NCBI RefSeq assembly: GCF_900112105.1
Contig: NZ_FOKV01000001.1
Location: forward strand, 868,001 to 932,000
Reading direction: 5' to 3'
Origin: Zunongwangia mangrovi
GTDB lineage: Bacteria > Bacteroidota > Bacteroidia > Flavobacteriales > Flavobacteriaceae
DNA: 64,000 bases
Shown: piece by piece, positions 1-64,000 of the stretch
Layout of the letters: every line of letters starts with the position of its first letter
How positions within the stretch are numbered: position 1 is the first letter of the stretch
The notes under the pieces: generated by a model
Told to the model about the DNA's origin: nothing
Databases searched by the model: none
What the model saw: the letters and a program-made list of their open reading frames with translations, nothing else
Translations under genes and position numbers: made by a program

Positions 1-13
1 GGCGTTTTAAATT

Positions 14-1552
14 TTATCGTATCACTTTCCCGTCTTTATCGTGAAAGTGGTATTCTAAATACGTGTAAGCATCTCTTGGTATAATTTTAACCCATCGCTT
101 ATGGTCAAAAAACCATTGCGATCTGGGAGATGGAAAGCCTTTGGTTAAAAAGGCTGAAATAAATGGGTGCGTTGATAGCGTGATCTTTTTATGATTCTTC
201 TTGATCAGGCGATCTAAATCGGCTTTAATTTTTTGTATTAAGATAATTGGTGCCTCAATCTCACCATCGCCGTTAGGGTTCTCCTCACGGGTCTTAATAT
301 TCATTTCTGGCCGTACGCGTTGTCTTGTAATTTGTATAAGTCCAAATTTACTGGGAGGGAGGATCTTGTGCTTGGCACGATCGTCACTCATTTCCTTTTT
401 AAGGTGGTCGTAAAGGGTTTTGCGATTTTCAGCTCTTCCCATATCGATAAAATCGACTACAATTATGCCGCCCATGTCGCGAAGTCTTAACTGGCGAGCA
501 ATTTCTGTAGCGCTAATTAAATTTACCTCTAAAGCGGTATCTTCCTGGTTTTTAGATTTATTAGAACGGTTTCCACTGTTTACGTCTATAACGTGCATTG
601 CTTCTGTGTGTTCTATAACCAGATAGGCGCCTTTACTCATCGATACAGTACGCCCAAAGGAAGTTTTTATCTGTCTTTCGATACCGAACTTTTCAAAAAT
701 AGGAACATTGGACTGATGTAATTTTACAATTGATTCTTTGCTAGGAGCGATCTCGCTCACATAGTCTTTAATTTGTGTATAAAGCGTTTCATCATCTACA
801 GTGATAGAAGTAAAAGTGTCATTGAACACGTCTCTTAATAAAGAGGATGCACGATGTAATTCTCCTAAAACCTTTGAAGGATAATGAGGTTTATACAATT
901 TTTTACACATAGCTGTCCAACGACCCATCAAATTTTGTAGGTCTTTGTCCAGCTCTGCTACTTTTTTGCCTTCGGCTACGGTTCTTACGATAACGCCAAA
1001 ACCTTTTGGTTTAATACTTTTTACAAGGCGTTTTAAACGATCTTTTTCTTCTTTACTTTCGATCTTTTGTGAAACCGAAATTCTGTTAGAAAAAGGCACA
1101 AGAACAATATATCTACCAGGTAAGGATAACTCACTGCTAATGCGGGGACCTTTGGTTGATATTGGCTCTTTTACGATTTGAACCAGTAACGACTGATTTG
1201 ACTTTAAGACATCGGTAATACTACCGTTTTTGTCTATATCTTTTTCAAAAGTAAAATTCTTTAAAGAATAATCTTTTAACTTACCTGTGCTTACACGTTT
1301 TATGAACTTAAGCAAGGATGAAACCTGAGGGCCCAGATCATGATAGTGTAAAAAACCATCTTTTGTGTAGCCAACATTAACAAATGCAGCATTTAATCCG
1401 GGGACAGCCTTTCTAATCTTGGCGATCATTATATCGCCAACATTAAAATTGTTGTCGTCTTCATCCTTGTTGAGTTCAATAAGTTTTCCATCTTTTAATA
1501 AGGCAAAATCTACAGCAGAGGATTCGGACCGTATAATTAATTCTTTGTCCAC
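14..1552 (-). CDS. rng: Ribonuclease G/E family endoribonuclease
   Basis: A 512-residue RNase E/G family enzyme, expected in the cytoplasm to cut single-stranded RNA during rRNA maturation and mRNA decay. An S1-like RNA-binding region lies near residues 36-130. The catalytic core carries the two metal-binding aspartates, D323 in HVIDVNSG and D367 in VVDFIDM, 44 residues apart as in the family. After RQRVRPE, where E. coli RNase E has its CPxC zinc-link, no cysteines are seen, so dimerisation may differ. The length suits RNase G and lacks the long degradosome scaffold of RNase E. The start is GTG (1552 downward). A 13-bp inverted repeat ends one base before it. HU and a 29-residue basic peptide gene lie upstream on the same strand. 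Confidence 0.95.
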   Translation of the reverse strand: MDKELIIRSESSAVDFALLKDGKLIELNKDEDDNNFNVGDIMIAKIRKAVPGLNAAFVNVGYTKDGFLHYHDLGPQVSSLLKFIKRVSTGKLKDYSLKNFTFEKDIDKNGSITDVLKSNQSLLVQIVKEPISTKGPRISSELSLPGRYIVLVPFSNRISVSQKIESKEEKDRLKRLVKSIKPKGFGVIVRTVAEGKKVAELDKDLQNLMGRWTAMCKKLYKPHYPSKVLGELHRASSLLRDVFNDTFTSITVDDETLYTQIKDYVSEIAPSKESIVKLHQSNVPIFEKFGIERQIKTSFGRTVSMSKGAYLVIEHTEAMHVIDVNSGNRSNKSKNQEDTALEVNLISATEIARQLRLRDMGGIIVVDFIDMGRAENRKTLYDHLKKEMSDDRAKHKILPPSKFGLIQITRQRVRPEMNIKTREENPNGDGEIEAPIILIQKIKADLDRLIKKNHKKITLSTHPFISAFLTKGFPSPRSQWFFDHKRWVKIIPRDAYTYLEYHFHDKDGKVIR

Positions 1553-1553
1553 T

Positions 1554-1648
1554 CTATTAGATTTTTAAGCCCGAAAAATTCGGGATGGATTAAACATTAT
1601 TTTATCACAGGTGTTTGAAGCCTGAAGAAATTTTAAAAAATCTAATAG
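1554..1648 (-). promoter_or_regulatory. Inverted-repeat leader next to the rng start codon
   Basis: The arms CTATTAGATTTTT (1554-1566) and its exact complement (1636-1648) are 69 bases apart. In the rng mRNA the second arm ends one base before the GTG start. A small hairpin (CCCGAA/TTCGGG, 1570-1584) sits inside the loop, together with two near-copies of GCCTGAAGA. Folding would sequester the initiation region. RNase E is known in E. coli to autoregulate through its leader; that this does so is inference. Confidence 0.5.
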
Positions 1649-1740
1649 CAGCCATAAAGGCCTGAAGATTTTAAAATTTCGATGTCAAAGAACGTTGTTG
1701 TTAAAACAAAATCTTTTAAACAAAAAAAGTAGTATGAAAA

Positions 1741-1830
1741 CTACTTTTTCTTATGGCGGTTAGCTCTTCTTCTTTTCTTACGCTTGTGCGTCGCTACCTT
1801 ATGTCTTTTTCTTTTTTTACCACTTGGCAT
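1741..1830 (-). CDS. 29-residue, Lys/Arg-rich small protein, possibly ribosome-associated
   Basis: A complete small reading frame from ATG (1828-1830) to TAG, starting MPSGKKRKRHK and ending NRHKKK. Roughly two thirds of the residues are Lys, Arg or His, with no acidic residue. It lies between HU and RNase G on the same strand. From memory, near-identical short basic proteins occur across Bacteroidota, often in this neighbourhood. Composition and size resemble tiny ribosomal proteins such as Thx. It may be the Bacteroidota-specific ribosomal protein reported in the Flavobacterium johnsoniae ribosome structure, but I cannot confirm that identity from sequence alone. Confidence 0.75.
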   Translation of the reverse strand: MPSGKKRKRHKVATHKRKKRRRANRHKKK

Positions 1831-1890
1831 AGTGTTACGTTTTAATTAATAAATTTATTTCATTATTCCAGAAGCTATATCCTGGATAGC

Positions 1891-2181
1891 TTATTTTACA
1901 TCTACATTACTCTTAACACCCTCTACGAAGATTTTCGCTGGTTTAAATGCTGGGATGTTATGAGCTGGTATTTTAATAGTAGTGTTCTTAGAAATGTTTC
2001 TTCCTGTTTTTTCAGCTCTTGTTTTTACAACAAAGCTTCCAAAACCTCTTAAATAAACATTGTCTCCACTTTCTAAAGAAGATTTAACCTCTTCCATAAA
2101 GGTTTCTATTGTAGCTTGTACATCACCTTTTTCCATTCCTAATTTCTCCGAAATATTCGCTACGATATCTGCTTTCGTCAT
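1891..2181 (-). CDS. HU-family DNA-binding protein
   Basis: A 96-residue histone-like protein of the HU/IHF family that binds and bends DNA in the nucleoid. It begins MTKADIVANISEKLG, shows the dimerisation helices, and has the family signature around GFGSFVVKTRAEKTGRN at residues 46-62 followed by the beta-arm segment IPAHNIPAFKPAK. The length is normal for HU (about 90) with a short tail. A near-consensus Bacteroidota promoter lies about 50 bases upstream. The next genes on this strand are the 29-residue basic peptide and RNase G. Whether it is closer to HU or IHF cannot be told here. Confidence 0.95.
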   Translation of the reverse strand: MTKADIVANISEKLGMEKGDVQATIETFMEEVKSSLESGDNVYLRGFGSFVVKTRAEKTGRNISKNTTIKIPAHNIPAFKPAKIFVEGVKSNVDVK

Positions 2182-2231
2182 TTTCGTGCTATTTAATATT
2201 TATAAATTGGGGTTCTTAATTTTCAAGGGGG

Positions 2232-2264
2232 CAAATATAAGAATTATATATTCAATATTTCAAA
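2232..2264 (-). promoter_or_regulatory. Bacteroidota-type promoter for the HU gene
   Basis: On the minus strand TTTG (2264-2261) is followed after 21 bases by TATATTTG (2239-2232). This matches the Bacteroidota -33/-7 pattern TTTG / TANNTTTG and points at the HU start 50 bases on. Confidence 0.65.
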
Positions 2265-2324
2265 CCTAAATCATTAAATAATAACGGAATAAACAATTTA
2301 TATTGCGCCAAGACATTTTAAATT

Positions 2325-3377
2325 ATGAATTTTTCTAAAACTTTGATTAACTGGTACTTAAAATCTAAACGTGATCTGCCCTGGCGAGAAACCACTAATC
2401 CTTACAATATTTGGCTTAGTGAAATTATGCTTCAGCAAACGCGAATAGAGCAGGGATTACCTTATTATAAGAAATTTATAGAAGAATTTCCAAGTGTTTT
2501 TGATCTTGCAGATGCTTCGCAGGATAAAGTGATGAAGTTATGGCAGGGATTGGGATATTACTCAAGAGCTAGAAATTTGCATGCTACCGCGAAACATGTG
2601 GCGTACGAGCTTAATGGGGAATTCCCTAAAGATTATAAAGGATTGCTAAAACTAAAAGGAGTAGGTGATTATACTGCCAGCGCGATTGCATCGATAAGTT
2701 ATAACGAACCTGTTGCGGTGGTAGATGGAAATGTTTACCGGGTACTTTCGCGATACTTTAATATAGACACTCCTATTAATAGTACAGATGGTGTTAAAGA
2801 ATTTAAAGATTTAGCGATGGAACTTTTGGATAAAAAAGAACCATCAAACTTTAATCAGGCTTTAATGGAATTTGGTGCGCTGCAGTGCAAACCTAAAAAT
2901 CCGCTTTGTGAAAGCTGTCCTTTTAATAATAGCTGTTTGGCGCTTAAGGAATCTAAGATTGGTGATTTGCCGGTAAAAATTAAGAAGGGAAAGATCAAAA
3001 AGCGATATTTCAATTATCTGGTGTTTTCTTCGGAAGAAAATAAAACCTTACTTCAGCAACGAAAAGGCAAGGGTATTTGGCATGGGTTATACGAGTTTCC
3101 TTTAATTGAAACTGCAGGTGATACTCTAGAGGCAAAAATGATTGAAGAAAATAACGAATTTCAGCAATTAACTGAAGCAAATAATGTTTCAGTAAGTCTT
3201 TATAATGATCAGGCGATTGTTCATAAGTTGTCACATCAACATATTTATGCTCGTTTCTGGCTTGTAGAGGCTAAAAAGCTTCCGCAGGAGGGAATTTCCG
3301 CAGAAAAAGTAAAGGAATATCCGGTGCCGGTGTTAATTCAGAATTTTCTTAACGAGATTGACATAGAAAACTTGTAA
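2325..3377 (+). CDS. mutY: A/G-specific adenine DNA glycosylase MutY
   Basis: A 350-residue base-excision-repair glycosylase that removes adenine mispaired with 8-oxoguanine. The N-terminal half is the helix-hairpin-helix glycosylase domain: the catalytic-glutamate region MLQQTRIEQ, the hairpin LKGVGDYTASAIAS, and the catalytic Asp in VVDGNVYRVLSRYF. A [4Fe-4S] loop follows with cysteines spaced C-x6-C-x2-C-x5-C (CKPKNPLCESCPFNNSC). The C-terminal part is the NUDIX-like domain that recognises 8-oxoguanine (KGKGIWHGLYEFPLIE). It heads the row mutY-ssb-gldE-gldD, an order I know from other flavobacteria. All key residues are present. Confidence 0.96.
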   Translation: MNFSKTLINWYLKSKRDLPWRETTNPYNIWLSEIMLQQTRIEQGLPYYKKFIEEFPSVFDLADASQDKVMKLWQGLGYYSRARNLHATAKHVAYELNGEFPKDYKGLLKLKGVGDYTASAIASISYNEPVAVVDGNVYRVLSRYFNIDTPINSTDGVKEFKDLAMELLDKKEPSNFNQALMEFGALQCKPKNPLCESCPFNNSCLALKESKIGDLPVKIKKGKIKKRYFNYLVFSSEENKTLLQQRKGKGIWHGLYEFPLIETAGDTLEAKMIEENNEFQQLTEANNVSVSLYNDQAIVHKLSHQHIYARFWLVEAKKLPQEGISAEKVKEYPVPVLIQNFLNEIDIENL

Positions 3378-3477
3378 TTTTGTCGTTTTTCAATTTTATT
3401 AGAATTCAGTTTAAATTAGATTGATTTTTTCTGTATTTTAGAAAGACAAGTTTTAAACAAATCAAAGACAAATATTT

Positions 3478-4008
3478 ATGACAGGGACGCTAAACAAAGT
3501 AATGCTTATAGGACACACCGGGGATGATGTAAAGATGCATTATTTTGAAGGCGGTGGCTCGATTGGCCGTTTTCCGTTAGCAACTAACGAGGTTTACACC
3601 AATAGAACCAGTGGAGAACGAGTAAATAACACAGAATGGCATAATGTTGTTGTGCGAAATAAGGCCGCTGAAATTTGTGAGAAATACCTTAAAAAAGGAG
3701 ATAAGGTTTATATAGAAGGGAGAATTAAAACTCGTAAATGGACAGATGATAAGGGAATGGAGCGTTATTCTACCGAAATTCAATGTACAGAGTTTACATT
3801 TTTAACCCCTAAAGGAGAGAGCAATGGCGGGAATTATAACTCGCAAAATGCTTCTAACTCTCAGAACACACAAAATAACTCGAATTACCCGGGAAATAGC
3901 GCAAACAATAACGCTAACAGTAATTCTGGTTATTCGGGAAATAATAATAATTTTGCCAGTCAGCCATTCAATGGTAATGATGAGGAAGAGGATGATTTAC
4001 CATTTTAA
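3478..4008 (+). CDS. ssb: Single-stranded DNA-binding protein
   Basis: A 176-residue SSB. Residues 1 to about 112 form the OB fold (LNKVMLIGHTGDD, WHNVVVRNKAAEICEKYLKKGDKVYIEGR). A low-complexity Asn/Ser/Gly linker follows, and then the acidic tip EEEDDLPF that binds replication and repair partners. It coats single-stranded DNA during replication, recombination and repair. It lies 100 bases after mutY and 15 bases before gldE. The 5' flank holds TAATTTTG, a -7-like box, at the end of mutY. A second protein in this window (42498) carries the same DDLPF ending. Confidence 0.97.
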   Translation: MTGTLNKVMLIGHTGDDVKMHYFEGGGSIGRFPLATNEVYTNRTSGERVNNTEWHNVVVRNKAAEICEKYLKKGDKVYIEGRIKTRKWTDDKGMERYSTEIQCTEFTFLTPKGESNGGNYNSQNASNSQNTQNNSNYPGNSANNNANSNSGYSGNNNNFASQPFNGNDEEEDDLPF

Positions 4009-4023
4009 GTCTAACTAAATTTA

Positions 4024-5352
4024 TTGCATTTGGATCCAGAACCCCCCAGTATAATTTTATGGGCCGCGTTTGATTATACCCAGGTAATAAGCTTCATATT
4101 TTTATTGCTGCTTTTGTTATGCTCTGCCATGATCTCTGGTGCAGAGGTTGCATTCTTTTCTTTAACTCCGGCAGATTTTATGACCGAGGATGGTAATAAA
4201 AGAACAAAATCGCAGGAGATCGTTATTAAATTATTAGAGAAGCCTAAGAAGCTTCTTGCTACAATTTTAGTTGCCAATAATTTTATTAATATTGCGATTG
4301 TACTACTTTTTGATTCGGTTTCAGATCAATTATTCAGCGGTTTAGATGTTGTCGTTTTTGGCTTAAACCTTAAGCTGATTTTCGAAGTTGGTGTTGTTAC
4401 TTTTTTAATTCTTCTTTTTGGAGAAATCCTGCCAAAGGTTTATGCCAGCCGAAACAATGTGCAGTTTTCTAATTTTATGGCGCAACCGGTGAACTTTTTA
4501 GATTCATTGTTTTCGCCTTTAAGCACGCCAATGCGATCTGTAACCCTGTTCTTACACGAGAAGTTAGGGAAGCAACGTTCTTTTATAAGTATAGATCATC
4601 TTTCGCAAGCCTTAGAGCTTACCAGCGAAGAGGATACGACCAAAGAAGAGCAAAAAATATTAAAAGGAATTGTCTCTTTTGGGAATACAGACACCAAGCA
4701 GGTAATGCGACCAAGAATGGATGTTTTTGCTTTGAGTGACGAAGATAATTACGAAGAAATTATACCCGTAATTATCGAAAATGGATATTCCAGAATTCCT
4801 GTTTATAAGGAAAATATCGATAATGTAACCGGTATTTTATATATCAAGGATCTATTGCCTTATATTGATGAAAAGGATTTTGAGTGGACTTCTCTTTTAA
4901 GAGAGCCATATTTTGTGCCTGAAAACAAGAAACTCGATGATCTTTTAAATGAATTTAAAGAAAAGAAAAATCACCTTGCCATTGTGGTAGACGAATATGG
5001 TGGTACCAGTGGATTGATCACTTTAGAAGATATTATCGAAGAGATCGTAGGAGATATAAGTGATGAGTTTGATGATGAAGATCTTATTTATTCGAAATTA
5101 GATGAATTGAACTTTGTTTTTGAAGGCCGAACTCCGCTTAAAGATTTTTATAAGATTATTAAGTTAGAAGATCCTTCTTTGTTTGAAGATAATAAAGGTG
5201 AAGCGGAAACACTAGCCGGATTTCTGCTGGAAATTTCTGGAGATTTTCCTCAGCAGAACGAAATTATTAATTTCGGGAATTATAATTTTAAAGTCGAAGC
5301 AGTCGACGATAGACGTATTAAGCAAATTAAATTGACGATCTTGCCTGCATGA
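4024..5352 (+). CDS. gldE: Gliding motility-associated protein GldE (CNNM/CorC-type membrane protein)
   Basis: A 442-residue inner-membrane protein. The N-terminal DUF21-type region has about four membrane segments between residues 15 and 155 (for example VISFIFLLLLLLCSAMISGA). Two CBS domains follow (RPRMDVFALSDEDNYEEI; KKNHLAIVVDEYGGTSGLIT), and a CorC/HlyC-type domain ends the protein. GldE is a known paralogue of the CNNM/HlyC family linked to flavobacterial gliding and type 9 secretion, and its pairing with gldD supports the name. The start is TTG at 4024. The stop overlaps the gldD start by four bases (ATGA), indicating translational coupling. Confidence 0.92.
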   Translation: MHLDPEPPSIILWAAFDYTQVISFIFLLLLLLCSAMISGAEVAFFSLTPADFMTEDGNKRTKSQEIVIKLLEKPKKLLATILVANNFINIAIVLLFDSVSDQLFSGLDVVVFGLNLKLIFEVGVVTFLILLFGEILPKVYASRNNVQFSNFMAQPVNFLDSLFSPLSTPMRSVTLFLHEKLGKQRSFISIDHLSQALELTSEEDTTKEEQKILKGIVSFGNTDTKQVMRPRMDVFALSDEDNYEEIIPVIIENGYSRIPVYKENIDNVTGILYIKDLLPYIDEKDFEWTSLLREPYFVPENKKLDDLLNEFKEKKNHLAIVVDEYGGTSGLITLEDIIEEIVGDISDEFDDEDLIYSKLDELNFVFEGRTPLKDFYKIIKLEDPSLFEDNKGEAETLAGFLLEISGDFPQQNEIINFGNYNFKVEAVDDRRIKQIKLTILPA

Positions 5353-5915
5353 GGTATTTAGGATATGTTGTGGTATTTATAATTTTTGGTTTTATGGTTT
5401 CCTGCGGAAACGAGGTTCAGCCTAAGCCTAAAGCGATGCTTGCTTTAAATTATCCAAAGCCAGAGTATCGACCAATAAATTTAGATTGTCCTTACACTTT
5501 TGAAAAGAACCAATTAGCTGAAGTTGTTCCTTCTAAAAGTAGAAATGGCTGTTGGATCAATCTGGATTACCCGCTTTTAAAAGGATCTATATTTATTACA
5601 TATCAACCAGTCTCCAATAATCTCGATTCTTTACTAAGAGATGCTCAAAAATTACCTTTAGAGCATACTATAAAAGCAGATGCTATAGAAGGAGATATCT
5701 ACACTAACGATCTTCATAAAGCTTACGGTATGTTTTACGAATTGCAGGGTGATGCAGCATCGCAAGCACAATTTTATATTACAGATAGTACCAAACATTT
5801 CTTAACAGGATCAGTGTATTTTAATACGCAACCTAATTACGATTCTATTTATCCGGCCGCAAAATATATAATGCAGGATATGAGACGCTTAATGGAAAGC
5901 ATTCGCTGGCAATAA
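5349..5915 (+). CDS. gldD: Gliding motility lipoprotein GldD
   Basis: A 188-residue lipoprotein with a signal peptide and lipobox (GFMVSCGNE, Cys19). The mature part has the GldD pattern PKPKAMLALNYPKPEYRP and INLDYPLLKGSIFITYQPV, and a C-terminal segment ending DMRRLMESIRW. GldD is required for gliding and type 9 secretion in Flavobacterium johnsoniae; its biochemical role is unsettled. It overlaps gldE by four bases and closes the mutY-ssb-gldE-gldD row. No other gliding gene is in this window. Confidence 0.93.
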   Translation: MRYLGYVVVFIIFGFMVSCGNEVQPKPKAMLALNYPKPEYRPINLDCPYTFEKNQLAEVVPSKSRNGCWINLDYPLLKGSIFITYQPVSNNLDSLLRDAQKLPLEHTIKADAIEGDIYTNDLHKAYGMFYELQGDAASQAQFYITDSTKHFLTGSVYFNTQPNYDSIYPAAKYIMQDMRRLMESIRWQ

Positions 5916-5981
5916 TTTTTTTAAATTTTAGATGCCGATTCTAATATAGAATTATGATTTTTGCCGCAAAATTTCAAGGCT

Positions 5982-6888
5982 ATGGCGGCAGGAAAAACTA
6001 AATGGATCTATCTTTTTGTGCTCTCTTTAATTTGGGGAAGCTCTTTTATTCTTATCAAAAAAGGACTAATAGGTTTATCGCCACTTCAGGTTGGTGCTTT
6101 TAGAGTCATTTTTGCAGCCTTATTTTTAATCCTTGTAGGTTTTAGAAAGATTATTAAACTGAAGTCAGCACAATGGAAATGGATCGTTGTTTCTGGTTTT
6201 GTAGGTTCTTTCTTTCCTATTTTTCTTTTTGCTTTTGCTGAAACCAAAATTAGTAGCGGGATAGCTTCAATTTTAAATGCGGTAACTCCGCTTATGACGC
6301 TAATTTTGGGTGTTTATGTTCTTTCAGGATAAAATGAATAGCAATAAAGCCATTGGTGTTATTGTGGGATTGATAGGAACCGCCGGATTAATTTTAAGTA
6401 ATGCTAGTTTTAATGGAAATGAGAACTATCTATATTCGATATTGGGTGTTTTAGCGGCTGTTTGTTACGCGGTAAATGTGAATCTCTTAAAAAAGTATTT
6501 AAGCGGAATTCCGGCTGTTGCGGTAACTTCTGGTTGTTTCGCGGTCTTATTGGTTCCGGCATTTTTAATTTTGATCTGGTCTGGATTTTTCACTGAAGAT
6601 CTTACGAATATAGAATTGCAAAAATCTGTCGGTTTTATAGCGATTTTGGGTGTTTTAGGAACCGGTGTGGCGATGATCTTGTTTAATCGCCTGGTACAAA
6701 TTACCAATCCTGTTTTTACGAGTTCTGTTACCTACACGATGCCGATCATTGCTCTCGGTTGGGGCGTTTTGGATGATGAGGTTTTTAGCTTAAACCAGTT
6801 GTTTTTCGCGATGCTGGTAATTATTGGTGTTTTGATCGTGAATCGCGCAAAGGCTATTTCAATAAAAAGAAAAAATAGACTAGCATAA
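5982..6888 (+). pseudogene. EamA/DMT-family exporter, interrupted by a frameshift
   Basis: Two adjacent frames together make one ten-helix drug/metabolite transporter of the EamA type. The first (from ATG 5982; an upstream TTG at 5961 is less likely) runs through helices 1-4 (YLFVLSLIWGSSFILIKKG) and stops at 6330-6332 after LILGVYVLSG. The second continues in the +1 frame with FQDKMNSNKAIGVIVGLIG to a normal C terminus. Removing one base in GTTCTTTCAGG (about 6318-6328) gives LILGVYVFQDK or LILGVYVLQDK, which fits the family. So a one-base insertion is the simplest explanation. It may be a recent pseudogene or a sequencing error. No slippery programmed site is evident. Confidence 0.8.
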
Positions 6889-6915
6889 AAAAGCCGACTT
6901 AAAAAAGCCGGCTTT
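6887..6915 (-). terminator. Terminator of the M16 peptidase pair
   Basis: The stem AAAGCCGACTT / AAGCCGGCTTT is followed on the minus strand by a run of T, and lies 34 bases after the stop of the 6949-9015 gene. It can also act on the opposing frameshifted transporter. Confidence 0.7.
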
Positions 6916-6948
6916 GATCTAACATTATCTAATAATAACTAAGCGAAA

Positions 6949-9015
6949 TTATTCAAAATCTGAATCTTCTACTCCTTCATTAATTTTATACTCCTGAACT
7001 TTAAGATCAAAAGACTGTGGTCCCATGCTTTGAGAGATTGTAAATGGCATTTTTAATCCTTCAACTTCCTGGTAATCACTGTAAGTTGTTGGAATGCTCA
7101 TGGTTTGTCCCATTTGCGAAACGGTAGTAAGTGTTTTAACTTTTAGTCCGCTTTCTACATCATAATAATTTGTAGTGCTTTCATTTACTTTTACTGCGTA
7201 AGCATCACTACCATCGACGTTTTCAATTCCGGTTACTTTAGCATCTTCGCTTACATTAAGTTCTGGAAAAGTATTCGCCTCTACAGCTACGGCTTTCACC
7301 TGCTCTTCGTTCATTGGCATTTTTTGCCCCTGTACTTCCATATATCCAGATTCGCCATTATAAACCTGCTTTTGCATAACATTTCCAGAAACGGCAACAG
7401 TTTGATAGAATTTTCCGGCACTGCTTTTTCGTTGTTCTAAACTCAGTTCCTGTCCTTGGATAGAAGTAGTTGCAGTGAAAGCTATGGTGTTTATAGCTTT
7501 TGCTGCTTCTGCGCCACCAATAGCATCTATATAATCTGAATAAACAGTTTCTACAGTAACCGAAGGATCTAAAGCTTTGTTATAATCTGGCTTTTCGATT
7601 TCTTCACCGTATTTACTGTAATATTTTACAGGGAAAGATTTGCCTTTATACTGCATGTTTTCCAGTTTATCAGCAACTTCACTTCCTTTACCTGCAATAA
7701 CAATCCTAGATTGATCTGCAAGGAAATATTTCTTCGCTACTCTTTGAACATCTTCTAAAGTAACATCGTCGATATTTTCAAGATATTCTTTATAGAAGTC
7801 TTCATCCAGATCTTCAGTTTCGATTTCCATTGCAAAACCTGCGATAGTCGAAGGTTGCTCTAAACTAAGTACAAAATCTCCGGTAAGTTTTGCTTTAGCA
7901 TTTGCCAATTCAGCTTTAGAAACCTTTTCATTTCTAATTTTATAGATCTCATCTAAAAATGCAACTACAGAGCTATCGGTCACTTCGTTACGAACACTTG
8001 CGCTTGCTACGAAAGTTGCAGCATGCTTGTCGTTTCCGGTTCTTGAATATGCCCCGTAAGTATATCCTTTATCTTCTCTTAAGTTAAGGAAAAGACGAGC
8101 TTCACCACCGCCACCTAAGATCTTGTTAGCTACCATTACAGGAAAATAATCTTCCTGATTTTTCTGTAAGTTGATCGTATTAACTAAAGCGATCTCACTT
8201 TGTACAGCGTTTGGCATATCTACAAAGTCGATTTCGGTTTGTTCTACATTTTTAACTTCAGGAATATTAACTTCAGGAATTGCTGTTTTTTTCCAATCAG
8301 CAAACTCTTTCTTTACCAGGTCTTTTACTTCTTTTTTCTCTACATCACCAACGATAACAAGGTAGGCGTTTGCAGGAGAAAACCAGGTTTGGTAATAATT
8401 CTTAACATCTGAAAGGCTAAGATTTCCTATAGTTTCCTGAGTTTCGAATTCTCCGTAAGGATGGTCTTTTCCATATGCTAAAGCTGAGCGTACTCTACTT
8501 GCATTGTAAGCTACATCTTTCTCGTTACTTTTTAAATAATCTTTGGTACGAGCGATAGTTTTATCGAATTCCTCTTCGGTAAACTTAGGATTAATAACCC
8601 CGTCTGCCATTAAATGAAGAATTTCCGGGAAATATTTAGAAAGTGTATTTGCTGAAGCTCCTCCTGAATAAATGTTAAGTCTAGCTCCTAAATAGTCTAC
8701 TCTTTCATTAAATTCATCTTTAGGCATATTGGTGGTGCCTTGTCCTAAAAGTTCTCCCATTACACCACTTACTCCGGTTTTATTACCTTCAGAATGCGGT
8801 GGGTTGTCAAACCTAAGAGACATGGCAACTCTTGGTAGTTTATGGTTTTCTACCAACATCACGGTTAAACCGTTCTTAAGTTCGAAGGTTTCTGGCTCTT
8901 CTACTTTTACTTTTGGCGCTGGTCCCGGCTCTGGCATGGTACTACGGTCAACCTGAGCATTTAGTCCTACAGCTCCCAAAAGAAATACTGCAACTGCTAT
9001 TATATTTTTATTCAT
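6949..9015 (-). CDS. Secreted M16-family peptidase-like protein lacking the zinc motif
   Basis: A 688-residue protein with a signal peptide (MNKNIIAVAVFLLGAVGLNAQ) and an M16 insulinase fold over about residues 40-470. At the place of the zinc motif HxxEH it has GVMGELLGQGT, so this subunit should not bind zinc. It keeps the Arg/Tyr-side substrate region (LREDKGYTYGAYSRTG). In the M16B pattern one subunit brings the metal site and the other the R/Y pair. Residues from about 490 form an extra domain that looks like an outer-membrane lipoprotein-sorting-type fold (KAINTIAFTATTSIQGQELS). It lies 17 bases after the catalytic partner, probably in one operon, acting in the periplasm. Confidence 0.88.
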   Translation of the reverse strand: MNKNIIAVAVFLLGAVGLNAQVDRSTMPEPGPAPKVKVEEPETFELKNGLTVMLVENHKLPRVAMSLRFDNPPHSEGNKTGVSGVMGELLGQGTTNMPKDEFNERVDYLGARLNIYSGGASANTLSKYFPEILHLMADGVINPKFTEEEFDKTIARTKDYLKSNEKDVAYNASRVRSALAYGKDHPYGEFETQETIGNLSLSDVKNYYQTWFSPANAYLVIVGDVEKKEVKDLVKKEFADWKKTAIPEVNIPEVKNVEQTEIDFVDMPNAVQSEIALVNTINLQKNQEDYFPVMVANKILGGGGEARLFLNLREDKGYTYGAYSRTGNDKHAATFVASASVRNEVTDSSVVAFLDEIYKIRNEKVSKAELANAKAKLTGDFVLSLEQPSTIAGFAMEIETEDLDEDFYKEYLENIDDVTLEDVQRVAKKYFLADQSRIVIAGKGSEVADKLENMQYKGKSFPVKYYSKYGEEIEKPDYNKALDPSVTVETVYSDYIDAIGGAEAAKAINTIAFTATTSIQGQELSLEQRKSSAGKFYQTVAVSGNVMQKQVYNGESGYMEVQGQKMPMNEEQVKAVAVEANTFPELNVSEDAKVTGIENVDGSDAYAVKVNESTTNYYDVESGLKVKTLTTVSQMGQTMSIPTTYSDYQEVEGLKMPFTISQSMGPQSFDLKVQEYKINEGVEDSDFE

Positions 9016-9032
9016 TTTTGTCTAATTTGATG

Positions 9033-10355
9033 TTATTCCGCTTCCTTTTCTTCTGGTAGGTAATCGATGATCACTCTCTGGTTTGGCTTCAGGTATTTGT
9101 TAGCCACCTCTTTAATATCCTCTCTGGTGATATTTCTGTAAATATCGATCTCTTCATTTATTAGACTGGTATTGTCGTAAAGAAGATAGTTTCTGGCTAG
9201 AGAATTTGCAATACCTGCAATGCTCGAATTGGAATTTACGTAACTGTTTTCAGCTTTGTTTTGAAGTTTTTCGAAATCTTTTTCAGAAATTAGCTCATTT
9301 CTAAGTTTAGTGATCTCTTCTTCTATCTCTGTATTAATGCTATCAAGACTGGTTTCACCTTGTGGTAAAGAATATACCAGGTACATCCCGTAATCTTCCT
9401 GCTCTAAGTTAAAAGCACCAACCTGTAAAGCGATATTTTGCTCGTCTACTAACTTTTTGTACAGTTTAGAGCTTTTACCATCACTTAAGTAAGTAGAGAT
9501 CATGTTAAGAACATAAGAATCTTTATTTCCAAATTCTGGTGTTCTATACCCGGTGATCGCCATTGGGATCTGGATGTTAGAATCATAAAATTCAGCATGA
9601 ACAGCTTCAGTAATAGGCTCTTCTTTTGGATAATCTCTTGTTACTTCTTCACCAGCTTCGATTGGGCCAAAGTAATCTTCGATCATGTCTTTGGTTTCTT
9701 TAACATCGATATCTCCGGCTACGACAAGAACCGCATTATTAGGAACATAATATTTTTCAAAATATGCTTGAAATTCATCTAATTTGGCCGCGTCAAGATC
9801 TTCCATGTAGCCTACGTTTGGATCTTTATACGGGTGTTTTTCGAACATGTTTTTTTGTACGGCATAAAGAAGATTTCCGTAAGGAGAATTGTCATATCGC
9901 ATTCTTCTTTCTTCTTTTACCACTTCGTTTTGTGTGTCTACACCTTCCTGTCCAATTACAGGGTGCATCATTCTTTCAGACTCCATCCATAGTCCTAACT
10001 CTAAATTGTTAGAAGGGAAAGTTTCATAATAATATGTACGATCCTGTGAAGTACTTGCATTGTTATTACCACCGTGCGAACTTACAATCTCGAACCATTT
10101 TCCTCTTTCAATATTCTCGGTTCCTTCAAATAAAAGATGTTCAAAAAAGTGAGCAAATCCGGTTCGGCCATCTTCACGATCTTTACCACCTACGTGATAC
10201 ATTACAGATGTGGTTACTACAGGAGCCGAGTTGTCCTGGTGTAAAATTACATGTAGCCCGTTGTCGAGATCATATTCTGTGTACTCAACTTCCTGGGCAA
10301 AGCCAACAGCGCTTAGTAGCAGAGCGCCAGCGGCCAGCTTTAGTTTGTTAATCAT
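9033..10355 (-). CDS. Secreted zinc metallopeptidase, M16 family
   Basis: A 440-residue protein with a signal peptide (MINKLKLAAGALLLSAVGFAQ). The active-site motif HFFEH (in FAHFFEHLLFEGT, near residue 88) and the third ligand glutamate in NEVVKEERR are present, so this is the catalytic M16 subunit. Two homologous halves of the clamshell can be followed to the C terminus. The next gene on this strand, 17 bases on, is a longer M16 protein without HxxEH, so the two likely form a heterodimer that degrades peptides in the periplasm. The natural substrate cannot be told. Confidence 0.93.
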   Translation of the reverse strand: MINKLKLAAGALLLSAVGFAQEVEYTEYDLDNGLHVILHQDNSAPVVTTSVMYHVGGKDREDGRTGFAHFFEHLLFEGTENIERGKWFEIVSSHGGNNNASTSQDRTYYYETFPSNNLELGLWMESERMMHPVIGQEGVDTQNEVVKEERRMRYDNSPYGNLLYAVQKNMFEKHPYKDPNVGYMEDLDAAKLDEFQAYFEKYYVPNNAVLVVAGDIDVKETKDMIEDYFGPIEAGEEVTRDYPKEEPITEAVHAEFYDSNIQIPMAITGYRTPEFGNKDSYVLNMISTYLSDGKSSKLYKKLVDEQNIALQVGAFNLEQEDYGMYLVYSLPQGETSLDSINTEIEEEITKLRNELISEKDFEKLQNKAENSYVNSNSSIAGIANSLARNYLLYDNTSLINEEIDIYRNITREDIKEVANKYLKPNQRVIIDYLPEEKEAE

Positions 10356-10529
10356 TGTGTATAGTTTATCGTTATGCGAATAATTAGTATGTCAAGTTAC
10401 AATTTTGTTACGTCCCAAAACAATAAATTTTGGTAATTCTTTAACAGAAACTCTTTAAATATCCTAATTAACAAGCTATTAGAATACTTTTTCATTGTTT
10501 TTTATGAACTTCACAGTAAAACAGATATT

Positions 10530-10994
10530 ATGAAAAATATAGGTATAGCCGCAAAATTTGGAGTTATGATCGCTGTGGGACTAATAGTTTATTTCCTGGC
10601 ATTATCGTTAGTTGGTCTACACACTAATCCCTTATTTAGCTTTGTGAATGGTCTTATTGTTGGATTTGGATTATGGTCTGCCATAAAAGCGAAAAGAAAC
10701 AACGATTCTGGTTTATTCAAATACGGTGAAGGTTTTACAACCGGTCTTATCACAGGTTTTATAGGTACCACACTTTTTACTATTTTCTTCGGAATTTATG
10801 CTAGTGAACTAAATCCAGACTTTTTGGATGAATTTGTTACAATGTGGAGAAGCCAGTATCAGGTAGGTCTTGGTGTTGTTCTTTTTACAGTTTATGCAAT
10901 GGGAGCAGCTACGACTTTTGCACTAACGCTTGCGTTTATGCAATTGTTTAAAAAGAGTTGGAACACGCAGGAAGGGCAAAAACATACCTTATAA
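10530..10994 (+). CDS. DUF4199 family membrane protein
   Basis: A 154-residue integral membrane protein with four predicted helices: about 7-27, 35-52, 70-93 and 112-138. Features that fit DUF4199 are the opening AAKFGVMIAVGLIVYF, the segment FKYGEGFTTGLITGFIGT after helix 2, and an amphipathic loop before helix 4. The family is common in Bacteroidota and has no established function. It stands alone between the divergent M16 pair and rplU. Confidence 0.75.
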   Translation: MKNIGIAAKFGVMIAVGLIVYFLALSLVGLHTNPLFSFVNGLIVGFGLWSAIKAKRNNDSGLFKYGEGFTTGLITGFIGTTLFTIFFGIYASELNPDFLDEFVTMWRSQYQVGLGVVLFTVYAMGAATTFALTLAFMQLFKKSWNTQEGQKHTL

Positions 10995-11032
10995 AAGGGA
11001 GTAAGAAAAAATATTCAATTTTTGCTGAAGCC

Positions 11033-11063
11033 TTTGCTAATTAATTATTTAGAAGTATATTTG
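11033..11063 (+). promoter_or_regulatory. Consensus promoter for rplU-rpmA
   Basis: TTTG (11033-11036), exactly 19 bases, then TATATTTG (11056-11063). This is an ideal Bacteroidota -33/-7 pair, 62 bases before the L21 start. Confidence 0.8.
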
Positions 11064-11125
11064 CACCCGCTTTGTGAAGAAGCGAAACTATATTTAATTA
11101 GAAAGTAATTAATTAACAGGACACT

Positions 11126-11605
11126 ATGTACGCAATTGTAGAGATAGCAGGGCAGCAATTTAAAGTTGCGAAAGACCAGAAAGTGTTTGTACACCGTCTA
11201 CAAGGAGAAGAAGGAGACAGCGTTTCTTTCGATAAAGTTCTTCTTACAGGAGATGGAGACAACATTACTGTTGGCGCCCCGGCTATAGAAGGTGCTCTAG
11301 TAGGAGCAAAGATTAATCGTCACCTTAAAGGAGACAAAGTAATTGTTTTCAAAAAGAAAAGACGTAAAGGTTACAAAGTTAAAAATGGTCACCGCCAGTA
11401 TTTAACAGAGATCGTAATCGAAAGTATCACTGCAAAAGGTGGTAAAAAAGCTTCTGAAAGCAAAGCTGAAAAGAAAGAAGAGAAAAAAGCTGATAGCGAT
11501 TTAAGCAAGCACACAGTAGCTGAGCTTAAAGAAATGGCTAAAGAAAAAGGAATTGAAGGTTATTCTTCAATGAAAAAAGCTGAATTAATCGAAGCTTTAA
11601 GCTAA
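11126..11605 (+). CDS. rplU: Ribosomal protein L21 (bL21) with a C-terminal SAP/HeH-like extension
   Basis: Residues 1 to about 103 are an ordinary bL21 of the large ribosomal subunit (MYAIVEIAGQQFKV; KKKRRKGYKVKNGHRQ). Usual length is near 103, but this protein has 159 residues. The extra part is a Lys/Glu/Ala linker (about 105-122) and then DLSKHTVAELKEMAKEKG...SSMKKAELIEAL, which has the helix-extended-helix pattern of SAP, LEM and Rho N-terminal domains that often contact nucleic acid. It precedes rpmA by 28 bases under a consensus promoter. From memory the extension recurs in flavobacteria; its role is unknown. Confidence 0.96.
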   Translation: MYAIVEIAGQQFKVAKDQKVFVHRLQGEEGDSVSFDKVLLTGDGDNITVGAPAIEGALVGAKINRHLKGDKVIVFKKKRRKGYKVKNGHRQYLTEIVIESITAKGGKKASESKAEKKEEKKADSDLSKHTVAELKEMAKEKGIEGYSSMKKAELIEALS

Positions 11606-11633
11606 ATTATTAACTTACTAAAAACCCAATAAC

Positions 11634-11894
11634 ATGGCACATAAAAAAGGAGTTGGTAGTTCCAAGAACGGTAGAGAGTCAGAATCGAAACGTCTTGGAG
11701 TGAAGATATTCGGAGGTCAGGCTGCGATAGCAGGTAACATCATTGTAAGACAAAGAGGTACTGCTCACAATCCTGGTGAAAATGTTTACGCTGGTAAAGA
11801 TCACACTTTACACGCTAAAATTGACGGTCTAGTAAAATTCACTAAAAAGAAAGACAATAAGTCTTACGTTTCTGTAGTTCCTTTCGAGGCTTAA
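11634..11894 (+). CDS. rpmA: Ribosomal protein L27 (bL27)
   Basis: An 86-residue large-subunit protein of normal length that reaches the peptidyl-transferase centre with its N terminus. It opens [22 protein letters not shown] and carries the family signature [16 protein letters not shown] (residues 37-52). There is no Firmicutes-type cleavable N-terminal extension. It is the second gene of the rplU-rpmA operon and is followed by a strong terminator. Confidence 0.98.
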
Positions 11895-11920
11895 GAAATT
11901 TAGTAGAATTACAATATAAA

Positions 11921-11955
11921 AAAGCCTTTCAGAATTTCCTGAAAGGCTTTTTTAT
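11921..11955 (+). terminator. Terminator of rplU-rpmA
   Basis: The stem AAAGCCTTTCAG / CTGAAAGGCTTT with a six-base loop is followed by TTTTT, 26 bases after the rpmA stop. Confidence 0.92.
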
Positions 11956-12000
11956 TGGTGTCGCCAATGGTTGTAATTCCCAGAGGCTTGCCTAATAATA
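11951..12000 (+). repeat. Terminator-associated repeat, copy 1
   Basis: TTTATTGGTGTCGCCAATGG followed by TTGTAATTCC and AGGCTTGCCT. It starts on the T run of the rplU-rpmA terminator. The related copies are at 20197, 20730, 37870 and 38013. Confidence 0.55.
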
Positions 12001-12020
12001 GTTTACTAATATTATATAAT

Positions 12021-14216
12021 TTACGATTCGATTTTAGAAATAGCATTCTGCAAATACTCATCAAAATCATTTAATGTTTTGGCTAATATCGTCATCTGAT
12101 CGTTTGCTTCTTCCCAATTACGTTGCTCTAGAGCTTCTCGAATCCCGGGTAAGGTTTTAACTCCGTAGCCGGTGTAAAATCCTGGGGCATATAGCTGGTG
12201 CTTAAACCATGGCCGTCTAGGCAATCCTTCATCAGTAATAAATTGTTGCTCTGTTTTCTGCAATATAGCATTCAATTCTTCCTTCTTATTATCATTTAAG
12301 TTCTCAAGTTTTATTGCTGAAAATTCATGTATAGTCGCTTCAAGATTAGTCAATGCATTTTGTAATACTGAAAAATCTACGAAAGGCACTATTTCTTTTT
12401 TCTTCGGAATAATGATCTCTTTTGTAGGATCTGCAGTTAATTGATAAATATCGTTTTCTACCAGTTTATTATGTGTTTTAGTTTCCTTGCGCATTTCGTC
12501 TAGGTTTGTATGAATTTCTTCAACATAATCTTTTATCGTCTTGAACCATGGCTTAAATTTCATTGGTAAAACCTCAGCATTGGCAAATCGTAAAGTGATT
12601 CTTCCTGCAGTGTTTGCCAGAGCTACTCCATATTCAAATTTAGGATCTTTAAAGCGTTTGTAGTGCGGATAAGTGTCGTAGATCGTATGATATTCTCCGC
12701 CTGCATTTTCGCCACCAAAACCAAGATTTAAAGAAGGAATACCAGCATGCTGAATAAAAGGTGTGTAATCTGAACCAGAACCTAAAGCATACAGTTGGAA
12801 TGAGTTTTCACCACCATTTAATACTTTTCTAGCCAAACTACGTTCTGAAACCGATACTTCAGTTTGTGGATCTTCAACCGCTTTTGCAACTTCAGCCACC
12901 ATGGCTTCCAGAGAATGCGAACCGCCAACATTTAAGAAGCCTCTTCCGTTTCCGTCTGTATTAATATAGATTACTGCTTTCTCCTGCAGTTCTTTAATGT
13001 GATCTTCAACCCATTCTGTAGAGCCAATTAATCCTGGTTCTTCAGCATCCCATGCGCAATAGACAATGCTACGTTTAGGTTTATTTCCATTTTTAGCTAA
13101 TGCGCCAACAGCCCTGGCTTCTTCCATTAGAGCAACCAATCCGCTAATAGGATCATTGGCCCCATGAACCCAGGCATCGTGATGATTTCCTCTAAGCACC
13201 CATTCGTCTGGGAATTCCTCTCCTTTTAAAGTAGCGATTACATTGTATGCAGGTACTAATTTCCAATCAAAATCTAATTTTAAATGAACTTTAGCCGGCC
13301 CGGGCCCAATTTTATAAGTTATTGGTAATGCACCTCTCCAGGATTCCGGAGCATTTTTTCCCTCTAGAGCTTCAAGAAGCGGCTGAGCATCCTCATAAGA
13401 AATTGGAAGAACAGGAATTTTGGTGATCGTTTTTGCTTCACTGCGATCCAGCCGCTCTGCATTTTTTGTAGCTGCGTAGCCTGGTGTAAGTACATCACCG
13501 GGATAGGTAGGCATATCCATTACAGAACCACGTTGTACACCGGTTTTATTTTTAAAAGCACCTTTTGGATAAACGTCACCACGATAATAACCGTCATCCT
13601 TGGGATCTGAATAAATTATGCATCCAATTGCGCCTTTTTCAGCGGCAAGTTTTGGTTTTATACCACGCCAGGAACCATAATATTTTGCAATAACAATTTT
13701 ACCTTTAACATCGATCCCTAGTTTTTCTAATTCCTCATAATCTTTAGGAACACCATAATTAACAAAAACCAGTTCGGCTTCTACATCTCCATCGGTAGAG
13801 AATGCATTGTAGCTTGGCAGAAGTTCATCGGCCTGGGCAGTATAAGGATCACCTTCTACTGCTTTAGCTTCTAATTTTGCTTTGTAAACTTCAGGTGCAG
13901 TCATTTCTAAAAGTCTGACTTTTGGATAGGGGAAAAGCACCTGATATTCTTCGATTTTGGTCTTGTAGCCCCAGCTTTTAAATTTATCAGCGATCCAGTC
14001 TACATTTTCTTTTCCAAATTCGGTGCCTACCCAATGAGGTCTGGCGGCAAGCTTTTGCATCCATTCATCCAGGTTCGTTGTTTTAAGTTTTGCTTCATAC
14101 TTACTTTCTAATTCTATTTGTTTTTCAGCACTTTCTTTAGAGAATCCTATAATAGATTCTTGTGCGAAACTGAAAATAGAACAAAGCAAGAGGAGCAGAA
14201 GTAGTGATTTTTTCAT
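12021..14216 (-). CDS. Secreted M28-family peptidase, glutamate carboxypeptidase II-like
   Basis: A 731-residue protein with a signal peptide (MKKSLLLLLLLCSIFSFAQ). The domain order matches human GCPII/PSMA: a protease-associated insert (residues about 130-290), the M28 catalytic domain, and a transferrin-receptor-like helical dimerisation domain (about 590-725). Two-zinc ligands are visible: the His/Asp pair in HHDAWVHGANDPISG, EE in WDAEEPGLIG, and the His in GGEYHTIYDTYPHY. It should remove residues such as glutamate from peptides in the periplasm. It stands alone, divergent from the TPR regulator at 14392. Confidence 0.93.
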   Translation of the reverse strand: MKKSLLLLLLLCSIFSFAQESIIGFSKESAEKQIELESKYEAKLKTTNLDEWMQKLAARPHWVGTEFGKENVDWIADKFKSWGYKTKIEEYQVLFPYPKVRLLEMTAPEVYKAKLEAKAVEGDPYTAQADELLPSYNAFSTDGDVEAELVFVNYGVPKDYEELEKLGIDVKGKIVIAKYYGSWRGIKPKLAAEKGAIGCIIYSDPKDDGYYRGDVYPKGAFKNKTGVQRGSVMDMPTYPGDVLTPGYAATKNAERLDRSEAKTITKIPVLPISYEDAQPLLEALEGKNAPESWRGALPITYKIGPGPAKVHLKLDFDWKLVPAYNVIATLKGEEFPDEWVLRGNHHDAWVHGANDPISGLVALMEEARAVGALAKNGNKPKRSIVYCAWDAEEPGLIGSTEWVEDHIKELQEKAVIYINTDGNGRGFLNVGGSHSLEAMVAEVAKAVEDPQTEVSVSERSLARKVLNGGENSFQLYALGSGSDYTPFIQHAGIPSLNLGFGGENAGGEYHTIYDTYPHYKRFKDPKFEYGVALANTAGRITLRFANAEVLPMKFKPWFKTIKDYVEEIHTNLDEMRKETKTHNKLVENDIYQLTADPTKEIIIPKKKEIVPFVDFSVLQNALTNLEATIHEFSAIKLENLNDNKKEELNAILQKTEQQFITDEGLPRRPWFKHQLYAPGFYTGYGVKTLPGIREALEQRNWEEANDQMTILAKTLNDFDEYLQNAISKIES

Positions 14217-14391
14217 GCTTTTGTTTTGATGGTTACTATTTAACTGTACTTAAAGATAAAAGAAAATATGGTGCGATGCTGTTTATCAGTTATTTTGGAG
14301 GATTTGATAATCAATTTTACAGTTTTATAATAAATAGCTAACTATAACTTTAATTTCAGAGAGTATATTTCAGGTTTTCTAAAGTTGTTTT

Positions 14392-15954
14392 ATGAAAGCT
14401 CTTCTCTCACTCTTCTTTCTTTTAATGTTTAACCTAATGCTGAGTCAAAATGCGTCGATTCAGTATAACGATTCCTTGTTCTTTGAATACAAAGGAGAAC
14501 TTAATAAAGCCATTGAAGAAGGAAGTACATCGAAAATCGCCAAAAAATACGTCCAACTTGGGGATTATTATCATTCGGTCGAAATCAATACTCAGGCGAT
14601 CGAGCAGTATAATCAGGCGCTTTCAATAATAGAAGGTGGTTTTCCTAAGCTAGAAGCAGATATTAAAAATAAGATAGGTCTTTCGTATATCAACCTGAAA
14701 AATTATGCGAAATCACGAGAATATCTAAATGGAAGCATTGATATTTCCGAAGAAAAAAATCTAAAACAGCAACTTGCACTGGCCGAAAGCCTTGTAGGTA
14801 CCACTTACGAGAAGCAAGGCAATTATCTGAAAGCTTTAGATCACCAAAACAAGAGTTTAGAACTTTATACTGAAGCTAAAGATCGTTTGGGAATTGCGAT
14901 CGTGAATGAAAATATTGGTAGTGTTTACGAAGATCTGGAGCAGTTTGAAAAAGCACTTAAATTCTTTACAATATCGAATACTGTTTTTAGCGAGCTTAAT
15001 CACAAAGCGCGAATTAATGTAGTAAATAATCTGGCAGACGTTTATCGTAAAACGGGTGATTATGAAAATGCGATGATCTATACAAATAGGGCCTTAAAGC
15101 TGGCTGAATTATTTGAGGATCATCATCAAATAGAAAGTGCGCATAAAGATTTGGCGAGATTGTATGCTTTAATGGGCGAATTTAAAAAAGCTTACGATCA
15201 TCGATTAATATATGAACAATTGCAGGAAGAGGGCTTTTATTCGCAGAATTTTAGGCAGCTGAATACGCTACAAACCATTTTTGATACTAAACAAAAGGAA
15301 TCTGAGATTGCTTTATTAAAACAGGAAAATAAAGTGAGCGAAGCCAATCAAAATCTATTGATTTTTGGAGTTGCACTTTTACTATTATTAAGTGGGATTT
15401 CATTTTTCTTTTATAATAGAAAACGACAGGAATCGGCTAAGCTTCAGGCGTACGAACAGAAATTGCTAAAAGTAGAATTGGATCGAAAGGCAATTGAAGA
15501 GAAAAAACTTCAGGATGAAATTCGGTTAAAAACGGCATCGCTTTCAAAATACAGTCTTAATATGGCGCAAAAGAACAAGATGATTGCAGAGACTTCTTCA
15601 ACATTACAAAATCTAGCTTCCAGATCGTCGATGGATCCTGTTCCTAAAATTAAAAGCCTGGCCAGGGAATTGGATAAAAGTCTTGCTGAAGAACAGGAGT
15701 GGGACGAGTTTATGAGTTTCTTCCAGGAAATACACCCGCAATTTGTAAAACAGCTGTCAAAGCGTGCGACTTCAAAATTATCTTCAACCGAGTTGAGATT
15801 GGCAATGTTGCTTCGGCTTAATTTATCTTCAAAAGAAATTGCAGCGATTTTAAGAGTAACACCGGATAGTGTTCGTGTAGCGCGTTATCGCTTAAGAAGA
15901 AAACTGCCTATAGAACAAAAGCAGGAATTAGTGAATTTTATGCTTCAATTTTAA
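14392..15954 (+). CDS. TPR-containing regulator with a membrane helix and LuxR-type HTH
   Basis: A 520-residue protein with a signal peptide (1-19), about five to six tetratricopeptide repeats between residues 45 and 280 (for example AIEQYNQALSI, ALDHQNKSLELY, AMIYTNRALKLAE), one transmembrane helix (322-341), a coiled-coil stretch (345-400) and a C-terminal helix-turn-helix of LuxR/GerE type (LSSTELRLAMLLRLNLSSKEIAAIL, about 462-505). The topology suggests that periplasmic repeats sense a partner while the cytoplasmic end binds DNA. Such proteins are frequent beside TonB receptors in Bacteroidota. It lies 166 bases before the receptor and phytase genes and may control them (inference). Confidence 0.85.
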   Translation: MKALLSLFFLLMFNLMLSQNASIQYNDSLFFEYKGELNKAIEEGSTSKIAKKYVQLGDYYHSVEINTQAIEQYNQALSIIEGGFPKLEADIKNKIGLSYINLKNYAKSREYLNGSIDISEEKNLKQQLALAESLVGTTYEKQGNYLKALDHQNKSLELYTEAKDRLGIAIVNENIGSVYEDLEQFEKALKFFTISNTVFSELNHKARINVVNNLADVYRKTGDYENAMIYTNRALKLAELFEDHHQIESAHKDLARLYALMGEFKKAYDHRLIYEQLQEEGFYSQNFRQLNTLQTIFDTKQKESEIALLKQENKVSEANQNLLIFGVALLLLLSGISFFFYNRKRQESAKLQAYEQKLLKVELDRKAIEEKKLQDEIRLKTASLSKYSLNMAQKNKMIAETSSTLQNLASRSSMDPVPKIKSLARELDKSLAEEQEWDEFMSFFQEIHPQFVKQLSKRATSKLSSTELRLAMLLRLNLSSKEIAAILRVTPDSVRVARYRLRRKLPIEQKQELVNFMLQF

Positions 15955-16089
15955 AGAAAATCGGCCTCTTTTTAGAGAAGGTTACTGTAATGTAAAGAAA
16001 TCTTAATTGTTGCCTTGATGTAGCTGTTAAAAAATGATTTGTTAACTCTTTGTTGCTATAGCTTTTTAGAGGTAAAGCCTTGTAATATA

Positions 16090-16097
16090 TAGTTTTG
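16090..16097 (+). promoter_or_regulatory. Possible -7 box for the receptor-phytase operon
   Basis: TAGTTTTG fits TANNTTTG, 22 bases before the receptor start. No convincing -33 element is seen at the usual distance. Confidence 0.35.
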
Positions 16098-16119
16098 GAG
16101 TATTATTAAAATCAAAATA

Positions 16120-18975
16120 ATGAATCGAAAAAACTACTTTAAACTTTTACTTGTAACGCTTTTTGTAGCTTTAAATTTCAGTTTTACGCAGGCGCAAACA
16201 GGTGCAATTAAGGGTAACATTGCAGATGAAACCGGAATTTATGTTCCTGGTGCAGAAGTGATGATTCCCGAGATCAATAAAGGAACTACAACCGACTTTG
16301 ATGGAAATTTTACACTGGTAGAAATTCCTGAAGGAACTTATACTTTGGTTGTAAAATATATGGGATATGAAGATTTGAATAAAGAAGTTACGGTGACATC
16401 AAACCAAACTTTAGATGTAGATCTTGTTTTAAATTCTTCGACCACAACTCTAGAAACGGTGCAATTATTAGGTGGTGGTTTAAGTGCCCAGGCTCGAGCA
16501 CTAAACGCACAAAAAAACAGGCCGAATATCACCAATATCGTCTCTACAGAGCAAATTGGTAAATTTCCAGATGCTAATATTGGTGATGCTGTAAAGCGAA
16601 TTCCAGGGATTACCATGCAGGTAGACCAGGGGGAAGCACGTAATATTATTGTAAGAGGTTTGGCGCCACAACTTAACTCGGTTACCCTTAATGGTAGCCG
16701 TATACCTTCGGCTGAAGGTGATAATAGAAATGTACAGATGGATCTTATTCCGTCTGATATGATCCAAACGATCGAAGTAAGCAAAGCGGTAACACCAGAT
16801 ATGGATGCCGATGCACTTGGTGGATCAGTAAACCTGGTAACCAGATCTGCACCAGAGGATTTTAGACTTGCGGCCACCGTAGGATCTGGGATCAACTTTA
16901 TTACCGATAAACGAATTCTTAGCGGATCTTTCTTAGTGGGAGATCGTACTAAAGATGGGAAATTCGGCTTTATGGTTTCAGCATCTATTAATGATAACGA
17001 TTTTGGATCTGATAATGTTGAAGCTGAATGGTCTAACGAATTTGAATATAACACCGGCCAGCAGGATGCAGAAGGAGAGGATATTTTGCAGGAGATGGAT
17101 GTAAATCCTTATGCCAGCGCTTTTGAAATTAGAAAGTACTTAGTGCAACGTGTTAGAAGAAGTTTCTCGGCAAACTTAAACTACGATTTTAACGATAACA
17201 ATAGTCTTTACTTTAAGTCGATGTACAACTGGCGTGACGATCGTGAAAATCGCTTTGCTTATGCTTCAGAGATTTTGGATGGTGAGGATATCAGCCAGGG
17301 AGATTTTACGATCACTAACGGGAATTTAGTTCGTTTTCCTGCGGAAGCTGAAAGAGAAACCAAAGGAGGTATTCCTGGAGGAAGAATCCAAAACCGAAGA
17401 TTGGAAGATCAGCGTATGCAAAATTATACTTTAGGAGGAGATCATTTATTCGGGAATCTAAAGTTCGATTGGATGGGGTCTTACGCAAAAGCTTCAGAAG
17501 AACGTCCTAACGAGCGTTATATAAGCTGGGAAACCGAATATATAGTTGATAACGGGATTAACCCGGAAGAACCATTACAAACGCCGGTAAATACGGCTTC
17601 ACCTTCAGACTTTGAATTAAAAGAGATTACAGAAGAGTATCAATATACCGAAGAAGAAGACATCAATGTTTTTGCGAATTTCGAGTTACCGGCAGACTTT
17701 TTTAATCAGGGATCTGGAATCGTAAAATTTGGAGTTAGAGGTCGTTTTAAAAATAAGAACAGAGATAATAATTTCTTTGAGTATGAACCAGAAAATGGTT
17801 TTGAAAATATGTCTCAGACCGATGTTATTAGAAAAGATGGAAACGATTTTCTTGCCGGTGAGCAATACCGTCCTGGCTTCTTTACTTCACCAGAATATTT
17901 AGGTTCTTTAGATCTAAATTCAGATCAATTTGGTAGTGAAGATCTTCCAGACGAATATCTTCAGGAGAATTTTGAAGCTGAAGAAAATGTGTATGCGGGT
18001 TACATCATGGCAAACCAAAACCTATCTAAAAACTTCTCGATCTTAGCGGGTGTGCGTTTAGAAGCGACCAATATTAGCAGTTTAGGAAATGAGTTGATTT
18101 TTAACGAAGATGGAGATTTTGAAGGAGCGACACCGGTTACAGACGAAAGTGATTATACGAATATTTTACCTAGTGTTCATTTAAAATATAATGTGAACAA
18201 TAATACCATACTTCGTTTTGCCTGGACCAATACCTTAGCAAGACCAAATTATATCGATCTTGTGCCTTACCGTGCCGTAAATAACGAAGATGAAGAAATT
18301 TCTGTTGGAAATACAGATCTGGATCCTTCAACTTCAATGAACTTCGACTTTATGGCAGAGTATTATTTCAATTCTGTAGGAATTCTTTCAGGAGGTGTTT
18401 TTTATAAGGATATCGAAGATTTTGTATACACTTATATCAGTGAAGACGATGCAACCGGTTATGATCTTTTTCAACCTTTAAATGGGGATGAAGCCAACGT
18501 TTATGGTGCTGAGGTTTCTTTCCAAAGACAACTTAATTTCTTGCCGGGATTCGCTAAAAACTTCGGAATTTATCTTAATTACACCTATTTACATTCTGAA
18601 GCAAACGGAATTAGAAACGAAGATGGTGATCTAAGAGAAGATGAATTGTCTTTACCAGGTTCTTCGCCAAACATGTTTAATGGTTCACTTTCTTACTCAG
18701 ATAAGCGTTTTAGTGCAAGACTTTCTGCAAACTTCTCTGATGCTTATTTAGATGAACTAGGCGGTAATGCTTTTGAAGATCGTTATTATGACGAACAATT
18801 CTTCTTAGATTTTAATATGTCTTATTCGATCAATAAGAACTTAAGAATTTTTGCAGATCTTAACAATATCACCAATCAGCCATTACGTTATTACCAGGGT
18901 GTTGCTAATCGTACCATGCAAATGGAGTATTACAGCCAGCGTTTAACTTTTGGTCTTAAATACGATCTGTACTAA
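16120..18975 (+). CDS. TonB-dependent outer-membrane receptor (probable phytate or inositol-phosphate uptake)
   Basis: A 951-residue outer-membrane receptor. It has a signal peptide (about 1-25, ending FTQAQ), a carboxypeptidase-regulatory-like domain (27-110; GAIKGNIADETGIYVPGAEV), a plug domain (about 130-250; IPGITMQVDQGEARNIIVRG), and a beta-barrel ending in an aromatic-rich strand (QRLTFGLKYDLY). The next gene, 101 bases on, encodes a beta-propeller phytase lipoprotein. This suggests uptake of phytate breakdown products, or binding of phytate itself. There is no SusD-like partner. The ligand is inferred from the neighbour only. Confidence 0.93.
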   Translation: MNRKNYFKLLLVTLFVALNFSFTQAQTGAIKGNIADETGIYVPGAEVMIPEINKGTTTDFDGNFTLVEIPEGTYTLVVKYMGYEDLNKEVTVTSNQTLDVDLVLNSSTTTLETVQLLGGGLSAQARALNAQKNRPNITNIVSTEQIGKFPDANIGDAVKRIPGITMQVDQGEARNIIVRGLAPQLNSVTLNGSRIPSAEGDNRNVQMDLIPSDMIQTIEVSKAVTPDMDADALGGSVNLVTRSAPEDFRLAATVGSGINFITDKRILSGSFLVGDRTKDGKFGFMVSASINDNDFGSDNVEAEWSNEFEYNTGQQDAEGEDILQEMDVNPYASAFEIRKYLVQRVRRSFSANLNYDFNDNNSLYFKSMYNWRDDRENRFAYASEILDGEDISQGDFTITNGNLVRFPAEAERETKGGIPGGRIQNRRLEDQRMQNYTLGGDHLFGNLKFDWMGSYAKASEERPNERYISWETEYIVDNGINPEEPLQTPVNTASPSDFELKEITEEYQYTEEEDINVFANFELPADFFNQGSGIVKFGVRGRFKNKNRDNNFFEYEPENGFENMSQTDVIRKDGNDFLAGEQYRPGFFTSPEYLGSLDLNSDQFGSEDLPDEYLQENFEAEENVYAGYIMANQNLSKNFSILAGVRLEATNISSLGNELIFNEDGDFEGATPVTDESDYTNILPSVHLKYNVNNNTILRFAWTNTLARPNYIDLVPYRAVNNEDEEISVGNTDLDPSTSMNFDFMAEYYFNSVGILSGGVFYKDIEDFVYTYISEDDATGYDLFQPLNGDEANVYGAEVSFQRQLNFLPGFAKNFGIYLNYTYLHSEANGIRNEDGDLREDELSLPGSSPNMFNGSLSYSDKRFSARLSANFSDAYLDELGGNAFEDRYYDEQFFLDFNMSYSINKNLRIFADLNNITNQPLRYYQGVANRTMQMEYYSQRLTFGLKYDLY

Positions 18976-19076
18976 AGCGCAAGCAATTCAGTAGAAAAAA
19001 ATATTATTAAAAACATACAATTTTAAGTCTTGGCTTACCAGCCTGTAGATGGTACTTGAAATTCAAAAAAAATAAA

Positions 19077-20105
19077 ATGAATAAAATAAAATCGATCCTA
19101 ATATGCCTAATCTTAGCTTCATGTGGTACACAATTACCAGAAATTGCTCCAGATGTGGTTACAGAAAAAACATTGCATGACACCGACGATCCGGCAATTT
19201 GGGTAAATAGCGAAAACCCTGAAGAAAGTATCGTTTTTGGAACAGATAAAGATACAGATGGCGCAATTTACGCTTTCGATCTTGATGGAAAGATTATCGA
19301 ATCTAAAACCATGAGAAACTTTAAGCGTCCTAACAATGTAGATGTTGAGTACGATGTAAAATTGAATGACAGCACGGTAACCGATATTATGATTTTTACT
19401 GAAAGAGAACGTGAGCAGATTAGAATTTTTTCGGTACCAGATATGAAGCCTTTAGATAACGGTGGTTTTAAAGTATTTCAGGATACTCGTGAGAACGAAA
19501 TGAGTCTGCCAATGGGAATTTCGATCTATAGATCACCAAAATCGGGAAAAATCTATGCGATCGTTGGTCGTAAAAATGGTCCTAAAGAAGGTTATTTGCA
19601 TCAAATAGAATTAGAGCCTGCAGGAGATCACTTAGCACCAAAAGTAGTGCGTGAATTTGGAATGTTCAGTGGAAAAAAAGAGATCGAAGCTATTGCAGTA
19701 GACGACGAACTTGGATTTATTTACTGCTCTGATGAAGGTCACGGAATTAGAAAATATTATGCCGAGCCAGAGATGGGTGATGAAGAATTAGCCTTGTTTG
19801 GCGGTGAGCATTTTACAGATGATATCGAGGGTATCGCTATTTCAATTTATCCAAACGGAAAAGGACAGATCATTGTTTCAGATCAGCAGGAAGGAACTTT
19901 TAATTTCTTCAGTAGAGAAGATAATAGTTTTGAGTATGCATTAAATTTAGGAACTACAGAAACTGATGGTTGTGAAGTAACCACCGCAGCTTTAGGTGAT
20001 AAATTTCCTAATGGTTTGTTTGTTTCTATGAATGATAATGATGAAAAGAATTTCTTTTATCACGATCTAAGCAGATTAAAAGAGCCGGTTAAGGCTGAAG
20101 AATAA
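19077..20105 (+). CDS. Beta-propeller phytase (3-phytase) lipoprotein
   Basis: A 342-residue lipoprotein. The chosen ATG (19077) gives a compact signal peptide with lipobox ILASCGT (Cys16); an upstream in-frame TTG at 19056 adds seven unneeded residues. The six-bladed phytase propeller signatures are all present: DTDDPAIWVN, RPNNVDVEYD, EAIAVDDELGFIYCSDEGHGIRKY, DDIEGIAI..NGKGQIIVSDQ and TDGCEVTTAALGDKFPNGLF. The enzyme hydrolyses phosphate from phytate with calcium as cofactor, here on the cell surface or in the periplasm. With the TonB receptor just upstream it forms a likely phosphate- or inositol-scavenging pair. A terminator follows 20 bases after the stop. Confidence 0.93.
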   Translation: MNKIKSILICLILASCGTQLPEIAPDVVTEKTLHDTDDPAIWVNSENPEESIVFGTDKDTDGAIYAFDLDGKIIESKTMRNFKRPNNVDVEYDVKLNDSTVTDIMIFTEREREQIRIFSVPDMKPLDNGGFKVFQDTRENEMSLPMGISIYRSPKSGKIYAIVGRKNGPKEGYLHQIELEPAGDHLAPKVVREFGMFSGKKEIEAIAVDDELGFIYCSDEGHGIRKYYAEPEMGDEELALFGGEHFTDDIEGIAISIYPNGKGQIIVSDQQEGTFNFFSREDNSFEYALNLGTTETDGCEVTTAALGDKFPNGLFVSMNDNDEKNFFYHDLSRLKEPVKAEE

Positions 20106-20125
20106 ATGTTTGATTCTGAAGAAAA

Positions 20126-20160
20126 GTGTCGGTAAGCTTTATGTTTGCCGGCATTTTTTG
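20126..20160 (+). terminator. Terminator after the phytase gene
   Basis: The stem GTGTCGGTAA / TTTGCCGGCA(T) with an eight-base loop is followed by TTTTTT, and lies 20 bases after the stop. Confidence 0.8.
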
Positions 20161-20196
20161 ATTTTAAAGTTCAGTCTAATCCCTCATGGAGTTTTT

Positions 20197-20216
20197 TAAT
20201 TCCTCTAGGCTTGTCT
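20197..20216 (+). repeat. Terminator-associated repeat, partial copy
   Basis: TAATTCCTCTAGGCTTGTCT matches the distal half of copy 1 (11971-11993) with a few changes. It lies 37 bases past the phytase terminator. Confidence 0.35.
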
Positions 20217-20309
20217 CCAATTCTCGATTCGTATCTGGCGGGCGTGATCTGAGCTTCTTAATTTGAAGTTTAAAAATTGTACTTTTAAGCAAACTGAAAT
20301 TCGATAAAA

Positions 20310-20711
20310 ATGAAGACAATTTTTAAAATATGCCTTGGGCTTTTTTTCTGCCTAAACTTTAGTAATATGAAAGCACAGGAAGCAACACCAGAATTCGATA
20401 AGAACTTTACCCATGTGGTTTATTTTTGGCTTAATAATCCGGATAGCGAGCAGGATAGAGCCGATTTTCTAAAATCACTGAATAAATTTATGGAAAACAG
20501 TCTTTATGCAAAGACTAAATTTATCGGAGAGCCGGCGGGAACACCAAGAGAAGTTGTTGATGGATCGTTTACCTATTCTTTAATACTTAGTTTTCCTTCA
20601 AAAGAGATTCAGGATAAATACCAGAAGGAGAAAGCACATTTAAAATTCATCGAAGAATCGGAACATTTGTGGAAGCGAGTGCAGGTGTATGATTCGGTTG
20701 GGGTTAAGTAA
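20310..20711 (+). CDS. Secreted Dabb (stress-responsive A/B barrel) domain protein
   Basis: A 133-residue protein with a signal peptide (about 1-22; FFCLNFSNMKAQ). The rest is one Dabb domain: FTHVVYFWLNNP, a helix (RADFLKSLNKFMEN), FTYSLILSFPSKEIQDKYQ, and the closing HLKFIEESEHLWKRVQVYDSV. Dabb domains form dimeric ferredoxin-like barrels. Some bind haem or small molecules, and many have no known role. Exported versions are common in Bacteroidota. It is separated from the phytase gene by a terminator, so probably has its own promoter. Confidence 0.8.
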   Translation: MKTIFKICLGLFFCLNFSNMKAQEATPEFDKNFTHVVYFWLNNPDSEQDRADFLKSLNKFMENSLYAKTKFIGEPAGTPREVVDGSFTYSLILSFPSKEIQDKYQKEKAHLKFIEESEHLWKRVQVYDSVGVK

Positions 20712-20729
20712 AGTGGCTCAGGATATTCT

Positions 20730-20754
20730 ACCCTTTGGCGGAGCCAATAAAAAC
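20730..20754 (-). repeat. Terminator-associated repeat, copy 2 (inverted)
   Basis: Read on the minus strand it gives GTTTTTATTGGCTCCGCCAA followed by AGGGT, the same unit as at 37870 and 38013. It directly abuts the terminator at 20757. Confidence 0.5.
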
Positions 20755-20756
20755 AA

Positions 20757-20784
20757 AAAAATCCTCGCATTGCGAGGATTTTTT
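20757..20784. terminator. Bidirectional terminator between convergent genes
   Basis: The stem AAATCCTCGCA / TGCGAGGATTT is flanked by an A run on the left and a T run on the right. It serves the Dabb gene and the opposing lipoprotein gene. Confidence 0.9.
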
Positions 20785-20805
20785 GTATTCAGAAATTATA
20801 TAAAA

Positions 20806-21822
20806 TTAGTCTTCAAAATATACAGCAGAAACTCCGCTTAACATATTGTTGATGGCAGGAGTAGCGTCTCCAGAGTCTTCATCTGAAAAAGCAAGAACTC
20901 TTCCGCCTCCGTTAGCTAATTCAGCTACGTAGATCATTCCAGAATCTTCATCATAAGAAACGTTTACAGGATTACCAAGCATAGTACTTGCTCCGGCAAT
21001 TCTTACCTGCTCTTCTACAGCAAGCGTTGCTCCGTCTTCAGTATCATTGAATTTATCGTCAAAATCCATAATTACGTGTAATGCACCATCAGAATCTGAG
21101 TCTGCACTTCCAATATCAGACATGATCATTGTTCCATCATCATAATCTAAACCATGTGTTCTTACAATCCCTTCTAATGCGATCATTTTAGTCGCGTCTA
21201 CCATTCCGTCTCCAGAATTAGAAAGGAAATTATCGAAACTTGCCAACATGTTAGTTTGATCTACAACAGCGTAAAGTGTATTTCCAACAAATTCTATTCC
21301 CCATACGTTAAAATCTACCATCACGGTATTTCTAAGCGTCATACCATCTGCAGTTCTTGTATAAATAAAGAAACGTCCGTTTGGAGTATCGTCATCGTCA
21401 CCGTTGGTATCGGCATTATCGGCGATCACAACCATATCGTTTGATACAGCAATATCACGCGGACTCATAACATCGCTAGAACTTGTAAAGTCTGCCATAG
21501 CTTCGTTAGACATATCGTCCCACATGCTCACATCACTGTAAGACTGAATTTCTAGAGGATCTCTGGAAGCAACGATCAAGGCATCTGCATCGTCGTCGTA
21601 AATAATTCCTTCTGCATCGTTAGCATCAGAACTTACGGTATAAGAATCGCCAGTATCTAAGTTGTATCCAGCGATATTTCCAGAATGAGTTGTAGCAAAA
21701 AGCATAGGCGCATCTACTTCCATTCCATCGTCGGTTTCGATCATTGCATCATCGTCATCACTACAAGAGGCTAATGTAATTGTGGTTAAGCCTGCTAAAA
21801 AAAGGTGTTTAAAATTTTTCAT
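20806..21822 (-). CDS. Beta-propeller-like surface lipoprotein
   Basis: A 338-residue lipoprotein with lipobox TLASCSD (Cys20), followed by an acidic Asp-rich linker typical of exposed Bacteroidota lipoproteins. The rest consists of repeated blades with patterns such as FATTHSGNIAGYNL, ISPRDIAV-like segments (VMSPRDIAVSNDMVVIAD), GIEFVGNTLYAVVDQTN and VSYDEDSGMIYVAELANGG. This resembles NHL/YncE-type propellers. The composition is rich in Asp and Met. No catalytic motif is visible. A role in ligand binding or surface display is a guess from the fold only. Confidence 0.75.
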   Translation of the reverse strand: MKNFKHLFLAGLTTITLASCSDDDDAMIETDDGMEVDAPMLFATTHSGNIAGYNLDTGDSYTVSSDANDAEGIIYDDDADALIVASRDPLEIQSYSDVSMWDDMSNEAMADFTSSSDVMSPRDIAVSNDMVVIADNADTNGDDDDTPNGRFFIYTRTADGMTLRNTVMVDFNVWGIEFVGNTLYAVVDQTNMLASFDNFLSNSGDGMVDATKMIALEGIVRTHGLDYDDGTMIMSDIGSADSDSDGALHVIMDFDDKFNDTEDGATLAVEEQVRIAGASTMLGNPVNVSYDEDSGMIYVAELANGGGRVLAFSDEDSGDATPAINNMLSGVSAVYFED

Positions 21823-22052
21823 AGATTGTTATTTTAGAACTTCTAAAATACGATTACGCATTCGATAATTTTTATCGAAAAAGTTGGTTTAACCTTAGAT
21901 TGTGAAGGTTTAAAACTTTTTAACGCCTTCTGAAGAAATTGAGATTTCGAAATGAATAGGCGTTAACTTTATTACAACATTTAATTACTCTTTAGTCTAA
22001 AAATTACGCAACCTTTTGTTGTTTATAGTATCTAACTAACAAATCCTAAGAA

Positions 22053-22505
22053 ATGAAAAGATTGTTTACACTTGTGTTTTGTGTTTTTTCGTTCATTTTA
22101 ATCTCTTGCGATAAAGATGAGCCGGTACCTGAAGAATTTACTATAGAGCATTTTTTAGCTTCAGATTTTCCTCAGGAATGGGTAATAGTTGGGATTCGAA
22201 CTTCAATGATCCCTAATGCCGAAATTATTAATGTTGAAGATGGTACAGAGTATTATATTTTTAATGAAGATTCTACGTTTCAGAAAAGAGCTGAAATTGA
22301 AGATGAATTAATCACAGCAGAAGGCACTTTTTTTATAGACGAGCGTGATTTTATAATTCTGGAATATTCTCAAGAATCTGCTCTAATAGCAAGTTGTAGC
22401 AACCAATCTAAGACAGAATTCCTACACTTTTCTGATAATCAATTAATAAATAGTAATGCTCTGAGTTGTGATGGTCTTTACTATTACTATAAAAAAGTAA
22501 AATGA
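22053..22505 (+). CDS. Lipoprotein of unknown function
   Basis: A 150-residue lipoprotein: signal peptide MKRLFTLVFCVFSFILISC with lipidation Cys19 and acidic residues after it (DKDEPVPEE). The mature part has the rhythm of lipocalin-like small lipoproteins (FPQEWVIVGIRTSMIPN, YYIFNEDSTFQKRAEIEDE, AEGTFFID), in which a predicted strand pattern WxxxG and an FxxDxxF motif recur. I do not recognise a specific family. It runs towards ahcY and shares a terminator with it. Confidence 0.65.
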   Translation: MKRLFTLVFCVFSFILISCDKDEPVPEEFTIEHFLASDFPQEWVIVGIRTSMIPNAEIINVEDGTEYYIFNEDSTFQKRAEIEDELITAEGTFFIDERDFIILEYSQESALIASCSNQSKTEFLHFSDNQLINSNALSCDGLYYYYKKVK

Positions 22506-22522
22506 AAATTATTCTGAAAAAG

Positions 22523-22556
22523 AAAAATCCCGTTCAGAAATGAGCGGGATTTTTTA
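22523..22556. terminator. Bidirectional terminator between the lipoprotein gene and ahcY
   Basis: The stem AAAATCCCGTTCA / TGAGCGGGATTTT with a GAAA loop has A and T runs on both sides. Confidence 0.88.
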
Positions 22557-22579
22557 TAATTCTAGTCTCTAGTCTCTAA

Positions 22580-23896
22580 TTAGTACCTGTAATATTCAGG
22601 TTTAAATGGTCCTTCAACCTCAACACCAATATATTTAGCCTGGTCTTCATCAAGTTTCGTTAATTCTACACCAATTTTTTCTAAGTGTAGTGCCGCAACT
22701 TTTTCATCTAAATGCTTAGGTAGCATATAAACTTTGTTTTCATACTTATCGGTGTTATTCCAAAGTTCGATTTGTGCCAAAGTTTGGTTTGTAAATGAGT
22801 TACTCATTACAAAACTTGGGTGACCTGTTGCACAACCAAGGTTTACCAAACGACCTTCAGCAAGAAGAATAATATCGTTACCATCTACAGTATATTTATC
22901 TACCTGTGGTTTAATTTCATCTTTAGTTTCACCGTAATTATTGTTTAACCAGGCAACATCAATTTCATTATCAAAATGCCCAATATTACATACGATGGTT
23001 TTATCTTTCATGGCTTTAAAGTGCTCACCACGAACGATATCTTTGTTTCCGGTAGTAGTGATCACGATATCAGCTTTTCCAACTACGGTTTCAAGACGTT
23101 TTACTTCAAAACCATCCATTGCAGCTTGTAATGCACAAATAGGATCAATTTCAGTAACAGTAATAATCGCACCGGTTCCTTTAAAAGAAGCAGCGGTACC
23201 TTTACCAACATCTCCGTAACCACAAACAACTACACGTTTACCAGCAAGCATAACATCTGTAGCACGACGAATAGCATCTACAGCACTCTCGCGACATCCA
23301 AATTTATTATCGAATTTAGATTTTGTAACCGAGTCGTTTACGTTTATCGCCGGCATAGGAAGTGTTCCGTTTTTCATACGCTCGTAAAGACGGTGAACTC
23401 CTGTAGTAGTTTCTTCAGAAAGTCCTTTAATATCTTTAGCAAGTTCTGGATACTTGTCTAAAACCATATTGGTAAGATCTCCACCATCATCTAAGATCAT
23501 GTTAAGAGGTTTACGATCTTCACCAAAGAAAAGTGTTTGCTCGATACACCAGTCAAATTCTTCTTCATTCATTCCTTTCCATGCATACACAGGGATCCCA
23601 GCTTCAGCAATTGCAGCAGCAGCCTGATCTTGTGTAGAGAAAATATTACAAGAACTCCAGGTAACTTCAGCACCAAGAGCAACTAATGTTTCAATAAGAA
23701 CAGCAGTTTGAATCGTCATATGTAAACAACCAGCGATGCGAGCACCTTTTAATGGCTGTTCTTCTTTATATTCTTCACGAAGCGCCATTAGTCCCGGCAT
23801 TTCAGCTTCTGCCAGTTCAATCTCCTTACGTCCCCATGCAGCCAGGGAAATATCTTTTACTTTATACGCCGTATAAGGCACTGTATTCGTAGACAT
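22580..23896 (-). CDS. ahcY: Adenosylhomocysteinase
   Basis: A 438-residue enzyme of the activated-methyl cycle that splits S-adenosylhomocysteine to adenosine and homocysteine. The substrate domain shows [20 protein letters not shown] and the catalytic stretch around [13 protein letters not shown]. The NAD-binding domain has [18 protein letters not shown]. The C terminus ends in the conserved PFKPEYYRY, which reaches into the partner's NAD site. The length is normal for the bacterial type. It stands alone, divergent from the phosphopantetheinyl transferase gene. Confidence 0.98.
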
Positions 23897-23928
23897 ATTA
23901 TTATATTTGATTATCTGTAATTAAAGCG

Positions 23929-23936
23929 CAAAAGTA
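23929..23936 (-). promoter_or_regulatory. Possible -7 box for ahcY
   Basis: TACTTTTG on the minus strand fits TANNTTTG, 33 bases before the ahcY start. The -33 position has only GTTTA. Confidence 0.4.
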
Positions 23937-23957
23937 ATTAATATTTAATAAACTGGC

Positions 23958-24590
23958 ATGCCTCTTTTCAAAACAATAACACCACGGGAAGGAACTAAAG
24001 TCTTCATTTGGAAGGTTGAAGAGTCTTTTGAGTGGCTTTGTGAGGGGATTTCGCTTACAGAACATTGCCGCGCAAGAGTATCTGGGATGAAATCTGAAAT
24101 TCATCGAAGAGGTTTTATGAGCATTCGGCATTTGATGGCAGAAGCCGGTTATGTAGATCAGGATCTTTGGTATGATGATTTGGGAAAACCACATTTAAGT
24201 GATGATAAATATATTTCGATTACCCACTCATTTAATTTTACGGCCATTATTGTAAGTGATCGCCCTGTGGGGATCGATATTGAAAAACAACGCGATAAAA
24301 TAATCAAGATTGCCAATAAATTTACGCCACTTAAAGAATATCACACGCTGGCAAACGAAGAAGCAATTATCAGGAAATTAACCATCGTTTGGGGCAGTAA
24401 AGAATCGATCTATAAAGTGCACGCCCAGCCGGGATTAGGCTTTTTAGAGCATATTTATATTAAAGATTTTGATTTTGAAGATGCCATTACTAGCGGAACT
24501 GTTACTTTTGAAGGCGAAAAAACCGAGTATGAACTGGAGTTCTTAGAATTTGAAGGATTTACCTGTGTTTATACGTTTCTGCTAAATTAA
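23958..24590 (+). CDS. 4'-phosphopantetheinyl transferase superfamily protein
   Basis: A 210-residue enzyme of the Sfp/AcpT superfamily that moves the phosphopantetheine arm from coenzyme A to carrier proteins. The metal-binding motifs are present: GIDIEKQRDKI (residues about 111-121) and WGSKESIYK (about 151-159). An upstream SITHSFNFTA motif contacts the substrate. The length fits the Sfp-like class. It is followed after two bases by the GGGP-synthase-like gene, so both should be co-transcribed. The carrier protein partner is not in the window. Confidence 0.9.
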   Translation: MPLFKTITPREGTKVFIWKVEESFEWLCEGISLTEHCRARVSGMKSEIHRRGFMSIRHLMAEAGYVDQDLWYDDLGKPHLSDDKYISITHSFNFTAIIVSDRPVGIDIEKQRDKIIKIANKFTPLKEYHTLANEEAIIRKLTIVWGSKESIYKVHAQPGLGFLEHIYIKDFDFEDAITSGTVTFEGEKTEYELEFLEFEGFTCVYTFLLN

Positions 24591-24595
24591 AATTG

Positions 24596-25303
24596 ATGCC
24601 TACACTTTTAGATGCCATCATCCAAGCATCGAAATCCAATAAAAAACTACTTGCGGTTTTAATTGATCCTGAAAAGTTTTCTACGGAAAAATATGCCGAT
24701 TTTATCGAAAATCTCCCCAAATCGGTTACTCATATTTTTATTGGAGGTAGCACCGTTACTGCAGAAGAATCTGAAGTTTGCGTAGACTTTGTAAAAGCTA
24801 AAACTAATTTACCGGTGATTCTGTTTCCCGGCGATAAAGAGCAGATCACCGAAAAAGCAGACGGTATTTTGTTACTAAGCTTGCTATCTGGTAGAAATCC
24901 TGAATATCTTATCGAGCAGCACATAAAAGCAGTGCCAAAATTGCTGAATGCTGATCTGGAAATTATTCCTACGGGATATTTATTGTTGGACGGCGGCAAT
25001 CAAAGTGCTGTGGCCAGAGTGAGTAAAACGCAACCTATAGATCAAAGTAAAATAGAGCTGATCAAAAACACAGCACTAGCCGGACAAATGATGGGGAAAC
25101 AATTGATCTATCTTGAAGCGGGAAGCGGAGCAATGATACCGGTTTCTGAACAGATAATCGCTGAGGTAAAAAAGGATTTAAATATTCCGCTAATTGTTGG
25201 TGGCGGTATTCGAAATACAAATCAATTAGAAAAGGCTTATAAAGCCGGAGCCGATTTAGTAGTGATAGGAACCGCTTTTGAAAATGGGGAATTTGAGACT
25301 TAG
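24596..25303 (+). CDS. Geranylgeranylglyceryl phosphate synthase-like enzyme (PcrB/GGGPS family)
   Basis: A 235-residue TIM-barrel prenyltransferase related to archaeal GGGP synthase. It should join a polyprenyl diphosphate to sn-glycerol-1-phosphate. Family features: LAVLIDPEKF, IFIGGSTVT, LPVILFPGDKEQI, the dipeptide-rich YLEAGSGA, and the phosphate-binding end VGGGIRNTNQLEKAYKAGADLVVIGTA. Group II GGGPS enzymes of this type are known from Flavobacterium. The product there is an ether-lipid precursor of unclear use. The start is ATG 24596; an adjacent TTG at 24593 is less likely. It is coupled to the upstream phosphopantetheinyl transferase. Confidence 0.92.
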   Translation: MPTLLDAIIQASKSNKKLLAVLIDPEKFSTEKYADFIENLPKSVTHIFIGGSTVTAEESEVCVDFVKAKTNLPVILFPGDKEQITEKADGILLLSLLSGRNPEYLIEQHIKAVPKLLNADLEIIPTGYLLLDGGNQSAVARVSKTQPIDQSKIELIKNTALAGQMMGKQLIYLEAGSGAMIPVSEQIIAEVKKDLNIPLIVGGGIRNTNQLEKAYKAGADLVVIGTAFENGEFET

Positions 25304-25478
25304 TATTAAGTAGTGAGTACAGAGTAGTGAGAAATTAAATGATATATTGTTGATAAGTCTTCAGCTAACAGCTTTCAGTAATAAGCTTTCAGCTTTTTTA
25401 CCAACACATCAACAAATTAACTCATTAGCAAATTGTCTCAAATCTAATATCTCACTACTAAATACTCAATACTAACTA
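25300..25478. repeat. Inverted repeat gap with micro-repeats
   Basis: The arms at 25301-25334 (TAGTATT, AGTAGTGAG) and 25449-25478 (CTCACTACT, AATACTA) are complementary in blocks. The middle holds AGCTAACAGCTTTCAG and AAGCTTTCAGCTTTTTT, units that recur at 53.2, 53.7 and 61.8 kb. No gene lies here. Confidence 0.5.
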
Positions 25479-26363
25479 AGCGTAAACTTCGCCTAAAAAT
25501 TCTTTTAAAGTCTGGGTTTTTCTGCCAAGTGCTTTTTCGATATCTGTTTTATCAAAATTAAATTCACCATTAGCAACTCCCTGGCTAAACATGCTTAACA
25601 TTCCTACGATAGGATCTGGTAGGCCGGCAGCTTTCATTTGAGACTCAAATTCATCTACTTTTGGAGAAACATAAGCGATCTTTTCACCTAAAACTTCGGT
25701 TAGTATTTCACTGATCTCTTCAAAAGAAACCTGTTCACTTCCGTTAAATTCGTAGATCTTATTGGTGTAATCTTCAGGAGAAACAAGAATATTTGCTTCA
25801 GCTTCAGCAAAATCTTTTCTTGGAACAAATGCTACTTTTCCATTTTCGGTTGGTAAGTAAACAGATTTTGTTTTCAATAATTGCTCTTTATCACCAATAA
25901 ACATTGGTACTACTTCGCTGTAAAGATTATGTCTTAGAATTGTATAATCTAAGCCAGAATTTAAAATAGCTTCTTCAGTTTGTGCGTGTCCGCTTACTAC
26001 TGGATCTAAAGGAGCGTCTTTACTTTCAGTTTTTCTAACTGAACTGGTGTAGAAAATGTGTTTTACGTTTGCAGCTTTAGCAGCTTCAACCACATTTTTG
26101 TGTTGTTGTAAACGAGCACCAAGATCGTTACCGGAGATTAAAAATACCTGCTCTATACCTTCAAAAGCGGCAGTTAGTTTTTCTAAGTTTTCGTAATCAG
26201 CAACACGAATATCCAAACCTTGAGATTGGTATTCTTTTACGATGTCTTTTTCAGTATCCCTTACTAAAACAGCAATGTTACTTACTTCAGTTTTACTTTT
26301 AAGTGCGTTTACAAGAAGTTGTCCTAAACTTCCGGTTGCACCGGTGATTAATGTCTTTTTCAT
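25476..26363 (-). CDS. NmrA-like NAD(P)-binding reductase
   Basis: A 295-residue protein of the atypical short-chain dehydrogenase (NmrA/QorR-like) group. The Rossmann motif TGATGSLGQLL lies at residues 7-17, the segment VFLISGNDLGARLQQHKNVVEAAKAA fits the family, and YTSS and the C-terminal half resemble NmrA sugar-binding regions. The typical YxxxK catalytic pair is not evident. It may act as a quinone or azo reductase or as a redox sensor. It is divergent from an HxlR regulator, a pairing often seen where HxlR represses a stress-induced reductase gene. Confidence 0.85.
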   Translation of the reverse strand: MKKTLITGATGSLGQLLVNALKSKTEVSNIAVLVRDTEKDIVKEYQSQGLDIRVADYENLEKLTAAFEGIEQVFLISGNDLGARLQQHKNVVEAAKAANVKHIFYTSSVRKTESKDAPLDPVVSGHAQTEEAILNSGLDYTILRHNLYSEVVPMFIGDKEQLLKTKSVYLPTENGKVAFVPRKDFAEAEANILVSPEDYTNKIYEFNGSEQVSFEEISEILTEVLGEKIAYVSPKVDEFESQMKAAGLPDPIVGMLSMFSQGVANGEFNFDKTDIEKALGRKTQTLKEFLGEVYA

Positions 26364-26396
26364 TTCAATTTTATTTAATTACTAATAGAAATTTAG

Positions 26397-26419
26397 TTAC
26401 TTTTGGTAAGTAAAAGTAA
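26397..26419. promoter_or_regulatory. Candidate HxlR operator, palindrome 1
   Basis: TTACTTTT-GGTAAGT-AAAAGTAA is a perfect palindrome of eight-base arms between the reductase and the HxlR gene. GTAAGTA/TACTTAC-type half-sites are usual for HxlR regulators. Confidence 0.5.
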
Positions 26420-26449
26420 TGTTTGTTCTACTTTTAAACAAGAAGTTTC

Positions 26450-26469
26450 GGTTAAGTAAATAACTTACC
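26450..26469. promoter_or_regulatory. Candidate HxlR operator, palindrome 2
   Basis: GGTTAAGT-AAAT-AACTTACC is an imperfect palindrome that shares GGTAAGT/ACTTACC half-sites with the palindrome 31 bases to the left. It lies 36 bases before the HxlR start. Confidence 0.45.
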
Positions 26470-26504
26470 TTGAAGTTATTAATATTGAAAATCAGTGGTT
26501 TAAA

Positions 26505-26873
26505 ATGAAAAAAAATGAAATAAATTTTGCAGAGGCCGAAAGTTGCCCGGTTAGAAATATCTTAGATCGTTTTGGAGATAAATGGTCTACACTGGTTATT
26601 TTGATTTTAGGGAATTACGATAAGCTTCGATTTAACGAATTACAGAAAATGATTGGTACGGTATCTCAAAAAATGCTGGCGGTAACTCTAAAAAAGTTAG
26701 AAGCAGATGGTTTAGTAACCAGAAAAGTGTATCCGCAGGTGCCACCAAAAGTAGAATATTCGCTTACCGAACTTGGTTTAAGTTTGTTACCAAAAATAGA
26801 AAGCCTGGTGCAATGGGCTAATGAGAATATGGTTGAAATTACCGAAAATCGATCTTTAAGCGGGGTGAAATAA
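26505..26873 (+). CDS. HxlR-family winged-helix transcriptional regulator
   Basis: A 122-residue regulator. The family pattern is complete: CPVRNILDRFGDKWSTLVIL (residues 14-33) with the N-terminal Cys that senses oxidants or electrophiles in relatives such as YodB, then RFNELQKMIGTVSQKMLAVTLKKLEADGLV as the winged helix, and VEYSLTELGLSLLP. It is expected to bind the palindromes in the gap to the divergent NmrA-like gene and to control that gene and itself (inference from arrangement). Confidence 0.92.
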   Translation: MKKNEINFAEAESCPVRNILDRFGDKWSTLVILILGNYDKLRFNELQKMIGTVSQKMLAVTLKKLEADGLVTRKVYPQVPPKVEYSLTELGLSLLPKIESLVQWANENMVEITENRSLSGVK

Positions 26874-27140
26874 GTACGTATTTTCTTTCGGGATTAAGGG
26901 ATGTCGTAGATTTTATTATGCTTATTTTTGAAGAATTTAGAATGATATTCATGCAAGTTTTTTTAAACCATAATCAGTCGGTTTTTGATTTCGATTTTAT
27001 TCCTAGTTTTTATGAGGCTGGTAAATCTTCAATTTTAGAAATTATAAAAAAAGCTTTTAAAATTATCGAATTTCAGGTTGCTGTATGTAGGCCATTTTAT
27101 ACTGAAAATCTAAGTTTAAAATCATTCAGTTTATAGGATT

Positions 27141-27770
27141 ATGGAGCAGATTTCTGATTTTTTTCTGGATTACTACGAGGGAGCAGCCGCATTGAATATT
27201 ATTCTTGAAGCTATTGTCTTCATTTTTGGGATCTTAAGTGTTTATTACTCTAAAAAAGAGAATATTTACGTGTACCCAACTGGGTTAATTGCAACTGTAA
27301 TAACCGTTTACTTATTGTTTAAGGCTGAATATTATGGAGATATGATGATGAATTTCTATTATTCGGTAATGAGTATTTATGGCTGGATCAACTGGGCGAG
27401 GAAAAAGGATGGCGAGCCGGTAGTTCCAATTACACGAACAAACGCGAAGGAGAAATTGGTCGGTTTTGGGATGTTTTTGTTAACCATGATCGTTACTTAT
27501 GCGGTATATCGTGCTTTCGATTACGAAATAAAAACAGCGAATTATTTCGATATTTTCACTTCAGGAGTGTTTTTCACTGCGATGTGGTATATGGCGATTA
27601 AGAAGTTAGAAAACTGGACGCTCTGGATCTTTGCCGATCTTATTACTGTTCCCTTATACGCCTATCGTGGCTTGGGAATGCTTTCTTTGCAATACGTGAT
27701 TTTTACAATTTTGGCTATCCAGGGATATTTAGTCTGGAAGAGAAATTTAGGAAGTCATGTTGATTCCTAA
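27141..27770 (+). CDS. pnuC: PnuC-family vitamin transporter (nicotinamide riboside or thiamine)
   Basis: A 209-residue inner-membrane protein with about seven helices. PnuC features are the segment GILSVYYSKKENIYVYPTGL, the conserved YGWINWARK (residues about 80-88), and a C-terminal WIFADLITVPLYAYRGL with the substrate-contact pattern. PnuC proteins take up nicotinamide riboside; close relatives (PnuT) take up thiamine. In Bacteroidota, pnuT can follow a THI-box receptor, but here the THI-box receptor is 8 kb away and no TPP motif lies upstream of this gene, so the substrate is open. Confidence 0.88.
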   Translation: MEQISDFFLDYYEGAAALNIILEAIVFIFGILSVYYSKKENIYVYPTGLIATVITVYLLFKAEYYGDMMMNFYYSVMSIYGWINWARKKDGEPVVPITRTNAKEKLVGFGMFLLTMIVTYAVYRAFDYEIKTANYFDIFTSGVFFTAMWYMAIKKLENWTLWIFADLITVPLYAYRGLGMLSLQYVIFTILAIQGYLVWKRNLGSHVDS

Positions 27771-28152
27771 CGAACTCAACATTCCAGATAAAGTGGTACG
27801 CAAGTCTTTAAATTTTATGTTAAGGCTAGGTGATATTGGTTGAAACTTAGCAGGATTTTTTATTCGACTAAAGTGCTGTTAAGAAGCTGTTTAAAAACCT
27901 TTATGGAATCTTCAAATTATTAAATATGCGTTAATAGAGGCCTAAAAAGTCTATTTTTTAACGTATATTGACAAGCCTTAGAATTTTACTATCGGTGTAA
28001 AAAATCTGAGTAAAAAGGAGCAAAGTTCTTCAAATTTCAGTGTTCCTCAAAAAAATCAAATAATGTAGATAAGAAATTAAAAAGTGGTCAATAAGAACGG
28101 CTGCAAATTATAATATCAACAATTAATCAACTAACTAAAAACTAACAAAACC
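27771..28152. other. Intergenic stretch, no gene seen
   Basis: An AT-rich gap of 382 bases between pnuC and the DUF4301 gene. I find no coding frame, terminator with a T run, TANNTTTG box or repeat that can be supported. The right part presumably carries the promoter of the next gene. Confidence 0.5.
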
Positions 28153-29691
28153 GTGAATTTTAACGAATCAGACATCCTGCAAATTCAGGACAAGGGATTA
28201 AGTACTGAAGAAGTAAATAGACAGATCGAAATTTTTAAGCGAGGGAATATTAAAGTAGATATTCAGGAAGCTGCGACGATAGGGAATGGAATTTCAGCCA
28301 TCTCAGATGAAGCAAGAACTGAATATATTCGTGATTTCGAGCACAAAAAAGAAGGGCTTGATTTGCTAAAATTCGTGCCAGCATCTGGAGCAGCAACAAG
28401 AATGTTCAAAGCACTTCATAATTTCGTAGCAGAATTTGATCCTAAAGAAAAAGAATTACGCGAATATCTGGACGAAAAAGGAGATTCTAGCCTACAATTA
28501 TTTTTTACGCATATAGAAAAGCTTCCTTTTTATAAGGATGCGGTCGCTGCGGCAAAAGAAGATAATAGCGATTTTGATGAGCTTAGTAACGATGAGCAAA
28601 AAAAGTTAATTGCTGAAAATGTACTTTATGCCAAAGGACTTGGGTTGAGCGATCTACCAAAAGGTTTGGTGCCATTCCACAAATATGATAATGTTGTTGT
28701 AACTGCTTTTGAAGAACATCTTTATGAAGCTGCGAAATATGCTGAAAGTAAAGGAGTGGTAAAATCACACTTTACTGTTGGACAAAGTGATAAGGAAAAA
28801 TTTGAAGCTGAATTCGATAAAGTTCAAAGTAGAGTTGAAGAGAAAACAGGTTCTAAGTTCGAAATTACCTATTCTTACCAGGATCCAAAAACCGATACGA
28901 TTGCTGTAGACGATGAAAACACACCTTTTAGAACAGAAGAAGGTGGAATGTTCTTTCGTCCTGGCGGGCACGGAGCATTGATCGATAACCTAAATCAACA
29001 GGATGCCGATCTTATCTTCGTTAAAAATATTGATAATGTAGTAACCTGGTCTAACCTTGGTGATGTTGTAGATTACAAAAAGATGTTGGCGGGTAAACTT
29101 TTAGAATTGAAAGCAAAAGCTTTTTGTTTGATCGAGAAGCTTCAGTCTAGCCCATCTGATGAGGATGTAAAGGAGGCGTCAACATTTCTTGCTGAAGAAC
29201 TATTCGTAAAGTCTCTAACAGGATCTGAGTCGGCTTCAGAATTATTAGAAAAATTAGATCGTCCGCTTAGAATTTGCGGAATGGTGAAGAATGAAGGAGA
29301 GCCAGGTGGAGGTCCGTTTTTGGTTAAAGATGAAGAGGGAGAAGTATCCTTACAAATCATAGAAGGAGCTCAAATAGATGACGATAACCCAGAACAGGTG
29401 AAAATCGTTAAAGAATCTACACATTTTAACCCTGTGGATATCGTTTGTAGTGTTAGAAAAGCAGATGGAACCACTTACGATCTTGATAAATATGTAGATC
29501 CAAACATGAGCTTTATTGCAAATAAAACCAAAGATGGGAAACCACTAAAAGCACTGGAGCGTCCTGGTTTATGGAATGGTGCCATGGCAAAGTGGAATAC
29601 TGTTTTTGTTGAAGTACCTGTAACCACATTTAATCCGGTAAAAACAGTGGCAGATCTTTTAAAAGAGAGTCACCAGCCATTAAATGATTAA
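28153..29691 (+). CDS. DUF4301 family protein
   Basis: A 512-residue cytoplasmic protein with no signal peptide or membrane helix. It fits DUF4301, a Bacteroidota family resembling nucleotidyl-transfer enzymes. A glycine-rich segment VPASGAATRMFKALHNF sits near residue 76, and FFRPGGHGALIDNLN near residue 272. The end PVTTFNPVKTVADLL is also typical. The start is GTG at 28153, as no ATG fits. It overlaps the arfB gene by eight bases, which suggests co-translation. The reaction is not established. The PASGAATRM loop suggests a phosphate-binding role. Confidence 0.82.
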   Translation: MNFNESDILQIQDKGLSTEEVNRQIEIFKRGNIKVDIQEAATIGNGISAISDEARTEYIRDFEHKKEGLDLLKFVPASGAATRMFKALHNFVAEFDPKEKELREYLDEKGDSSLQLFFTHIEKLPFYKDAVAAAKEDNSDFDELSNDEQKKLIAENVLYAKGLGLSDLPKGLVPFHKYDNVVVTAFEEHLYEAAKYAESKGVVKSHFTVGQSDKEKFEAEFDKVQSRVEEKTGSKFEITYSYQDPKTDTIAVDDENTPFRTEEGGMFFRPGGHGALIDNLNQQDADLIFVKNIDNVVTWSNLGDVVDYKKMLAGKLLELKAKAFCLIEKLQSSPSDEDVKEASTFLAEELFVKSLTGSESASELLEKLDRPLRICGMVKNEGEPGGGPFLVKDEEGEVSLQIIEGAQIDDDNPEQVKIVKESTHFNPVDIVCSVRKADGTTYDLDKYVDPNMSFIANKTKDGKPLKALERPGLWNGAMAKWNTVFVEVPVTTFNPVKTVADLLKESHQPLND

Positions 29692-30088
29692 TCAGGAAGA
29701 TTTAATAAAAGAACTCGACTTTAGAGCTGTAAAAAGTAGTGGTCCCGGTGGGCAACACGTTAACAAAACAGCTTCTAAAGTCGAGTTGTATTTTGATATA
29801 GCAGCATCTTCTGTACTTTCTGAAGTTCAAAAAGAGCGCTTGCTAAAAACATTTTCTACAAGAATTACCAAAGACCAGGTTCTTATTCTTCAAAATGGTA
29901 ATTCTAGAAGTCAGCATAAAAATAAAGATGCCGTGATTGGTCAGTTTATAGACATGATCAAATCTGGCACGAAAGCTCCAAAAGTTCGAAAAAGAACAAA
30001 GCCCGGAAAAATGGCTAAACTAAAAAGGCTGAGAGCGAAGAAGATTCAGTCTGAGAAAAAACAGAATCGAAAAGATCCATTAAAATAA
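29684..30088 (+). CDS. arfB: Peptidyl-tRNA hydrolase ArfB (release-factor-like ribosome rescue)
   Basis: A 134-residue rescue factor of the ArfB/YaeJ/ICT1 type. It has the catalytic GGQ loop in KSSGPGGQHVNKTASKVEL (Gly-Gly-Gln at about residues 22-24) and a Lys/Arg-rich C-terminal tail (KVRKRTKPGKMAKLKRLRAKK) that enters the empty mRNA channel of a stalled ribosome. It releases the nascent chain from non-stop complexes. It overlaps the DUF4301 gene by eight bases. A long hairpin follows the stop. Confidence 0.93.
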   Translation: MINQEDLIKELDFRAVKSSGPGGQHVNKTASKVELYFDIAASSVLSEVQKERLLKTFSTRITKDQVLILQNGNSRSQHKNKDAVIGQFIDMIKSGTKAPKVRKRTKPGKMAKLKRLRAKKIQSEKKQNRKDPLK

Positions 30089-30090
30089 AA

Positions 30091-30140
30091 CTGTGTAAAA
30101 ATTCTACACCTGTGGAATTTTGATGTGTAGAATTCTACAG
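30091..30140. repeat. Long imperfect hairpin with TTCTACAC repeats
   Basis: AATTCTACAC (30100-30109) and GTGTAGAATT (30125-30134) are perfectly complementary, and the pairing can extend to CTGTGTAAAA / TTCTACAG. A further ATTCTACAC is at 30156-30164. It may end the arfB transcript, or be a small palindromic element. Confidence 0.5.
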
Positions 30141-30224
30141 TTTTGATTATTCAATATTCTACACTTTTGAGCTCAATTTGTTTAAATGTAAGGGTTTAAG
30201 TAAGTTTTTAGCCTGTAGGCGTTA

Positions 30225-30354
30225 TGGCACGATTTTGCCTTATATTAAAGTAGTTAGGGTTATTGAAGGATTTTGAATAACTAACACAGCAGTAAACAGC
30301 TGTTGTATAATTTAGATTTTCGGATTAAAAGAGGCTGTGGTGGCCTCTTTTTTT
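30225..30354 (+). ncRNA. Candidate small RNA behind a sigma-54-like motif
   Basis: TGGCAC (30225-30230) and TTGC (30235-30238) resemble the -24/-12 boxes of sigma-54 promoters, but the GG-to-GC spacing is nine rather than the canonical ten. About 100 bases of non-coding sequence follow, with an internal hairpin (ACACAGC / GCTGTTGT, 30284-30306), ending in a clean terminator. A sigma-54-type regulator gene lies 1 kb downstream. The transcript is inferred. Confidence 0.35.
30327..30354 (+). terminator. Terminator in the gap before the 30709 gene
   Basis: The stem AAAAGAGGC / GCCTCTTTT with a seven-base loop runs into a T tract. No plus-strand protein gene ends just before it (the arfB stop is 240 bases upstream). 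Confidence 0.85.
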
Positions 30355-30708
30355 AGAAAAACCATCCATTGCTTCTTTTTGAATCTATAAAAGTGGTTTC
30401 GCTTTGAGATTCGTTGTTATTCGTGTTAATTTTTAAAACCATTATTTTGAAGTGTTATAAAATGAAAAAGCTATTTAGGCTTTCACACATTTCAAAATTG
30501 CTTGCTGCGCATCATTTCTACATAATGATTTCTTAAAACCTCATAATTTCTACAAAACTTTCAAATTTCAGATTTTTCATATTTATTCCAATATTATGAA
30601 TGTCAGTGTTTTATGTGCCGTCTTCGTCATTAGGTACAGTTTTTTCTTTATAATTATCAACCATAAGAAACTAAGAAACCAACACTATTTACATAAAAAC
30701 TAACTATT

Positions 30709-31050
30709 ATGAAAAAATCAGTTTTCTCGGTAATGGCAATCGCAGGATTGTTTTTTGCCACTCAGACCATGCATGCGCAGGAAGAACCAGTTGAAGAAAC
30801 TAAAGAAGAAGTAGAAGTAGCACCAGAAATGGTAGGCTTCGAAATGATCGATATTTTAGCTTTACCACAGCCCGTTAAAGATGCAACGATGACAGAGTTT
30901 AATGCAGTAGCATCTGAAGCTTGGGTTAAACTTGAAAATGAGAAGAAAATTTACAAACTAAACGTAGCCGTAGATGGTGAGGTAAAAACTGTTTATGCTA
31001 CAGCAGATGGAGAATGGCTAAAGGAAGATGAAGTAATTGATGCCAACTAG
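30709..31050 (+). CDS. Small secreted protein, PepSY-like fold possible
   Basis: A 113-residue exported protein with signal peptide MKKSVFSVMAIAGLFFATQTMHAQ and a Glu/Val-rich linker (residues 25-42). The mature core reads ILALPQPVKDATMTEFNAV, AWVKLENEKKIYKLNVAVDGEVKTVYATADGEWL as two short pieces. The pattern of a helix followed by strands and a final GEWL matches the PepSY/BLIP-like fold of small Bacteroidota periplasmic proteins. No catalytic residues are evident. It sits alone between two non-coding stretches that end in similar terminators, and upstream of an NtrC-type regulator. A link to that signalling system is possible but unproven. Confidence 0.75.
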   Translation: MKKSVFSVMAIAGLFFATQTMHAQEEPVEETKEEVEVAPEMVGFEMIDILALPQPVKDATMTEFNAVASEAWVKLENEKKIYKLNVAVDGEVKTVYATADGEWLKEDEVIDAN

Positions 31051-31132
31051 TATTAGCGTATTGAAATAGCATTAATAATGATGTTAAAGTGATGCCGAGT
31101 TACGAAGATTCCAACTTTGCGGCGGCGGATTC

Positions 31133-31318
31133 GAATCGGTTAGTGAGTGTTTTTAGGGCAATCTTAATACTACTAACTAACACATATAGGAAAGTCTGTA
31201 AGAATACATATTAAATTTGGCGATTTTTTCTAACCGATTCCCCGTTTAAAATGGGAGTAAACTTTTAGGTTATATTCTAATTTAGATTAAAAGGAGGTCT
31301 TTCACGGCCTCTTTTTTT
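31133..31318 (+). ncRNA. Candidate structured RNA or 3' region of the 30709 gene
   Basis: GAATCGGTTAG (31133-31143) pairs perfectly with CTAACCGATTC (31230-31240) across 86 bases. A CCC...GGG hairpin follows, then TAATTTAGATT and a GAGGTC/GGCCTC terminator. The end of this unit resembles that of the 30225-30354 unit: TAATTTAGATT before a GAGGC-type stem, and ACTAACACA further up in both. Confidence 0.4.
31291..31318 (+). terminator. Terminator before the NtrC-type regulator gene
   Basis: The stem AAGGAGGTC / GGCCTCTTT (one G-U pair) with a short loop runs into a T tract, 68 bases before the next start. Confidence 0.85.
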
Positions 31319-31353
31319 ATATTTTCTTTTTACGTAATTGGGTATATGTTTCA

Positions 31354-31361
31354 TAAATTTG
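31354..31361 (+). promoter_or_regulatory. Possible -7 box for the NtrC-type regulator
   Basis: TAAATTTG fits TANNTTTG and lies 24 bases before the ATG. The nearest TTG is only 13 bases upstream, so the -33 element is weak. Confidence 0.4.
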
Positions 31362-31385
31362 TGAACTCTCTATTAAAATTAGATT

Positions 31386-32735
31386 ATGCCAAAGATTCTC
31401 ATAGTAGAAGACGATGTTCCCTTCGGTACCATGCTTAAAACATTTTTGTCTAAAAGAGGTTACGAAGCAGAACTTTGTTTCTCGGGTAATGATGCATTAA
31501 AATTAATTTCTAAATCTGAATTCAATCTTGTTCTTACCGATGTAAGACTTCCAGATAATGATGGCTTAGATATTTTAAAAGAGGTAAAATCTAATAATCC
31601 TTCTACCCAGGTTATCGTAATGACAAGTTATGCTGAAATAAGTATGGCAGTTCAGGCAATGAAGGATGGTGCTTTTGATTATGTGAGTAAACCTTTTAGG
31701 CCAGAGTCGATTTTGCAAACTATAGAGAATGCTTTAGATACTGAAGTTGTAGCACAAAAGATTCCAAAAAAGCGAACAACTAAGACTAAGGAAGAGAAGG
31801 TAGATAATAGCGCGCAGTATATAAAAGGAGTTAGTGATGCCTCCAGAAAACTCAATGATTACATCGAACTTGTGGCGCCAACAAACATGTCGGTTTTGAT
31901 CACCGGTGAAAGTGGTACAGGTAAAGAAAATGTAGCAAAGAGCATTCACCGTCAAAGTAAACGTAAAGATGCTCCATTTATCGCGGTAGATTGTGGTGCA
32001 ATTCCAAAAGAAATTGCTTCCAGTGAATTTTTTGGGCATATAAAAGGTTCTTTTACGGGGGCAATTAATGATAAAACTGGGCATTTTAAAGCGGCCAATG
32101 GCGGTACTTTATTTCTAGATGAAATAGGAAATTTAAGCTACGAACTGCAGGTACAACTATTAAGAGCATTGCAGGAACGCAGAATTAAACCTGTTGGAAG
32201 TAATAAAGAAATTGAGGTTGATATTCGTGTGGTAACCGCTACAAACGAAGATCTTTCTCAAGCTGTAAAAGATGGAGAGTTTAGAGAAGATCTTTATCAC
32301 CGTTTAAATGAATTTTCTGTAAAAGTACCTTCCCTAAAAGATCGAAAAGAAGATCTTATGCTTTTTGCAGATCACTTTTTAGAAGAGGCAAATACCGAAT
32401 TAGAAAAAGAAGTGGTTGGCTTTACTGATGATGCCGTAGAAGCTTTTAAAAATTACTCTTGGCCAGGGAATCTTCGTGAATTAAAGAATATGGTAAAACG
32501 TGCTGTGCTACTTACTCAGGATAAATTAATTCCAATGAAAGTCTTGCCACACGAAATTGCAACTGCAGAAAAAAGCGAAGAGGATTACGGGCTTTTTAAA
32601 AACAAGAACGAAGAGAAACTAATTCTGGAAGCTTTAGAAAAAACGGGAGGTAATAAAAGTAAAGCGGCAAGAATGCTATCAATAGATCGTAAAACGCTTT
32701 ATAATAAATTGAAGCAGTACGATATTAAACTGTAA
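31386..32735 (+). CDS. Sigma-54-dependent response regulator (NtrC family)
   Basis: A 449-residue activator of RNA polymerase with sigma-54. The receiver domain (1-120) has acidic residues ED at 8-9, phospho-acceptor D52 and K102. The AAA+ domain (about 145-370) has Walker A GESGTGKE (174-181), a GSFTGA loop (221-226; the common form is GAFTGA) and Walker B GGTLFLDEIGN. A Fis-type helix-turn-helix closes the protein (GGNKSKAARMLSIDRKTLYNKLK). Its 3' end overlaps by 11 bases the end of the convergent hybrid kinase gene, the likely partner. A near sigma-54 motif lies at 30225. Confidence 0.95.
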   Translation: MPKILIVEDDVPFGTMLKTFLSKRGYEAELCFSGNDALKLISKSEFNLVLTDVRLPDNDGLDILKEVKSNNPSTQVIVMTSYAEISMAVQAMKDGAFDYVSKPFRPESILQTIENALDTEVVAQKIPKKRTTKTKEEKVDNSAQYIKGVSDASRKLNDYIELVAPTNMSVLITGESGTGKENVAKSIHRQSKRKDAPFIAVDCGAIPKEIASSEFFGHIKGSFTGAINDKTGHFKAANGGTLFLDEIGNLSYELQVQLLRALQERRIKPVGSNKEIEVDIRVVTATNEDLSQAVKDGEFREDLYHRLNEFSVKVPSLKDRKEDLMLFADHFLEEANTELEKEVVGFTDDAVEAFKNYSWPGNLRELKNMVKRAVLLTQDKLIPMKVLPHEIATAEKSEEDYGLFKNKNEEKLILEALEKTGGNKSKAARMLSIDRKTLYNKLKQYDIKL

Positions 32736-35172
32736 CTTCAGACTCCAATTCTCTTAATACCCTTTGTAATTGCTGGATCAATTGGTCAATTTCAGCATCA
32801 GAGACATTGGCTTTCTTTTCTAAGCGTTCTAAAACCGGGATCACAGGGGTGATTCTCATTTGTTTTAGCATCGGTAACATTTTGTGTGCTATCTGGCCAA
32901 TAGCTTCATAATTACCTTCGTTTTTGTGGAATTTTATTTTCTCAATATTTTCTTCTGAACTTTCTAAGAATGCTTTGATGATGATAAACATCGCTTCCTT
33001 GTCTTCGCCAGAAAACATATAAATGTCCTCAAGATTATAAAATTCATTTTGCTGAGGTACAAAATCGTCTTTAAAAACAAGCGCTTTTTCTTTAGTTTTT
33101 GGTTCGATATTAAAAACCTCGCTTATTTTTAATAAAAGATCCTTTGGTTTAAAAGGTTTGGTGAGCTTCGCGGTAAAACCGGTAAGCGTATACACTTCAT
33201 CCTTCATATCGGTCCGGCCCGATAAGGCAATAACCGGAGTTTTATAAAGGTTCTCATCTTTTTTGATCGAATTCATTAGCTGAAAACCATCCATTATCGG
33301 CATTTGGATATCGGTAAGGATTAAATCATATCGATTTTCATCCAAAAGTGCCAATGCTTTTTTACCATTTTCAGCAGTATCGAATTCTAGGTTATGGCTT
33401 TTTAGAAATTCTAAGGTAAGTGCTAATTGCGCCGGTTCATCATCGACAACCAAAACTTTTTTATTTCCGAAGTCGATATTCGATGTTTTTCGAGTCAGTT
33501 TTTTTTCTTTCTCTGCAAGTGGTTTCTTCTTAATTTTAGATTGCTCTACCGGGATGATGATGGTGAATTCACTTCCTTCACCCTGTTCACTTTGCAGGCT
33601 AATTTCACCTTTTAGTAAAGAAGTAAGGCTCCTGGTGATTGTAAGTCCAAGCCCGGTGCCACCGTATTTTTTCTCGATCCCACTATTTTCCTGGCTAAAT
33701 TCTTCAAAAATGATCTCTTGCTTTTCTTTTGAAATACCAATTCCGGTATCTTTTACCTTGATGATTAATTCCTGAGATTCTTTTATTTTTTGCTGAATTC
33801 CAGCAGTGACGATAATTTTTCCTTTTTCAGTAAACTTAAAAGCATTGGTTACCAGGTTGGCGATAATTTGCTTTATTCTGAAGGGATCACTTAAATATTG
33901 CGCATCGGCTTCTTCAGAAATATCAATAATCACCTCCAAATCTTTATTTAAACTGGCAGGAACATTATTTTGTACGGTGTCTGTAATTAGTTTTTTAGGA
34001 TTGAAAGGTAAATTTTCAACCGACATTTTTCCGGCTTCAAGTTTCGATAGATCCAGAAGATCATTTACCAAGTGAAGAATAAAATCTGAAGATTTATTAA
34101 TTTGGCTTAGGTAGTGACGCTGCTTATTGCCAAGTTGAGTTTTGTTTATCAATTCAGAATAGCCAATTACCGTATTTAAGGGAGATCTAAGATCGTGGGT
34201 GATCGCCGCCATAAGCTGTTCCCTTCTTTTTAAAAGGGTTTCGGCAAAATTCTTGGCTTCTTCCAATTCGATTCGGTATTGCTGGCTACGCCCAACATCT
34301 CGAATAATTAGCATTAAAAATAACAGGATCACGATTACACAAACAATACCTGAAATCATGATTATTGATACGGTATCCTCTAAAGTTTGTTGTGCTTTTT
34401 CAGTTCTTTCTAAAGAAGCTTCCCGCTCATCCTGTTCGATATTGGCTAAGATTTTTCTTAGTTGCTGGTTAAGCACCATATCATTATCCAGCAGATCATT
34501 TTCCTTTTCAATGATCGTATTTCTAAACCTAAGATTCGCTTTTTGAAAATCGTTTAAAACTTTTTTCACTGAATTCACCAACGAATCTGCCGTTTGGTTG
34601 GTCAAGGATTGTGCATTATCCGCGCGGGCATATTCCAGCCATTTTACTAAAACTCTTTTTTGGTAGGGTTCTAAGTCATTAAAGCGATCGTCGTAACCCT
34701 GGTTAGATTCAAAGCTTTCATTTACACGATTAAGCTCCTCCATTACCTGTTTATAGTAATTCGTGCTTCGTTCTTGCTCACGAAGATCTACTAAGGCTTC
34801 AAGGTTTTCGGTTTTAAGATCCAGTAATTTATAGATGCTATCCAGCTCGGTATGCAGTTTGTTTTCCCCATAAGCTTCATCTAATTCAACCAAATTCATC
34901 TTAATCGAATCCAGTTGTGCCTGGTATAAAACAATATCTTCTTTAGTGCCGGTTTGGATTAGGCGACGGCTAACATTTTCAGTTTCATAAAGATCGCTTG
35001 TAATTTCACTTACCAAAAATAGTTGGGCGTTGTTGCTACTATTGCTCTGCGCCATATTGCTAAAAATTACTACCCGGTTATAAATAAACCAAACGGCAAC
35101 AACAACCAAAGCAGCGGTAAGTAGATAACCGGCAACAACTTTTAGGGTGATGGATCTTTTTGTGTTTTGCAT
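32725..35172 (-). CDS. Hybrid histidine kinase with receiver and Hpt domains
   Basis: An 815-residue membrane kinase. Domain order: helix 1 (11-31), a periplasmic helical sensor region (about 35-265, CHASE3-like), helix 2 (269-291), dimerisation/phosphoacceptor domain with H326 (AAITHDLRSPLNTVIGY), ATPase domain (N box LVTNAFKF, G1 DTGIGI, G2 GGTGLGL), receiver domain with D621 (LILTDIQMP), and a C-terminal Hpt domain with H763 (IAHKMLPML). This allows a full internal phosphorelay His-Asp-His, then to a separate receiver. The convergent NtrC-type regulator is the obvious candidate for it. Confidence 0.95.
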   Translation of the reverse strand: MQNTKRSITLKVVAGYLLTAALVVVAVWFIYNRVVIFSNMAQSNSSNNAQLFLVSEITSDLYETENVSRRLIQTGTKEDIVLYQAQLDSIKMNLVELDEAYGENKLHTELDSIYKLLDLKTENLEALVDLREQERSTNYYKQVMEELNRVNESFESNQGYDDRFNDLEPYQKRVLVKWLEYARADNAQSLTNQTADSLVNSVKKVLNDFQKANLRFRNTIIEKENDLLDNDMVLNQQLRKILANIEQDEREASLERTEKAQQTLEDTVSIIMISGIVCVIVILLFLMLIIRDVGRSQQYRIELEEAKNFAETLLKRREQLMAAITHDLRSPLNTVIGYSELINKTQLGNKQRHYLSQINKSSDFILHLVNDLLDLSKLEAGKMSVENLPFNPKKLITDTVQNNVPASLNKDLEVIIDISEEADAQYLSDPFRIKQIIANLVTNAFKFTEKGKIIVTAGIQQKIKESQELIIKVKDTGIGISKEKQEIIFEEFSQENSGIEKKYGGTGLGLTITRSLTSLLKGEISLQSEQGEGSEFTIIIPVEQSKIKKKPLAEKEKKLTRKTSNIDFGNKKVLVVDDEPAQLALTLEFLKSHNLEFDTAENGKKALALLDENRYDLILTDIQMPIMDGFQLMNSIKKDENLYKTPVIALSGRTDMKDEVYTLTGFTAKLTKPFKPKDLLLKISEVFNIEPKTKEKALVFKDDFVPQQNEFYNLEDIYMFSGEDKEAMFIIIKAFLESSEENIEKIKFHKNEGNYEAIGQIAHKMLPMLKQMRITPVIPVLERLEKKANVSDAEIDQLIQQLQRVLRELESEVTV

Positions 35173-35221
35173 AGCTTTTTCGCGATTCTCAAAAATAAGC
35201 CATTTAAATCAATTGCAATAA

Positions 35222-35254
35222 TTGTGCATAATCAAAAAAAGCTTTCTACATTTG
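35222..35254 (+). promoter_or_regulatory. Promoter of the TPP-riboswitch transcript
   Basis: TTG (35222-35224), 22 bases, TACATTTG (35247-35254). The riboswitch begins a few bases later, as expected for a leader starting there. Confidence 0.65.
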
Positions 35255-35257
35255 CAG

Positions 35258-35341
35258 CAAATCTCATAAGGGGTGCCCTTCGGGCTGAGATTATACCCAA
35301 TGAACCTGGGCAGGTAATGCTGCCAAGGGATAAGGTGCAAA
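35258..35341 (+). promoter_or_regulatory. Thiamine pyrophosphate (THI-box) riboswitch
   Basis: All conserved blocks of the THI element are in order: GGGGTGCCC, the loop TTCG, GGCTGAGATTATACCC, TGAACCTG, GCAGGTAATGCTGCC and AAGGGA. This is the aptamer that binds thiamine pyrophosphate. It precedes a TonB receptor gene by about 120 bases and is followed by a terminator hairpin, so control is probably by early transcription termination when TPP is plentiful. THI boxes before TonB-type receptors are known in Bacteroidota. Confidence 0.96.
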
Positions 35342-35354
35342 GCGCACTACAGCA

Positions 35355-35407
35355 CTCCTGAATATGCTCCAAAATTGAAATTGGAGAAATTCAGGATTTA
35401 TTTTTTA
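35355..35407 (+). terminator. Riboswitch expression-platform terminator
   Basis: TCCTGAAT (35357-35364) pairs with ATTCAGGA (35390-35397), and inside it CTCCA pairs with TGGAG. The stem is followed by TTTATTTTTT. Its position just behind the aptamer makes it the regulated stop. Confidence 0.85.
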
Positions 35408-35458
35408 ACCAAATTTTTAATGGAATAATGGCCCCTTTTATTCGTAAACATTTTACGA

Positions 35459-37858
35459 ATGAAAAACATATTATTCAGTTTTTTAACCATGCTCTGTGGA
35501 TTTGCAGCGATGGCGCAGCAATACCAACTAACAGGGAAAGTTACGAGAGAAGGTGAAGCTTTAAGTGGCGTTTCAGTCTACACAACAACTAAAAAATCGG
35601 GTACGATCACCGATGATTCCGGAAATTACAAACTAACTTTAGATGAAGGAACTCACACGATTCAGTTTGTGTACGGCAATCGAAAATCTTTTGATATCGA
35701 TCTTACGTCAGATATGGTTTTGGATGTAGATCTTAGTGGTTTAGAAGAAGCTTTAAGTGAAGTCTTTTTACAATCTATACGTGTAGATGCAGATTCGCCA
35801 ATTACCTACAGTAATTTAACCAATGAAGAAATCGAGGAAAGAAATCTTGGACAGGATATCCCGGTTTTGATGAATTACCTGCCTTCTGTAGTAACTACCA
35901 CAGATGCCGGAAATGGGATTGGTTATACCGGGATTAGGGTTCGTGGTAGTGATGCCACTAGAACCAATGTAACTATTAATGGTGTGCCGTATAACGATGC
36001 TGAAAGTCAGGGGACTTTCTGGGTAAACCTGGGTGATTTTGCTTCATCTACAGAGAATATCCAGTTGCAACGTGGTGTAGGAACTTCTACCAATGGGGCT
36101 GGTGCTTTTGGGGCTAGCATAAATATTCTAACCGATAAATATAACGAAGAAGCTTCAGCTGAAGTTGCTAACAGTTACGGTTCGTATAATACGCATAAAC
36201 ATACTGCAAAATTCAGTACAGGTTTATTTAATGATCACTGGGAATTTTCTGGGAGAGCTTCTTTGATTAAAAGTGATGGATATATCGATAGAGCAGAATC
36301 TGAGCTTAAATCATATTTCCTTCAGGGAAGTTATGTAGATGGCGGAACTTTGGTAAAGGCACTAATGTTTGGCGGAAAAGAAAGAACTTACCAGGCCTGG
36401 TATGGGATCGATGCTTCAACTTTAGAAAGTGATAGAACGTATAATCCGGCAGGAGAATATACCGATGAGGACGGGAATGTGAGGTATTACGACAATCAAA
36501 CCGATAATTACCAGCAGGATCATTACCAGTTACTGTGGAATCAAACGTTCAATAAAAACTGGTCGTCTAATTTTGCTTTGCATTATACCTACGGGAGAGG
36601 TTATTACGAGGAGTACGAGGAAGATGCAAGTCTAAACGCATTTGGATTGCCAAATTTTATGACAGATGGGTCAGAAGTTACCACATCAGATCTTGTAAAT
36701 ACAAGCTGGTTAGATAATCATTTCTACGGAACTACTTTTAGTTTAAATTATCAAAACACTACGGTAGATGCCATTTTTGGTGGTGGCTGGAACCGTTATG
36801 ATGGTGACCATTTTGGCGAAGTGATCTATACAAGATTTGCTAGAAATAACGATCCATACGAGCCGTTTTATGAAAATAATGCCGTTAAAACAGATTTTAA
36901 TATCTATACCAAAGCCACGGTTTCTATCACAGATAGGTTTGCTGTTTATGGAGATTTGCAGTTAAGAACCATTAATTACGAAGGTAGCGGCCCAACACAA
37001 GAAGTTGCTAATTTCCCTATCGATGCAAATTTCGATTTCTTTAATCCAAAAGGAGGCTTTACTTATCAATTCAACGAGGAAAATCAGTTATATGGATCTG
37101 TAGCCGTGGCGCATCGCGAACCTTCACGATCTGATTACGAAGATGCTTTTGAAAATGATGAGGTTGCTCCAACTGAAGAGCAACTGGTCGATTACGAATT
37201 AGGTTGGCGTTTTAAGTCGGGAAAAAACCAGGTGAATACCAATCTTTATTTTATGAATTATAAAGATCAATTAGTGCTTACCGGAGAAATTGATGAAGAA
37301 GGTGCAGCTATTCGTAAAAACAGTGGAGAAAGTTACCGATTAGGTTTAGAGGTCGATGCAAATATCTGGGTGAATAAATGGTTGAGTTTACGCCCGAACA
37401 TCGCAGTAAGCCGAAATAGAAATAGAGATTTTGTAGCGGTTTTTGATGGTGCTCAGCAAAACTTTGGAGATACCGAGATTTCATTTTCTCCTAATATCGT
37501 AGCCGGAAACATGATACGTGTTTCCCTGGTTAAAAATCTTCAGCTAAACTTTTTGAGTAAATATGTTGGCGAGCAATATATGAGCAATCTAGAGTTAGAA
37601 GGATCTAAACTGGATTCTTATTTCGTGAACGATCTTAATATTCAATATGTTTGGGAAAATGCTCCTTTATTTAAAGAGGTGGTTTTTACAGGTTTGGTAA
37701 ACAATATTTTTGGTGAAGAGTATGTGTCTAATGGTTATTTCTATACCTACGATGTGGAAGATCCAGATATGCCAAATGGCGTACAAACTTTAGGCGGAGC
37801 AGGATATTACCCACAAGCAACGACAAACTTTTTAGCCGGAGTTACTCTAAGATTTTAA
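35459..37858 (+). CDS. TonB-dependent outer-membrane receptor, TPP-regulated (probable thiamine uptake)
   Basis: A 799-residue receptor with a signal peptide (about 1-19, ending AAMAQ), a carboxypeptidase-regulatory-like domain (about 22-95), a plug domain (about 110-230; NGIGYTGIRVRGSDATRTNV) and a beta-barrel with an aromatic C-terminal strand (TNFLAGVTLRF). A TPP riboswitch with terminator controls it. By established comparative genomics, such receptors are proposed to import thiamine or its precursors. The periplasmic and inner-membrane steps are not adjacent. The PnuC protein at 27141 could serve, but that is a guess. Confidence 0.93.
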   Translation: MKNILFSFLTMLCGFAAMAQQYQLTGKVTREGEALSGVSVYTTTKKSGTITDDSGNYKLTLDEGTHTIQFVYGNRKSFDIDLTSDMVLDVDLSGLEEALSEVFLQSIRVDADSPITYSNLTNEEIEERNLGQDIPVLMNYLPSVVTTTDAGNGIGYTGIRVRGSDATRTNVTINGVPYNDAESQGTFWVNLGDFASSTENIQLQRGVGTSTNGAGAFGASINILTDKYNEEASAEVANSYGSYNTHKHTAKFSTGLFNDHWEFSGRASLIKSDGYIDRAESELKSYFLQGSYVDGGTLVKALMFGGKERTYQAWYGIDASTLESDRTYNPAGEYTDEDGNVRYYDNQTDNYQQDHYQLLWNQTFNKNWSSNFALHYTYGRGYYEEYEEDASLNAFGLPNFMTDGSEVTTSDLVNTSWLDNHFYGTTFSLNYQNTTVDAIFGGGWNRYDGDHFGEVIYTRFARNNDPYEPFYENNAVKTDFNIYTKATVSITDRFAVYGDLQLRTINYEGSGPTQEVANFPIDANFDFFNPKGGFTYQFNEENQLYGSVAVAHREPSRSDYEDAFENDEVAPTEEQLVDYELGWRFKSGKNQVNTNLYFMNYKDQLVLTGEIDEEGAAIRKNSGESYRLGLEVDANIWVNKWLSLRPNIAVSRNRNRDFVAVFDGAQQNFGDTEISFSPNIVAGNMIRVSLVKNLQLNFLSKYVGEQYMSNLELEGSKLDSYFVNDLNIQYVWENAPLFKEVVFTGLVNNIFGEEYVSNGYFYTYDVEDPDMPNGVQTLGGAGYYPQATTNFLAGVTLRF

Positions 37859-37869
37859 ATTTTGTTTGT

Positions 37870-37914
37870 TTTATTGGCACCGCCAAAGGGTATAATACTT
37901 CGAAGCTTGCCTCG
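37870..37914 (+). repeat. Terminator-associated repeat, copy 3
   Basis: TTTATTGGCACCGCCAAAGG, then GTATAATACTTCG and AAGCTTGCCTCG. It starts 12 bases after the receptor stop. The core is palindromic (TTGGC...GCCAA). Confidence 0.6.
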
Positions 37915-37980
37915 AAATTAAAAATTTATTTTTAACGAGTGCCTTGTGGTTTTGTCCCAAGATACTTTATTATAGTTCTG

Positions 37981-38016
37981 AATGCCTGAAATTTGAAAAA
38001 ATCTTCAGGCATTTTT
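37981..38016 (+). terminator. Terminator after the TPP-regulated receptor
   Basis: The stem AATGCCTGAA / TTCAGGCATT with a loop of 13 bases is followed by TTTT, 123 bases after the stop. Confidence 0.8.
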
Positions 38017-38044
38017 ATTGGCACCGCCAAAGGCTATAATGTTC
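38013..38044 (+). repeat. Terminator-associated repeat, copy 4
   Basis: TTTATTGGCACCGCCAAAGG then CTATAATGTTCC. It starts on the T run of the terminator at 37981, the same position as copy 1 has to its terminator. Confidence 0.6.
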
Positions 38045-38225
38045 CTGGGTAGTTTACTGTTTGAATTTTACCATTATTGGTTTGATAGCTTCTAAAATTT
38101 GAGTTGTAATTTATCTAATTTTGTTAGTGAATTTGCGTACCGTTTAAACTTGAGTTTTTGAGAATCCTTATCTCAATTTTTTCAAAAAGGCATCAGATGC
38201 TACTCCGGGTAATTTTAGAAAATAA

Positions 38226-38675
38226 TTAGTTAGAAATAATTAGTCTTATAGATTGACCTTGTTGAATTTTCTCTACGCGATAAGCTTTCATAGCATATTC
38301 GCCATCACCTTCTACTTGTTCACCAGTCACAATGTTGTAAACATTTCCTTCGCAACTACAGGTAGCTTCAATGCCGTTCATTGTCATTCCTGGGCAATCT
38401 TCATCTGGTACATGATTAGGATCACTTAATTCGTAAGCCAGGTAAAGGTCGTTATTTACATTGTAAATCACTACGCCGCCAATTCCTGCAAGATCATCGT
38501 AGATCGCAATTTGATTTCCGGGAAAATTAAGTTGATTGTATTGTGGCAGATCCAAATTTAACTGTAATCTAAAATTTATATCGACTAAATTTGGGTTGTT
38601 ATTACGGCCATCGTCACTACTGGAACAGCCTGTAATTAAAATGCTTAATAGGCTGAAAAATAAAAAACGCTTCAT
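38226..38675 (-). CDS. Rieske-like lipoprotein without cluster histidines
   Basis: A 149-residue lipoprotein with lipobox ILITGCSSS (Cys17) and an Asp/Asn linker. The C-terminal half follows the layout of a Rieske domain: a first Cys-Pro loop (DEDCPGMTMNG), a second Cys loop (ATCSCEGNVYNIVTGEQVEGDGEYAMKAY in two pieces), and the final strand RVEKIQQG. In true Rieske proteins the loops read C-x-H and C-x2-H. Here the histidines are Gly and Glu, so a [2Fe-2S] cluster with the normal ligands is not possible. A disulfide-stabilised, non-redox use of the fold is likely. It is divergent from greA. Confidence 0.7.
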   Translation of the reverse strand: MKRFLFFSLLSILITGCSSSDDGRNNNPNLVDINFRLQLNLDLPQYNQLNFPGNQIAIYDDLAGIGGVVIYNVNNDLYLAYELSDPNHVPDEDCPGMTMNGIEATCSCEGNVYNIVTGEQVEGDGEYAMKAYRVEKIQQGQSIRLIISN

Positions 38676-38694
38676 TCAATTTCTTTTTTTATCG

Positions 38695-38727
38695 CAAATG
38701 TAAATTTCTTATATTTGTTAGTATCAA
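38695..38727 (-). promoter_or_regulatory. Promoter of the Rieske-like lipoprotein gene
   Basis: On the minus strand TTG (38727-38725), 22 bases, TACATTTG (38702-38695), 20 bases before the start codon. It overlaps the opposing TATATTTG box at 38710. Confidence 0.6.
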
Positions 38728-38751
38728 TCCCATTATAGGTGGGATTTTTTT
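38710..38751 (+). promoter_or_regulatory. Possible greA leader start with immediate terminator-like hairpin
   Basis: TATATTTG (38710-38717) fits a -7 box. About 11 bases on, ATCCCA-TTATAGG-TGGGAT (38727-38744 region) is followed by a T run. A transcript from this box would meet the hairpin after about 30 bases, far ahead of greA (38968). No -33 element is clear. Confidence 0.4.
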
Positions 38752-38967
38752 ATTAATAAACAGTAATCTAATGATCATGCAGCTTTTAAATACGAAGTTC
38801 GCAGTCAAGCCGCGGGACTTTATACATCTCCTTTAGTTGAATATCTTTTTATTCACTAAGCCTTTTTAAAAAGGCCATTAGATTAAAACAATCATTAAAA
38901 ACATATTATTTTTTGGAAACAGGCCTCTCAATAAAGGCCCTTTACCAATTATAAAAACGACGAAGTT

Positions 38968-39444
38968 ATGAGTAAAGTATCTTACTACACTGCAGAAGGA
39001 CTGAAAAAATTAAGGGATGAATTAAATCAACTTAAAGATGTAGAGCGTCCAAGAGCCTCTGAAGCTATTGCTGAAGCTAGGGATAAAGGGGATTTGAGTG
39101 AGAATGCAGAATATGACGCAGCAAAAGAAGCGCAGGGACTTTTAGAAATGAAAATTGCAAAATTAGAAGAAGTCGTTGCTAATGCACGTGTGATTGATGA
39201 GTCCCAATTAGATACTTCTAAGGTGCTAATCCATTCTCATGTAAAGATCAAAAATCAAAGTAATGGGGCAGAAGTTAAATATAAACTGGTAGCCCAAAGT
39301 GAAGCCGACCTTAAAACGGGTAAGATTTCTGTAGATTCTCCTATAGGTAAAGGTTTATTAGGTAAAAAGGTTGGTGAGGTTGCAGATATTGCTGTGCCTA
39401 GCGGTGTGATGAAATTCGAGGTTTTAGAGATATGGCGTGAATAA
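38968..39444 (+). CDS. greA: Transcription elongation factor GreA
   Basis: A 158-residue factor of normal length that rescues backtracked RNA polymerase by stimulating transcript cleavage. The N-terminal coiled coil carries the acidic tip DLSENAEYDAAKEAQ (residues about 46-60), with the two essential acidic residues in place. The C-terminal domain binds polymerase (SPIGKGLLGKKVGEVADIAVPSG). It lies at the end of a 290-base leader that contains a terminator-like hairpin, and is followed by its own terminator. Confidence 0.97.
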   Translation: MSKVSYYTAEGLKKLRDELNQLKDVERPRASEAIAEARDKGDLSENAEYDAAKEAQGLLEMKIAKLEEVVANARVIDESQLDTSKVLIHSHVKIKNQSNGAEVKYKLVAQSEADLKTGKISVDSPIGKGLLGKKVGEVADIAVPSGVMKFEVLEIWRE

Positions 39445-39477
39445 GTGCCCGTAAACTTTTAATTAAGATATATCAAA

Positions 39478-39520
39478 GTCCTTTTCTTAATCTTTTAACG
39501 GAGATTCAGGAAAAGGATTT
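39478..39520 (+). terminator. Terminator after greA
   Basis: AGTCCTTTTC / GAAAAGGATT stem with an internal loop, followed by TTT, 34 bases after the stop. It precedes the HIT gene by 33 bases. Confidence 0.65.
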
Positions 39521-39553
39521 TTAATTTTATAATACTAATCAAAACAATCAATT

Positions 39554-39943
39554 ATGGCCAGTTTATTTACGAAAATAGTTAAGGGAGAGATTCCTGCATA
39601 TAAAATTGCAGAGGATAGCCAGTTTCTGGCTTTTTTAGATATTCGCCCAAATTGTAAAGGACATACGCTTTGTATTCCGAAGAGGGAAGTAGATTATATT
39701 TTTGATATGGAAGAACAAATGTATATGGAGCTTATGCGTTTTTCCAGAAAAGTAGCACTGGCATTAGAGAAAACAGTGCCTTGTAAGCGTGTTGGAGTTG
39801 CTGTCGTTGGTCTTGAAGTGCCACATACGCATGTACATTTAATTCCGCTTAACGATATGAGTGATATGGATTTTGCGAATCATTACGAAATGAGTGACGA
39901 TGAGTTTAAAGAATTGGCAGAATCTATACACGTAAACTTATAA
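39554..39943 (+). CDS. HIT-family nucleotide-binding hydrolase
   Basis: A 129-residue histidine-triad protein of the Hint branch, acting on phosphoramidate or nucleotide conjugates. The active-site motif HTHVHLIPL lies near residues 95-103, with an upstream FLDIRPNCKGHTLCIPKREVDYI. The second conserved half of the fold is complete. It is followed after two bases by a thioesterase gene, so the two are co-transcribed. Confidence 0.95.
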   Translation: MASLFTKIVKGEIPAYKIAEDSQFLAFLDIRPNCKGHTLCIPKREVDYIFDMEEQMYMELMRFSRKVALALEKTVPCKRVGVAVVGLEVPHTHVHLIPLNDMSDMDFANHYEMSDDEFKELAESIHVNL

Positions 39944-39945
39944 GT

Positions 39946-40350
39946 TTGGAAGATTTTAAGCTTGAATTAAAATTAAGGATAGACTGGAGCGATCTTGATA
40001 TGTACCGCCATGTTAATAATCTTAGTTTTATGCGTTTTATGCAATCTGGAAGAGTGAATCTATGGGAAGCCACCGGGTTGCATAAAATGTATGCTGAAGA
40101 AAATAAAGGAGCAATGTTAGTCTCTACACATTGCGATTTTCAGAAAGCTTTGCATTATCCGGGAAATGCTACTATTAAAACCAGAATTGCTGAAATTGGG
40201 AACAAAAGTTTTAAGATCGAACATCATATTTTTGACGAAGAAAATCAGCTTTGTGCAGTTGGAAAAGATGTTTCGGTTTTTTATAATTTCAGTGAAAATA
40301 AAACACTCCCAATTCCTAAAGATCTTAGGGGAATATTAAATCGATATTAG
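39946..40350 (+). CDS. Acyl-CoA thioesterase, 4HBT hot-dog fold
   Basis: A 134-residue hot-dog protein. The catalytic segment RIDWSDLDMYRHVNNLSFMRFMQ (in two pieces; Asp18 and the H/N pair) is that of 4-hydroxybenzoyl-CoA-type thioesterases, which hydrolyse acyl-CoA. TTG at 39946 is the best start, as it begins directly before the conserved strand and follows the HIT stop by two bases. It meets the histidine kinase gene tail to tail with a four-base overlap. Confidence 0.88.
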   Translation: MEDFKLELKLRIDWSDLDMYRHVNNLSFMRFMQSGRVNLWEATGLHKMYAEENKGAMLVSTHCDFQKALHYPGNATIKTRIAEIGNKSFKIEHHIFDEENQLCAVGKDVSVFYNFSENKTLPIPKDLRGILNRY

Positions 40351-41498
40351 GCTTTTTTCAGCATAATTTCAAAAGTAGAGCCTTCGCCAATTTCACTTTT
40401 CGCAACTCTAATTCGGCCATTATGGTATTCTTCCACAATTCGTTTTGCTAAAGATAAACCAAGTCCCCAACCACGTTTTTTGGTAGTTTGTCCGGGTTCA
40501 AAAATAATTTTGAATCGGCTTTTGTCAATACCTTTCCCGGTATCGTGAACATAAACGAAAACCTGTTTCTCATTTTGTTTAATTTCGATGGTAATTTTTC
40601 CCTTACCTCGCATTGCGTCGATGCCGTTCTTTACCAGGTTTTCTATCGTCCAGCTAAAAAGTTGGGTATTTAGATTAACAATGATTTTCTCTCTTGGTAC
40701 CTGAAGCTGAAACTCGATAAGTTTAGAGCTTCTGGATTGTAAATACTGGTAGCTTTGGCGTGTTTGTTCTACAAGATCTGTTTCTTCTAAAAGTGGAGCA
40801 GATCCTATTTTGGAGAAACGCTCGGTTATCGTTTGTAAACGCTCTATGTCTTTTTCCATTTCGGTAACATAGGTTTCGTTTACTTTCTCCTGCTTTAAGA
40901 TCTCTGTCCAGCCAATTAAAGAACTTAATGGAGTACCTATCTGGTGCGCTGTTTCTTTCGCCATCCCTGCCCAAAGCTTGTTTTGCTCGCTATTTTTGGT
41001 CGTAGTATAAAAGAAATAAATGACACCAATAATTAAGAAACCAATAGTTACCAACCCAAGCGGATAATATTTTAAACTGTTTAAAACAGGAGAATTGCCA
41101 TAGTAAACTTTGTGCGTTCTAAATCTGTCTAAATGCATTATGATAGGCTCATTTTCTGCTCTTAGATCGTTAAGATAATTTTCGGCTTTTTCTTGTGTGT
41201 CTATTTTATCGGGGTCGATAAAATGCGAGGATACAATATTTCCTTCTTCGTCGGTTTGTATGGTAGGTATACTTGTATTACTGTTTAAAACATTTAGTAT
41301 AAGCGGACTCAAATTCTGGTTGCTATCGGCGCGATCTAACTCTAAAAGCGCTTCAGCCCAAATGCTCATCTTGGTACGTTCCTCGTCTTTTAGCCGGTTA
41401 AAAAATATGGTGGTATTCCATAAAACTAAAATAATAACGGCCAATCCAGCAAATATGATAAACCAACGGTTAAACTTTCGTTCGTCACTAAAATTCAT
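40347..41498 (-). CDS. Membrane sensor histidine kinase without adjacent regulator
   Basis: A 383-residue kinase. Helix 1 lies at 13-32, a small periplasmic sensor at 33-145, helix 2 at 147-166. The phospho-acceptor box ETAHQIGTPLSSLIGW has H185 followed by Q-I-G-T-P, the variant common in Bacteroidota kinases. The ATPase domain has N box ENLVKNGIDAM, G1 DTGKGI and G2 GWGLGLSLAKRI. No receiver gene is next to it; the neighbours on both sides are metabolic. The cognate regulator must lie elsewhere. Confidence 0.93.
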   Translation of the reverse strand: MNFSDERKFNRWFIIFAGLAVIILVLWNTTIFFNRLKDEERTKMSIWAEALLELDRADSNQNLSPLILNVLNSNTSIPTIQTDEEGNIVSSHFIDPDKIDTQEKAENYLNDLRAENEPIIMHLDRFRTHKVYYGNSPVLNSLKYYPLGLVTIGFLIIGVIYFFYTTTKNSEQNKLWAGMAKETAHQIGTPLSSLIGWTEILKQEKVNETYVTEMEKDIERLQTITERFSKIGSAPLLEETDLVEQTRQSYQYLQSRSSKLIEFQLQVPREKIIVNLNTQLFSWTIENLVKNGIDAMRGKGKITIEIKQNEKQVFVYVHDTGKGIDKSRFKIIFEPGQTTKKRGWGLGLSLAKRIVEEYHNGRIRVAKSEIGEGSTFEIMLKKA

Positions 41499-41593
41499 AA
41501 AGAGTTCCCCTCCATTTTAAAAGCGGTTAAATATAAGCGTTTTAATGTGAATATTATTGTGTAGGCATGCTTTATATTCCTTAACCTAATTGT

Positions 41594-41601
41594 TACCTTT
41601 G
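41594..41601 (+). promoter_or_regulatory. Possible -7 box that decides the flavin reductase start
   Basis: TACCTTTG fits TANNTTTG. It overlaps the GTG at 41601, so that codon is unlikely to be transcribed and the ATG at 41616 is the better start. Confidence 0.4.
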
Positions 41602-41615
41602 TGAAAAATCGATGC

Positions 41616-42491
41616 ATGTTAAGTATAGATTCTAAGGAATCGCCATCTGGCGCTCTTTACAGGTATTTAAGCGGGGCAGTTGGGCCAAGACCCATCGCTT
41701 TTGCGAGCACTTTAGATGCTGAAGGAGGGCCAAATCTGGCACCTTTCAGTTTTTTTAATGTGTTTAGTGCCAATCCGCCAATTTTGGTGTTTTCGCCAGT
41801 AAGAAGAGGAAAGGATGGAAGCCTTAAACATACATTCTTAAACCTTAAAGTGGTTGAAGAGTGCGTGATCAATATTGTAGATTACAATATGGTGCAGCAA
41901 ATGTCTTTAAGCAGTACAGATTATGCTGAAGGCGTGAATGAGTTTGAGAAATCTGGGCTCACAATGCAGAAATCAGATCTGGTGAGGCCATTTAGGGTGG
42001 CAGAATCTCCGGTTCAATTTGAATGTAAGGTCAACGAGATCATCGAGCTTGGGCAGGAAGGTGGCGCAGGAAATCTTGTAGTTTGTGAAGTTTTAAAAAC
42101 TCACATAAAAGAAGAGATACTGGATGAAGATGGCTATATCGACCAAATAAAGATCGATCAGGTTGCACGAATGGGTGGAAACTGGTACACCAGGGCTAAA
42201 GACGGCATGTTTGAAGTGCCAAAACCTATCACTAATTTAGGAATTGGTGTAGATGCAATTCCGCAGGAAATTAGAGAAAGTAGTATCTTAACAGGAAATG
42301 ATCTTGGTAAGTTGGGTAATGTAGAAGAATTACCAACATTAGAAGAAGCGAAATTATATGTTTCTGAAGATGATTTGTTTACCGAAATCATTGCAGCGAA
42401 AGAAACAGAAGCAATTCATAAACAGGCGCAGTTATTGCTGGATAAAGGGAAAGTGATAGAAGCGTGGAAATTATTACTAGCAAATTATTAA
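41616..42491 (+). CDS. Flavin reductase-like protein, FMN-binding split barrel
   Basis: A 291-residue protein of the flavin reductase-like family (RutF/HpaC-type split barrel). Family motifs: GAVGPRPIAFASTLDAEG (near residue 20), NLAPFSFFNVFSANPPILVFSP, and VARMGGNWYTRA. It would bind FMN and reduce a flavin or related substrate with NAD(P)H. A C-terminal region of about 90 residues (from about 200) is longer than in minimal members. The start ATG 41616 is preferred over GTG 41601, which overlaps a -7-like box. It lies six bases before the DUF3127 gene. Confidence 0.88.
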   Translation: MLSIDSKESPSGALYRYLSGAVGPRPIAFASTLDAEGGPNLAPFSFFNVFSANPPILVFSPVRRGKDGSLKHTFLNLKVVEECVINIVDYNMVQQMSLSSTDYAEGVNEFEKSGLTMQKSDLVRPFRVAESPVQFECKVNEIIELGQEGGAGNLVVCEVLKTHIKEEILDEDGYIDQIKIDQVARMGGNWYTRAKDGMFEVPKPITNLGIGVDAIPQEIRESSILTGNDLGKLGNVEELPTLEEAKLYVSEDDLFTEIIAAKETEAIHKQAQLLLDKGKVIEAWKLLLANY

Positions 42492-42497
42492 ACGAAG

Positions 42498-42872
42498 ATG
42501 GAAGTACAAGGAAAGATTAAATTAATTGGAGATACCAAAACTTTTGGTAATAACGGATTTAGAAAGAGAGAATTAGTTGTAACTACAGAGGAGCAATATC
42601 CACAACATTTAATGATCGAGTTTGTTCAGGATAAAACAGATCTATTAAATAGTTATCAGGTTGGGCAGCCGGTAAAAGTTGGCATTAATCTTCGTGGTAG
42701 AGAATGGGTGAGTCCGCAGGGAGAAACCAAATACTTTAACTCTATCCAGGGTTGGAGAATCGAAAACTTACAGCCATCACAGCCAGGAGGCCAAAATGTA
42801 CCGCCACCGGCAGATCAATTTGAGCCAGCACAAGATTTTAAAGATGAAGATTACGACGATCTTCCTTTCTAG
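42498..42872 (+). CDS. DUF3127 protein with SSB-like C-terminal tip
   Basis: A 124-residue protein. The core (1-88) fits DUF3127, a Bacteroidota family with an OB-fold-like pattern (EVQGKIKLIGDTKTFGNNGF; VGINLRGREWVSPQGETKYF). A Pro/Gln linker follows and the protein ends DEDYDDLPF, the same acidic, Phe-terminated tip as the SSB at 3478. The layout of fold, flexible linker and tip copies SSB, so single-strand binding and recruitment of SSB partners are plausible. It is six bases behind the flavin reductase gene. Confidence 0.85.
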   Translation: MEVQGKIKLIGDTKTFGNNGFRKRELVVTTEEQYPQHLMIEFVQDKTDLLNSYQVGQPVKVGINLRGREWVSPQGETKYFNSIQGWRIENLQPSQPGGQNVPPPADQFEPAQDFKDEDYDDLPF

Positions 42873-42969
42873 AAATTGAGACATATTTTTACGAAAAGCT
42901 TAGTACGCGATTAACGTGCTAAGCTTTTTTCTTTTTGTACATTTCTGAATAGAAAAAATTACCTCAGTT

Positions 42970-43608
42970 TTGCAGATTCTCAAACCTTTTGAACCCTTTC
43001 CCGATATCGCATACACTTCAGAAGAAGGTTTACTGGCTGTTGGCGGCTCTCTAACACAAAGCCGGTTAATGGAAGCGTACTCTAAAGGAATTTTCCCCTG
43101 GTATGACGAATCCCAACCGATTTTATGGTGGTGCCCAGATCCAAGAATGGTATTATTTCCGCAGAAATTAAAAGTTTCGAAAAGCATGAAACAATTGCTT
43201 AAGAAAGAAGCTTTTAAAGTGACTTATAACGAAGCTTTTGAAACCGTTATAGAAAATTGCGCTGCAATAAAACGAAAAGGTCAATTAGGAACCTGGATCA
43301 CACCAGAGATGAAACAGGCTTACACGGGTTTGCATAAAAAAGGAATCGCACAGTCTGTAGAGGTGTGGCAGGATGGTAAGATCGTTGGCGGATTGTATGG
43401 TATTTACTTAAAAAATAAGAAGGTTTTTTGTGGCGAAAGTATGTTTGCGAGAGTAAGCAATGCTTCTAAATATGGTTTTATAAGTTTGGTGAGGAAACTT
43501 CAGGAGAAAGGAGTAGAACTTATAGACTGCCAGGTCCATACAGATCATTTAGAAAGTTTGGGAGCTGAAGAAATTTCCAGAAATGAGTTTTTGAAATTTC
43601 TGAAGTAG
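42970..43608 (+). CDS. aat: Leucyl/phenylalanyl-tRNA--protein transferase
   Basis: A 212-residue enzyme of the N-degron pathway that adds Leu or Phe to N-terminal Lys or Arg of proteins, marking them for ClpS/ClpAP. Family blocks: FPDIAYTSEEGLLAVGGSL, GIFPWYDESQPILWWCPDPRMVL and VGGLYGIYLKNKKVFCGESMF, followed by LIDCQVHTDHLESLGA. The start is TTG at 42970: the frame is closed by TGA eight codons upstream and no ATG is available. The length is normal. Confidence 0.95.
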   Translation: MQILKPFEPFPDIAYTSEEGLLAVGGSLTQSRLMEAYSKGIFPWYDESQPILWWCPDPRMVLFPQKLKVSKSMKQLLKKEAFKVTYNEAFETVIENCAAIKRKGQLGTWITPEMKQAYTGLHKKGIAQSVEVWQDGKIVGGLYGIYLKNKKVFCGESMFARVSNASKYGFISLVRKLQEKGVELIDCQVHTDHLESLGAEEISRNEFLKFLK

Positions 43609-43652
43609 CTAAGGATTTTTTGATTAAATTTCCTTCATCAATCAAAAATCAG

Positions 43653-44087
43653 ATGAAAAAAATATTCCTCTTATTCGGTTTAGCTATTTTAAGCGCATGT
43701 TCTTCAAACATCGATGACGACGAACCAGAAGTATTAACACCTGCTGAAATTTTTGTGGAAGTAGACTACTTTAATTATGAAATCGATACTGAAGCGATGA
43801 CTACTTTAATGGAATACCGAATGACTTTCTATAACGAGTCAGATTTTGATGTAGAGGGTTATCCACAGATTTATATTGGGCAGGAAGGTGTGGAAGATTT
43901 TAGTGTGACCACTCAGCGTTATAACGGTGAAAATCCCTGTAATTATTTAAGTGCTAATAGTAGTTGTACGCAAGAATTTTCAGAACTAAGAACTTACGAT
44001 GAAGGAGATCTGCAAGCCGGGTCTGGTGAGATTCCGGTGTTAACGCTAGTAGATATTCAGTATAGAATTTTAGAGGAACATCGTTAG
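43653..44087 (+). CDS. Lipoprotein of unknown function
   Basis: A 144-residue lipoprotein from ATG 43653: signal peptide MKKIFLLFGLAILSAC with Cys16, then an Asp/Glu-rich segment (SSNIDDDEPEVLTPAE). The mature part is rich in Tyr, Asp and Glu with alternating strands (MEYRMTFYNESDFDVEGYPQIYIG). Two cysteines (in NPCNYLSANSSCTQEF) could form a disulfide. I recognise no family. An upstream in-frame TTG at 43620 would only add residues in front of the signal peptide. Confidence 0.65.
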   Translation: MKKIFLLFGLAILSACSSNIDDDEPEVLTPAEIFVEVDYFNYEIDTEAMTTLMEYRMTFYNESDFDVEGYPQIYIGQEGVEDFSVTTQRYNGENPCNYLSANSSCTQEFSELRTYDEGDLQAGSGEIPVLTLVDIQYRILEEHR

Positions 44088-44091
44088 GCGA

Positions 44092-44670
44092 CTAAGAAAG
44101 CTTTTTTACTTCCTCGTATCGAAAGCAAGAAACTTCATGATCGTTAACCATTCCGGTGGCCTGCATATGCGCATAAACAACCGTAGAACCAACAAATTTG
44201 AATCCGCGTTTTTTGAGGTCTTTGCTTAACTTATCACTAACTTCAGTAGTAGCAGGAGCATTTTTATAGTTCTCAACCTTATTTTGTATAGGTTTGTGAT
44301 CTACAAAACTCCAAATGTATTTATCGAAACTGCCAAATTCCTCCTGAATTTTCATAAAAAGCTGTGCGTTGGTAACGGCACTCCTTACTTTTAATTTGTT
44401 CCTGATGATGCCCGGATTCAGCAATAATTCCTGAATTTTTTCTTCGGAATATTTAGCAACTTTTTTATAGTCAAAATCATCGAAAGCTTCCCTAAAGTTT
44501 TCTCGTTTGCGTAAGATCGTGATCCAGCTTAAACCTGCCTGAAAGGTTTCCAGGATTAAAAACTCAAATAACTTTTGCTCGTCGTGCACCGGTACGCCCC
44601 ATTCTTCATCATGATAAGTCTCATATAAAGGATCACCCAGACACCAGCCACATCTATGTTTTTCAGTCAT
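44092..44670 (-). CDS. tag: DNA-3-methyladenine glycosylase I
   Basis: A 192-residue repair glycosylase that removes 3-methyladenine. It opens with RCGWCLGDPLYETYHDEEWG, which holds the first zinc-binding Cys and the catalytic Glu region. ETFQAGLSWITILRKRENFREAF and the C-terminal AHMQATGMVNDHEVSCFRYE bring the remaining zinc ligands (His and Cys). The length and fold are normal. It lies three bases after the TonB-like gene on the same strand. Confidence 0.96.
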   Translation of the reverse strand: MTEKHRCGWCLGDPLYETYHDEEWGVPVHDEQKLFEFLILETFQAGLSWITILRKRENFREAFDDFDYKKVAKYSEEKIQELLLNPGIIRNKLKVRSAVTNAQLFMKIQEEFGSFDKYIWSFVDHKPIQNKVENYKNAPATTEVSDKLSKDLKKRGFKFVGSTVVYAHMQATGMVNDHEVSCFRYEEVKKLS

Positions 44671-44673
44671 TTT

Positions 44674-45387
44674 TTAAGGTTTGAATTGATAGGTAATCGT
44701 TCCTGGTTGATTATCTCTTCCCGATAATTCGCTAAAGATAGCTTCAGAAGCATAAATTAAAGCATTTTCAACCAAACATTTATTATCTGTAGAAGAACTT
44801 GCTTCATTAAACGAAGTAGCCGTTACACGACCGTTTTCATTCACCTTAATATTGATCACGATCTTTCCAGGAACACTACAAGTATAAATAGGATTAGGAA
44901 TGTCTACCGCTGTTCTTCCCCTAAGATTAAAAGAAATAGAACTGTCTCTTAAATTTCCAGATTGTGTTGAGGTTTTGGTGTTTGTATTATTTCCATCAGA
45001 TCTTTTTTGTGTTTTTTTACCAGATCTTCCTGCGGCATAATTTCCGGAAGAGGAGGTCTCGCTATTCTCTGAAGTTTCGGTTTGTGAAGCCGAATTTCTC
45101 TCGAAAATATCATTTAGCTGTTTATCGAAATTCGCTTCTCTTGCCTCGTTATTTTGATCAAAAGCCCGGTGCGTTTGCGTTTTTGAGTCGGTAGGTTCAG
45201 GTTTTTCTTCAGGTTGTGGCTCTTCCTGTTTTTGTTTTAAAGACCCAGTAAAAGAGTCAAGATCTACCAGAAATTCCTGATTTTTTCTGGCACTACTACC
45301 CAAATGCCAGTTGAAAAGCACCAAAATCAATATTAGAAAGACCAAAATGGTTAATAATAAAGCTTTATGTTTTTCTATAAACTGCAT
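44674..45387 (-). CDS. TonB-like energy-transducer protein
   Basis: A 237-residue protein with one N-terminal inner-membrane helix (10-27). A periplasmic linker rich in Glu, Gln, Pro, Ser and Asn follows (about 50-160). The C-terminal domain (165-237) has the TonB/TolA layout: VPGKIVINIKVNENGRVTATSF, then a helix, then the final strand TITYQFKP. It may energise one of the TonB receptors, though no exbB or exbD is near. A cysteine pair (YTCSV, NKCLVE) could form a disulfide. It is followed by tag. Confidence 0.78.
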   Translation of the reverse strand: MQFIEKHKALLLTILVFLILILVLFNWHLGSSARKNQEFLVDLDSFTGSLKQKQEEPQPEEKPEPTDSKTQTHRAFDQNNEAREANFDKQLNDIFERNSASQTETSENSETSSSGNYAAGRSGKKTQKRSDGNNTNTKTSTQSGNLRDSSISFNLRGRTAVDIPNPIYTCSVPGKIVINIKVNENGRVTATSFNEASSSTDNKCLVENALIYASEAIFSELSGRDNQPGTITYQFKP

Positions 45388-45624
45388 GTAGTATAAACGT
45401 AGATCGCTATTCTCTATTTTGGAGGAAAGTTAGCATTTTTTAGAATTTATATTCCCATGAGTTAGTTAAGACTTTATCGGCTTATTAAAACTTACATTTT
45501 GAGTAAAGTGAGTTGATAATAGAATAAATTGCTATATTTTAAGTAATGTTAGTAAATAAATCATAGATTAGTTGTTTATTTTGATATATTCGTAGATGTA
45601 TCTTAAAATCACATCAATCAAATA

Positions 45625-46176
45625 ATGAAAAAAATCTTACTATTACTAAGTTTTCTTAGTGTATCATCGATCATTAGTGCGCAGGAAGATCAGGAATTCG
45701 ACGACACTAATCAGGAATTAAAGCTAAATTTGGCCATGTCTGTCTCCGGAGTTCCAGAAATTACTTACGAATACTTTTTAGAGGATAATAGCAGTGTTGG
45801 GGCTTCCCTGGCTATAGCTTTGGATAGCGAAGAGGATATGGCTTTGCGTTTTATTTTTAGTCCTTATTACCGATTGTTTTTCGGGAAAAAGAAAAATGCA
45901 GGCTTTTTTATTGAAGCCAATACCGCCGTTGCTACTTACCATGATTATTATGTTAGCTATGATTTTTATTACGAAGATGATATGATCATTGAAGAACATA
46001 CTATTTACGACGAAAAAACGACCAATTTTGGATTGGGTGCGGCTGTTGGTTTTAAGCTTTTAACTCGTAATAACTATATCGGTGAGATCTATGCTGGTGC
46101 TGGTAGATTATTTGGGGATCAAAAAGCTGCTGAAGTTTATCCACGTGTTGGGATCACGATTGGAAAACGCTTCTAA
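45625..46176 (+). CDS. Outer-membrane beta-barrel protein
   Basis: A 183-residue exported protein with signal peptide MKKILLLLSFLSVSSIISAQ and then alternating amphipathic strands (LNLAMSVSGVPEITYEYFLED; ALRFIFSPYYRLFFGKK; FGLGAAVGFKLLTRN; YPRVGITIGKRF). The last strand ends in Phe, as expected for BAM-inserted barrels. It resembles the small DUF3575/OmpW-size barrels of Bacteroidota. The cargo or role is unknown. It is tail to tail with truB, with a four-base overlap. Confidence 0.75.
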   Translation: MKKILLLLSFLSVSSIISAQEDQEFDDTNQELKLNLAMSVSGVPEITYEYFLEDNSSVGASLAIALDSEEDMALRFIFSPYYRLFFGKKKNAGFFIEANTAVATYHDYYVSYDFYYEDDMIIEEHTIYDEKTTNFGLGAAVGFKLLTRNNYIGEIYAGAGRLFGDQKAAEVYPRVGITIGKRF

Positions 46177-46892
46177 GAACCTGAAATTGGACCTGGCAAT
46201 TGCTTATCAAAGTCATCAAGATTTAAACTATTTTCGATATTAAAATCGCCAATTTTAGTTCTTTTTAATGCTGAAAGATGCGCGCCACTCTCAAGTTTTT
46301 TACCAAAATCGTGAGCAAGGCTTCTTATGTATGTTCCTTTACTGCAAACTACCCTGAAGTTGATATTAGGAAAATCTGAAGCATCGGTTTCAAATTCTTC
46401 AATGCTAATCGTTCTTGGTGTGATCTCAACTTTTTCTCCTTTTCGTGCATATTCATAAAGTCGTTTTCCGTCTTTTTTTAATGCTGAAAAAACCGGTGGA
46501 TATTGTTCAATATCGCCAATAAAGCTTTTGGTCGTTTCTGCTATATTTTCTTCTGAAATATGATCTGTAGGGAAAGTTTCGTCTACTTCGGTTTCCAGAT
46601 CGTAAGAAGGCGTTGTTGCTCCTAGTTGAAAAGTGCCGGTATATTCTTTAATTTGCCCTTGTAGCTCCGGAATTCTTTTGGTGAATTTTCCGGTGCAAAT
46701 AATTAAAAGTCCGGTTGCTAATGGATCTAAAGTTCCGGCATGGCCAACTTTTATCTTTTTAATATTACAGCTTTTGCGAATCATCCATCGTACTTTATTA
46801 ACCAGCTGAAAAGACGTCCAGTTTAGTGGCTTATCAAAAAGTAAGATTTGGCCGGTTTTAAATTCTTCCGCAGAGATAATAGGATGATCCAT
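46173..46892 (-). CDS. truB: tRNA pseudouridine-55 synthase
   Basis: A 239-residue enzyme that makes pseudouridine 55 in the T-loop of tRNAs. The catalytic motif VGHAGTLDPLATGLLIICTG has the active Asp near residue 57. The flanking blocks PLNWTSFQLVNKVRW, YPPVFSALKKDGKRLYEYARKG and CSKGTYIRSLAHDFG are all typical. It is the last gene of the ftsX-DUF3098-uppP-truB row. Confidence 0.97.
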   Translation of the reverse strand: MDHPIISAEEFKTGQILLFDKPLNWTSFQLVNKVRWMIRKSCNIKKIKVGHAGTLDPLATGLLIICTGKFTKRIPELQGQIKEYTGTFQLGATTPSYDLETEVDETFPTDHISEENIAETTKSFIGDIEQYPPVFSALKKDGKRLYEYARKGEKVEITPRTISIEEFETDASDFPNINFRVVCSKGTYIRSLAHDFGKKLESGAHLSALKRTKIGDFNIENSLNLDDFDKQLPGPISGS

Positions 46893-47007
46893 AAATACAA
46901 AATCTGTTTAAAGCTTCAAACTTAAATACAAATTTAGAATCGTAGGTAATAATTTCAGTTTTTGTTGAATTTTCTACTTAGATCTTCAGCAATAAATTCA
47001 GAATGAG

Positions 47008-47802
47008 TTATGCAAAATAACCAAAGCCAATGGCGATGATTCCTACGATAAAACAGTAAATAGAGAAATAAGAAAGTTTACTCTTTTTAACCAAAGAGAT
47101 CATCCAGGTGCAGGCCACAAGTCCGGATAAAAATGCGGCAACAAAACCTATAATAAGATGTGAGCCACCAACAGATTCTTCGGTGATATTTCCATCCATT
47201 AAATCTTTAGCGATCTTACCGAAAATCAACGGCACCACCATTAAAAATGAAAAACGCGCTGCTTTAGTTTTATCATTCCCTAAAAGAACAGAAGTAGATA
47301 TGGTAGAACCACTACGTGAAATTCCCGGTAACATGGCGATCGCCTGTGAAACACCAATCACGAAAGCATTCATAAAACTTACCGGTTTCCCCGTATCTTT
47401 TGCTTTGTCTGCAAGCCAAAGTAAAAGTGCAGTAATTACCAGCATGAAGCCAACAAAAACAACACTTCCGCCAAAAAGTTCTTCTAAATAATCTTCAAAG
47501 AAAACACCAATAAGCGCAGCAGGAATCATAGAGATAATGATCTTCGCTGAAAACTGCGTTTCCTCGTTCCATTTAAACTGAAAAAGTCCTTTAAAAATAT
47601 CGAATATGTCTTTTCTAAAAACAACGATCGTACTTAAAGCCGTTGCAAAATGAAGAACAACCGTAAACATCATAGACTCTTCAGGCAAACTGCTGTCTCC
47701 TAAAATAGCTTTTCCTAATTCTAAATGTCCACTGGAAGAAACGGGTAAAAATTCAGTTAATCCCTGAATAATTCCCAGGATAATGGCGTCTAAAGTATCC
47801 AA
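47008..47802 (-). CDS. uppP: Undecaprenyl-diphosphatase (BacA/UppP)
   Basis: A 264-residue inner-membrane phosphatase that recycles undecaprenyl diphosphate for cell-wall synthesis and gives bacitracin tolerance. The catalytic blocks are present: LTEFLPVSSSGHLELG (16-31) and LPGISRSGSTIS (about 159-170). About eight membrane helices are predicted. It begins three bases after the DUF3098 stop, so the row is tightly coupled. Confidence 0.96.
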   Translation of the reverse strand: MDTLDAIILGIIQGLTEFLPVSSSGHLELGKAILGDSSLPEESMMFTVVLHFATALSTIVVFRKDIFDIFKGLFQFKWNEETQFSAKIIISMIPAALIGVFFEDYLEELFGGSVVFVGFMLVITALLLWLADKAKDTGKPVSFMNAFVIGVSQAIAMLPGISRSGSTISTSVLLGNDKTKAARFSFLMVVPLIFGKIAKDLMDGNITEESVGGSHLIIGFVAAFLSGLVACTWMISLVKKSKLSYFSIYCFIVGIIAIGFGYFA

Positions 47803-47805
47803 ATT

Positions 47806-48060
47806 CTATTTTTTGTTTGGGTTTACTAAAATGGCGAATACCTGAATCCCAAAACCAATCAAAACGATGGTTGGGGCAAGGCGAATACGCTGAAAGTTAT
47901 AAACAGCTTCGTTAAACTCGTTAGGATCTTCGCTACCGCCGCCTGCCATCAAGATAAATCCTAAAGCGATTACCGCCAGACCAATAAACATGAATTTGTA
48001 ATTCTTTTTACCAAATACAAAATTTTTGTCTTGTTGTTGGATCTCGTCTTTATTGTTCAT
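47806..48060 (-). CDS. DUF3098 family small membrane protein
   Basis: An 84-residue protein with two helices (about 25-41 and 60-79). The family pattern is FVFGKKNYKFMFIGLAVIALGFILMAGGGSEDPNEFN (in parts) followed by FQRIRLAPTIVLIGF. DUF3098 proteins occur between ftsX and uppP throughout Bacteroidota, as here, with 17 bases to ftsX and three to uppP. The function is unknown. The place suggests a role in envelope or division. Confidence 0.88.
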   Translation of the reverse strand: MNNKDEIQQQDKNFVFGKKNYKFMFIGLAVIALGFILMAGGGSEDPNEFNEAVYNFQRIRLAPTIVLIGFGIQVFAILVNPNKK

Positions 48061-48077
48061 GTTTTATATTTTTAGCT

Positions 48078-48956
48078 TTAGTAATAAAGCTCGTCTGTTT
48101 TTAAATTCAAGAATCTGGTGGTTGCAAAAAATGTGCTTAACCAGGTGATTACGATTCCGGTTAAAAAAACACCACCAAATAAGGCTAATATAAGTTTTTT
48201 ATCGGCTAGCAGGTTTAGTTCAGCAAAACTATTGTTTAGATAATAAATCACTGCAGCCATTCCTATAAGTGCTACAATGGCGCCGATAATTCCCAGTTTT
48301 ACGCTATTCCAAATAAACGGGCGGCGAATAAATCCTTTGGTAGCACCAACCATTTGCATAGTTTTTATTGTAAAACGCTTCGAGTAAACCGATAATCTAA
48401 TAGAGCTATTAATAAGTAAGACTGCTATAAAAGTGAATAAAGCACTAACAATTAATACCCAGAAACTTATCTTTTTAAGATTGTTATTCAGCAAAGAAAT
48501 TAATGGCTTATCGTAAGCAACTTCGTCTACGGCACTATTTTCTGAAAGTTTTGTAGCAATTTCTTCTACTTTTTCAGAAGAAACAAAATCGGCAATCATA
48601 TAAACATCGATCGAATTCTGAAGCGGATTATAATCCAAAAACTCCATAAAATCTTCGCCAATAGCTTCCTTGGTTTGTTCTGCAGCCTCTTCCTTTGATA
48701 CAAAAGTTGCCGATCGTGTGTACGAAGCGGTATCTAAACTTTTAGTAAGATTCTGCATGGCCTCATCTTTAGCATCATCGTTAAAATACACCGTAAGGGC
48801 GATTTGCTCTTTAAAATGATCTGCTACTTTCTTGGTGTTTAAAACTAATAATCCCAGCATTCCCAATAGAAAAAGTACCAATGCGATACTTAGTACTACA
48901 GAGAAATAGGATGAAATTAAACGTCGCTTTTGATATCTTTCAAAAGATGTGCTCAT
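48078..48956 (-). CDS. ftsX: Cell-division protein FtsX-like permease
   Basis: A 292-residue inner-membrane protein: helix 1 (about 14-38), a large extracytoplasmic domain (40-165) with LTVYFNDDAKDEAMQNL and the YNPLQNSIDVYM segment, and then three helices (about 170-190, 215-240 and 258-282). This is the FtsX layout, which with FtsE controls septal peptidoglycan hydrolases. ftsE is not in this window. It heads the row ftsX-DUF3098-uppP-truB. Confidence 0.92.
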   Translation of the reverse strand: MSTSFERYQKRRLISSYFSVVLSIALVLFLLGMLGLLVLNTKKVADHFKEQIALTVYFNDDAKDEAMQNLTKSLDTASYTRSATFVSKEEAAEQTKEAIGEDFMEFLDYNPLQNSIDVYMIADFVSSEKVEEIATKLSENSAVDEVAYDKPLISLLNNNLKKISFWVLIVSALFTFIAVLLINSSIRLSVYSKRFTIKTMQMVGATKGFIRRPFIWNSVKLGIIGAIVALIGMAAVIYYLNNSFAELNLLADKKLILALFGGVFLTGIVITWLSTFFATTRFLNLKTDELYY

Positions 48957-49136
48957 AAACAGCTACCAATTTTTTGTAAAAATAATAAAGTAAACGGTTT
49001 CAAGACTTTCTTAACGTCCAAACTTTATTAATTATTCTGATAAGCGTAAATTTGGAAGAATAAGATTCATTTTGTGTGAAAATGCTATTAAATTTTTGAG
49101 TTGAAACTCGAATTTTAGAAAAAGAAAATTGAAACT

Positions 49137-50063
49137 ATGAAAATTCTTGTATACGGCACCGGCGGAGTAGGCGGTTACTTTGGCGGTAGGCTTGCACAGG
49201 CGGGTCACGATGTTACTTTTATTGCCAGGAACGAAAGTTTAAAGGCTATAAGGGAAAACGGACTAATAGTTAAAAGTGTAAATGGTGATTTTACCATAAA
49301 GCCTGCAAAAGCAACCGACGATATTAGTGAAATTGAATCTCCAGATTTGGTGATTTTTGGGTTAAAATCCTGGCAAATAAAAGATGCCGCGAAACATCTA
49401 AAATCGATCATTACTGAAGAAACTATGGTGTTGCCACTGCAAAATGGCGCCGATAATATGGAAAAGCTTCAGGAAGTATTGCCTAAAAAGAATGTTTTAG
49501 CTGGTTTTTGCCGAATTTATAGTAAAAAAGAAGCCCCGGGAGTGATCAATCACTTCCAATTTGATCCTGAAATCATTTTTGGCGAGCTAGATAATGAAAA
49601 ATCTAAGCGGGTTTTAAAATTGAAGGAAATTTTCAACAATTCTGGCTTTAAGGGAATTGTTCCAGATGATGTTCATAAAGCGATTTGGAAGAAATTCAGT
49701 TTTATTGCTACCGTTAGCGGTTTGGGAGGCTTAACCAGAGTGAGTATTGGTAAAATGTGGGAGGACGATTATTTGCAGGGTATTTTAAAGAAAACCGGAC
49801 TCGAAATTCAGGCGATTGCCCAGGCAAAAGGGGTAGATTTTAATGATGAAGATGTAGCGCAATTGTATCAGTTTATCGGTAACCAGGGAATAACGGCTAC
49901 TGCTTCCACACAAAGAGATATCATGGCAGGTCGCCCTTCAGAATTAGGAAATTTTAATGGGTATATTGTAGAGCAGGGGAAAAAACTAGGTGTTGACACT
50001 CCGGTAAACGAATTTATTTATCGTGCACTATTGCCAATGGAAAAGGAAGCCAGAAGGAGTTAG
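49137..50063 (+). CDS. panE: 2-dehydropantoate 2-reductase
   Basis: A 308-residue NADPH-dependent reductase (PanE/ApbA family) for the pantothenate and coenzyme A pathway. The Rossmann motif GTGGVGGYFGGRLAQAGHDV lies at residues 7-26, LPLQNGADN carries the conserved Asn, and the catalytic Lys is in HKAIWKKFSF near residue 181. The C-terminal domain has TASTQRDIMAGRPSELGNFNGY (in parts), usual for the family. Some relatives act on other ketoacids. No pan genes are nearby. Confidence 0.9.
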   Translation: MKILVYGTGGVGGYFGGRLAQAGHDVTFIARNESLKAIRENGLIVKSVNGDFTIKPAKATDDISEIESPDLVIFGLKSWQIKDAAKHLKSIITEETMVLPLQNGADNMEKLQEVLPKKNVLAGFCRIYSKKEAPGVINHFQFDPEIIFGELDNEKSKRVLKLKEIFNNSGFKGIVPDDVHKAIWKKFSFIATVSGLGGLTRVSIGKMWEDDYLQGILKKTGLEIQAIAQAKGVDFNDEDVAQLYQFIGNQGITATASTQRDIMAGRPSELGNFNGYIVEQGKKLGVDTPVNEFIYRALLPMEKEARRS

Positions 50064-50181
50064 AATTCAGAATTTAGATCGCTGCGCTGCTAGAGTTTAG
50101 ACTTGAGAAAATAAACTTTTGAGATAAGAAGGAAACAAGCTTAAAGAATCATGATTATAAATATAGAATGCTGAATCTCCC

Positions 50182-50208
50182 TGTCATGCTGAACTTGATT
50201 CAGCATCT
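50182..50208 (+). repeat. Dispersed palindromic unit
   Basis: TGCTGAA / TTCAGCA hairpin in the unit beginning TGTCATGCTGAACTTG. From memory this unit is widespread between genes of flavobacteria. Confidence 0.5.
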
Positions 50209-50298
50209 CATCAAGATTCTCTAATTATTAATACGAACAGCTGTTAACCTTCAACCGTAAACTGTCAACTATCCAGCTAAACCTATTTCCATACTTAA

Positions 50299-50329
50299 TT
50301 GCTGCGACTAGTTTAAAATTGTAAATTTG
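50299..50329 (+). promoter_or_regulatory. Promoter of leuS
   Basis: TTG (50299-50301), 20 bases, TAAATTTG (50322-50329), 95 bases before the start codon. Confidence 0.65.
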
Positions 50330-50423
50330 CAGCCATTGTTAACTATTGATAATTACGGAATTCAAATCAAGTAGAATTCTGATAAAAATAAAGTCCGTTT
50401 AGGACATTCAGAAATAAACAAAA

Positions 50424-53240
50424 ATGAACTACAACTTCAACGAAATTGAAGCCAAATGGCAAAAGTATTGGGCAGAAAACCAAACTTTTAAAGCATCAAA
50501 TTCCTCAGATAAGCCAAAATATTACGTCTTGGATATGTTTCCTTATCCATCGGGAGCCGGCTTGCACGTTGGGCATCCGCTGGGTTATATCGCCAGTGAT
50601 ATTTATGCGCGCTACAAACGCCATAAAGGTTTTAATGTCTTGCATCCGCAGGGTTATGATAGTTTTGGGCTTCCAGCAGAGCAATATGCGATTCAAACCG
50701 GGCAGCATCCTGCGATCACAACCAAAGACAATATTGCAAGATATCGTGAGCAATTAGATAAAATTGGGTTTAGTTTCGATTGGAGTAGAGAAGTGCGTAC
50801 CAGTAATCCTGAGTATTACAAATGGACGCAGTGGATCTTTATTCAGCTTTTTGAATCCTGGTACGATCTGGAAGCTGATAAAAGCCGACCTGTTTCTGAA
50901 TTACAAGAAATCTTTGCTGCGGAAGGGAATACAAGAATTAAAGCGGCTTGTGATGATGATGTAGAAGATTTTTCAGCTGAAGTTTGGAACAAATTTTCTT
51001 CAGAAGAAAAACAACGAATTTTACTAAAATACAGGCTGACTTATCTTGCTGAAACTGAAGTAAACTGGTGCCCACAACTGGGAACAGTATTGGCGAATGA
51101 CGAGATCGTAAACGGAGTTTCAGAGCGTGGTGGCTATCCGGTAATTCGTAAAAAGATGACCCAGTGGAGCATGCGAATTTCTGCATTTGCAGAGCGTTTG
51201 CTTAAAGGATTAGAGGACATCGATTGGACAGAAAGTTTAAAGGAAAGTCAGCGTAACTGGATCGGGAAATCTGTTGGGGCGCATGTAGATTTTAAAATTC
51301 AGGGAACAGATCATAAAGTCGGTGTATTTACCACCCGTCCGGATACGATTTTCGGGGTAACTTTTATGACCCTTGCGCCAGAACATGAGCTGGTAAAAGA
51401 GATTACAACAGATGCTCAAAAAGAAGAAGTAGAGGCTTATATCGAAGCGACCGCAAAACGTAGTGAACGTGAGCGAATGGCAGATGTAAAAACGATTTCT
51501 GGAGCATTTACTGGGGCTTATGCCGAGCATCCGTTTACTAAAGAACCAGTGCCAATTTGGATTGGAGATTATGTGTTGGCAGGCTACGGAACCGGTGCGG
51601 TAATGGCTGTGCCATGTGGTGATCAACGTGATTATGATTTTGCCAAGCATTTTGAAATCCCGATTAAAGATATTTTTGAAAACGCCGATATTTCTGAAGA
51701 AGCCCATAGCGGAAAAGAAGGAACGGTAATCGCAAATTCAGATTTCTTAAACGGGTTAGAATATAAAGAGGCGCTACAAAAAGCGATTCTTAAATTAGAA
51801 GAAATAGGCGCAGGTTACGGCAAAACCAACTATCGATTAAGAGATGCGGTATTTTCTCGTCAGCGTTATTGGGGAGAACCTTTCCCGGTTTATTACGTAA
51901 ACGGTCTGCCGCAAATGATAGATTTAGAACATTTGCCTTTGCATCTACCTGAAGTTGAAAAATATCTCCCAACCGAAACTGGTGAGCCGCCATTAGGCAA
52001 CGCGACCGATTGGGCCTGGGATACTGCTGCGAATAAAGTGGTGAGTAATGATAAGATTGATGATGAAACCGTATTTCCTTTAGAGCTAAACACCATGCCG
52101 GGTTGGGCTGGCAGTAGCTGGTATTTATTCCGTTATATGGATGCTGGTAATGGTGATGTTTTTGCTTCTGAAGAGGCATTAGATTATTGGGAAAATGTAG
52201 ATCTATACATTGGAGGAAGTGAACATGCCACCGGGCATTTACTATATTCCAGATTCTGGACCAAATTCTTAAAAGATCGCGGACATTTAAAAGTAGAAGA
52301 ACCTTTTAAAAAGTTGATCAACCAGGGAATGATCCTTGGGACCAGTGCATTTGTGTATAGACTTGAAGGTGAGAATAAATTTGTTTCTAAAAGCCTTATT
52401 GACGGTGAATCGGTGCAGCCGATTCATGCTCCTGTAGCGTTTGTAAATTCTTCGGATGAATTAGATGTTGAAGCTTTTAAAAACTGGAGACCAGAATTTA
52501 AGGATGCCGAATTTATTACTGAAGAAGGCGGCGCTTATGTTGTAGGTAGAGAGGTTGAAAAAATGTCGAAATCCAAATATAATGTGGTTAATCCAGATGA
52601 TATTTGTGAAGACTTTGGGGCTGATACTTTAAGAATGTACGAGATGTTCCTTGGGCCAATAGATCAGGCAAAACCTTGGAATACGGCAGGAATTACCGGA
52701 GTGCATAGTTTCCTTAAAAAGCTTTGGAAATTATATATCAAAAACGACCAATTTGAGGTTTCAGAGGAAAAAGCTTCTGCAGATTCTTTAAAAACATTGC
52801 ACAAAACCATCAAAAAAGTCACTGAAGATATCGAGAATTTCAGCTTTAATACTTCGGTTTCTACGTTTATGATCTGTGTAAACGAACTGAATGCGCAAAA
52901 ATGTAATAGTCGTGAAGTTTTAGAGCTTTTAGCGGTTCTAATCGCACCTTATGCGCCACATATTGCTGAAGAATTATGGAGTAAGTTAGGGCATTCAGAA
53001 TCAATTTCGACTGCTTCTTATCCAGAGTTTGAAGAGAAATTTTTAGTAGAGAGCACTAAAAATTATCCAATTTCATTTAACGGTAAAATGCGCTTCACGA
53101 TGGAATTACCAATGGATATGAGTAAAGATGAGATCGAGAAAACGGTAATGGCAGACGAGCGTACTCAGAAACAATTGGACAGAAGAACACCTAAAAAAGT
53201 GATCGTTGTACCAGGTAAGATTGTAAATATTGTAGGATGA
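50424..53240 (+). CDS. leuS: Leucyl-tRNA synthetase
   Basis: A 938-residue class I synthetase that charges tRNA-Leu. The HIGH-type motif is in YPSGAGLHVGHPLGYIASDI (residues about 39-58), the editing domain spans about 250-450 (TTRPDTIFGVTFMTLAPEH; GTGAVMAVPCGDQRD), and the KMSKS motif is in VEKMSKSKYNVVNPDD (about 712-727). An anticodon-binding domain and a C-terminal domain ending KVIVVPGKIVNIV follow. An acidic insert near residues 155-195 (FAAEGNTRIKAACDDDVEDFS) is longer than in E. coli; I believe it is usual in Bacteroidota. Confidence 0.98.
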   Translation: MNYNFNEIEAKWQKYWAENQTFKASNSSDKPKYYVLDMFPYPSGAGLHVGHPLGYIASDIYARYKRHKGFNVLHPQGYDSFGLPAEQYAIQTGQHPAITTKDNIARYREQLDKIGFSFDWSREVRTSNPEYYKWTQWIFIQLFESWYDLEADKSRPVSELQEIFAAEGNTRIKAACDDDVEDFSAEVWNKFSSEEKQRILLKYRLTYLAETEVNWCPQLGTVLANDEIVNGVSERGGYPVIRKKMTQWSMRISAFAERLLKGLEDIDWTESLKESQRNWIGKSVGAHVDFKIQGTDHKVGVFTTRPDTIFGVTFMTLAPEHELVKEITTDAQKEEVEAYIEATAKRSERERMADVKTISGAFTGAYAEHPFTKEPVPIWIGDYVLAGYGTGAVMAVPCGDQRDYDFAKHFEIPIKDIFENADISEEAHSGKEGTVIANSDFLNGLEYKEALQKAILKLEEIGAGYGKTNYRLRDAVFSRQRYWGEPFPVYYVNGLPQMIDLEHLPLHLPEVEKYLPTETGEPPLGNATDWAWDTAANKVVSNDKIDDETVFPLELNTMPGWAGSSWYLFRYMDAGNGDVFASEEALDYWENVDLYIGGSEHATGHLLYSRFWTKFLKDRGHLKVEEPFKKLINQGMILGTSAFVYRLEGENKFVSKSLIDGESVQPIHAPVAFVNSSDELDVEAFKNWRPEFKDAEFITEEGGAYVVGREVEKMSKSKYNVVNPDDICEDFGADTLRMYEMFLGPIDQAKPWNTAGITGVHSFLKKLWKLYIKNDQFEVSEEKASADSLKTLHKTIKKVTEDIENFSFNTSVSTFMICVNELNAQKCNSREVLELLAVLIAPYAPHIAEELWSKLGHSESISTASYPEFEEKFLVESTKNYPISFNGKMRFTMELPMDMSKDEIEKTVMADERTQKQLDRRTPKKVIVVPGKIVNIVG

Positions 53241-53289
53241 TTTACAGTTAACAGCTTATAGCTTTCAGCTGTTAGCCAAAATATATATA

Positions 53290-53337
53290 AACCTCACGGT
53301 CCTGTATAGCTATTGGGACTGTGAGGTTTTCTTTTTT
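53290..53337 (+). terminator. Terminator after leuS
   Basis: AACCTCACGGTCC / GGACTGTGAGGTT stem (one wobble) with a 13-base loop is followed by TTTTCTTTTTT, 50 bases after the stop. Confidence 0.85.
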
Positions 53338-53702
53338 CTGTTGGAGTATCGATAGAATTTAAAAGCCGAAGGCTTTATAAAAATCGAATCCTTTAAAAAA
53401 TAAGTTGAAAACAAGTGGAAGTGCTTTGCAAAGCAAAAAGCATGAAGCGCCGTTTTTAACTGGTTTCCCGAGTTTGTTCTCGGGAAAATTTCCTCTAAAG
53501 GATTCTTGATTTTTTGGTTCGTTTTTTATCAAGAAAAAATGAACAGAGGTTGAGGCTAAGTTGAATTAAAAATCTTTAGAAAATTTAAATGAAAAAAGCC
53601 CATTTTGGGTTTGAGCTATCAATTAAATAGAGTTGACGGTTTATATTTACAGAAAAAGCTGTTAGCTTATAGCCTTCAGCTGAAAATAGTTAACGAGAAA
53701 AC

Positions 53703-53755
53703 AGTCAAATATCTTTTTGTCATTTCGAGCGCAACGAAGTGAAGTCGAGAAATCT
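53703..53755 (-). repeat. Inverted copy of the 61.4/61.7-kb repeat
   Basis: Its complement reads GATTTCTCGACTTC...GCTCGAAATGACAAAAAG and ATATTTGACT, matching the right end of both copies near 61.5 and 61.8 kb. Confidence 0.75.
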
Positions 53756-54149
53756 AAATTATTATTGTTTTTCCTTAGAAGTAAGATTTCAAAATTCAAT
53801 ATTTTAAGTCATGATTCTTGACTCCTTTTTGTTTTTTAAATCTGCGTATTTATGCATTTTCAAATTATCGCATTTTTAGATAGTCTATATTCTATAATTT
53901 AGCAGCGAAGCGCTCTAATTCTAACTACAAAGTACTTCTCGATACAATTTCTCGTGCCTCGAAACCACTCGAAGTGACAATGATTTTTTAAATGGGAATT
54001 CAGAATACAACTTTGAGTATTCAAAATCCGACATTTCAGATCATAATTCTTGAATACTTGTTGCTTTTAAATCAGCACATTTACCCATTATCAAACAGTC
54101 TATTTTCTAAAATCTAACATCTACATCTAAGAGCAAAGCGGTATAAATT

Positions 54150-54677
54150 CTAACCCAAATACAGGTCAATAAGTCCTTCAGGAGTAATAAGGTGAATGGT
54201 TTTGTTTGGCTTGTCGATCTTCTGGATAAATTCATCATTCATAGGAACAAGAATTTCTTTTTTATCTTTTTTGATCTCGAACAGGGCCTGGGCAGTGCTA
54301 TCGTTTATAGAGGTAATTTCGCCTATATCGCCATGAGTAGCGTCGATAACTTTAAAGCCAATGATTTCGTGGTAGTAAAACTGGTCCTCATCCAGTTCAG
54401 GTAAGAAAGTAAGCGGAAGATAAAGTTCGCATCCAATCATGTCTTCAGCATCATCTTCAGTATCGATATCTTCTATCTTTGCACGTAATAAAGTGCTTTT
54501 GTGTAAAGAGGTCTTTTCAAAGAAAAATGGAACCAGATTGTTGTTATATTCAACAAAAACTGATTCCATTTCTGTGTACAATTCAGGTTCGTCTGTATCT
54601 AGTTTGATAAGGACTTCCCCTTTAAAGCTAAATTTGCTAACGATCTTTCCTAAGTAGAAACACTCCTCTTTATTCAT
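54150..54677 (-). CDS. rimM: 16S rRNA processing protein RimM
   Basis: A 175-residue assembly factor of the small ribosomal subunit that binds S19. The N-terminal barrel has FYLGKIVSKFSFKGEVLIKLDTD, and the PRC-barrel half has FYYHEIIGFKVIDATHGDIGEI and EILVPMNDEFI. Length and order are normal. It follows rpsP by 14 bases, the conserved rpsP-rimM pair. trmD and rplS are not next to it. Confidence 0.95.
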   Translation of the reverse strand: MNKEECFYLGKIVSKFSFKGEVLIKLDTDEPELYTEMESVFVEYNNNLVPFFFEKTSLHKSTLLRAKIEDIDTEDDAEDMIGCELYLPLTFLPELDEDQFYYHEIIGFKVIDATHGDIGEITSINDSTAQALFEIKKDKKEILVPMNDEFIQKIDKPNKTIHLITPEGLIDLYLG

Positions 54678-54691
54678 CGTTAGATAAGAAA

Positions 54692-55240
54692 TTAGTCTTG
54701 TTTTTCTTCAGTTTTAGCTTCTTCTGCAGTTGCATCGTCTACTTCTTTTTCAACATCAGCTTCTGGCTCGCCTTCTTCAGTAACAGCAGCAGCTTCTGCA
54801 GCGGCAGCTTCACGTTTAGCGTTTACTTCTTTTTCAGCAGCTAAAGCTTTATCTTTTGCTTCTTGTTCTGCTTTAGAAAGATTTTCTTTTTTGTCGTTAA
54901 TCTTGCCTTCTTTTTCCTCTAGCCAAGCTTGGAATTTCTTCTCAGCTTCTTCTTCGGTTAAAGCGCCTTTTTTAACTCCAACGGCAAGGTGTTTCTTTAA
55001 TAAAGCACCTTTGTAAGAAAGAATAGCACGAGCAGTATCTGTTGGCTGTGCACCATTCTGTAACCATTTTACTGCACCGTCTACATCTAGCTCGATAGTA
55101 GCAGGATTAGTGTTTGGATTGTAGATTCCTAATTTGTCTAAGAATTTACCATCTCTTTTAGAACGAGCATCTGCGGCTACGATCCAATAAAAAGGTTTTC
55201 CTTTTTTACCGTGTCTTTGTAATCTGATTTTTACAGGCAT
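54692..55240 (-). CDS. rpsP: Ribosomal protein S16 (bS16) with long Ala/Glu-rich C-terminal extension
   Basis: Residues 1 to about 80 are a normal bS16 of the small subunit (MPVKIRLQRHGKKGKPFYWIV; LDKLGIYNPNT; GAQPTDTARAIL). The usual total is 80-90 residues but this one has 182. The extension (about 95-182) is highly charged, with Lys/Glu helices (EEKEGKINDKKENLSKAEQE) and then an acidic, Ala-rich end (EEGEPEADVEKEVDD). It may be disordered. Extended S16 proteins are, from memory, usual in flavobacteria. It is followed by rimM. Confidence 0.96.
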   Translation of the reverse strand: MPVKIRLQRHGKKGKPFYWIVAADARSKRDGKFLDKLGIYNPNTNPATIELDVDGAVKWLQNGAQPTDTARAILSYKGALLKKHLAVGVKKGALTEEEAEKKFQAWLEEKEGKINDKKENLSKAEQEAKDKALAAEKEVNAKREAAAAEAAAVTEEGEPEADVEKEVDDATAEEAKTEEKQD

Positions 55241-55492
55241 AAAAATTAATTTATGGGGTTCCCGACCCCTGTTATTAATGAGGCTGCAAAGATACTACAT
55301 TTTTCTAATTTACAAGATGTTGGCTAAAAAATATTATACCGCGTTTAAATTAGAAATTAGTTGATATCGATATTAATAAATTGGTAATAAAAATGTTGAA
55401 TTATAGGATATAAGTTAAAAGCAGTTAATTAGTGCTAAACCCTGTTAAATAGGTTGTTGCGACGGTAAATGGATTGTAATTTTATACTCGCT

Positions 55493-55963
55493 ATGAATCA
55501 AAAAGAAAAAGAAATGAAATATTCAGAAGAAGTATCAGAAAAGTTAAATGAGCTTTTAGAAAAGAATTACGACGCAGAAAAAGGATATAAATTCGCTGCC
55601 GAAAATATTAAAAATACAGAATTAAAAGCATTTTTTTCTGAAAGAGCCAAAGAGCGCTACGATTTTGGTCACGAATTGAAATCTGAGATTCGCAACTTTG
55701 GTGAGAATCCTGAAAAAGGAAGTAGTCTTGCGGCAGATGCTCACAGAACATGGATGAATTTAAAAACGGCTTTGTCTGGAAATAAAGAAGAATCGGTTTT
55801 AGAAGAAGCAATAAGAGGAGAGAAAATTGCTGTAGAAGAATACGAGAAAATCATTCAGGATACCAATATTCCACCTTCGACACAAAATATTTTGGTAAAA
55901 CAAAAGAATTCTATCGTGGCTTCACTAAATAAGGTGAAAACTTTAGAACATCAGTACGACTAA
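55493..55963 (+). CDS. DUF2383/PA2169-type four-helix-bundle protein
   Basis: A 156-residue cytoplasmic protein. The helical pattern and ferritin-like spacing (VSEKLNELLEKNYDAEKGYKFA; ELKAFFSERAKERYDFGHEL; EEAIRGEKIAVEEYEKIIQD) match the PA2169/DUF2383 family, linked to stress responses but without a set reaction. Glu and His residues of the two-helix repeats could bind a metal. The start is probably ATG 55493; ATG 55469 and ATG 55514 are also in frame. It stands alone, followed by a terminator. Confidence 0.82.
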   Translation: MNQKEKEMKYSEEVSEKLNELLEKNYDAEKGYKFAAENIKNTELKAFFSERAKERYDFGHELKSEIRNFGENPEKGSSLAADAHRTWMNLKTALSGNKEESVLEEAIRGEKIAVEEYEKIIQDTNIPPSTQNILVKQKNSIVASLNKVKTLEHQYD

Positions 55964-56045
55964 TTAAAAAATTGCCTTGAAAAAGAAAATAAATTAAGAT
56001 GCGAATAGATGTTTGATTGAAGTAGTAGTTTTAATGTTCGTATCG

Positions 56046-56095
56046 AGCCTCACGGAAAGGGACGTAGTCCTGATTGCCGTGAGGCTTTTTTTATG
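56046..56095 (+). terminator. Terminator before dnaE
   Basis: AGCCTCACGG / CCGTGAGGCT stem with an extended loop is followed by TTTTTT, about 85 bases after the DUF2383 stop. Confidence 0.85.
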
Positions 56096-56142
56096 GTTAA
56101 TAACTGATGAAAATTAGACTTTTTCTCAGCTTAAATATTGCT

Positions 56143-56150
56143 TAGTTTTG
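56143..56150 (+). promoter_or_regulatory. Possible -7 box for dnaE
   Basis: TAGTTTTG fits TANNTTTG, 62 bases before the start. The -33 position has TTTTT without G. Confidence 0.35.
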
Positions 56151-56211
56151 CAAGATAAGATGTTGCTGAATTGCCCTTTTTCTTCATTACAGGGTACAAA
56201 ACTAAGAGCCG

Positions 56212-59200
56212 ATGTATTTAATTTTTGATACCGAAACTACCGGATTGCCAAAGCGTTGGGATGCGCCTTTAACCGATTCTGATAACTGGCCGCGATGTAT
56301 ACAGATCGCATGGCAGTTGCATGATGAGCTGGGAAATCTTATAGAGCATCAGGATTATTTGGTAAAGCCGGAAGGTTTTGATATTCCTTATGATGCTGAG
56401 CGTGTACACGGTATTTCAACAGATCTGGCCAGGGAAGAAGGAATTTCCTTAGAAGAAATGCTAGAGAAGTTCAATGAAGCATTGGGGGAAACCAAATTCA
56501 TCGTTGGGCAAAATCTTGGTTTTGACGTTAACATTATGGGAGCCGAGTTGCATCGTGCCGGGATGGATAGCCAGTTACTGGAACTTCCTGTCTTGGATAC
56601 CTGTACAGAAACAACGGCTGAAATGTGTAGAATCCCCGGTGGTCGTGGTGGTAAATTCAAACTACCAACGCTAACCGAATTACACGAATATCTTTTTGAT
56701 GAGCCATTTGGAGAAGCGCATAATGCAACTGCCGATGTTGAGGCGACAACCCGTTGCTTCCTGGAATTGGTTAGAAAAAGAACCTATTCTGCGGAAGAAT
56801 TAAATGCTGCTCCAGGTTATTTTGAAGATTATGTTGAGGCCAATCCAGAGCCGTTTCAGCCAATTGGTTTAAAGCATATCAATCTTAAAAAAGCTTCCGA
56901 AGAAATCAGAAAAAGGCTGGAGAAATTACAGCCAACAGATGAGATCACTACGGAAGAAATTGAAGAGAACCTAGAAAAATTAGACGAGGTTCCTTTTGCA
57001 CATCTTCATAACCATTCCCAGTTTTCGGTTTTACAGTCAACCATAAGTATTCCAGATCTTGTTAATGCGGCCGGTGAGCAGAACATGCCGGCGGTTGCAC
57101 TTACCGATCATGCCAATATGATGGGAGCGTTTCACTTTGTGAAGGAAGTTGGCGCTTATAATAAAGGTATTAAGGCTAAAAATGAAGAAGCCGAAGCCAA
57201 CGGCGAGCCGGCTGAAGCTAAGGAATTAAAAGCGATCATTGGGTGTGAGTTTTTTGTATGTGAAAATCATACCGATAAATCCAGAAAAGATAACGGTTAC
57301 CAGGTAGTGATGCTGGCGAAGAATAAAAAAGGTTATCACAATTTGGCCAAAATGTCTTCTAAAGCATATACCGATGGATTTTATTATGTGCCTCGTATCG
57401 ATAAAGAGGTTGTAAAACAATATAAGGAAGATGTGATCGTGCTTACCGGTAACCTATATGGTGAGGTGCCGAGTAAGATTTTGAACGTTGGGGAAAAGCA
57501 GGCAGAAGAAGCTTTGCTTTGGTGGAAAGAAGAATTTGGTGAAGATCTTTATATAGAGATCATGCGCCATGATCAAGAAGACGAAAACCGCGTAAATCAG
57601 GTTTTAATTGAGTTTTCCAAAAAGCATGAAATAAAATTAATCGCGACCAATAACACCTATTATTGGAAAAAAGACGACGCTAATGCGCACGATATTTTAC
57701 TATGTGTAAAAGATGGTGAAAAGCAGGCAACGCCAATTGGTCGTGGTCGTGGATATCGTTACGGTTTACCAAATCAGGAATATTACTTTAAGACTGCTGA
57801 AGAGATGAAAAATCTCTTTAAAGATCTGCCTGAAGCGATATCCAATATTAAAGAAATTGTAGATAAAATAGAGCCTTTCGAGCTAGCTCGAGATGTATTA
57901 CTTCCGGCGTTTACCATTCCTGAAGAGTTTTTGGTTGAAGAAGATAAAGTAGATGGTGGTAAGCGAGGTGAAAATGCCTATTTAAAGCACATTACTTTTA
58001 AAGGAGCTGAAGAGCGCTATGGTGAAATAACTCCAGATATTAAAGAGCGACTGGACTTTGAGCTTTCGGTAATCGAAAATACCGGATATCCCGGGTATTT
58101 CCTTATTGTAGAGGATTTTATTCGCGAAGCACGAAATCTTGATGTGTCGGTTGGGCCGGGTCGTGGATCGGCTGCTGGTAGTGCGGTGGCGTATTGTTTA
58201 GGAATTACCAATATCGACCCAATTAAGTACGATCTGCTTTTTGAGCGTTTCTTAAATCCAGATCGTGTAAGTATGCCCGATATTGATATCGACTTTGATG
58301 ATGAAGGTCGTAGTCGGGTTATGGATTACGTAATTGGGAAATATGGAGCCAATCAGGTAGCGCAGATTATTACCTACGGAACCATGGCGGCAAAATCTTC
58401 AATTCGGGATACGGCCAGGGTTTTGGATCTTCCGCTAAGTGATGCTGATAGAATTGCAAAATTGATTCCGAATACCAAGCTAGGGAAGATCTTCGGAATG
58501 GATGAAAAGGCCTTGAAGTCTAAATTCCGAAGTGAAGAAGTCGACAGTATAAATGAGCTTTTAAATATTTCTGAAGGAGATGATCTTGAAGCACAAACTG
58601 TAAATCAGGCACGAGTTTTAGAAGGATCGGTAAGAAACACAGGGATTCATGCCTGTGGAGTAATTATTACGCCAAGTGATATTACCAATTATGTTCCGGT
58701 TTCCGTAGCAAAGGATTCAGATTTATATGTTACGCAGTTCGATAACTCGGTTGTAGAAAGTGCAGGACTGCTAAAAATGGACTTCCTGGGGTTAAAAACT
58801 TTAACCCTAATCAAGGATACGATAAAGATCGTTAAAGGGAAACATGGTATAGATCTGGTTCCCGATGAATTTCCGTTAGATGACGAAGAAACTTATAAAC
58901 TTTTCCAACGAGGAGAAACGGTAGGGATATTCCAGTATGAATCTCCCGGGATGCAGAAACACATGCAGGCGCTAAAACCAACGGTTTTTGACGATTTAAT
59001 TGCGATGAACGCATTGTATCGTCCAGGGCCTATGGAATATATCCCGAGTTTCATTGCCAGAAAACACGGTGACGAAGAGATAAGCTATGACCTTCCAGAC
59101 ATGGAAGAGTATCTTAAAGAAACCTACGGGATTACAGTTTACCAGGAGCAGGTGATGTTACTTTCACAAAAATTGGCAGGTTTTTCTAAAGGTGAAGCCG

Positions 59201-60600
59201 ATATGCTTCGTAAAGCGATGGGTAAAAAGTTAGTGGCACTTTTGGCGCAGTTGAAACCAAAATTTATTGGTGGCGGAGAAGCTAAAGGTCATCCTACAGA
59301 TGTTTTAGAGAAGATTTGGAAAGACTGGGAAGCATTTGCTTCGTATGCATTTAACAAATCGCACTCTACCTGTTACGCCTGGATCGCCTACCAAACTGCC
59401 TATTTAAAAGCCCATTATCCTGCGGAATATATGGCGGCGGTTTTATCGAACAATATGAACGATATTAAGCAGGTGACCTTCTTTATGGAAGAATGTAAGC
59501 GAATGAAGCTTAATGTACTTGGGCCAGACGTTAACGAATCTTATTATAAATTCTCTGTAAATAAAGATAATGCGGTAAGATTTGGGATGGGAGCGATTAA
59601 AGGAGTTGGAGCCGGTGCGGTAGCTACGATCGTAGAAAACCGAAAAGGTGAAAATGGTCATTATCGTTCAATATTTGATATGGCTAAAAGAATCGATCTT
59701 AGAGCTGCGAATAAAAAAGCTTTCGAGAACCTGGCTTTGGCCGGCGGATTTGATTGTTTTAAAGAAACCCACCGAGCGCAATATTTTCATGATGAAGGAG
59801 ACGGAATGAGTTTCCTGGAGAAAGTGGTGAAGTTTGCGGCTAAATTTCAGGAGAATGAAAACTCTTCTCAGGTAAGTTTATTTGGTGAAGCCAGCGAAGT
59901 TCAAATTCCGGAGCCGAGTGTGCCGCCTTGTGAAGAATGGGGGACGATGGAGAAATTACGGCGTGAAAAAGAAGTGGTGGGAATTTATATTTCGGGGCAT
60001 CCGCTAGATGATTTTAAGAAAGAGATTCAGTATTTCTGTAACGGAAGTTTATCAGATTTTAGAGAACTTGAAAAAGTAGTGAATCGCGAAATCTCGTTTG
60101 GTGGTGTAATTAGCGATGTGCAGCATAGAACCTCTAAAATGGGTAAAGGCTGGGCGATGTTTACCGTTGAAGATTATAACGAATCTTACGAATTTAGAAT
60201 GTTTGGTGAAGAATATCTTAAGAACAGGCATTTCCTGGTACCAAATTCATTTGTGCATATTAAAGCTTTTATTAAAGAAGGCTGGACCAATAAGGACACC
60301 GGTAAAAAAGGAGAGCCAAGAATTCAGTTTAATAGTTTCCAGCTACTCCATGATATTATGGATACGTATGCGAAGAAACTTACGATTCAGTTAGATATTA
60401 ATGATCTTAAAGAAGAGAAAATCGATGTTTTAAGAGACATTTTTAGGACTTATCGCGGCGATCATAAACTCAATTTTGTGGTTTACGAGATGAAAGAACA
60501 ATTGAAATTGCATATGCCTAGTAAACGCCAAAAAGTAAAAATTTGTCCTGAATTGTTAGAAAATCTGGAACAACAGCAGGTCGTCTATAAATTGAATTGA
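56212..60600 (+). CDS. dnaE: DNA polymerase III alpha subunit fused to an N-terminal 3'-5' exonuclease
   Basis: A 1462-residue replicative polymerase. Residues 1 to about 190 form a DEDDh exonuclease like DnaQ: ExoI FDTETTGLP (5-13), ExoII VGQNLGFDVN (98-107), ExoIII HNATADVEAT (170-179). The PHP domain begins near 262 with intact histidines (HLHNH, 264-268). The polymerase core has GRGSAAGSAVAYC and the catalytic PDIDIDF (689-695), followed by the tau/beta-binding parts with helix-hairpin-helix (FAGIKGVGAGA-like GAIKGVGAGAVATI) and an OB fold near 1290. Proofreading and synthesis are thus on one chain. Fused forms are, I believe, known in flavobacteria. A -7-like TAGTTTTG lies 62 bases upstream. 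Confidence 0.97.
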   Translation: MYLIFDTETTGLPKRWDAPLTDSDNWPRCIQIAWQLHDELGNLIEHQDYLVKPEGFDIPYDAERVHGISTDLAREEGISLEEMLEKFNEALGETKFIVGQNLGFDVNIMGAELHRAGMDSQLLELPVLDTCTETTAEMCRIPGGRGGKFKLPTLTELHEYLFDEPFGEAHNATADVEATTRCFLELVRKRTYSAEELNAAPGYFEDYVEANPEPFQPIGLKHINLKKASEEIRKRLEKLQPTDEITTEEIEENLEKLDEVPFAHLHNHSQFSVLQSTISIPDLVNAAGEQNMPAVALTDHANMMGAFHFVKEVGAYNKGIKAKNEEAEANGEPAEAKELKAIIGCEFFVCENHTDKSRKDNGYQVVMLAKNKKGYHNLAKMSSKAYTDGFYYVPRIDKEVVKQYKEDVIVLTGNLYGEVPSKILNVGEKQAEEALLWWKEEFGEDLYIEIMRHDQEDENRVNQVLIEFSKKHEIKLIATNNTYYWKKDDANAHDILLCVKDGEKQATPIGRGRGYRYGLPNQEYYFKTAEEMKNLFKDLPEAISNIKEIVDKIEPFELARDVLLPAFTIPEEFLVEEDKVDGGKRGENAYLKHITFKGAEERYGEITPDIKERLDFELSVIENTGYPGYFLIVEDFIREARNLDVSVGPGRGSAAGSAVAYCLGITNIDPIKYDLLFERFLNPDRVSMPDIDIDFDDEGRSRVMDYVIGKYGANQVAQIITYGTMAAKSSIRDTARVLDLPLSDADRIAKLIPNTKLGKIFGMDEKALKSKFRSEEVDSINELLNISEGDDLEAQTVNQARVLEGSVRNTGIHACGVIITPSDITNYVPVSVAKDSDLYVTQFDNSVVESAGLLKMDFLGLKTLTLIKDTIKIVKGKHGIDLVPDEFPLDDEETYKLFQRGETVGIFQYESPGMQKHMQALKPTVFDDLIAMNALYRPGPMEYIPSFIARKHGDEEISYDLPDMEEYLKETYGITVYQEQVMLLSQKLAGFSKGEADMLRKAMGKKLVALLAQLKPKFIGGGEAKGHPTDVLEKIWKDWEAFASYAFNKSHSTCYAWIAYQTAYLKAHYPAEYMAAVLSNNMNDIKQVTFFMEECKRMKLNVLGPDVNESYYKFSVNKDNAVRFGMGAIKGVGAGAVATIVENRKGENGHYRSIFDMAKRIDLRAANKKAFENLALAGGFDCFKETHRAQYFHDEGDGMSFLEKVVKFAAKFQENENSSQVSLFGEASEVQIPEPSVPPCEEWGTMEKLRREKEVVGIYISGHPLDDFKKEIQYFCNGSLSDFRELEKVVNREISFGGVISDVQHRTSKMGKGWAMFTVEDYNESYEFRMFGEEYLKNRHFLVPNSFVHIKAFIKEGWTNKDTGKKGEPRIQFNSFQLLHDIMDTYAKKLTIQLDINDLKEEKIDVLRDIFRTYRGDHKLNFVVYEMKEQLKLHMPSKRQKVKICPELLENLEQQQVVYKLN

Positions 60601-60685
60601 TAGCCTGTTTTAGATTAAAATTTCATGGTTTTGTCTGAAGAGTACAATCGGGATTAATAAAATTAGTTCCTAAGTTGTACAAAAT

Positions 60686-60766
60686 CGGGCAGGGATTGCA
60701 GCAAGCTACCGTGTAGCGCGTAAAGCCCGGTCTTTCCTGAAGATGTAATCGAAAGGAAAGAGCCCG
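60686..60766 (+). ncRNA. Candidate structured RNA element before trxA
   Basis: CGGGC (60686-60690) can pair with GCCCG at 60725-60729 or at 60762-60766, which are mutually exclusive. Inside are GCTA/TAGC (60705-60717) and TCTTTCCT/AGGAAAGA (60731-60738 with 60754-60761). The GC content is clearly above the surroundings. From memory, related GGGATTGCAGC units recur between genes of Bacteroidota. It is either a known RNA motif family or a repeat. Confidence 0.4.
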
Positions 60767-60882
60767 CCAGATAATTATTGACAATCAGCGTATAACGAAA
60801 TCTAATATTTGGGATGTAAGGTTTCCAAAAATAAATGACTACTTTTACGTATTGATTTTAAATTACTAGAAAAATAACGATT

Positions 60883-61200
60883 ATGGCTATTGAAATAACA
60901 GACGCAAACTTTGAAGAAACAGTATTAAAAAGTGATAAACCAGTAATGGTAGACTTTTGGGCAGCATGGTGTGGACCTTGTAGAATGGTAGGACCGGTAA
61001 TCGAAGAACTTAGCGGTGAGTACGAAGGAAAAGCAGTTGTTGGAAAGCTTGATGTTGATGCAAACCAGGAATTTGCTGCAAAATACGGAGTTAGAAATAT
61101 TCCTACGGTACTTATTTTCCAAAACGGAGAAGTTGTAGGTCGCCAGGTTGGTGTTGCTCCTAAAAACACTTATGCTGATGCTTTAAATGAGCTTTTATAA
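60883..61200 (+). CDS. trxA: Thioredoxin
   Basis: A 105-residue thioredoxin, the general cytoplasmic disulfide reductant. The active site WCGPC is in FWAAWCGPCRMVGPV (residues 25-39), the buried Asp in KPVMVDFW (Asp23), and the cis-Pro in RNIPTVLIF. It ends normally at ALNELL. There is no signal peptide. A structured element lies in the gap upstream and a terminator 36 bases downstream. Confidence 0.98.
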   Translation: MAIEITDANFEETVLKSDKPVMVDFWAAWCGPCRMVGPVIEELSGEYEGKAVVGKLDVDANQEFAAKYGVRNIPTVLIFQNGEVVGRQVGVAPKNTYADALNELL

Positions 61201-61235
61201 TTAGATGTAAGTCACATCGATTTTAAATAATATTG

Positions 61236-61262
61236 AGCCCGGTTTTTACCGGGCTTTTTTGT
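61236..61262 (+). terminator. Terminator of trxA
   Basis: AGCCCGGT / ACCGGGCT stem with a four-base loop is followed by TTTTT, 36 bases after the stop. Confidence 0.92.
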
Positions 61263-61383
61263 GTTTTAAAAGTTAGTATTGAGAATTGAGATCGCTGCGC
61301 TGTGAGATATTAGAAGTTAGACCGCTTCGCTGTTAGAATTTAGATTAGTGAAAATAGCATCAAGAATTAGGAATCCGAAATTA

Positions 61384-61532
61384 TTTTGAATGCGAAATAT
61401 CACTTTTTGTAAATTGTCATCTCGACCTTGCCTCGCCGGAAGGCAGGCAAAGCGGAGAGATCTCCAGCTTCAATAGATTTCTCGACTTCAATTCGTTACG
61501 CTCGAAATGACAAAAAGATATTTGACTGTTTT
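61384..61532 (+). repeat. 149-base direct repeat, copy A
   Basis: It runs from TTTTGAATGCGAAATATCAC to ATTTGACTGTTTTT. It holds two palindromic parts: GCCTCGCCGGAAGGCAGGC and the CTCGACTTC...GCTCGAAATGAC unit. Copy B starts 273 bases on with about 90 percent identity by eye. Confidence 0.75.
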
Positions 61533-61656
61533 TAGCTGAAAGCTGACAGTTTTTCCGTAAATCATTAACGCTTAACGCTGAACGTTTTTAGAATTTGGAG
61601 ATTAGACAGGAGAAAAGATAATCAAGAACCAAGAATTAGCATTTTTTTCTTTTGAA

Positions 61657-61805
61657 TTTTGAATGTGGAATATCACTTTTGGTAATTGTCCTCTCGACCC
61701 TGCCTCGCCGGTAGGCAGGCGAAGCGGAGAGATCTCTAGCTTCAATAGATTTCTCGACTTCACTGCGTTACGCTCGAAATGACAAAAAGATTTTTGACTA
61801 TTTTC
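61657..61805 (+). repeat. 149-base direct repeat, copy B
   Basis: It runs from TTTTGAATGTGGAATATCAC to TTTTTGACTATTTT, aligned without gaps to copy A in most positions. Differences cluster in the palindromic core (GCCTCGCCGGTAGGCAGGC). Confidence 0.75.
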
Positions 61806-61916
61806 AGTTGCAAACTGTCAACTGTCAACTAAATTTAGCTGAACGCTGAAAGCTACAAGCTAACAGCTTTTTCTATCAACTTGTTTTCGTATATTCCAGC
61901 AACAAATATTTCGATT

Positions 61917-62846
61917 TTGAAATTACAACAACAGGTACATCAAACTGAAGGTTTTTTAAATTTGGAAATCTTAGCCAGGCAAATCGTGGAAGGTTATATT
62001 TCAGGAATGCATAAGAGTCCGTTTCACGGTTTCTCTGCGGAGTTTGCCGAGCATAAAATTTACAATCAGGGCGAAAGTACCAAGCATATCGACTGGAAGC
62101 TTTACGCAAAGACCGATAAGTTGTATACCAAACGCTACGAAGAAGAAACTAATTTAAGATGCCATTTAATCATCGATAATTCGGCTTCGATGCATTATCC
62201 TTCACTAAAGAAACAAAGTCTCTCTAAACTGAATAAAATCGGTTTTTCGGCTTTAGCTTCTGCCTGTATCATGAACATATTGAAGCGCCAGCGCGATGCG
62301 GTTGGTTTAAGTGTGTATAGTGACGAATTTGAATTTTACGCACCAGAAAGAGCAGGAGAGCGCCACCATCATTTATTGCTGAATAATCTGGAAAAAGCAG
62401 TAAATTCTGAAGGAGCCAAACACGGAACACAAACCTACACCTATCTTCATCAAATCGCCGAGAAATTAAAAAGACGTTCTTTAGTGTTTCTTTTTACAGA
62501 TATGTTTCAAAGTGACAAAGAAGAAGCTGAACTTTTTGAAGCGCTTCGGCATTTAAAATATAATAAGCATGAAGTGGTTTTATTTCATGTTTTAGATAGC
62601 GAAAAGGAGTTGGGTTTTAGTTTTGAGAATACACCAAAGCGATTTTTTGATGTAGAAACCGGTGATGAAATCGATTTGTATTCAGAAAATATTCAGGAAA
62701 ATTATAAAAAAGCGATCGAAGATTACTTCGAAAATTTAAAATTAGAATGTGCGAAGTACCGCATTAGTTACGTTCCCGTAGATATCAATAAAAATTTCAA
62801 TAAAATTTTACAGTCCTATTTTGTTGAAAGACAAAAGCTTGCTTAG
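61917..62846 (+). CDS. DUF58 domain protein (vWA-like, MoxR-associated type)
   Basis: A 309-residue cytoplasmic protein. The DUF58 signature is KIYNQGESTKHIDWKLYAKTDKLYTKRYEEE (in parts, near residues 50-80), and a von Willebrand A-like fold follows with HLIIDNSASMHYP (the metal-site D-x-S-x-S-type DNSASM) and VFLFTDMFQSD. These proteins usually pair with MoxR ATPases and membrane vWA proteins in Bacteroidota, but none of those is in the window. The start is TTG 61917, which begins right before the conserved part; a TTG at 61881 would add 12 residues. It is probably the last core gene before the tRNA-linked island. Confidence 0.85.
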   Translation: MKLQQQVHQTEGFLNLEILARQIVEGYISGMHKSPFHGFSAEFAEHKIYNQGESTKHIDWKLYAKTDKLYTKRYEEETNLRCHLIIDNSASMHYPSLKKQSLSKLNKIGFSALASACIMNILKRQRDAVGLSVYSDEFEFYAPERAGERHHHLLLNNLEKAVNSEGAKHGTQTYTYLHQIAEKLKRRSLVFLFTDMFQSDKEEAELFEALRHLKYNKHEVVLFHVLDSEKELGFSFENTPKRFFDVETGDEIDLYSENIQENYKKAIEDYFENLKLECAKYRISYVPVDINKNFNKILQSYFVERQKLA

Positions 62847-62883
62847 CGAAAGAAAAAAAAGATTAAAAAAATGCGAAAAAAAG

Positions 62884-62914
62884 TTTGTGCGATTGAAAAA
62901 CTGCAGTATATTTG
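62884..62914 (+). promoter_or_regulatory. Consensus promoter of the tRNA-Asp gene
   Basis: TTTG (62884-62887), exactly 19 bases, TATATTTG (62907-62914), 19 bases before the tRNA. It is identical in boxes and spacing to the rplU promoter. Confidence 0.85.
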
Positions 62915-62932
62915 CCCTCGCAATAACGCAAC

Positions 62933-63006
62933 GGTCTGGTAGTTCAGTTGGTTAGAATACCTGCCTGTCACGCAGGGGGTCGCGAGTTCGAGTCTCGTCC
63001 AGACCG
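62933..63006 (+). tRNA. tRNA-Asp, anticodon GTC
   Basis: A 74-base cloverleaf. The acceptor arm GGTCTGG pairs with CCAGACC (62999-63005), with discriminator G. The D-arm region is AGTTCAGTTGGTTAGAAT, the anticodon stem is CCTGC/GCAGG with loop CTGTCAC giving anticodon GTC, and the T-arm is TCGCGAGTTCGAGTCTCG in two paired halves. CCA is not encoded. A tyrosine recombinase gene starts 243 bases downstream, so the 3' end of this gene is a likely attachment site. Confidence 0.97.
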
Positions 63007-63012
63007 CTTTTA
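62985..63012 (+). other. Probable attachment site at the 3' end of tRNA-Asp
   Basis: Inferred core region: the T-arm and acceptor 3' half of the tRNA plus a few bases, the usual crossover place for tyrosine recombinases coded next to tRNA genes. The second copy should lie at the far end of the element, outside this window. Confidence 0.4.
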
Positions 63013-63029
63013 GGATACTAAATAAAAGC

Positions 63030-63067
63030 AAAAGGCCTTTAAATCAATGATTTAGAGGCTTTTTTTA
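63030..63067 (+). terminator. Terminator after tRNA-Asp
   Basis: AAAGGCCTTTAAAT / ATTTAGAGGCTTTT stem (one bulge, one wobble) is followed by a T run, 24 bases past the tRNA. Confidence 0.75.
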
Positions 63068-63120
63068 TTGTCCTAACTATCATTTTAACGCATATTAACC
63101 TAAGTGTTTGGTGCTTAATT

Positions 63121-63235
63121 CGGTGCATATTTTTTCGTCGATTTATATGCACCTCGAAACTCCTAATGCACTGTTAATAAAAGGCTTGCAGCTTTTCTTT
63201 AACACTTTCTTTTACTACCTTGAGGTGCATATTTT
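63121..63235. repeat. GGTGCATAT repeats upstream of the recombinase (possible arm sites)
   Basis: GGTGCATATTTT at 63122-63133 and GAGGTGCATATTTT at 63222-63235 are direct copies. ATATGCACCTCG (63145-63156) is an inverted copy. They lie between the presumed core site and the recombinase start, where arm-binding or excisionase sites are usual. Confidence 0.45.
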
Positions 63236-63248
63236 AATACCAGCACCG

Positions 63249-64000
63249 ATGAATAATTCACTATCTATTATTTTTTATCCAAAAAAGACCACTTCAAAAC
63301 ATACGAATGAAGCTATTATTTATGTTCGAATCACGTATAATGGTAATCGATCAGATTTTACTACTTCCAGAAAAATAGAAGTGAGTAAATGGAATTCCCG
63401 TACAAATAGTACTCGAGGTAATTCTGGAGAAGCAAGGATCATTAAAAGATACCTCGATGACATACGTACTAGGTTATACGATATCCATGATCGTTTAGTT
63501 AGGGAGCATAAGAATATTTCCTCTAAAATTATAAGGAATATTTATCTGGGGAAAGAGGAGAGGGAGTACAAGCTTGTGGAAGTTTTTAATGAGCATAATG
63601 ACCAAATGGAAGGGCTCATTGGTAAAGGCTACACAAAAGGAACTTTACAGCGTTATAAAGCCTGCATAAAGCATATTGAAGATTACCTCGAGTTTAAATT
63701 TAAAGTAAAGGATATGCCAATTAAAGAGGTTGACTATTCATTTATTAGTGGTTTCGAACACTTCTTAAAATCTCAAAAGGAATGTGGGCATAATACTTCT
63801 ATTAAATACATTGTAAATTTTAAAAAGATTATTAGGATCGCGTTAGCAAATGAATGGATTAGTAGTGATCCTTTTTTCCATTGGAAAGGGACCTGGAAAA
63901 CTTCAGATAGGGATTATTTAAATGATGAGGAATTAAAAAGGTTGTCCGAAAAAGATTTTGATATCACTCGATTAGATTTGGTAAGGGATATGTTCGTTTT
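63249..64000 (+). CDS. Tyrosine-type site-specific recombinase (integrase), cut by the window end
   Basis: An open frame from ATG 63249 that continues past the window (250 complete codons). It begins MNNSLSIIFYPKKT. The N-terminal arm-binding domain (about 1-95) has IIYVRITYNGNRSDFTTSRKI and VSKWN, typical of Bacteroidota integrases. The SAM-like core-binding domain follows (about 108-215; GTLQRYKACIKHIEDYL, NTSIKYIVNFKKIIRIAL). The catalytic domain begins near YLNDEEL and its R-H-R-Y residues lie outside. It points away from tRNA-Asp, consistent with an element integrated in that tRNA and extending to the right. Confidence 0.9.
   Translation, partial: MNNSLSIIFYPKKTTSKHTNEAIIYVRITYNGNRSDFTTSRKIEVSKWNSRTNSTRGNSGEARIIKRYLDDIRTRLYDIHDRLVREHKNISSKIIRNIYLGKEEREYKLVEVFNEHNDQMEGLIGKGYTKGTLQRYKACIKHIEDYLEFKFKVKDMPIKEVDYSFISGFEHFLKSQKECGHNTSIKYIVNFKKIIRIALANEWISSDPFFHWKGTWKTSDRDYLNDEELKRLSEKDFDITRLDLVRDMFV

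Follow-up and report, generated by a model that had tools for sequence, protein, structure and literature searches.

Does the stretch between the arfB-like gene and the gene of a small secreted protein in Zunongwangia mangrovi encode a regulatory RNA, and is such an RNA controlled by the NtrC-type response regulator encoded next to it? To our knowledge, few regulatory RNAs are understood in Bacteroidota. A first-pass annotation of the window (the whole stretch of 64,000 nucleotides analyzed here, positions 868,001 to 932,000 of contig NZ_FOKV01000001.1) had suggested a small RNA at this place, belonging to a sensing unit together with the secreted protein, the regulator, and a hybrid kinase. 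Our preferred reading, which we hold with a probability of about 0.67, is that this non-coding RNA of ~100 nt is co-activated with the secreted PepSY-like protein by the neighboring regulator and acts in trans. The features of the locus are collected in Table 1.

TABLE 1 Features of the locus, numbered from the first letter of the window
Feature	Position	Strand	Remarks
arfB-like gene	29684-30088		Upstream neighbor of the small RNA; NCBIfam ArfB match
Putative activating sites upstream of the RNA promoter	30102-30163	+	TTCTACA / TGTRGAA
Sigma-54-like promoter of the RNA, TGGCACGATTTTGCC	30225-30239	+	Best written TGGYAYRRTTTTNNN
Small RNA	30252-30354	+	Start predicted at 30250-30252 from the promoter layout and the 5′ edge of conservation
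Hairpin 1	30253-30285	+	GTTAG-GG-TTATT / AATAA-CTAAC
Hairpin 2	30287-30305	+	CAGCAG / CTGTTG
Single-stranded segment, TATAATTTAGATTTTCGGA	30306-30324	+	Near-invariant in three genera
Intrinsic terminator of the RNA	30327-30354	+	Predicted at 30327-30351
Candidate activating sites of the PepSY-like gene	30516-30554	+	Two TTCTACA direct repeats, -116 and -84 from the promoter
Sigma-54-like promoter of the PepSY-like gene, AGGTACAGTTTTTTC	30632-30646	+	
Gene of the 113-aa secreted PepSY-like protein	30709-31050	+	Signal peptide assigned by visual inspection
Conserved structured 3′ untranslated region of the PepSY-like gene	31108-31321	+	Ends in a terminator
Candidate housekeeping promoter of the regulator gene	31338-31361	+	TTG ... 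TAAATTTG
NtrC-type response regulator gene	31386-32735	+	Receiver, sigma-54 interaction, and Fis-type DNA-binding domains
Hybrid histidine kinase gene	32725-35172	-	HisKA, ATPase, and receiver domains; weak Hpt match (E 0.044)

A conserved RNA unit in three genera

The first-pass annotation had described about 100 non-coding bases with an internal hairpin, followed by a strong terminator that ends no protein gene. We found the terminator as described and two internal hairpins rather than one. The stretch from 30236 to 30354 had a fold z-score of -2.26, and the RNA lacks any ATG and any reading frame open along its whole length. A search against Rfam assigned the stretch to no family at the gathering or the relaxed level, the best hit being SraG with 37 bits against a threshold of 50. 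The unit has a promoter of its own (by sequence only), an intrinsic terminator of its own, and no reading frame.

An alignment of six Zunongwangia genomes showed a sharp block of near-identity at 30252-30354 with both flanks diverged, save for a box at about 30222-30236 and, still farther upstream, short repeats. In all six, the RNA lies beside the regulator. A covariance model built from these six sequences, R1, placed the RNA at the same position in Salegentibacter and in Christiangramia/Gramella. Together with the motif searches below, conservation in relatives, proposed earlier as a check on the RNA, was seen at every one of 26 loci in three genera (6/6 Zunongwangia genomes, 15/15 Salegentibacter genomes examined, and 5/5 Christiangramia/Gramella loci retrieved). 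The most conserved part is short. A 19-nt motif occurred once per genome in all 15 Salegentibacter genomes with zero mismatches when one was allowed, and a 25-nt motif was found in 6 of 397 Flavobacteriaceae genomes and 3 of 237 genera, every time exactly although two mismatches were allowed, with 0 matches for the reversed control. One Zunongwangia genome (G005) differs at an edge base of the 19-nt motif, which reduces the strictly invariant part to 18 bases. This core, ATAATTTAGATTTTCGGA, was exact in 26/26 loci, those of Salegentibacter having been found through that very motif with one mismatch allowed. The sequence of hairpin 1 differs between the genera (in a comparison of all but the last three loci), and the stem of the terminator is variable among the loci. 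The unpaired segment is the part that does not vary, as would fit a pairing or protein-binding segment, and we propose this role for 30306-30324.

The surroundings of the RNA are conserved as well. The order DUF4301, arfB-like, PepSY-like, regulator, and kinase gene is the same in the window and in the examined loci of the three genera. The arfB-like gene precedes the RNA and the PepSY-like and regulator genes follow it in 25 of the 26 loci, the contig ending in the 26th; in Salegentibacter, the arfB-like gene was present in 15/15 loci and the two downstream genes in 14/15, the 15th lying at a contig end. The regulator gene starts 1 kb beyond the RNA, just where the first-pass annotation had put it. 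By every sequence criterion tested, the stretch 30252-30354 is a conserved small RNA gene.

Promoter boxes and shared upstream sites

The boxes read earlier as a sigma-54-like promoter, TGGCAC at 30225-30230 and TTGC at 30235-30238, are both present, four bases apart, but the -12 half turned out to be weaker than had been claimed. Within the window, TGGCAYNNNNTTGC had one exact match, and with up to one mismatch it had 4 matches compared with 5.8 expected from shuffles; across the genome, TGGYAYRRTTTTNNY with one mismatch gave 162+136 matches compared with 149+135 for the reversed control. Being at chance level in both, the box alone is no evidence for a promoter, and it is its conservation across loci that raises it above chance. 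A TGGYAYRRTTTT site was found 66 to 84 nt upstream of the RNA motif in 25 of the 26 loci and 450 nt upstream in the other, TGGYAYRRTTTT being the search pattern, which means that those columns are fixed by selection. Likewise, GG at -24 with conserved flanks was present in 26/26 loci with TGGYAYRRTTTT as the search term. The classical -12 GC ten bases after the GG was found at 0 of the 26 RNA promoters. GC nine bases after the GG, the spacing one short of ideal that had been noted before, was found at 3/26, i.e., in the window and in two other Zunongwangia genomes, and 13/26 have the C alone at -12. Because the classical GC is missing at its usual spacing, we call the promoter sigma-54-like only.

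The genome has a single copy of rpoN and encodes an activator with a sigma-54 interaction domain. The usual motif of sigma-54 activators is GAFTGA, in place of which the regulator has GSFTGA. In 25 of the 26 loci, no housekeeping TAnnTTTG box lies close to the predicted start of the RNA. The same box lies no more than 70 nt from the regulator start in 12 of 29 other loci; the consensus is that of a 5′-end start map of Flavobacterium psychrophilum, in the cited part of that work (PMC9723704). A stricter sigma-54 pattern had two sites in the genome, both within genes, and since the box search of this genome gave no excess over the control, we derived no regulon from it. A further site that fits the sigma-54-like pattern exactly, TGGTATAATTTTAAC, is located at 77-91 of the window.

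Further upstream, TTCTACA-type half-sites start at 30102, 30111, 30126, 30133, and 30157 and include the palindrome TGTAGAATTCTACA (30126-30139), and half-sites were found at the corresponding places in the other Zunongwangia genomes. A terminator-like sequence at 30110-30140, within these sites, may end the arfB-like gene. The 150 bp before the 26 RNA promoters contained 61 matches to TTCYACA/TGTRGAA (shuffle mean 1.3, largest 5), and 48 half-sites were counted before the PepSY-like promoters of 24 of the 26 loci (shuffle mean 1.0, largest 4), figures that overstate independence because the shuffles were of single bases and the loci are related. At least two half-sites were present at 21/26 RNA promoters, and the five Christiangramia/Gramella promoters have one each; before the PepSY-like gene, a pair 31 to 32 bp apart near -116 and -84 was always found (24/24 scored). 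A stronger case for shared control comes from the likeness of the RNA and PepSY-like promoters within one and the same locus. The idea of a sensing unit with an RNA output, raised by the first-pass annotation, gains support from these TTCTACA sites, which are common to the upstream regions of the RNA and the secreted-protein gene.

Across the genome, TTCTACA-N18-28-TTCTACA occurred seven times (control, 2), two of which were the RNA and PepSY-like promoters. Four of the other five lie inside reading frames, and one is intergenic before a gene that was named blaI-like by eye; we took these repeats elsewhere in the genome as unrelated. Given the array before the blaI-like gene, the motif does not belong to this regulator alone.

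That array also bears on a different account, in which a genuine, transcribed unit answers to some other regulator or sigma factor and lies beside the NtrC-type gene only incidentally. The -12 GC at ideal spacing, missing from all 26 promoters, would be consistent with this account, and the genome encodes further proteins with the same domain make-up as the regulator. However, the RNA and PepSY-like promoters of one locus have the same -24 box and heptamers, and each of the 22 loci checked beyond the three genera also has a small secreted gene next to this very regulator (by eye). We therefore regard an incidental neighbor as unlikely, and the RNA is probably controlled together with its secreted neighbor by the adjacent regulator.

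The anatomy, conservation, and synteny of the RNA, its conserved -24 box, and the heptamers common to the two promoters are seen in the sequences; from transcription and its dependence on sigma-54 and the regulator to phosphate flow, mode of action, and feedback, we infer the following course of events for this co-activation. The hybrid kinase would sense an envelope signal and hand phosphate to the NtrC-type regulator, which would bind the TTCTACA repeats ~70 to 130 bp upstream of both promoters and fire the RNA and PepSY-like promoters together. Transcription from its own sigma-54-like promoter would yield an RNA of ~100 nt that stops at its own terminator and may act in trans via the segment 30306-30324, by pairing with mRNA or binding a protein. 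The PepSY-like protein would have its role in the envelope and may feed back on the kinase.

The secreted partner, loci outside the three genera, and the oa5 unit

The window's 113-aa protein had no Pfam match and did not reach the cut-off of PepSY-like (PF11396), to which the name refers. Among 13 aligned proteins, PepSY_like matches were obtained for eight with E up to 0.1 (best, 1.2e-4), the two with scores shown being both below the Pfam cut-off. Its predicted structure had a mean pLDDT of 72.5 and was confident from about residue 41-50 to 110. The five best structure rows, from four entries (3db7, 3u1w, 3due, and 4hbr), had E values from 0.007 to 0.28, none at or below 0.001, and a TM score of at most 0.46. 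All are solved proteins, periplasmic or calcium binding, from relatives of Bacteroides; the name DUF2874 is attached to 3due. They presumably have a PepSY-like fold in common. Downstream of the gene, the region 31108-31321 has a branched structure without an Rfam match, in which 9 pairs were changed on both sides among six genomes, a number reached by 0 of 500 shuffles. On this pattern, the 3′ untranslated region could be a second regulatory RNA or the source of one.

The first-pass annotation had named poor conservation in genomes that keep the regulator and kinase as evidence against its RNA. Conservation was strong in the three genera, but beyond them none of 23 regulator/kinase loci, which include Aquimarina, Gillisia, Salinimicrobium, Aequorivita, Haloflavibacter, and Cochleicola, had a match to model R1 (E up to 1, default filters). 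A strict promoter pattern was likewise found in 0 of 22 such loci, and 15 of the 22 have TTCYACA ahead of the small secreted gene. The RNA is thus a clade-specific output and not an obligate part of the system. In all 22 loci measured, ~190 to 230 nt separate the arfB-like gene from the start of the small secreted gene (for L071, an internal start is used), and this gap leaves no space for an extra unit; the RNA is accordingly an added output of an older system.

The same spacing speaks to another possibility, in which the RNA would serve the PepSY-like gene as leader or attenuator: most transcripts from the upstream promoter would end at the terminator, and readthrough would determine how much protein is made. 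Its orientation is that of the gene, and its terminator lies ~350 nt ahead of it, as a leader would allow. Yet the PepSY-like gene has a conserved -24 box and heptamer pair of its own downstream of that terminator, and the gap of ~190 to 230 nt in 22/22 outside loci is too small to hold the unit. We consider a leader very unlikely.

Several other elements were seen in these searches. Model R1 matched 20 of the 397 genomes, 14 of which we rejected as orthologues given that the true motif, carried by only six, is absent. Most matches in those 14 have the terminator loop in common with the RNA, and at the two loci with genes listed (L020 and L022) they come after a small secreted-protein gene. 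We also dropped a candidate in G002 (L205) that combines the motif core with a nearby promoter-like box. Other Flavobacteriaceae genera have a different conserved element, CATTAATAATTAGTTTAATG ... GGTAAAAGTGAGCTGTGGTGGCTCAC followed by a T run, in two or three copies ~1 to 2 kb apart in some genomes (L020-L038; e.g., L038:326-2527 and L022:543-1600), which trail small secreted-protein genes in L020 and L022. In Haloflavibacter and Cochleicola (L085 and L091), two tandem small secreted-protein genes precede the same regulator, which suggests repeated duplication at this slot.

One locus in the clade departs from the rest. At the slot of Salegentibacter sp. oa5 (L069, also L178), heptamers are followed in order by TGGCATGATTTTTT, a PepSY-like gene, hairpin 2, the identical motif, and a terminator. 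The gene (L069:2796-3176) is intact and encodes a 126-aa secreted PepSY-like protein with 25 to 44% identity to the clade's other PepSY-like proteins; oa5 is the only locus with a protein gene inside the unit, the other 25 having none. By this arrangement, the RNA unit and the PepSY-like mRNA unit look like versions of one unit. The intact gene could also be taken to mean that the RNA has no function and is what remains of a lost protein gene, with promoter and terminator still in place. We give this very little credence, less even than a leader, as neither 18 bases exact in 26/26 loci of three genera nor the retention of the promoter box and heptamers is expected of a relic.

A functional RNA related to the PepSY-like mRNA is a different matter. 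The RNA and the mRNA may be two states of one unit, a tandem copy of the neighboring PepSY-like gene under sigma-54-like control that kept its promoter, activating sites, and functional 3′ end; for this we see the odds as even. The likeness between the 3′ part of the RNA and the PepSY-like 3′ untranslated region was marginal, with 3 of 10 loci at or below 0.05 (0.002, 0.026, and 0.050). In the regulator tree, oa5 falls within Salegentibacter, which by simple counting favors one gain over at least two losses. In the protein tree, a long, weakly supported branch (85/46) sets the oa5 protein outside all other PepSY-like proteins of the clade, and this deep placement favors old presence followed by losses. 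If the two-state reading is true, a stand-alone regulatory RNA arose from the untranslated ends of the secreted partner of a two-component system or, the other way round, a protein gene was taken up into an RNA unit, and one regulator would be left with a pair of outputs, a protein and an RNA. The oa5 locus provides a side-by-side case of one promoter and one 3′ end in the presence and absence of a protein gene, and this bears on the origin of small RNAs.

Candidate targets and relation to known relays

A search of the six genomes for the exact complement of the segment core returned 26 places, six being the RNA loci themselves, and the remaining 20 were below the control of 43. Three of the complement loci recur between genomes, with no start codon at a common place; an ATG-started frame lies within 60 nt of the complement in 1/4 members of one, in 1/2 of another, and nowhere in the third. 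Duplex energies of the RNA with neighboring mRNA regions were below 0.05 against shuffles in 0 of 14 tests. Neither approach revealed a target.

Sigma-54-dependent small RNAs serve as the output of relays with an NtrC-type regulator elsewhere, as do the Qrr RNAs for LuxO and CrcZ for CbrB in Pseudomonas. Unlike these, the RNA described here has no Rfam relationship to them, is single copy, and comes from a different phylum. The small RNAs GlmY and GlmZ have Rfam models, and the Zunongwangia RNA is without Rfam relationship to these, too.

In the cited accounts, the enterobacterial QseE/QseG/QseF system (GlrK/YfhG/GlrR) has a sigma-54-activating regulator that acts on the promoter of the small RNA GlmY through upstream sites (PMC6075780, PMC8745638), and the locus studied here resembles it, as described there, in a sigma-54-type regulator that would lead to a small RNA and in a kinase and a secreted accessory protein encoded in the locus. 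However, the locus here has a hybrid kinase gene convergent with that of the regulator and a PepSY-like accessory protein in contrast to the lipoprotein QseG, one gene lies between the RNA and the regulator, and the RNA has a terminator of its own. Qrr RNAs and LuxO of Vibrio are treated in PMC8043402 and PMC2680268; the likeness here, as to CrcZ/CbrB, is that the proposed relay ends in an NtrC-type regulator and has a small RNA as its output. The pairing of protein and RNA within a two-component system recalls CpxP/CpxQ of the enterobacterial envelope response, where, according to the parts cited, the mRNA of a secreted protein and a small RNA have one origin (PMC4817254, PMC9438474). CpxQ is described there as cut from the cpxP mRNA, whereas the RNA here has its own promoter, and 25/26 loci have no space for a protein gene in the unit.

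Closer in phylogeny, the cited part of the 5′-end map of F. psychrophilum reports sigma-54-type starts at exported-protein genes and at one putative regulatory RNA, Rfp36 (PMC9723704), which makes such RNAs in Flavobacteriaceae not a new idea. Rfp36, compared by its description only, is similar to the predicted RNA in its sigma-54-type start, its class, and its family, but the motif of the Zunongwangia RNA was found in only three genera. Among the matches listed, we found no literature on this RNA or locus in titles and abstract openings. The link of the RNA to a protein-coding unit is unusual. With a single-copy RNA, a candidate activator, a secreted protein predicted to be co-regulated, and an invariant segment of 18 bases, the activator, the inducing condition, and the targets are directly testable. 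Elsewhere in the window, the minus strand at 55245-55279 matches the S16-Flavobacteria ribosomal protein leader of Rfam with 55 bits, above the gathering score of 35.7.
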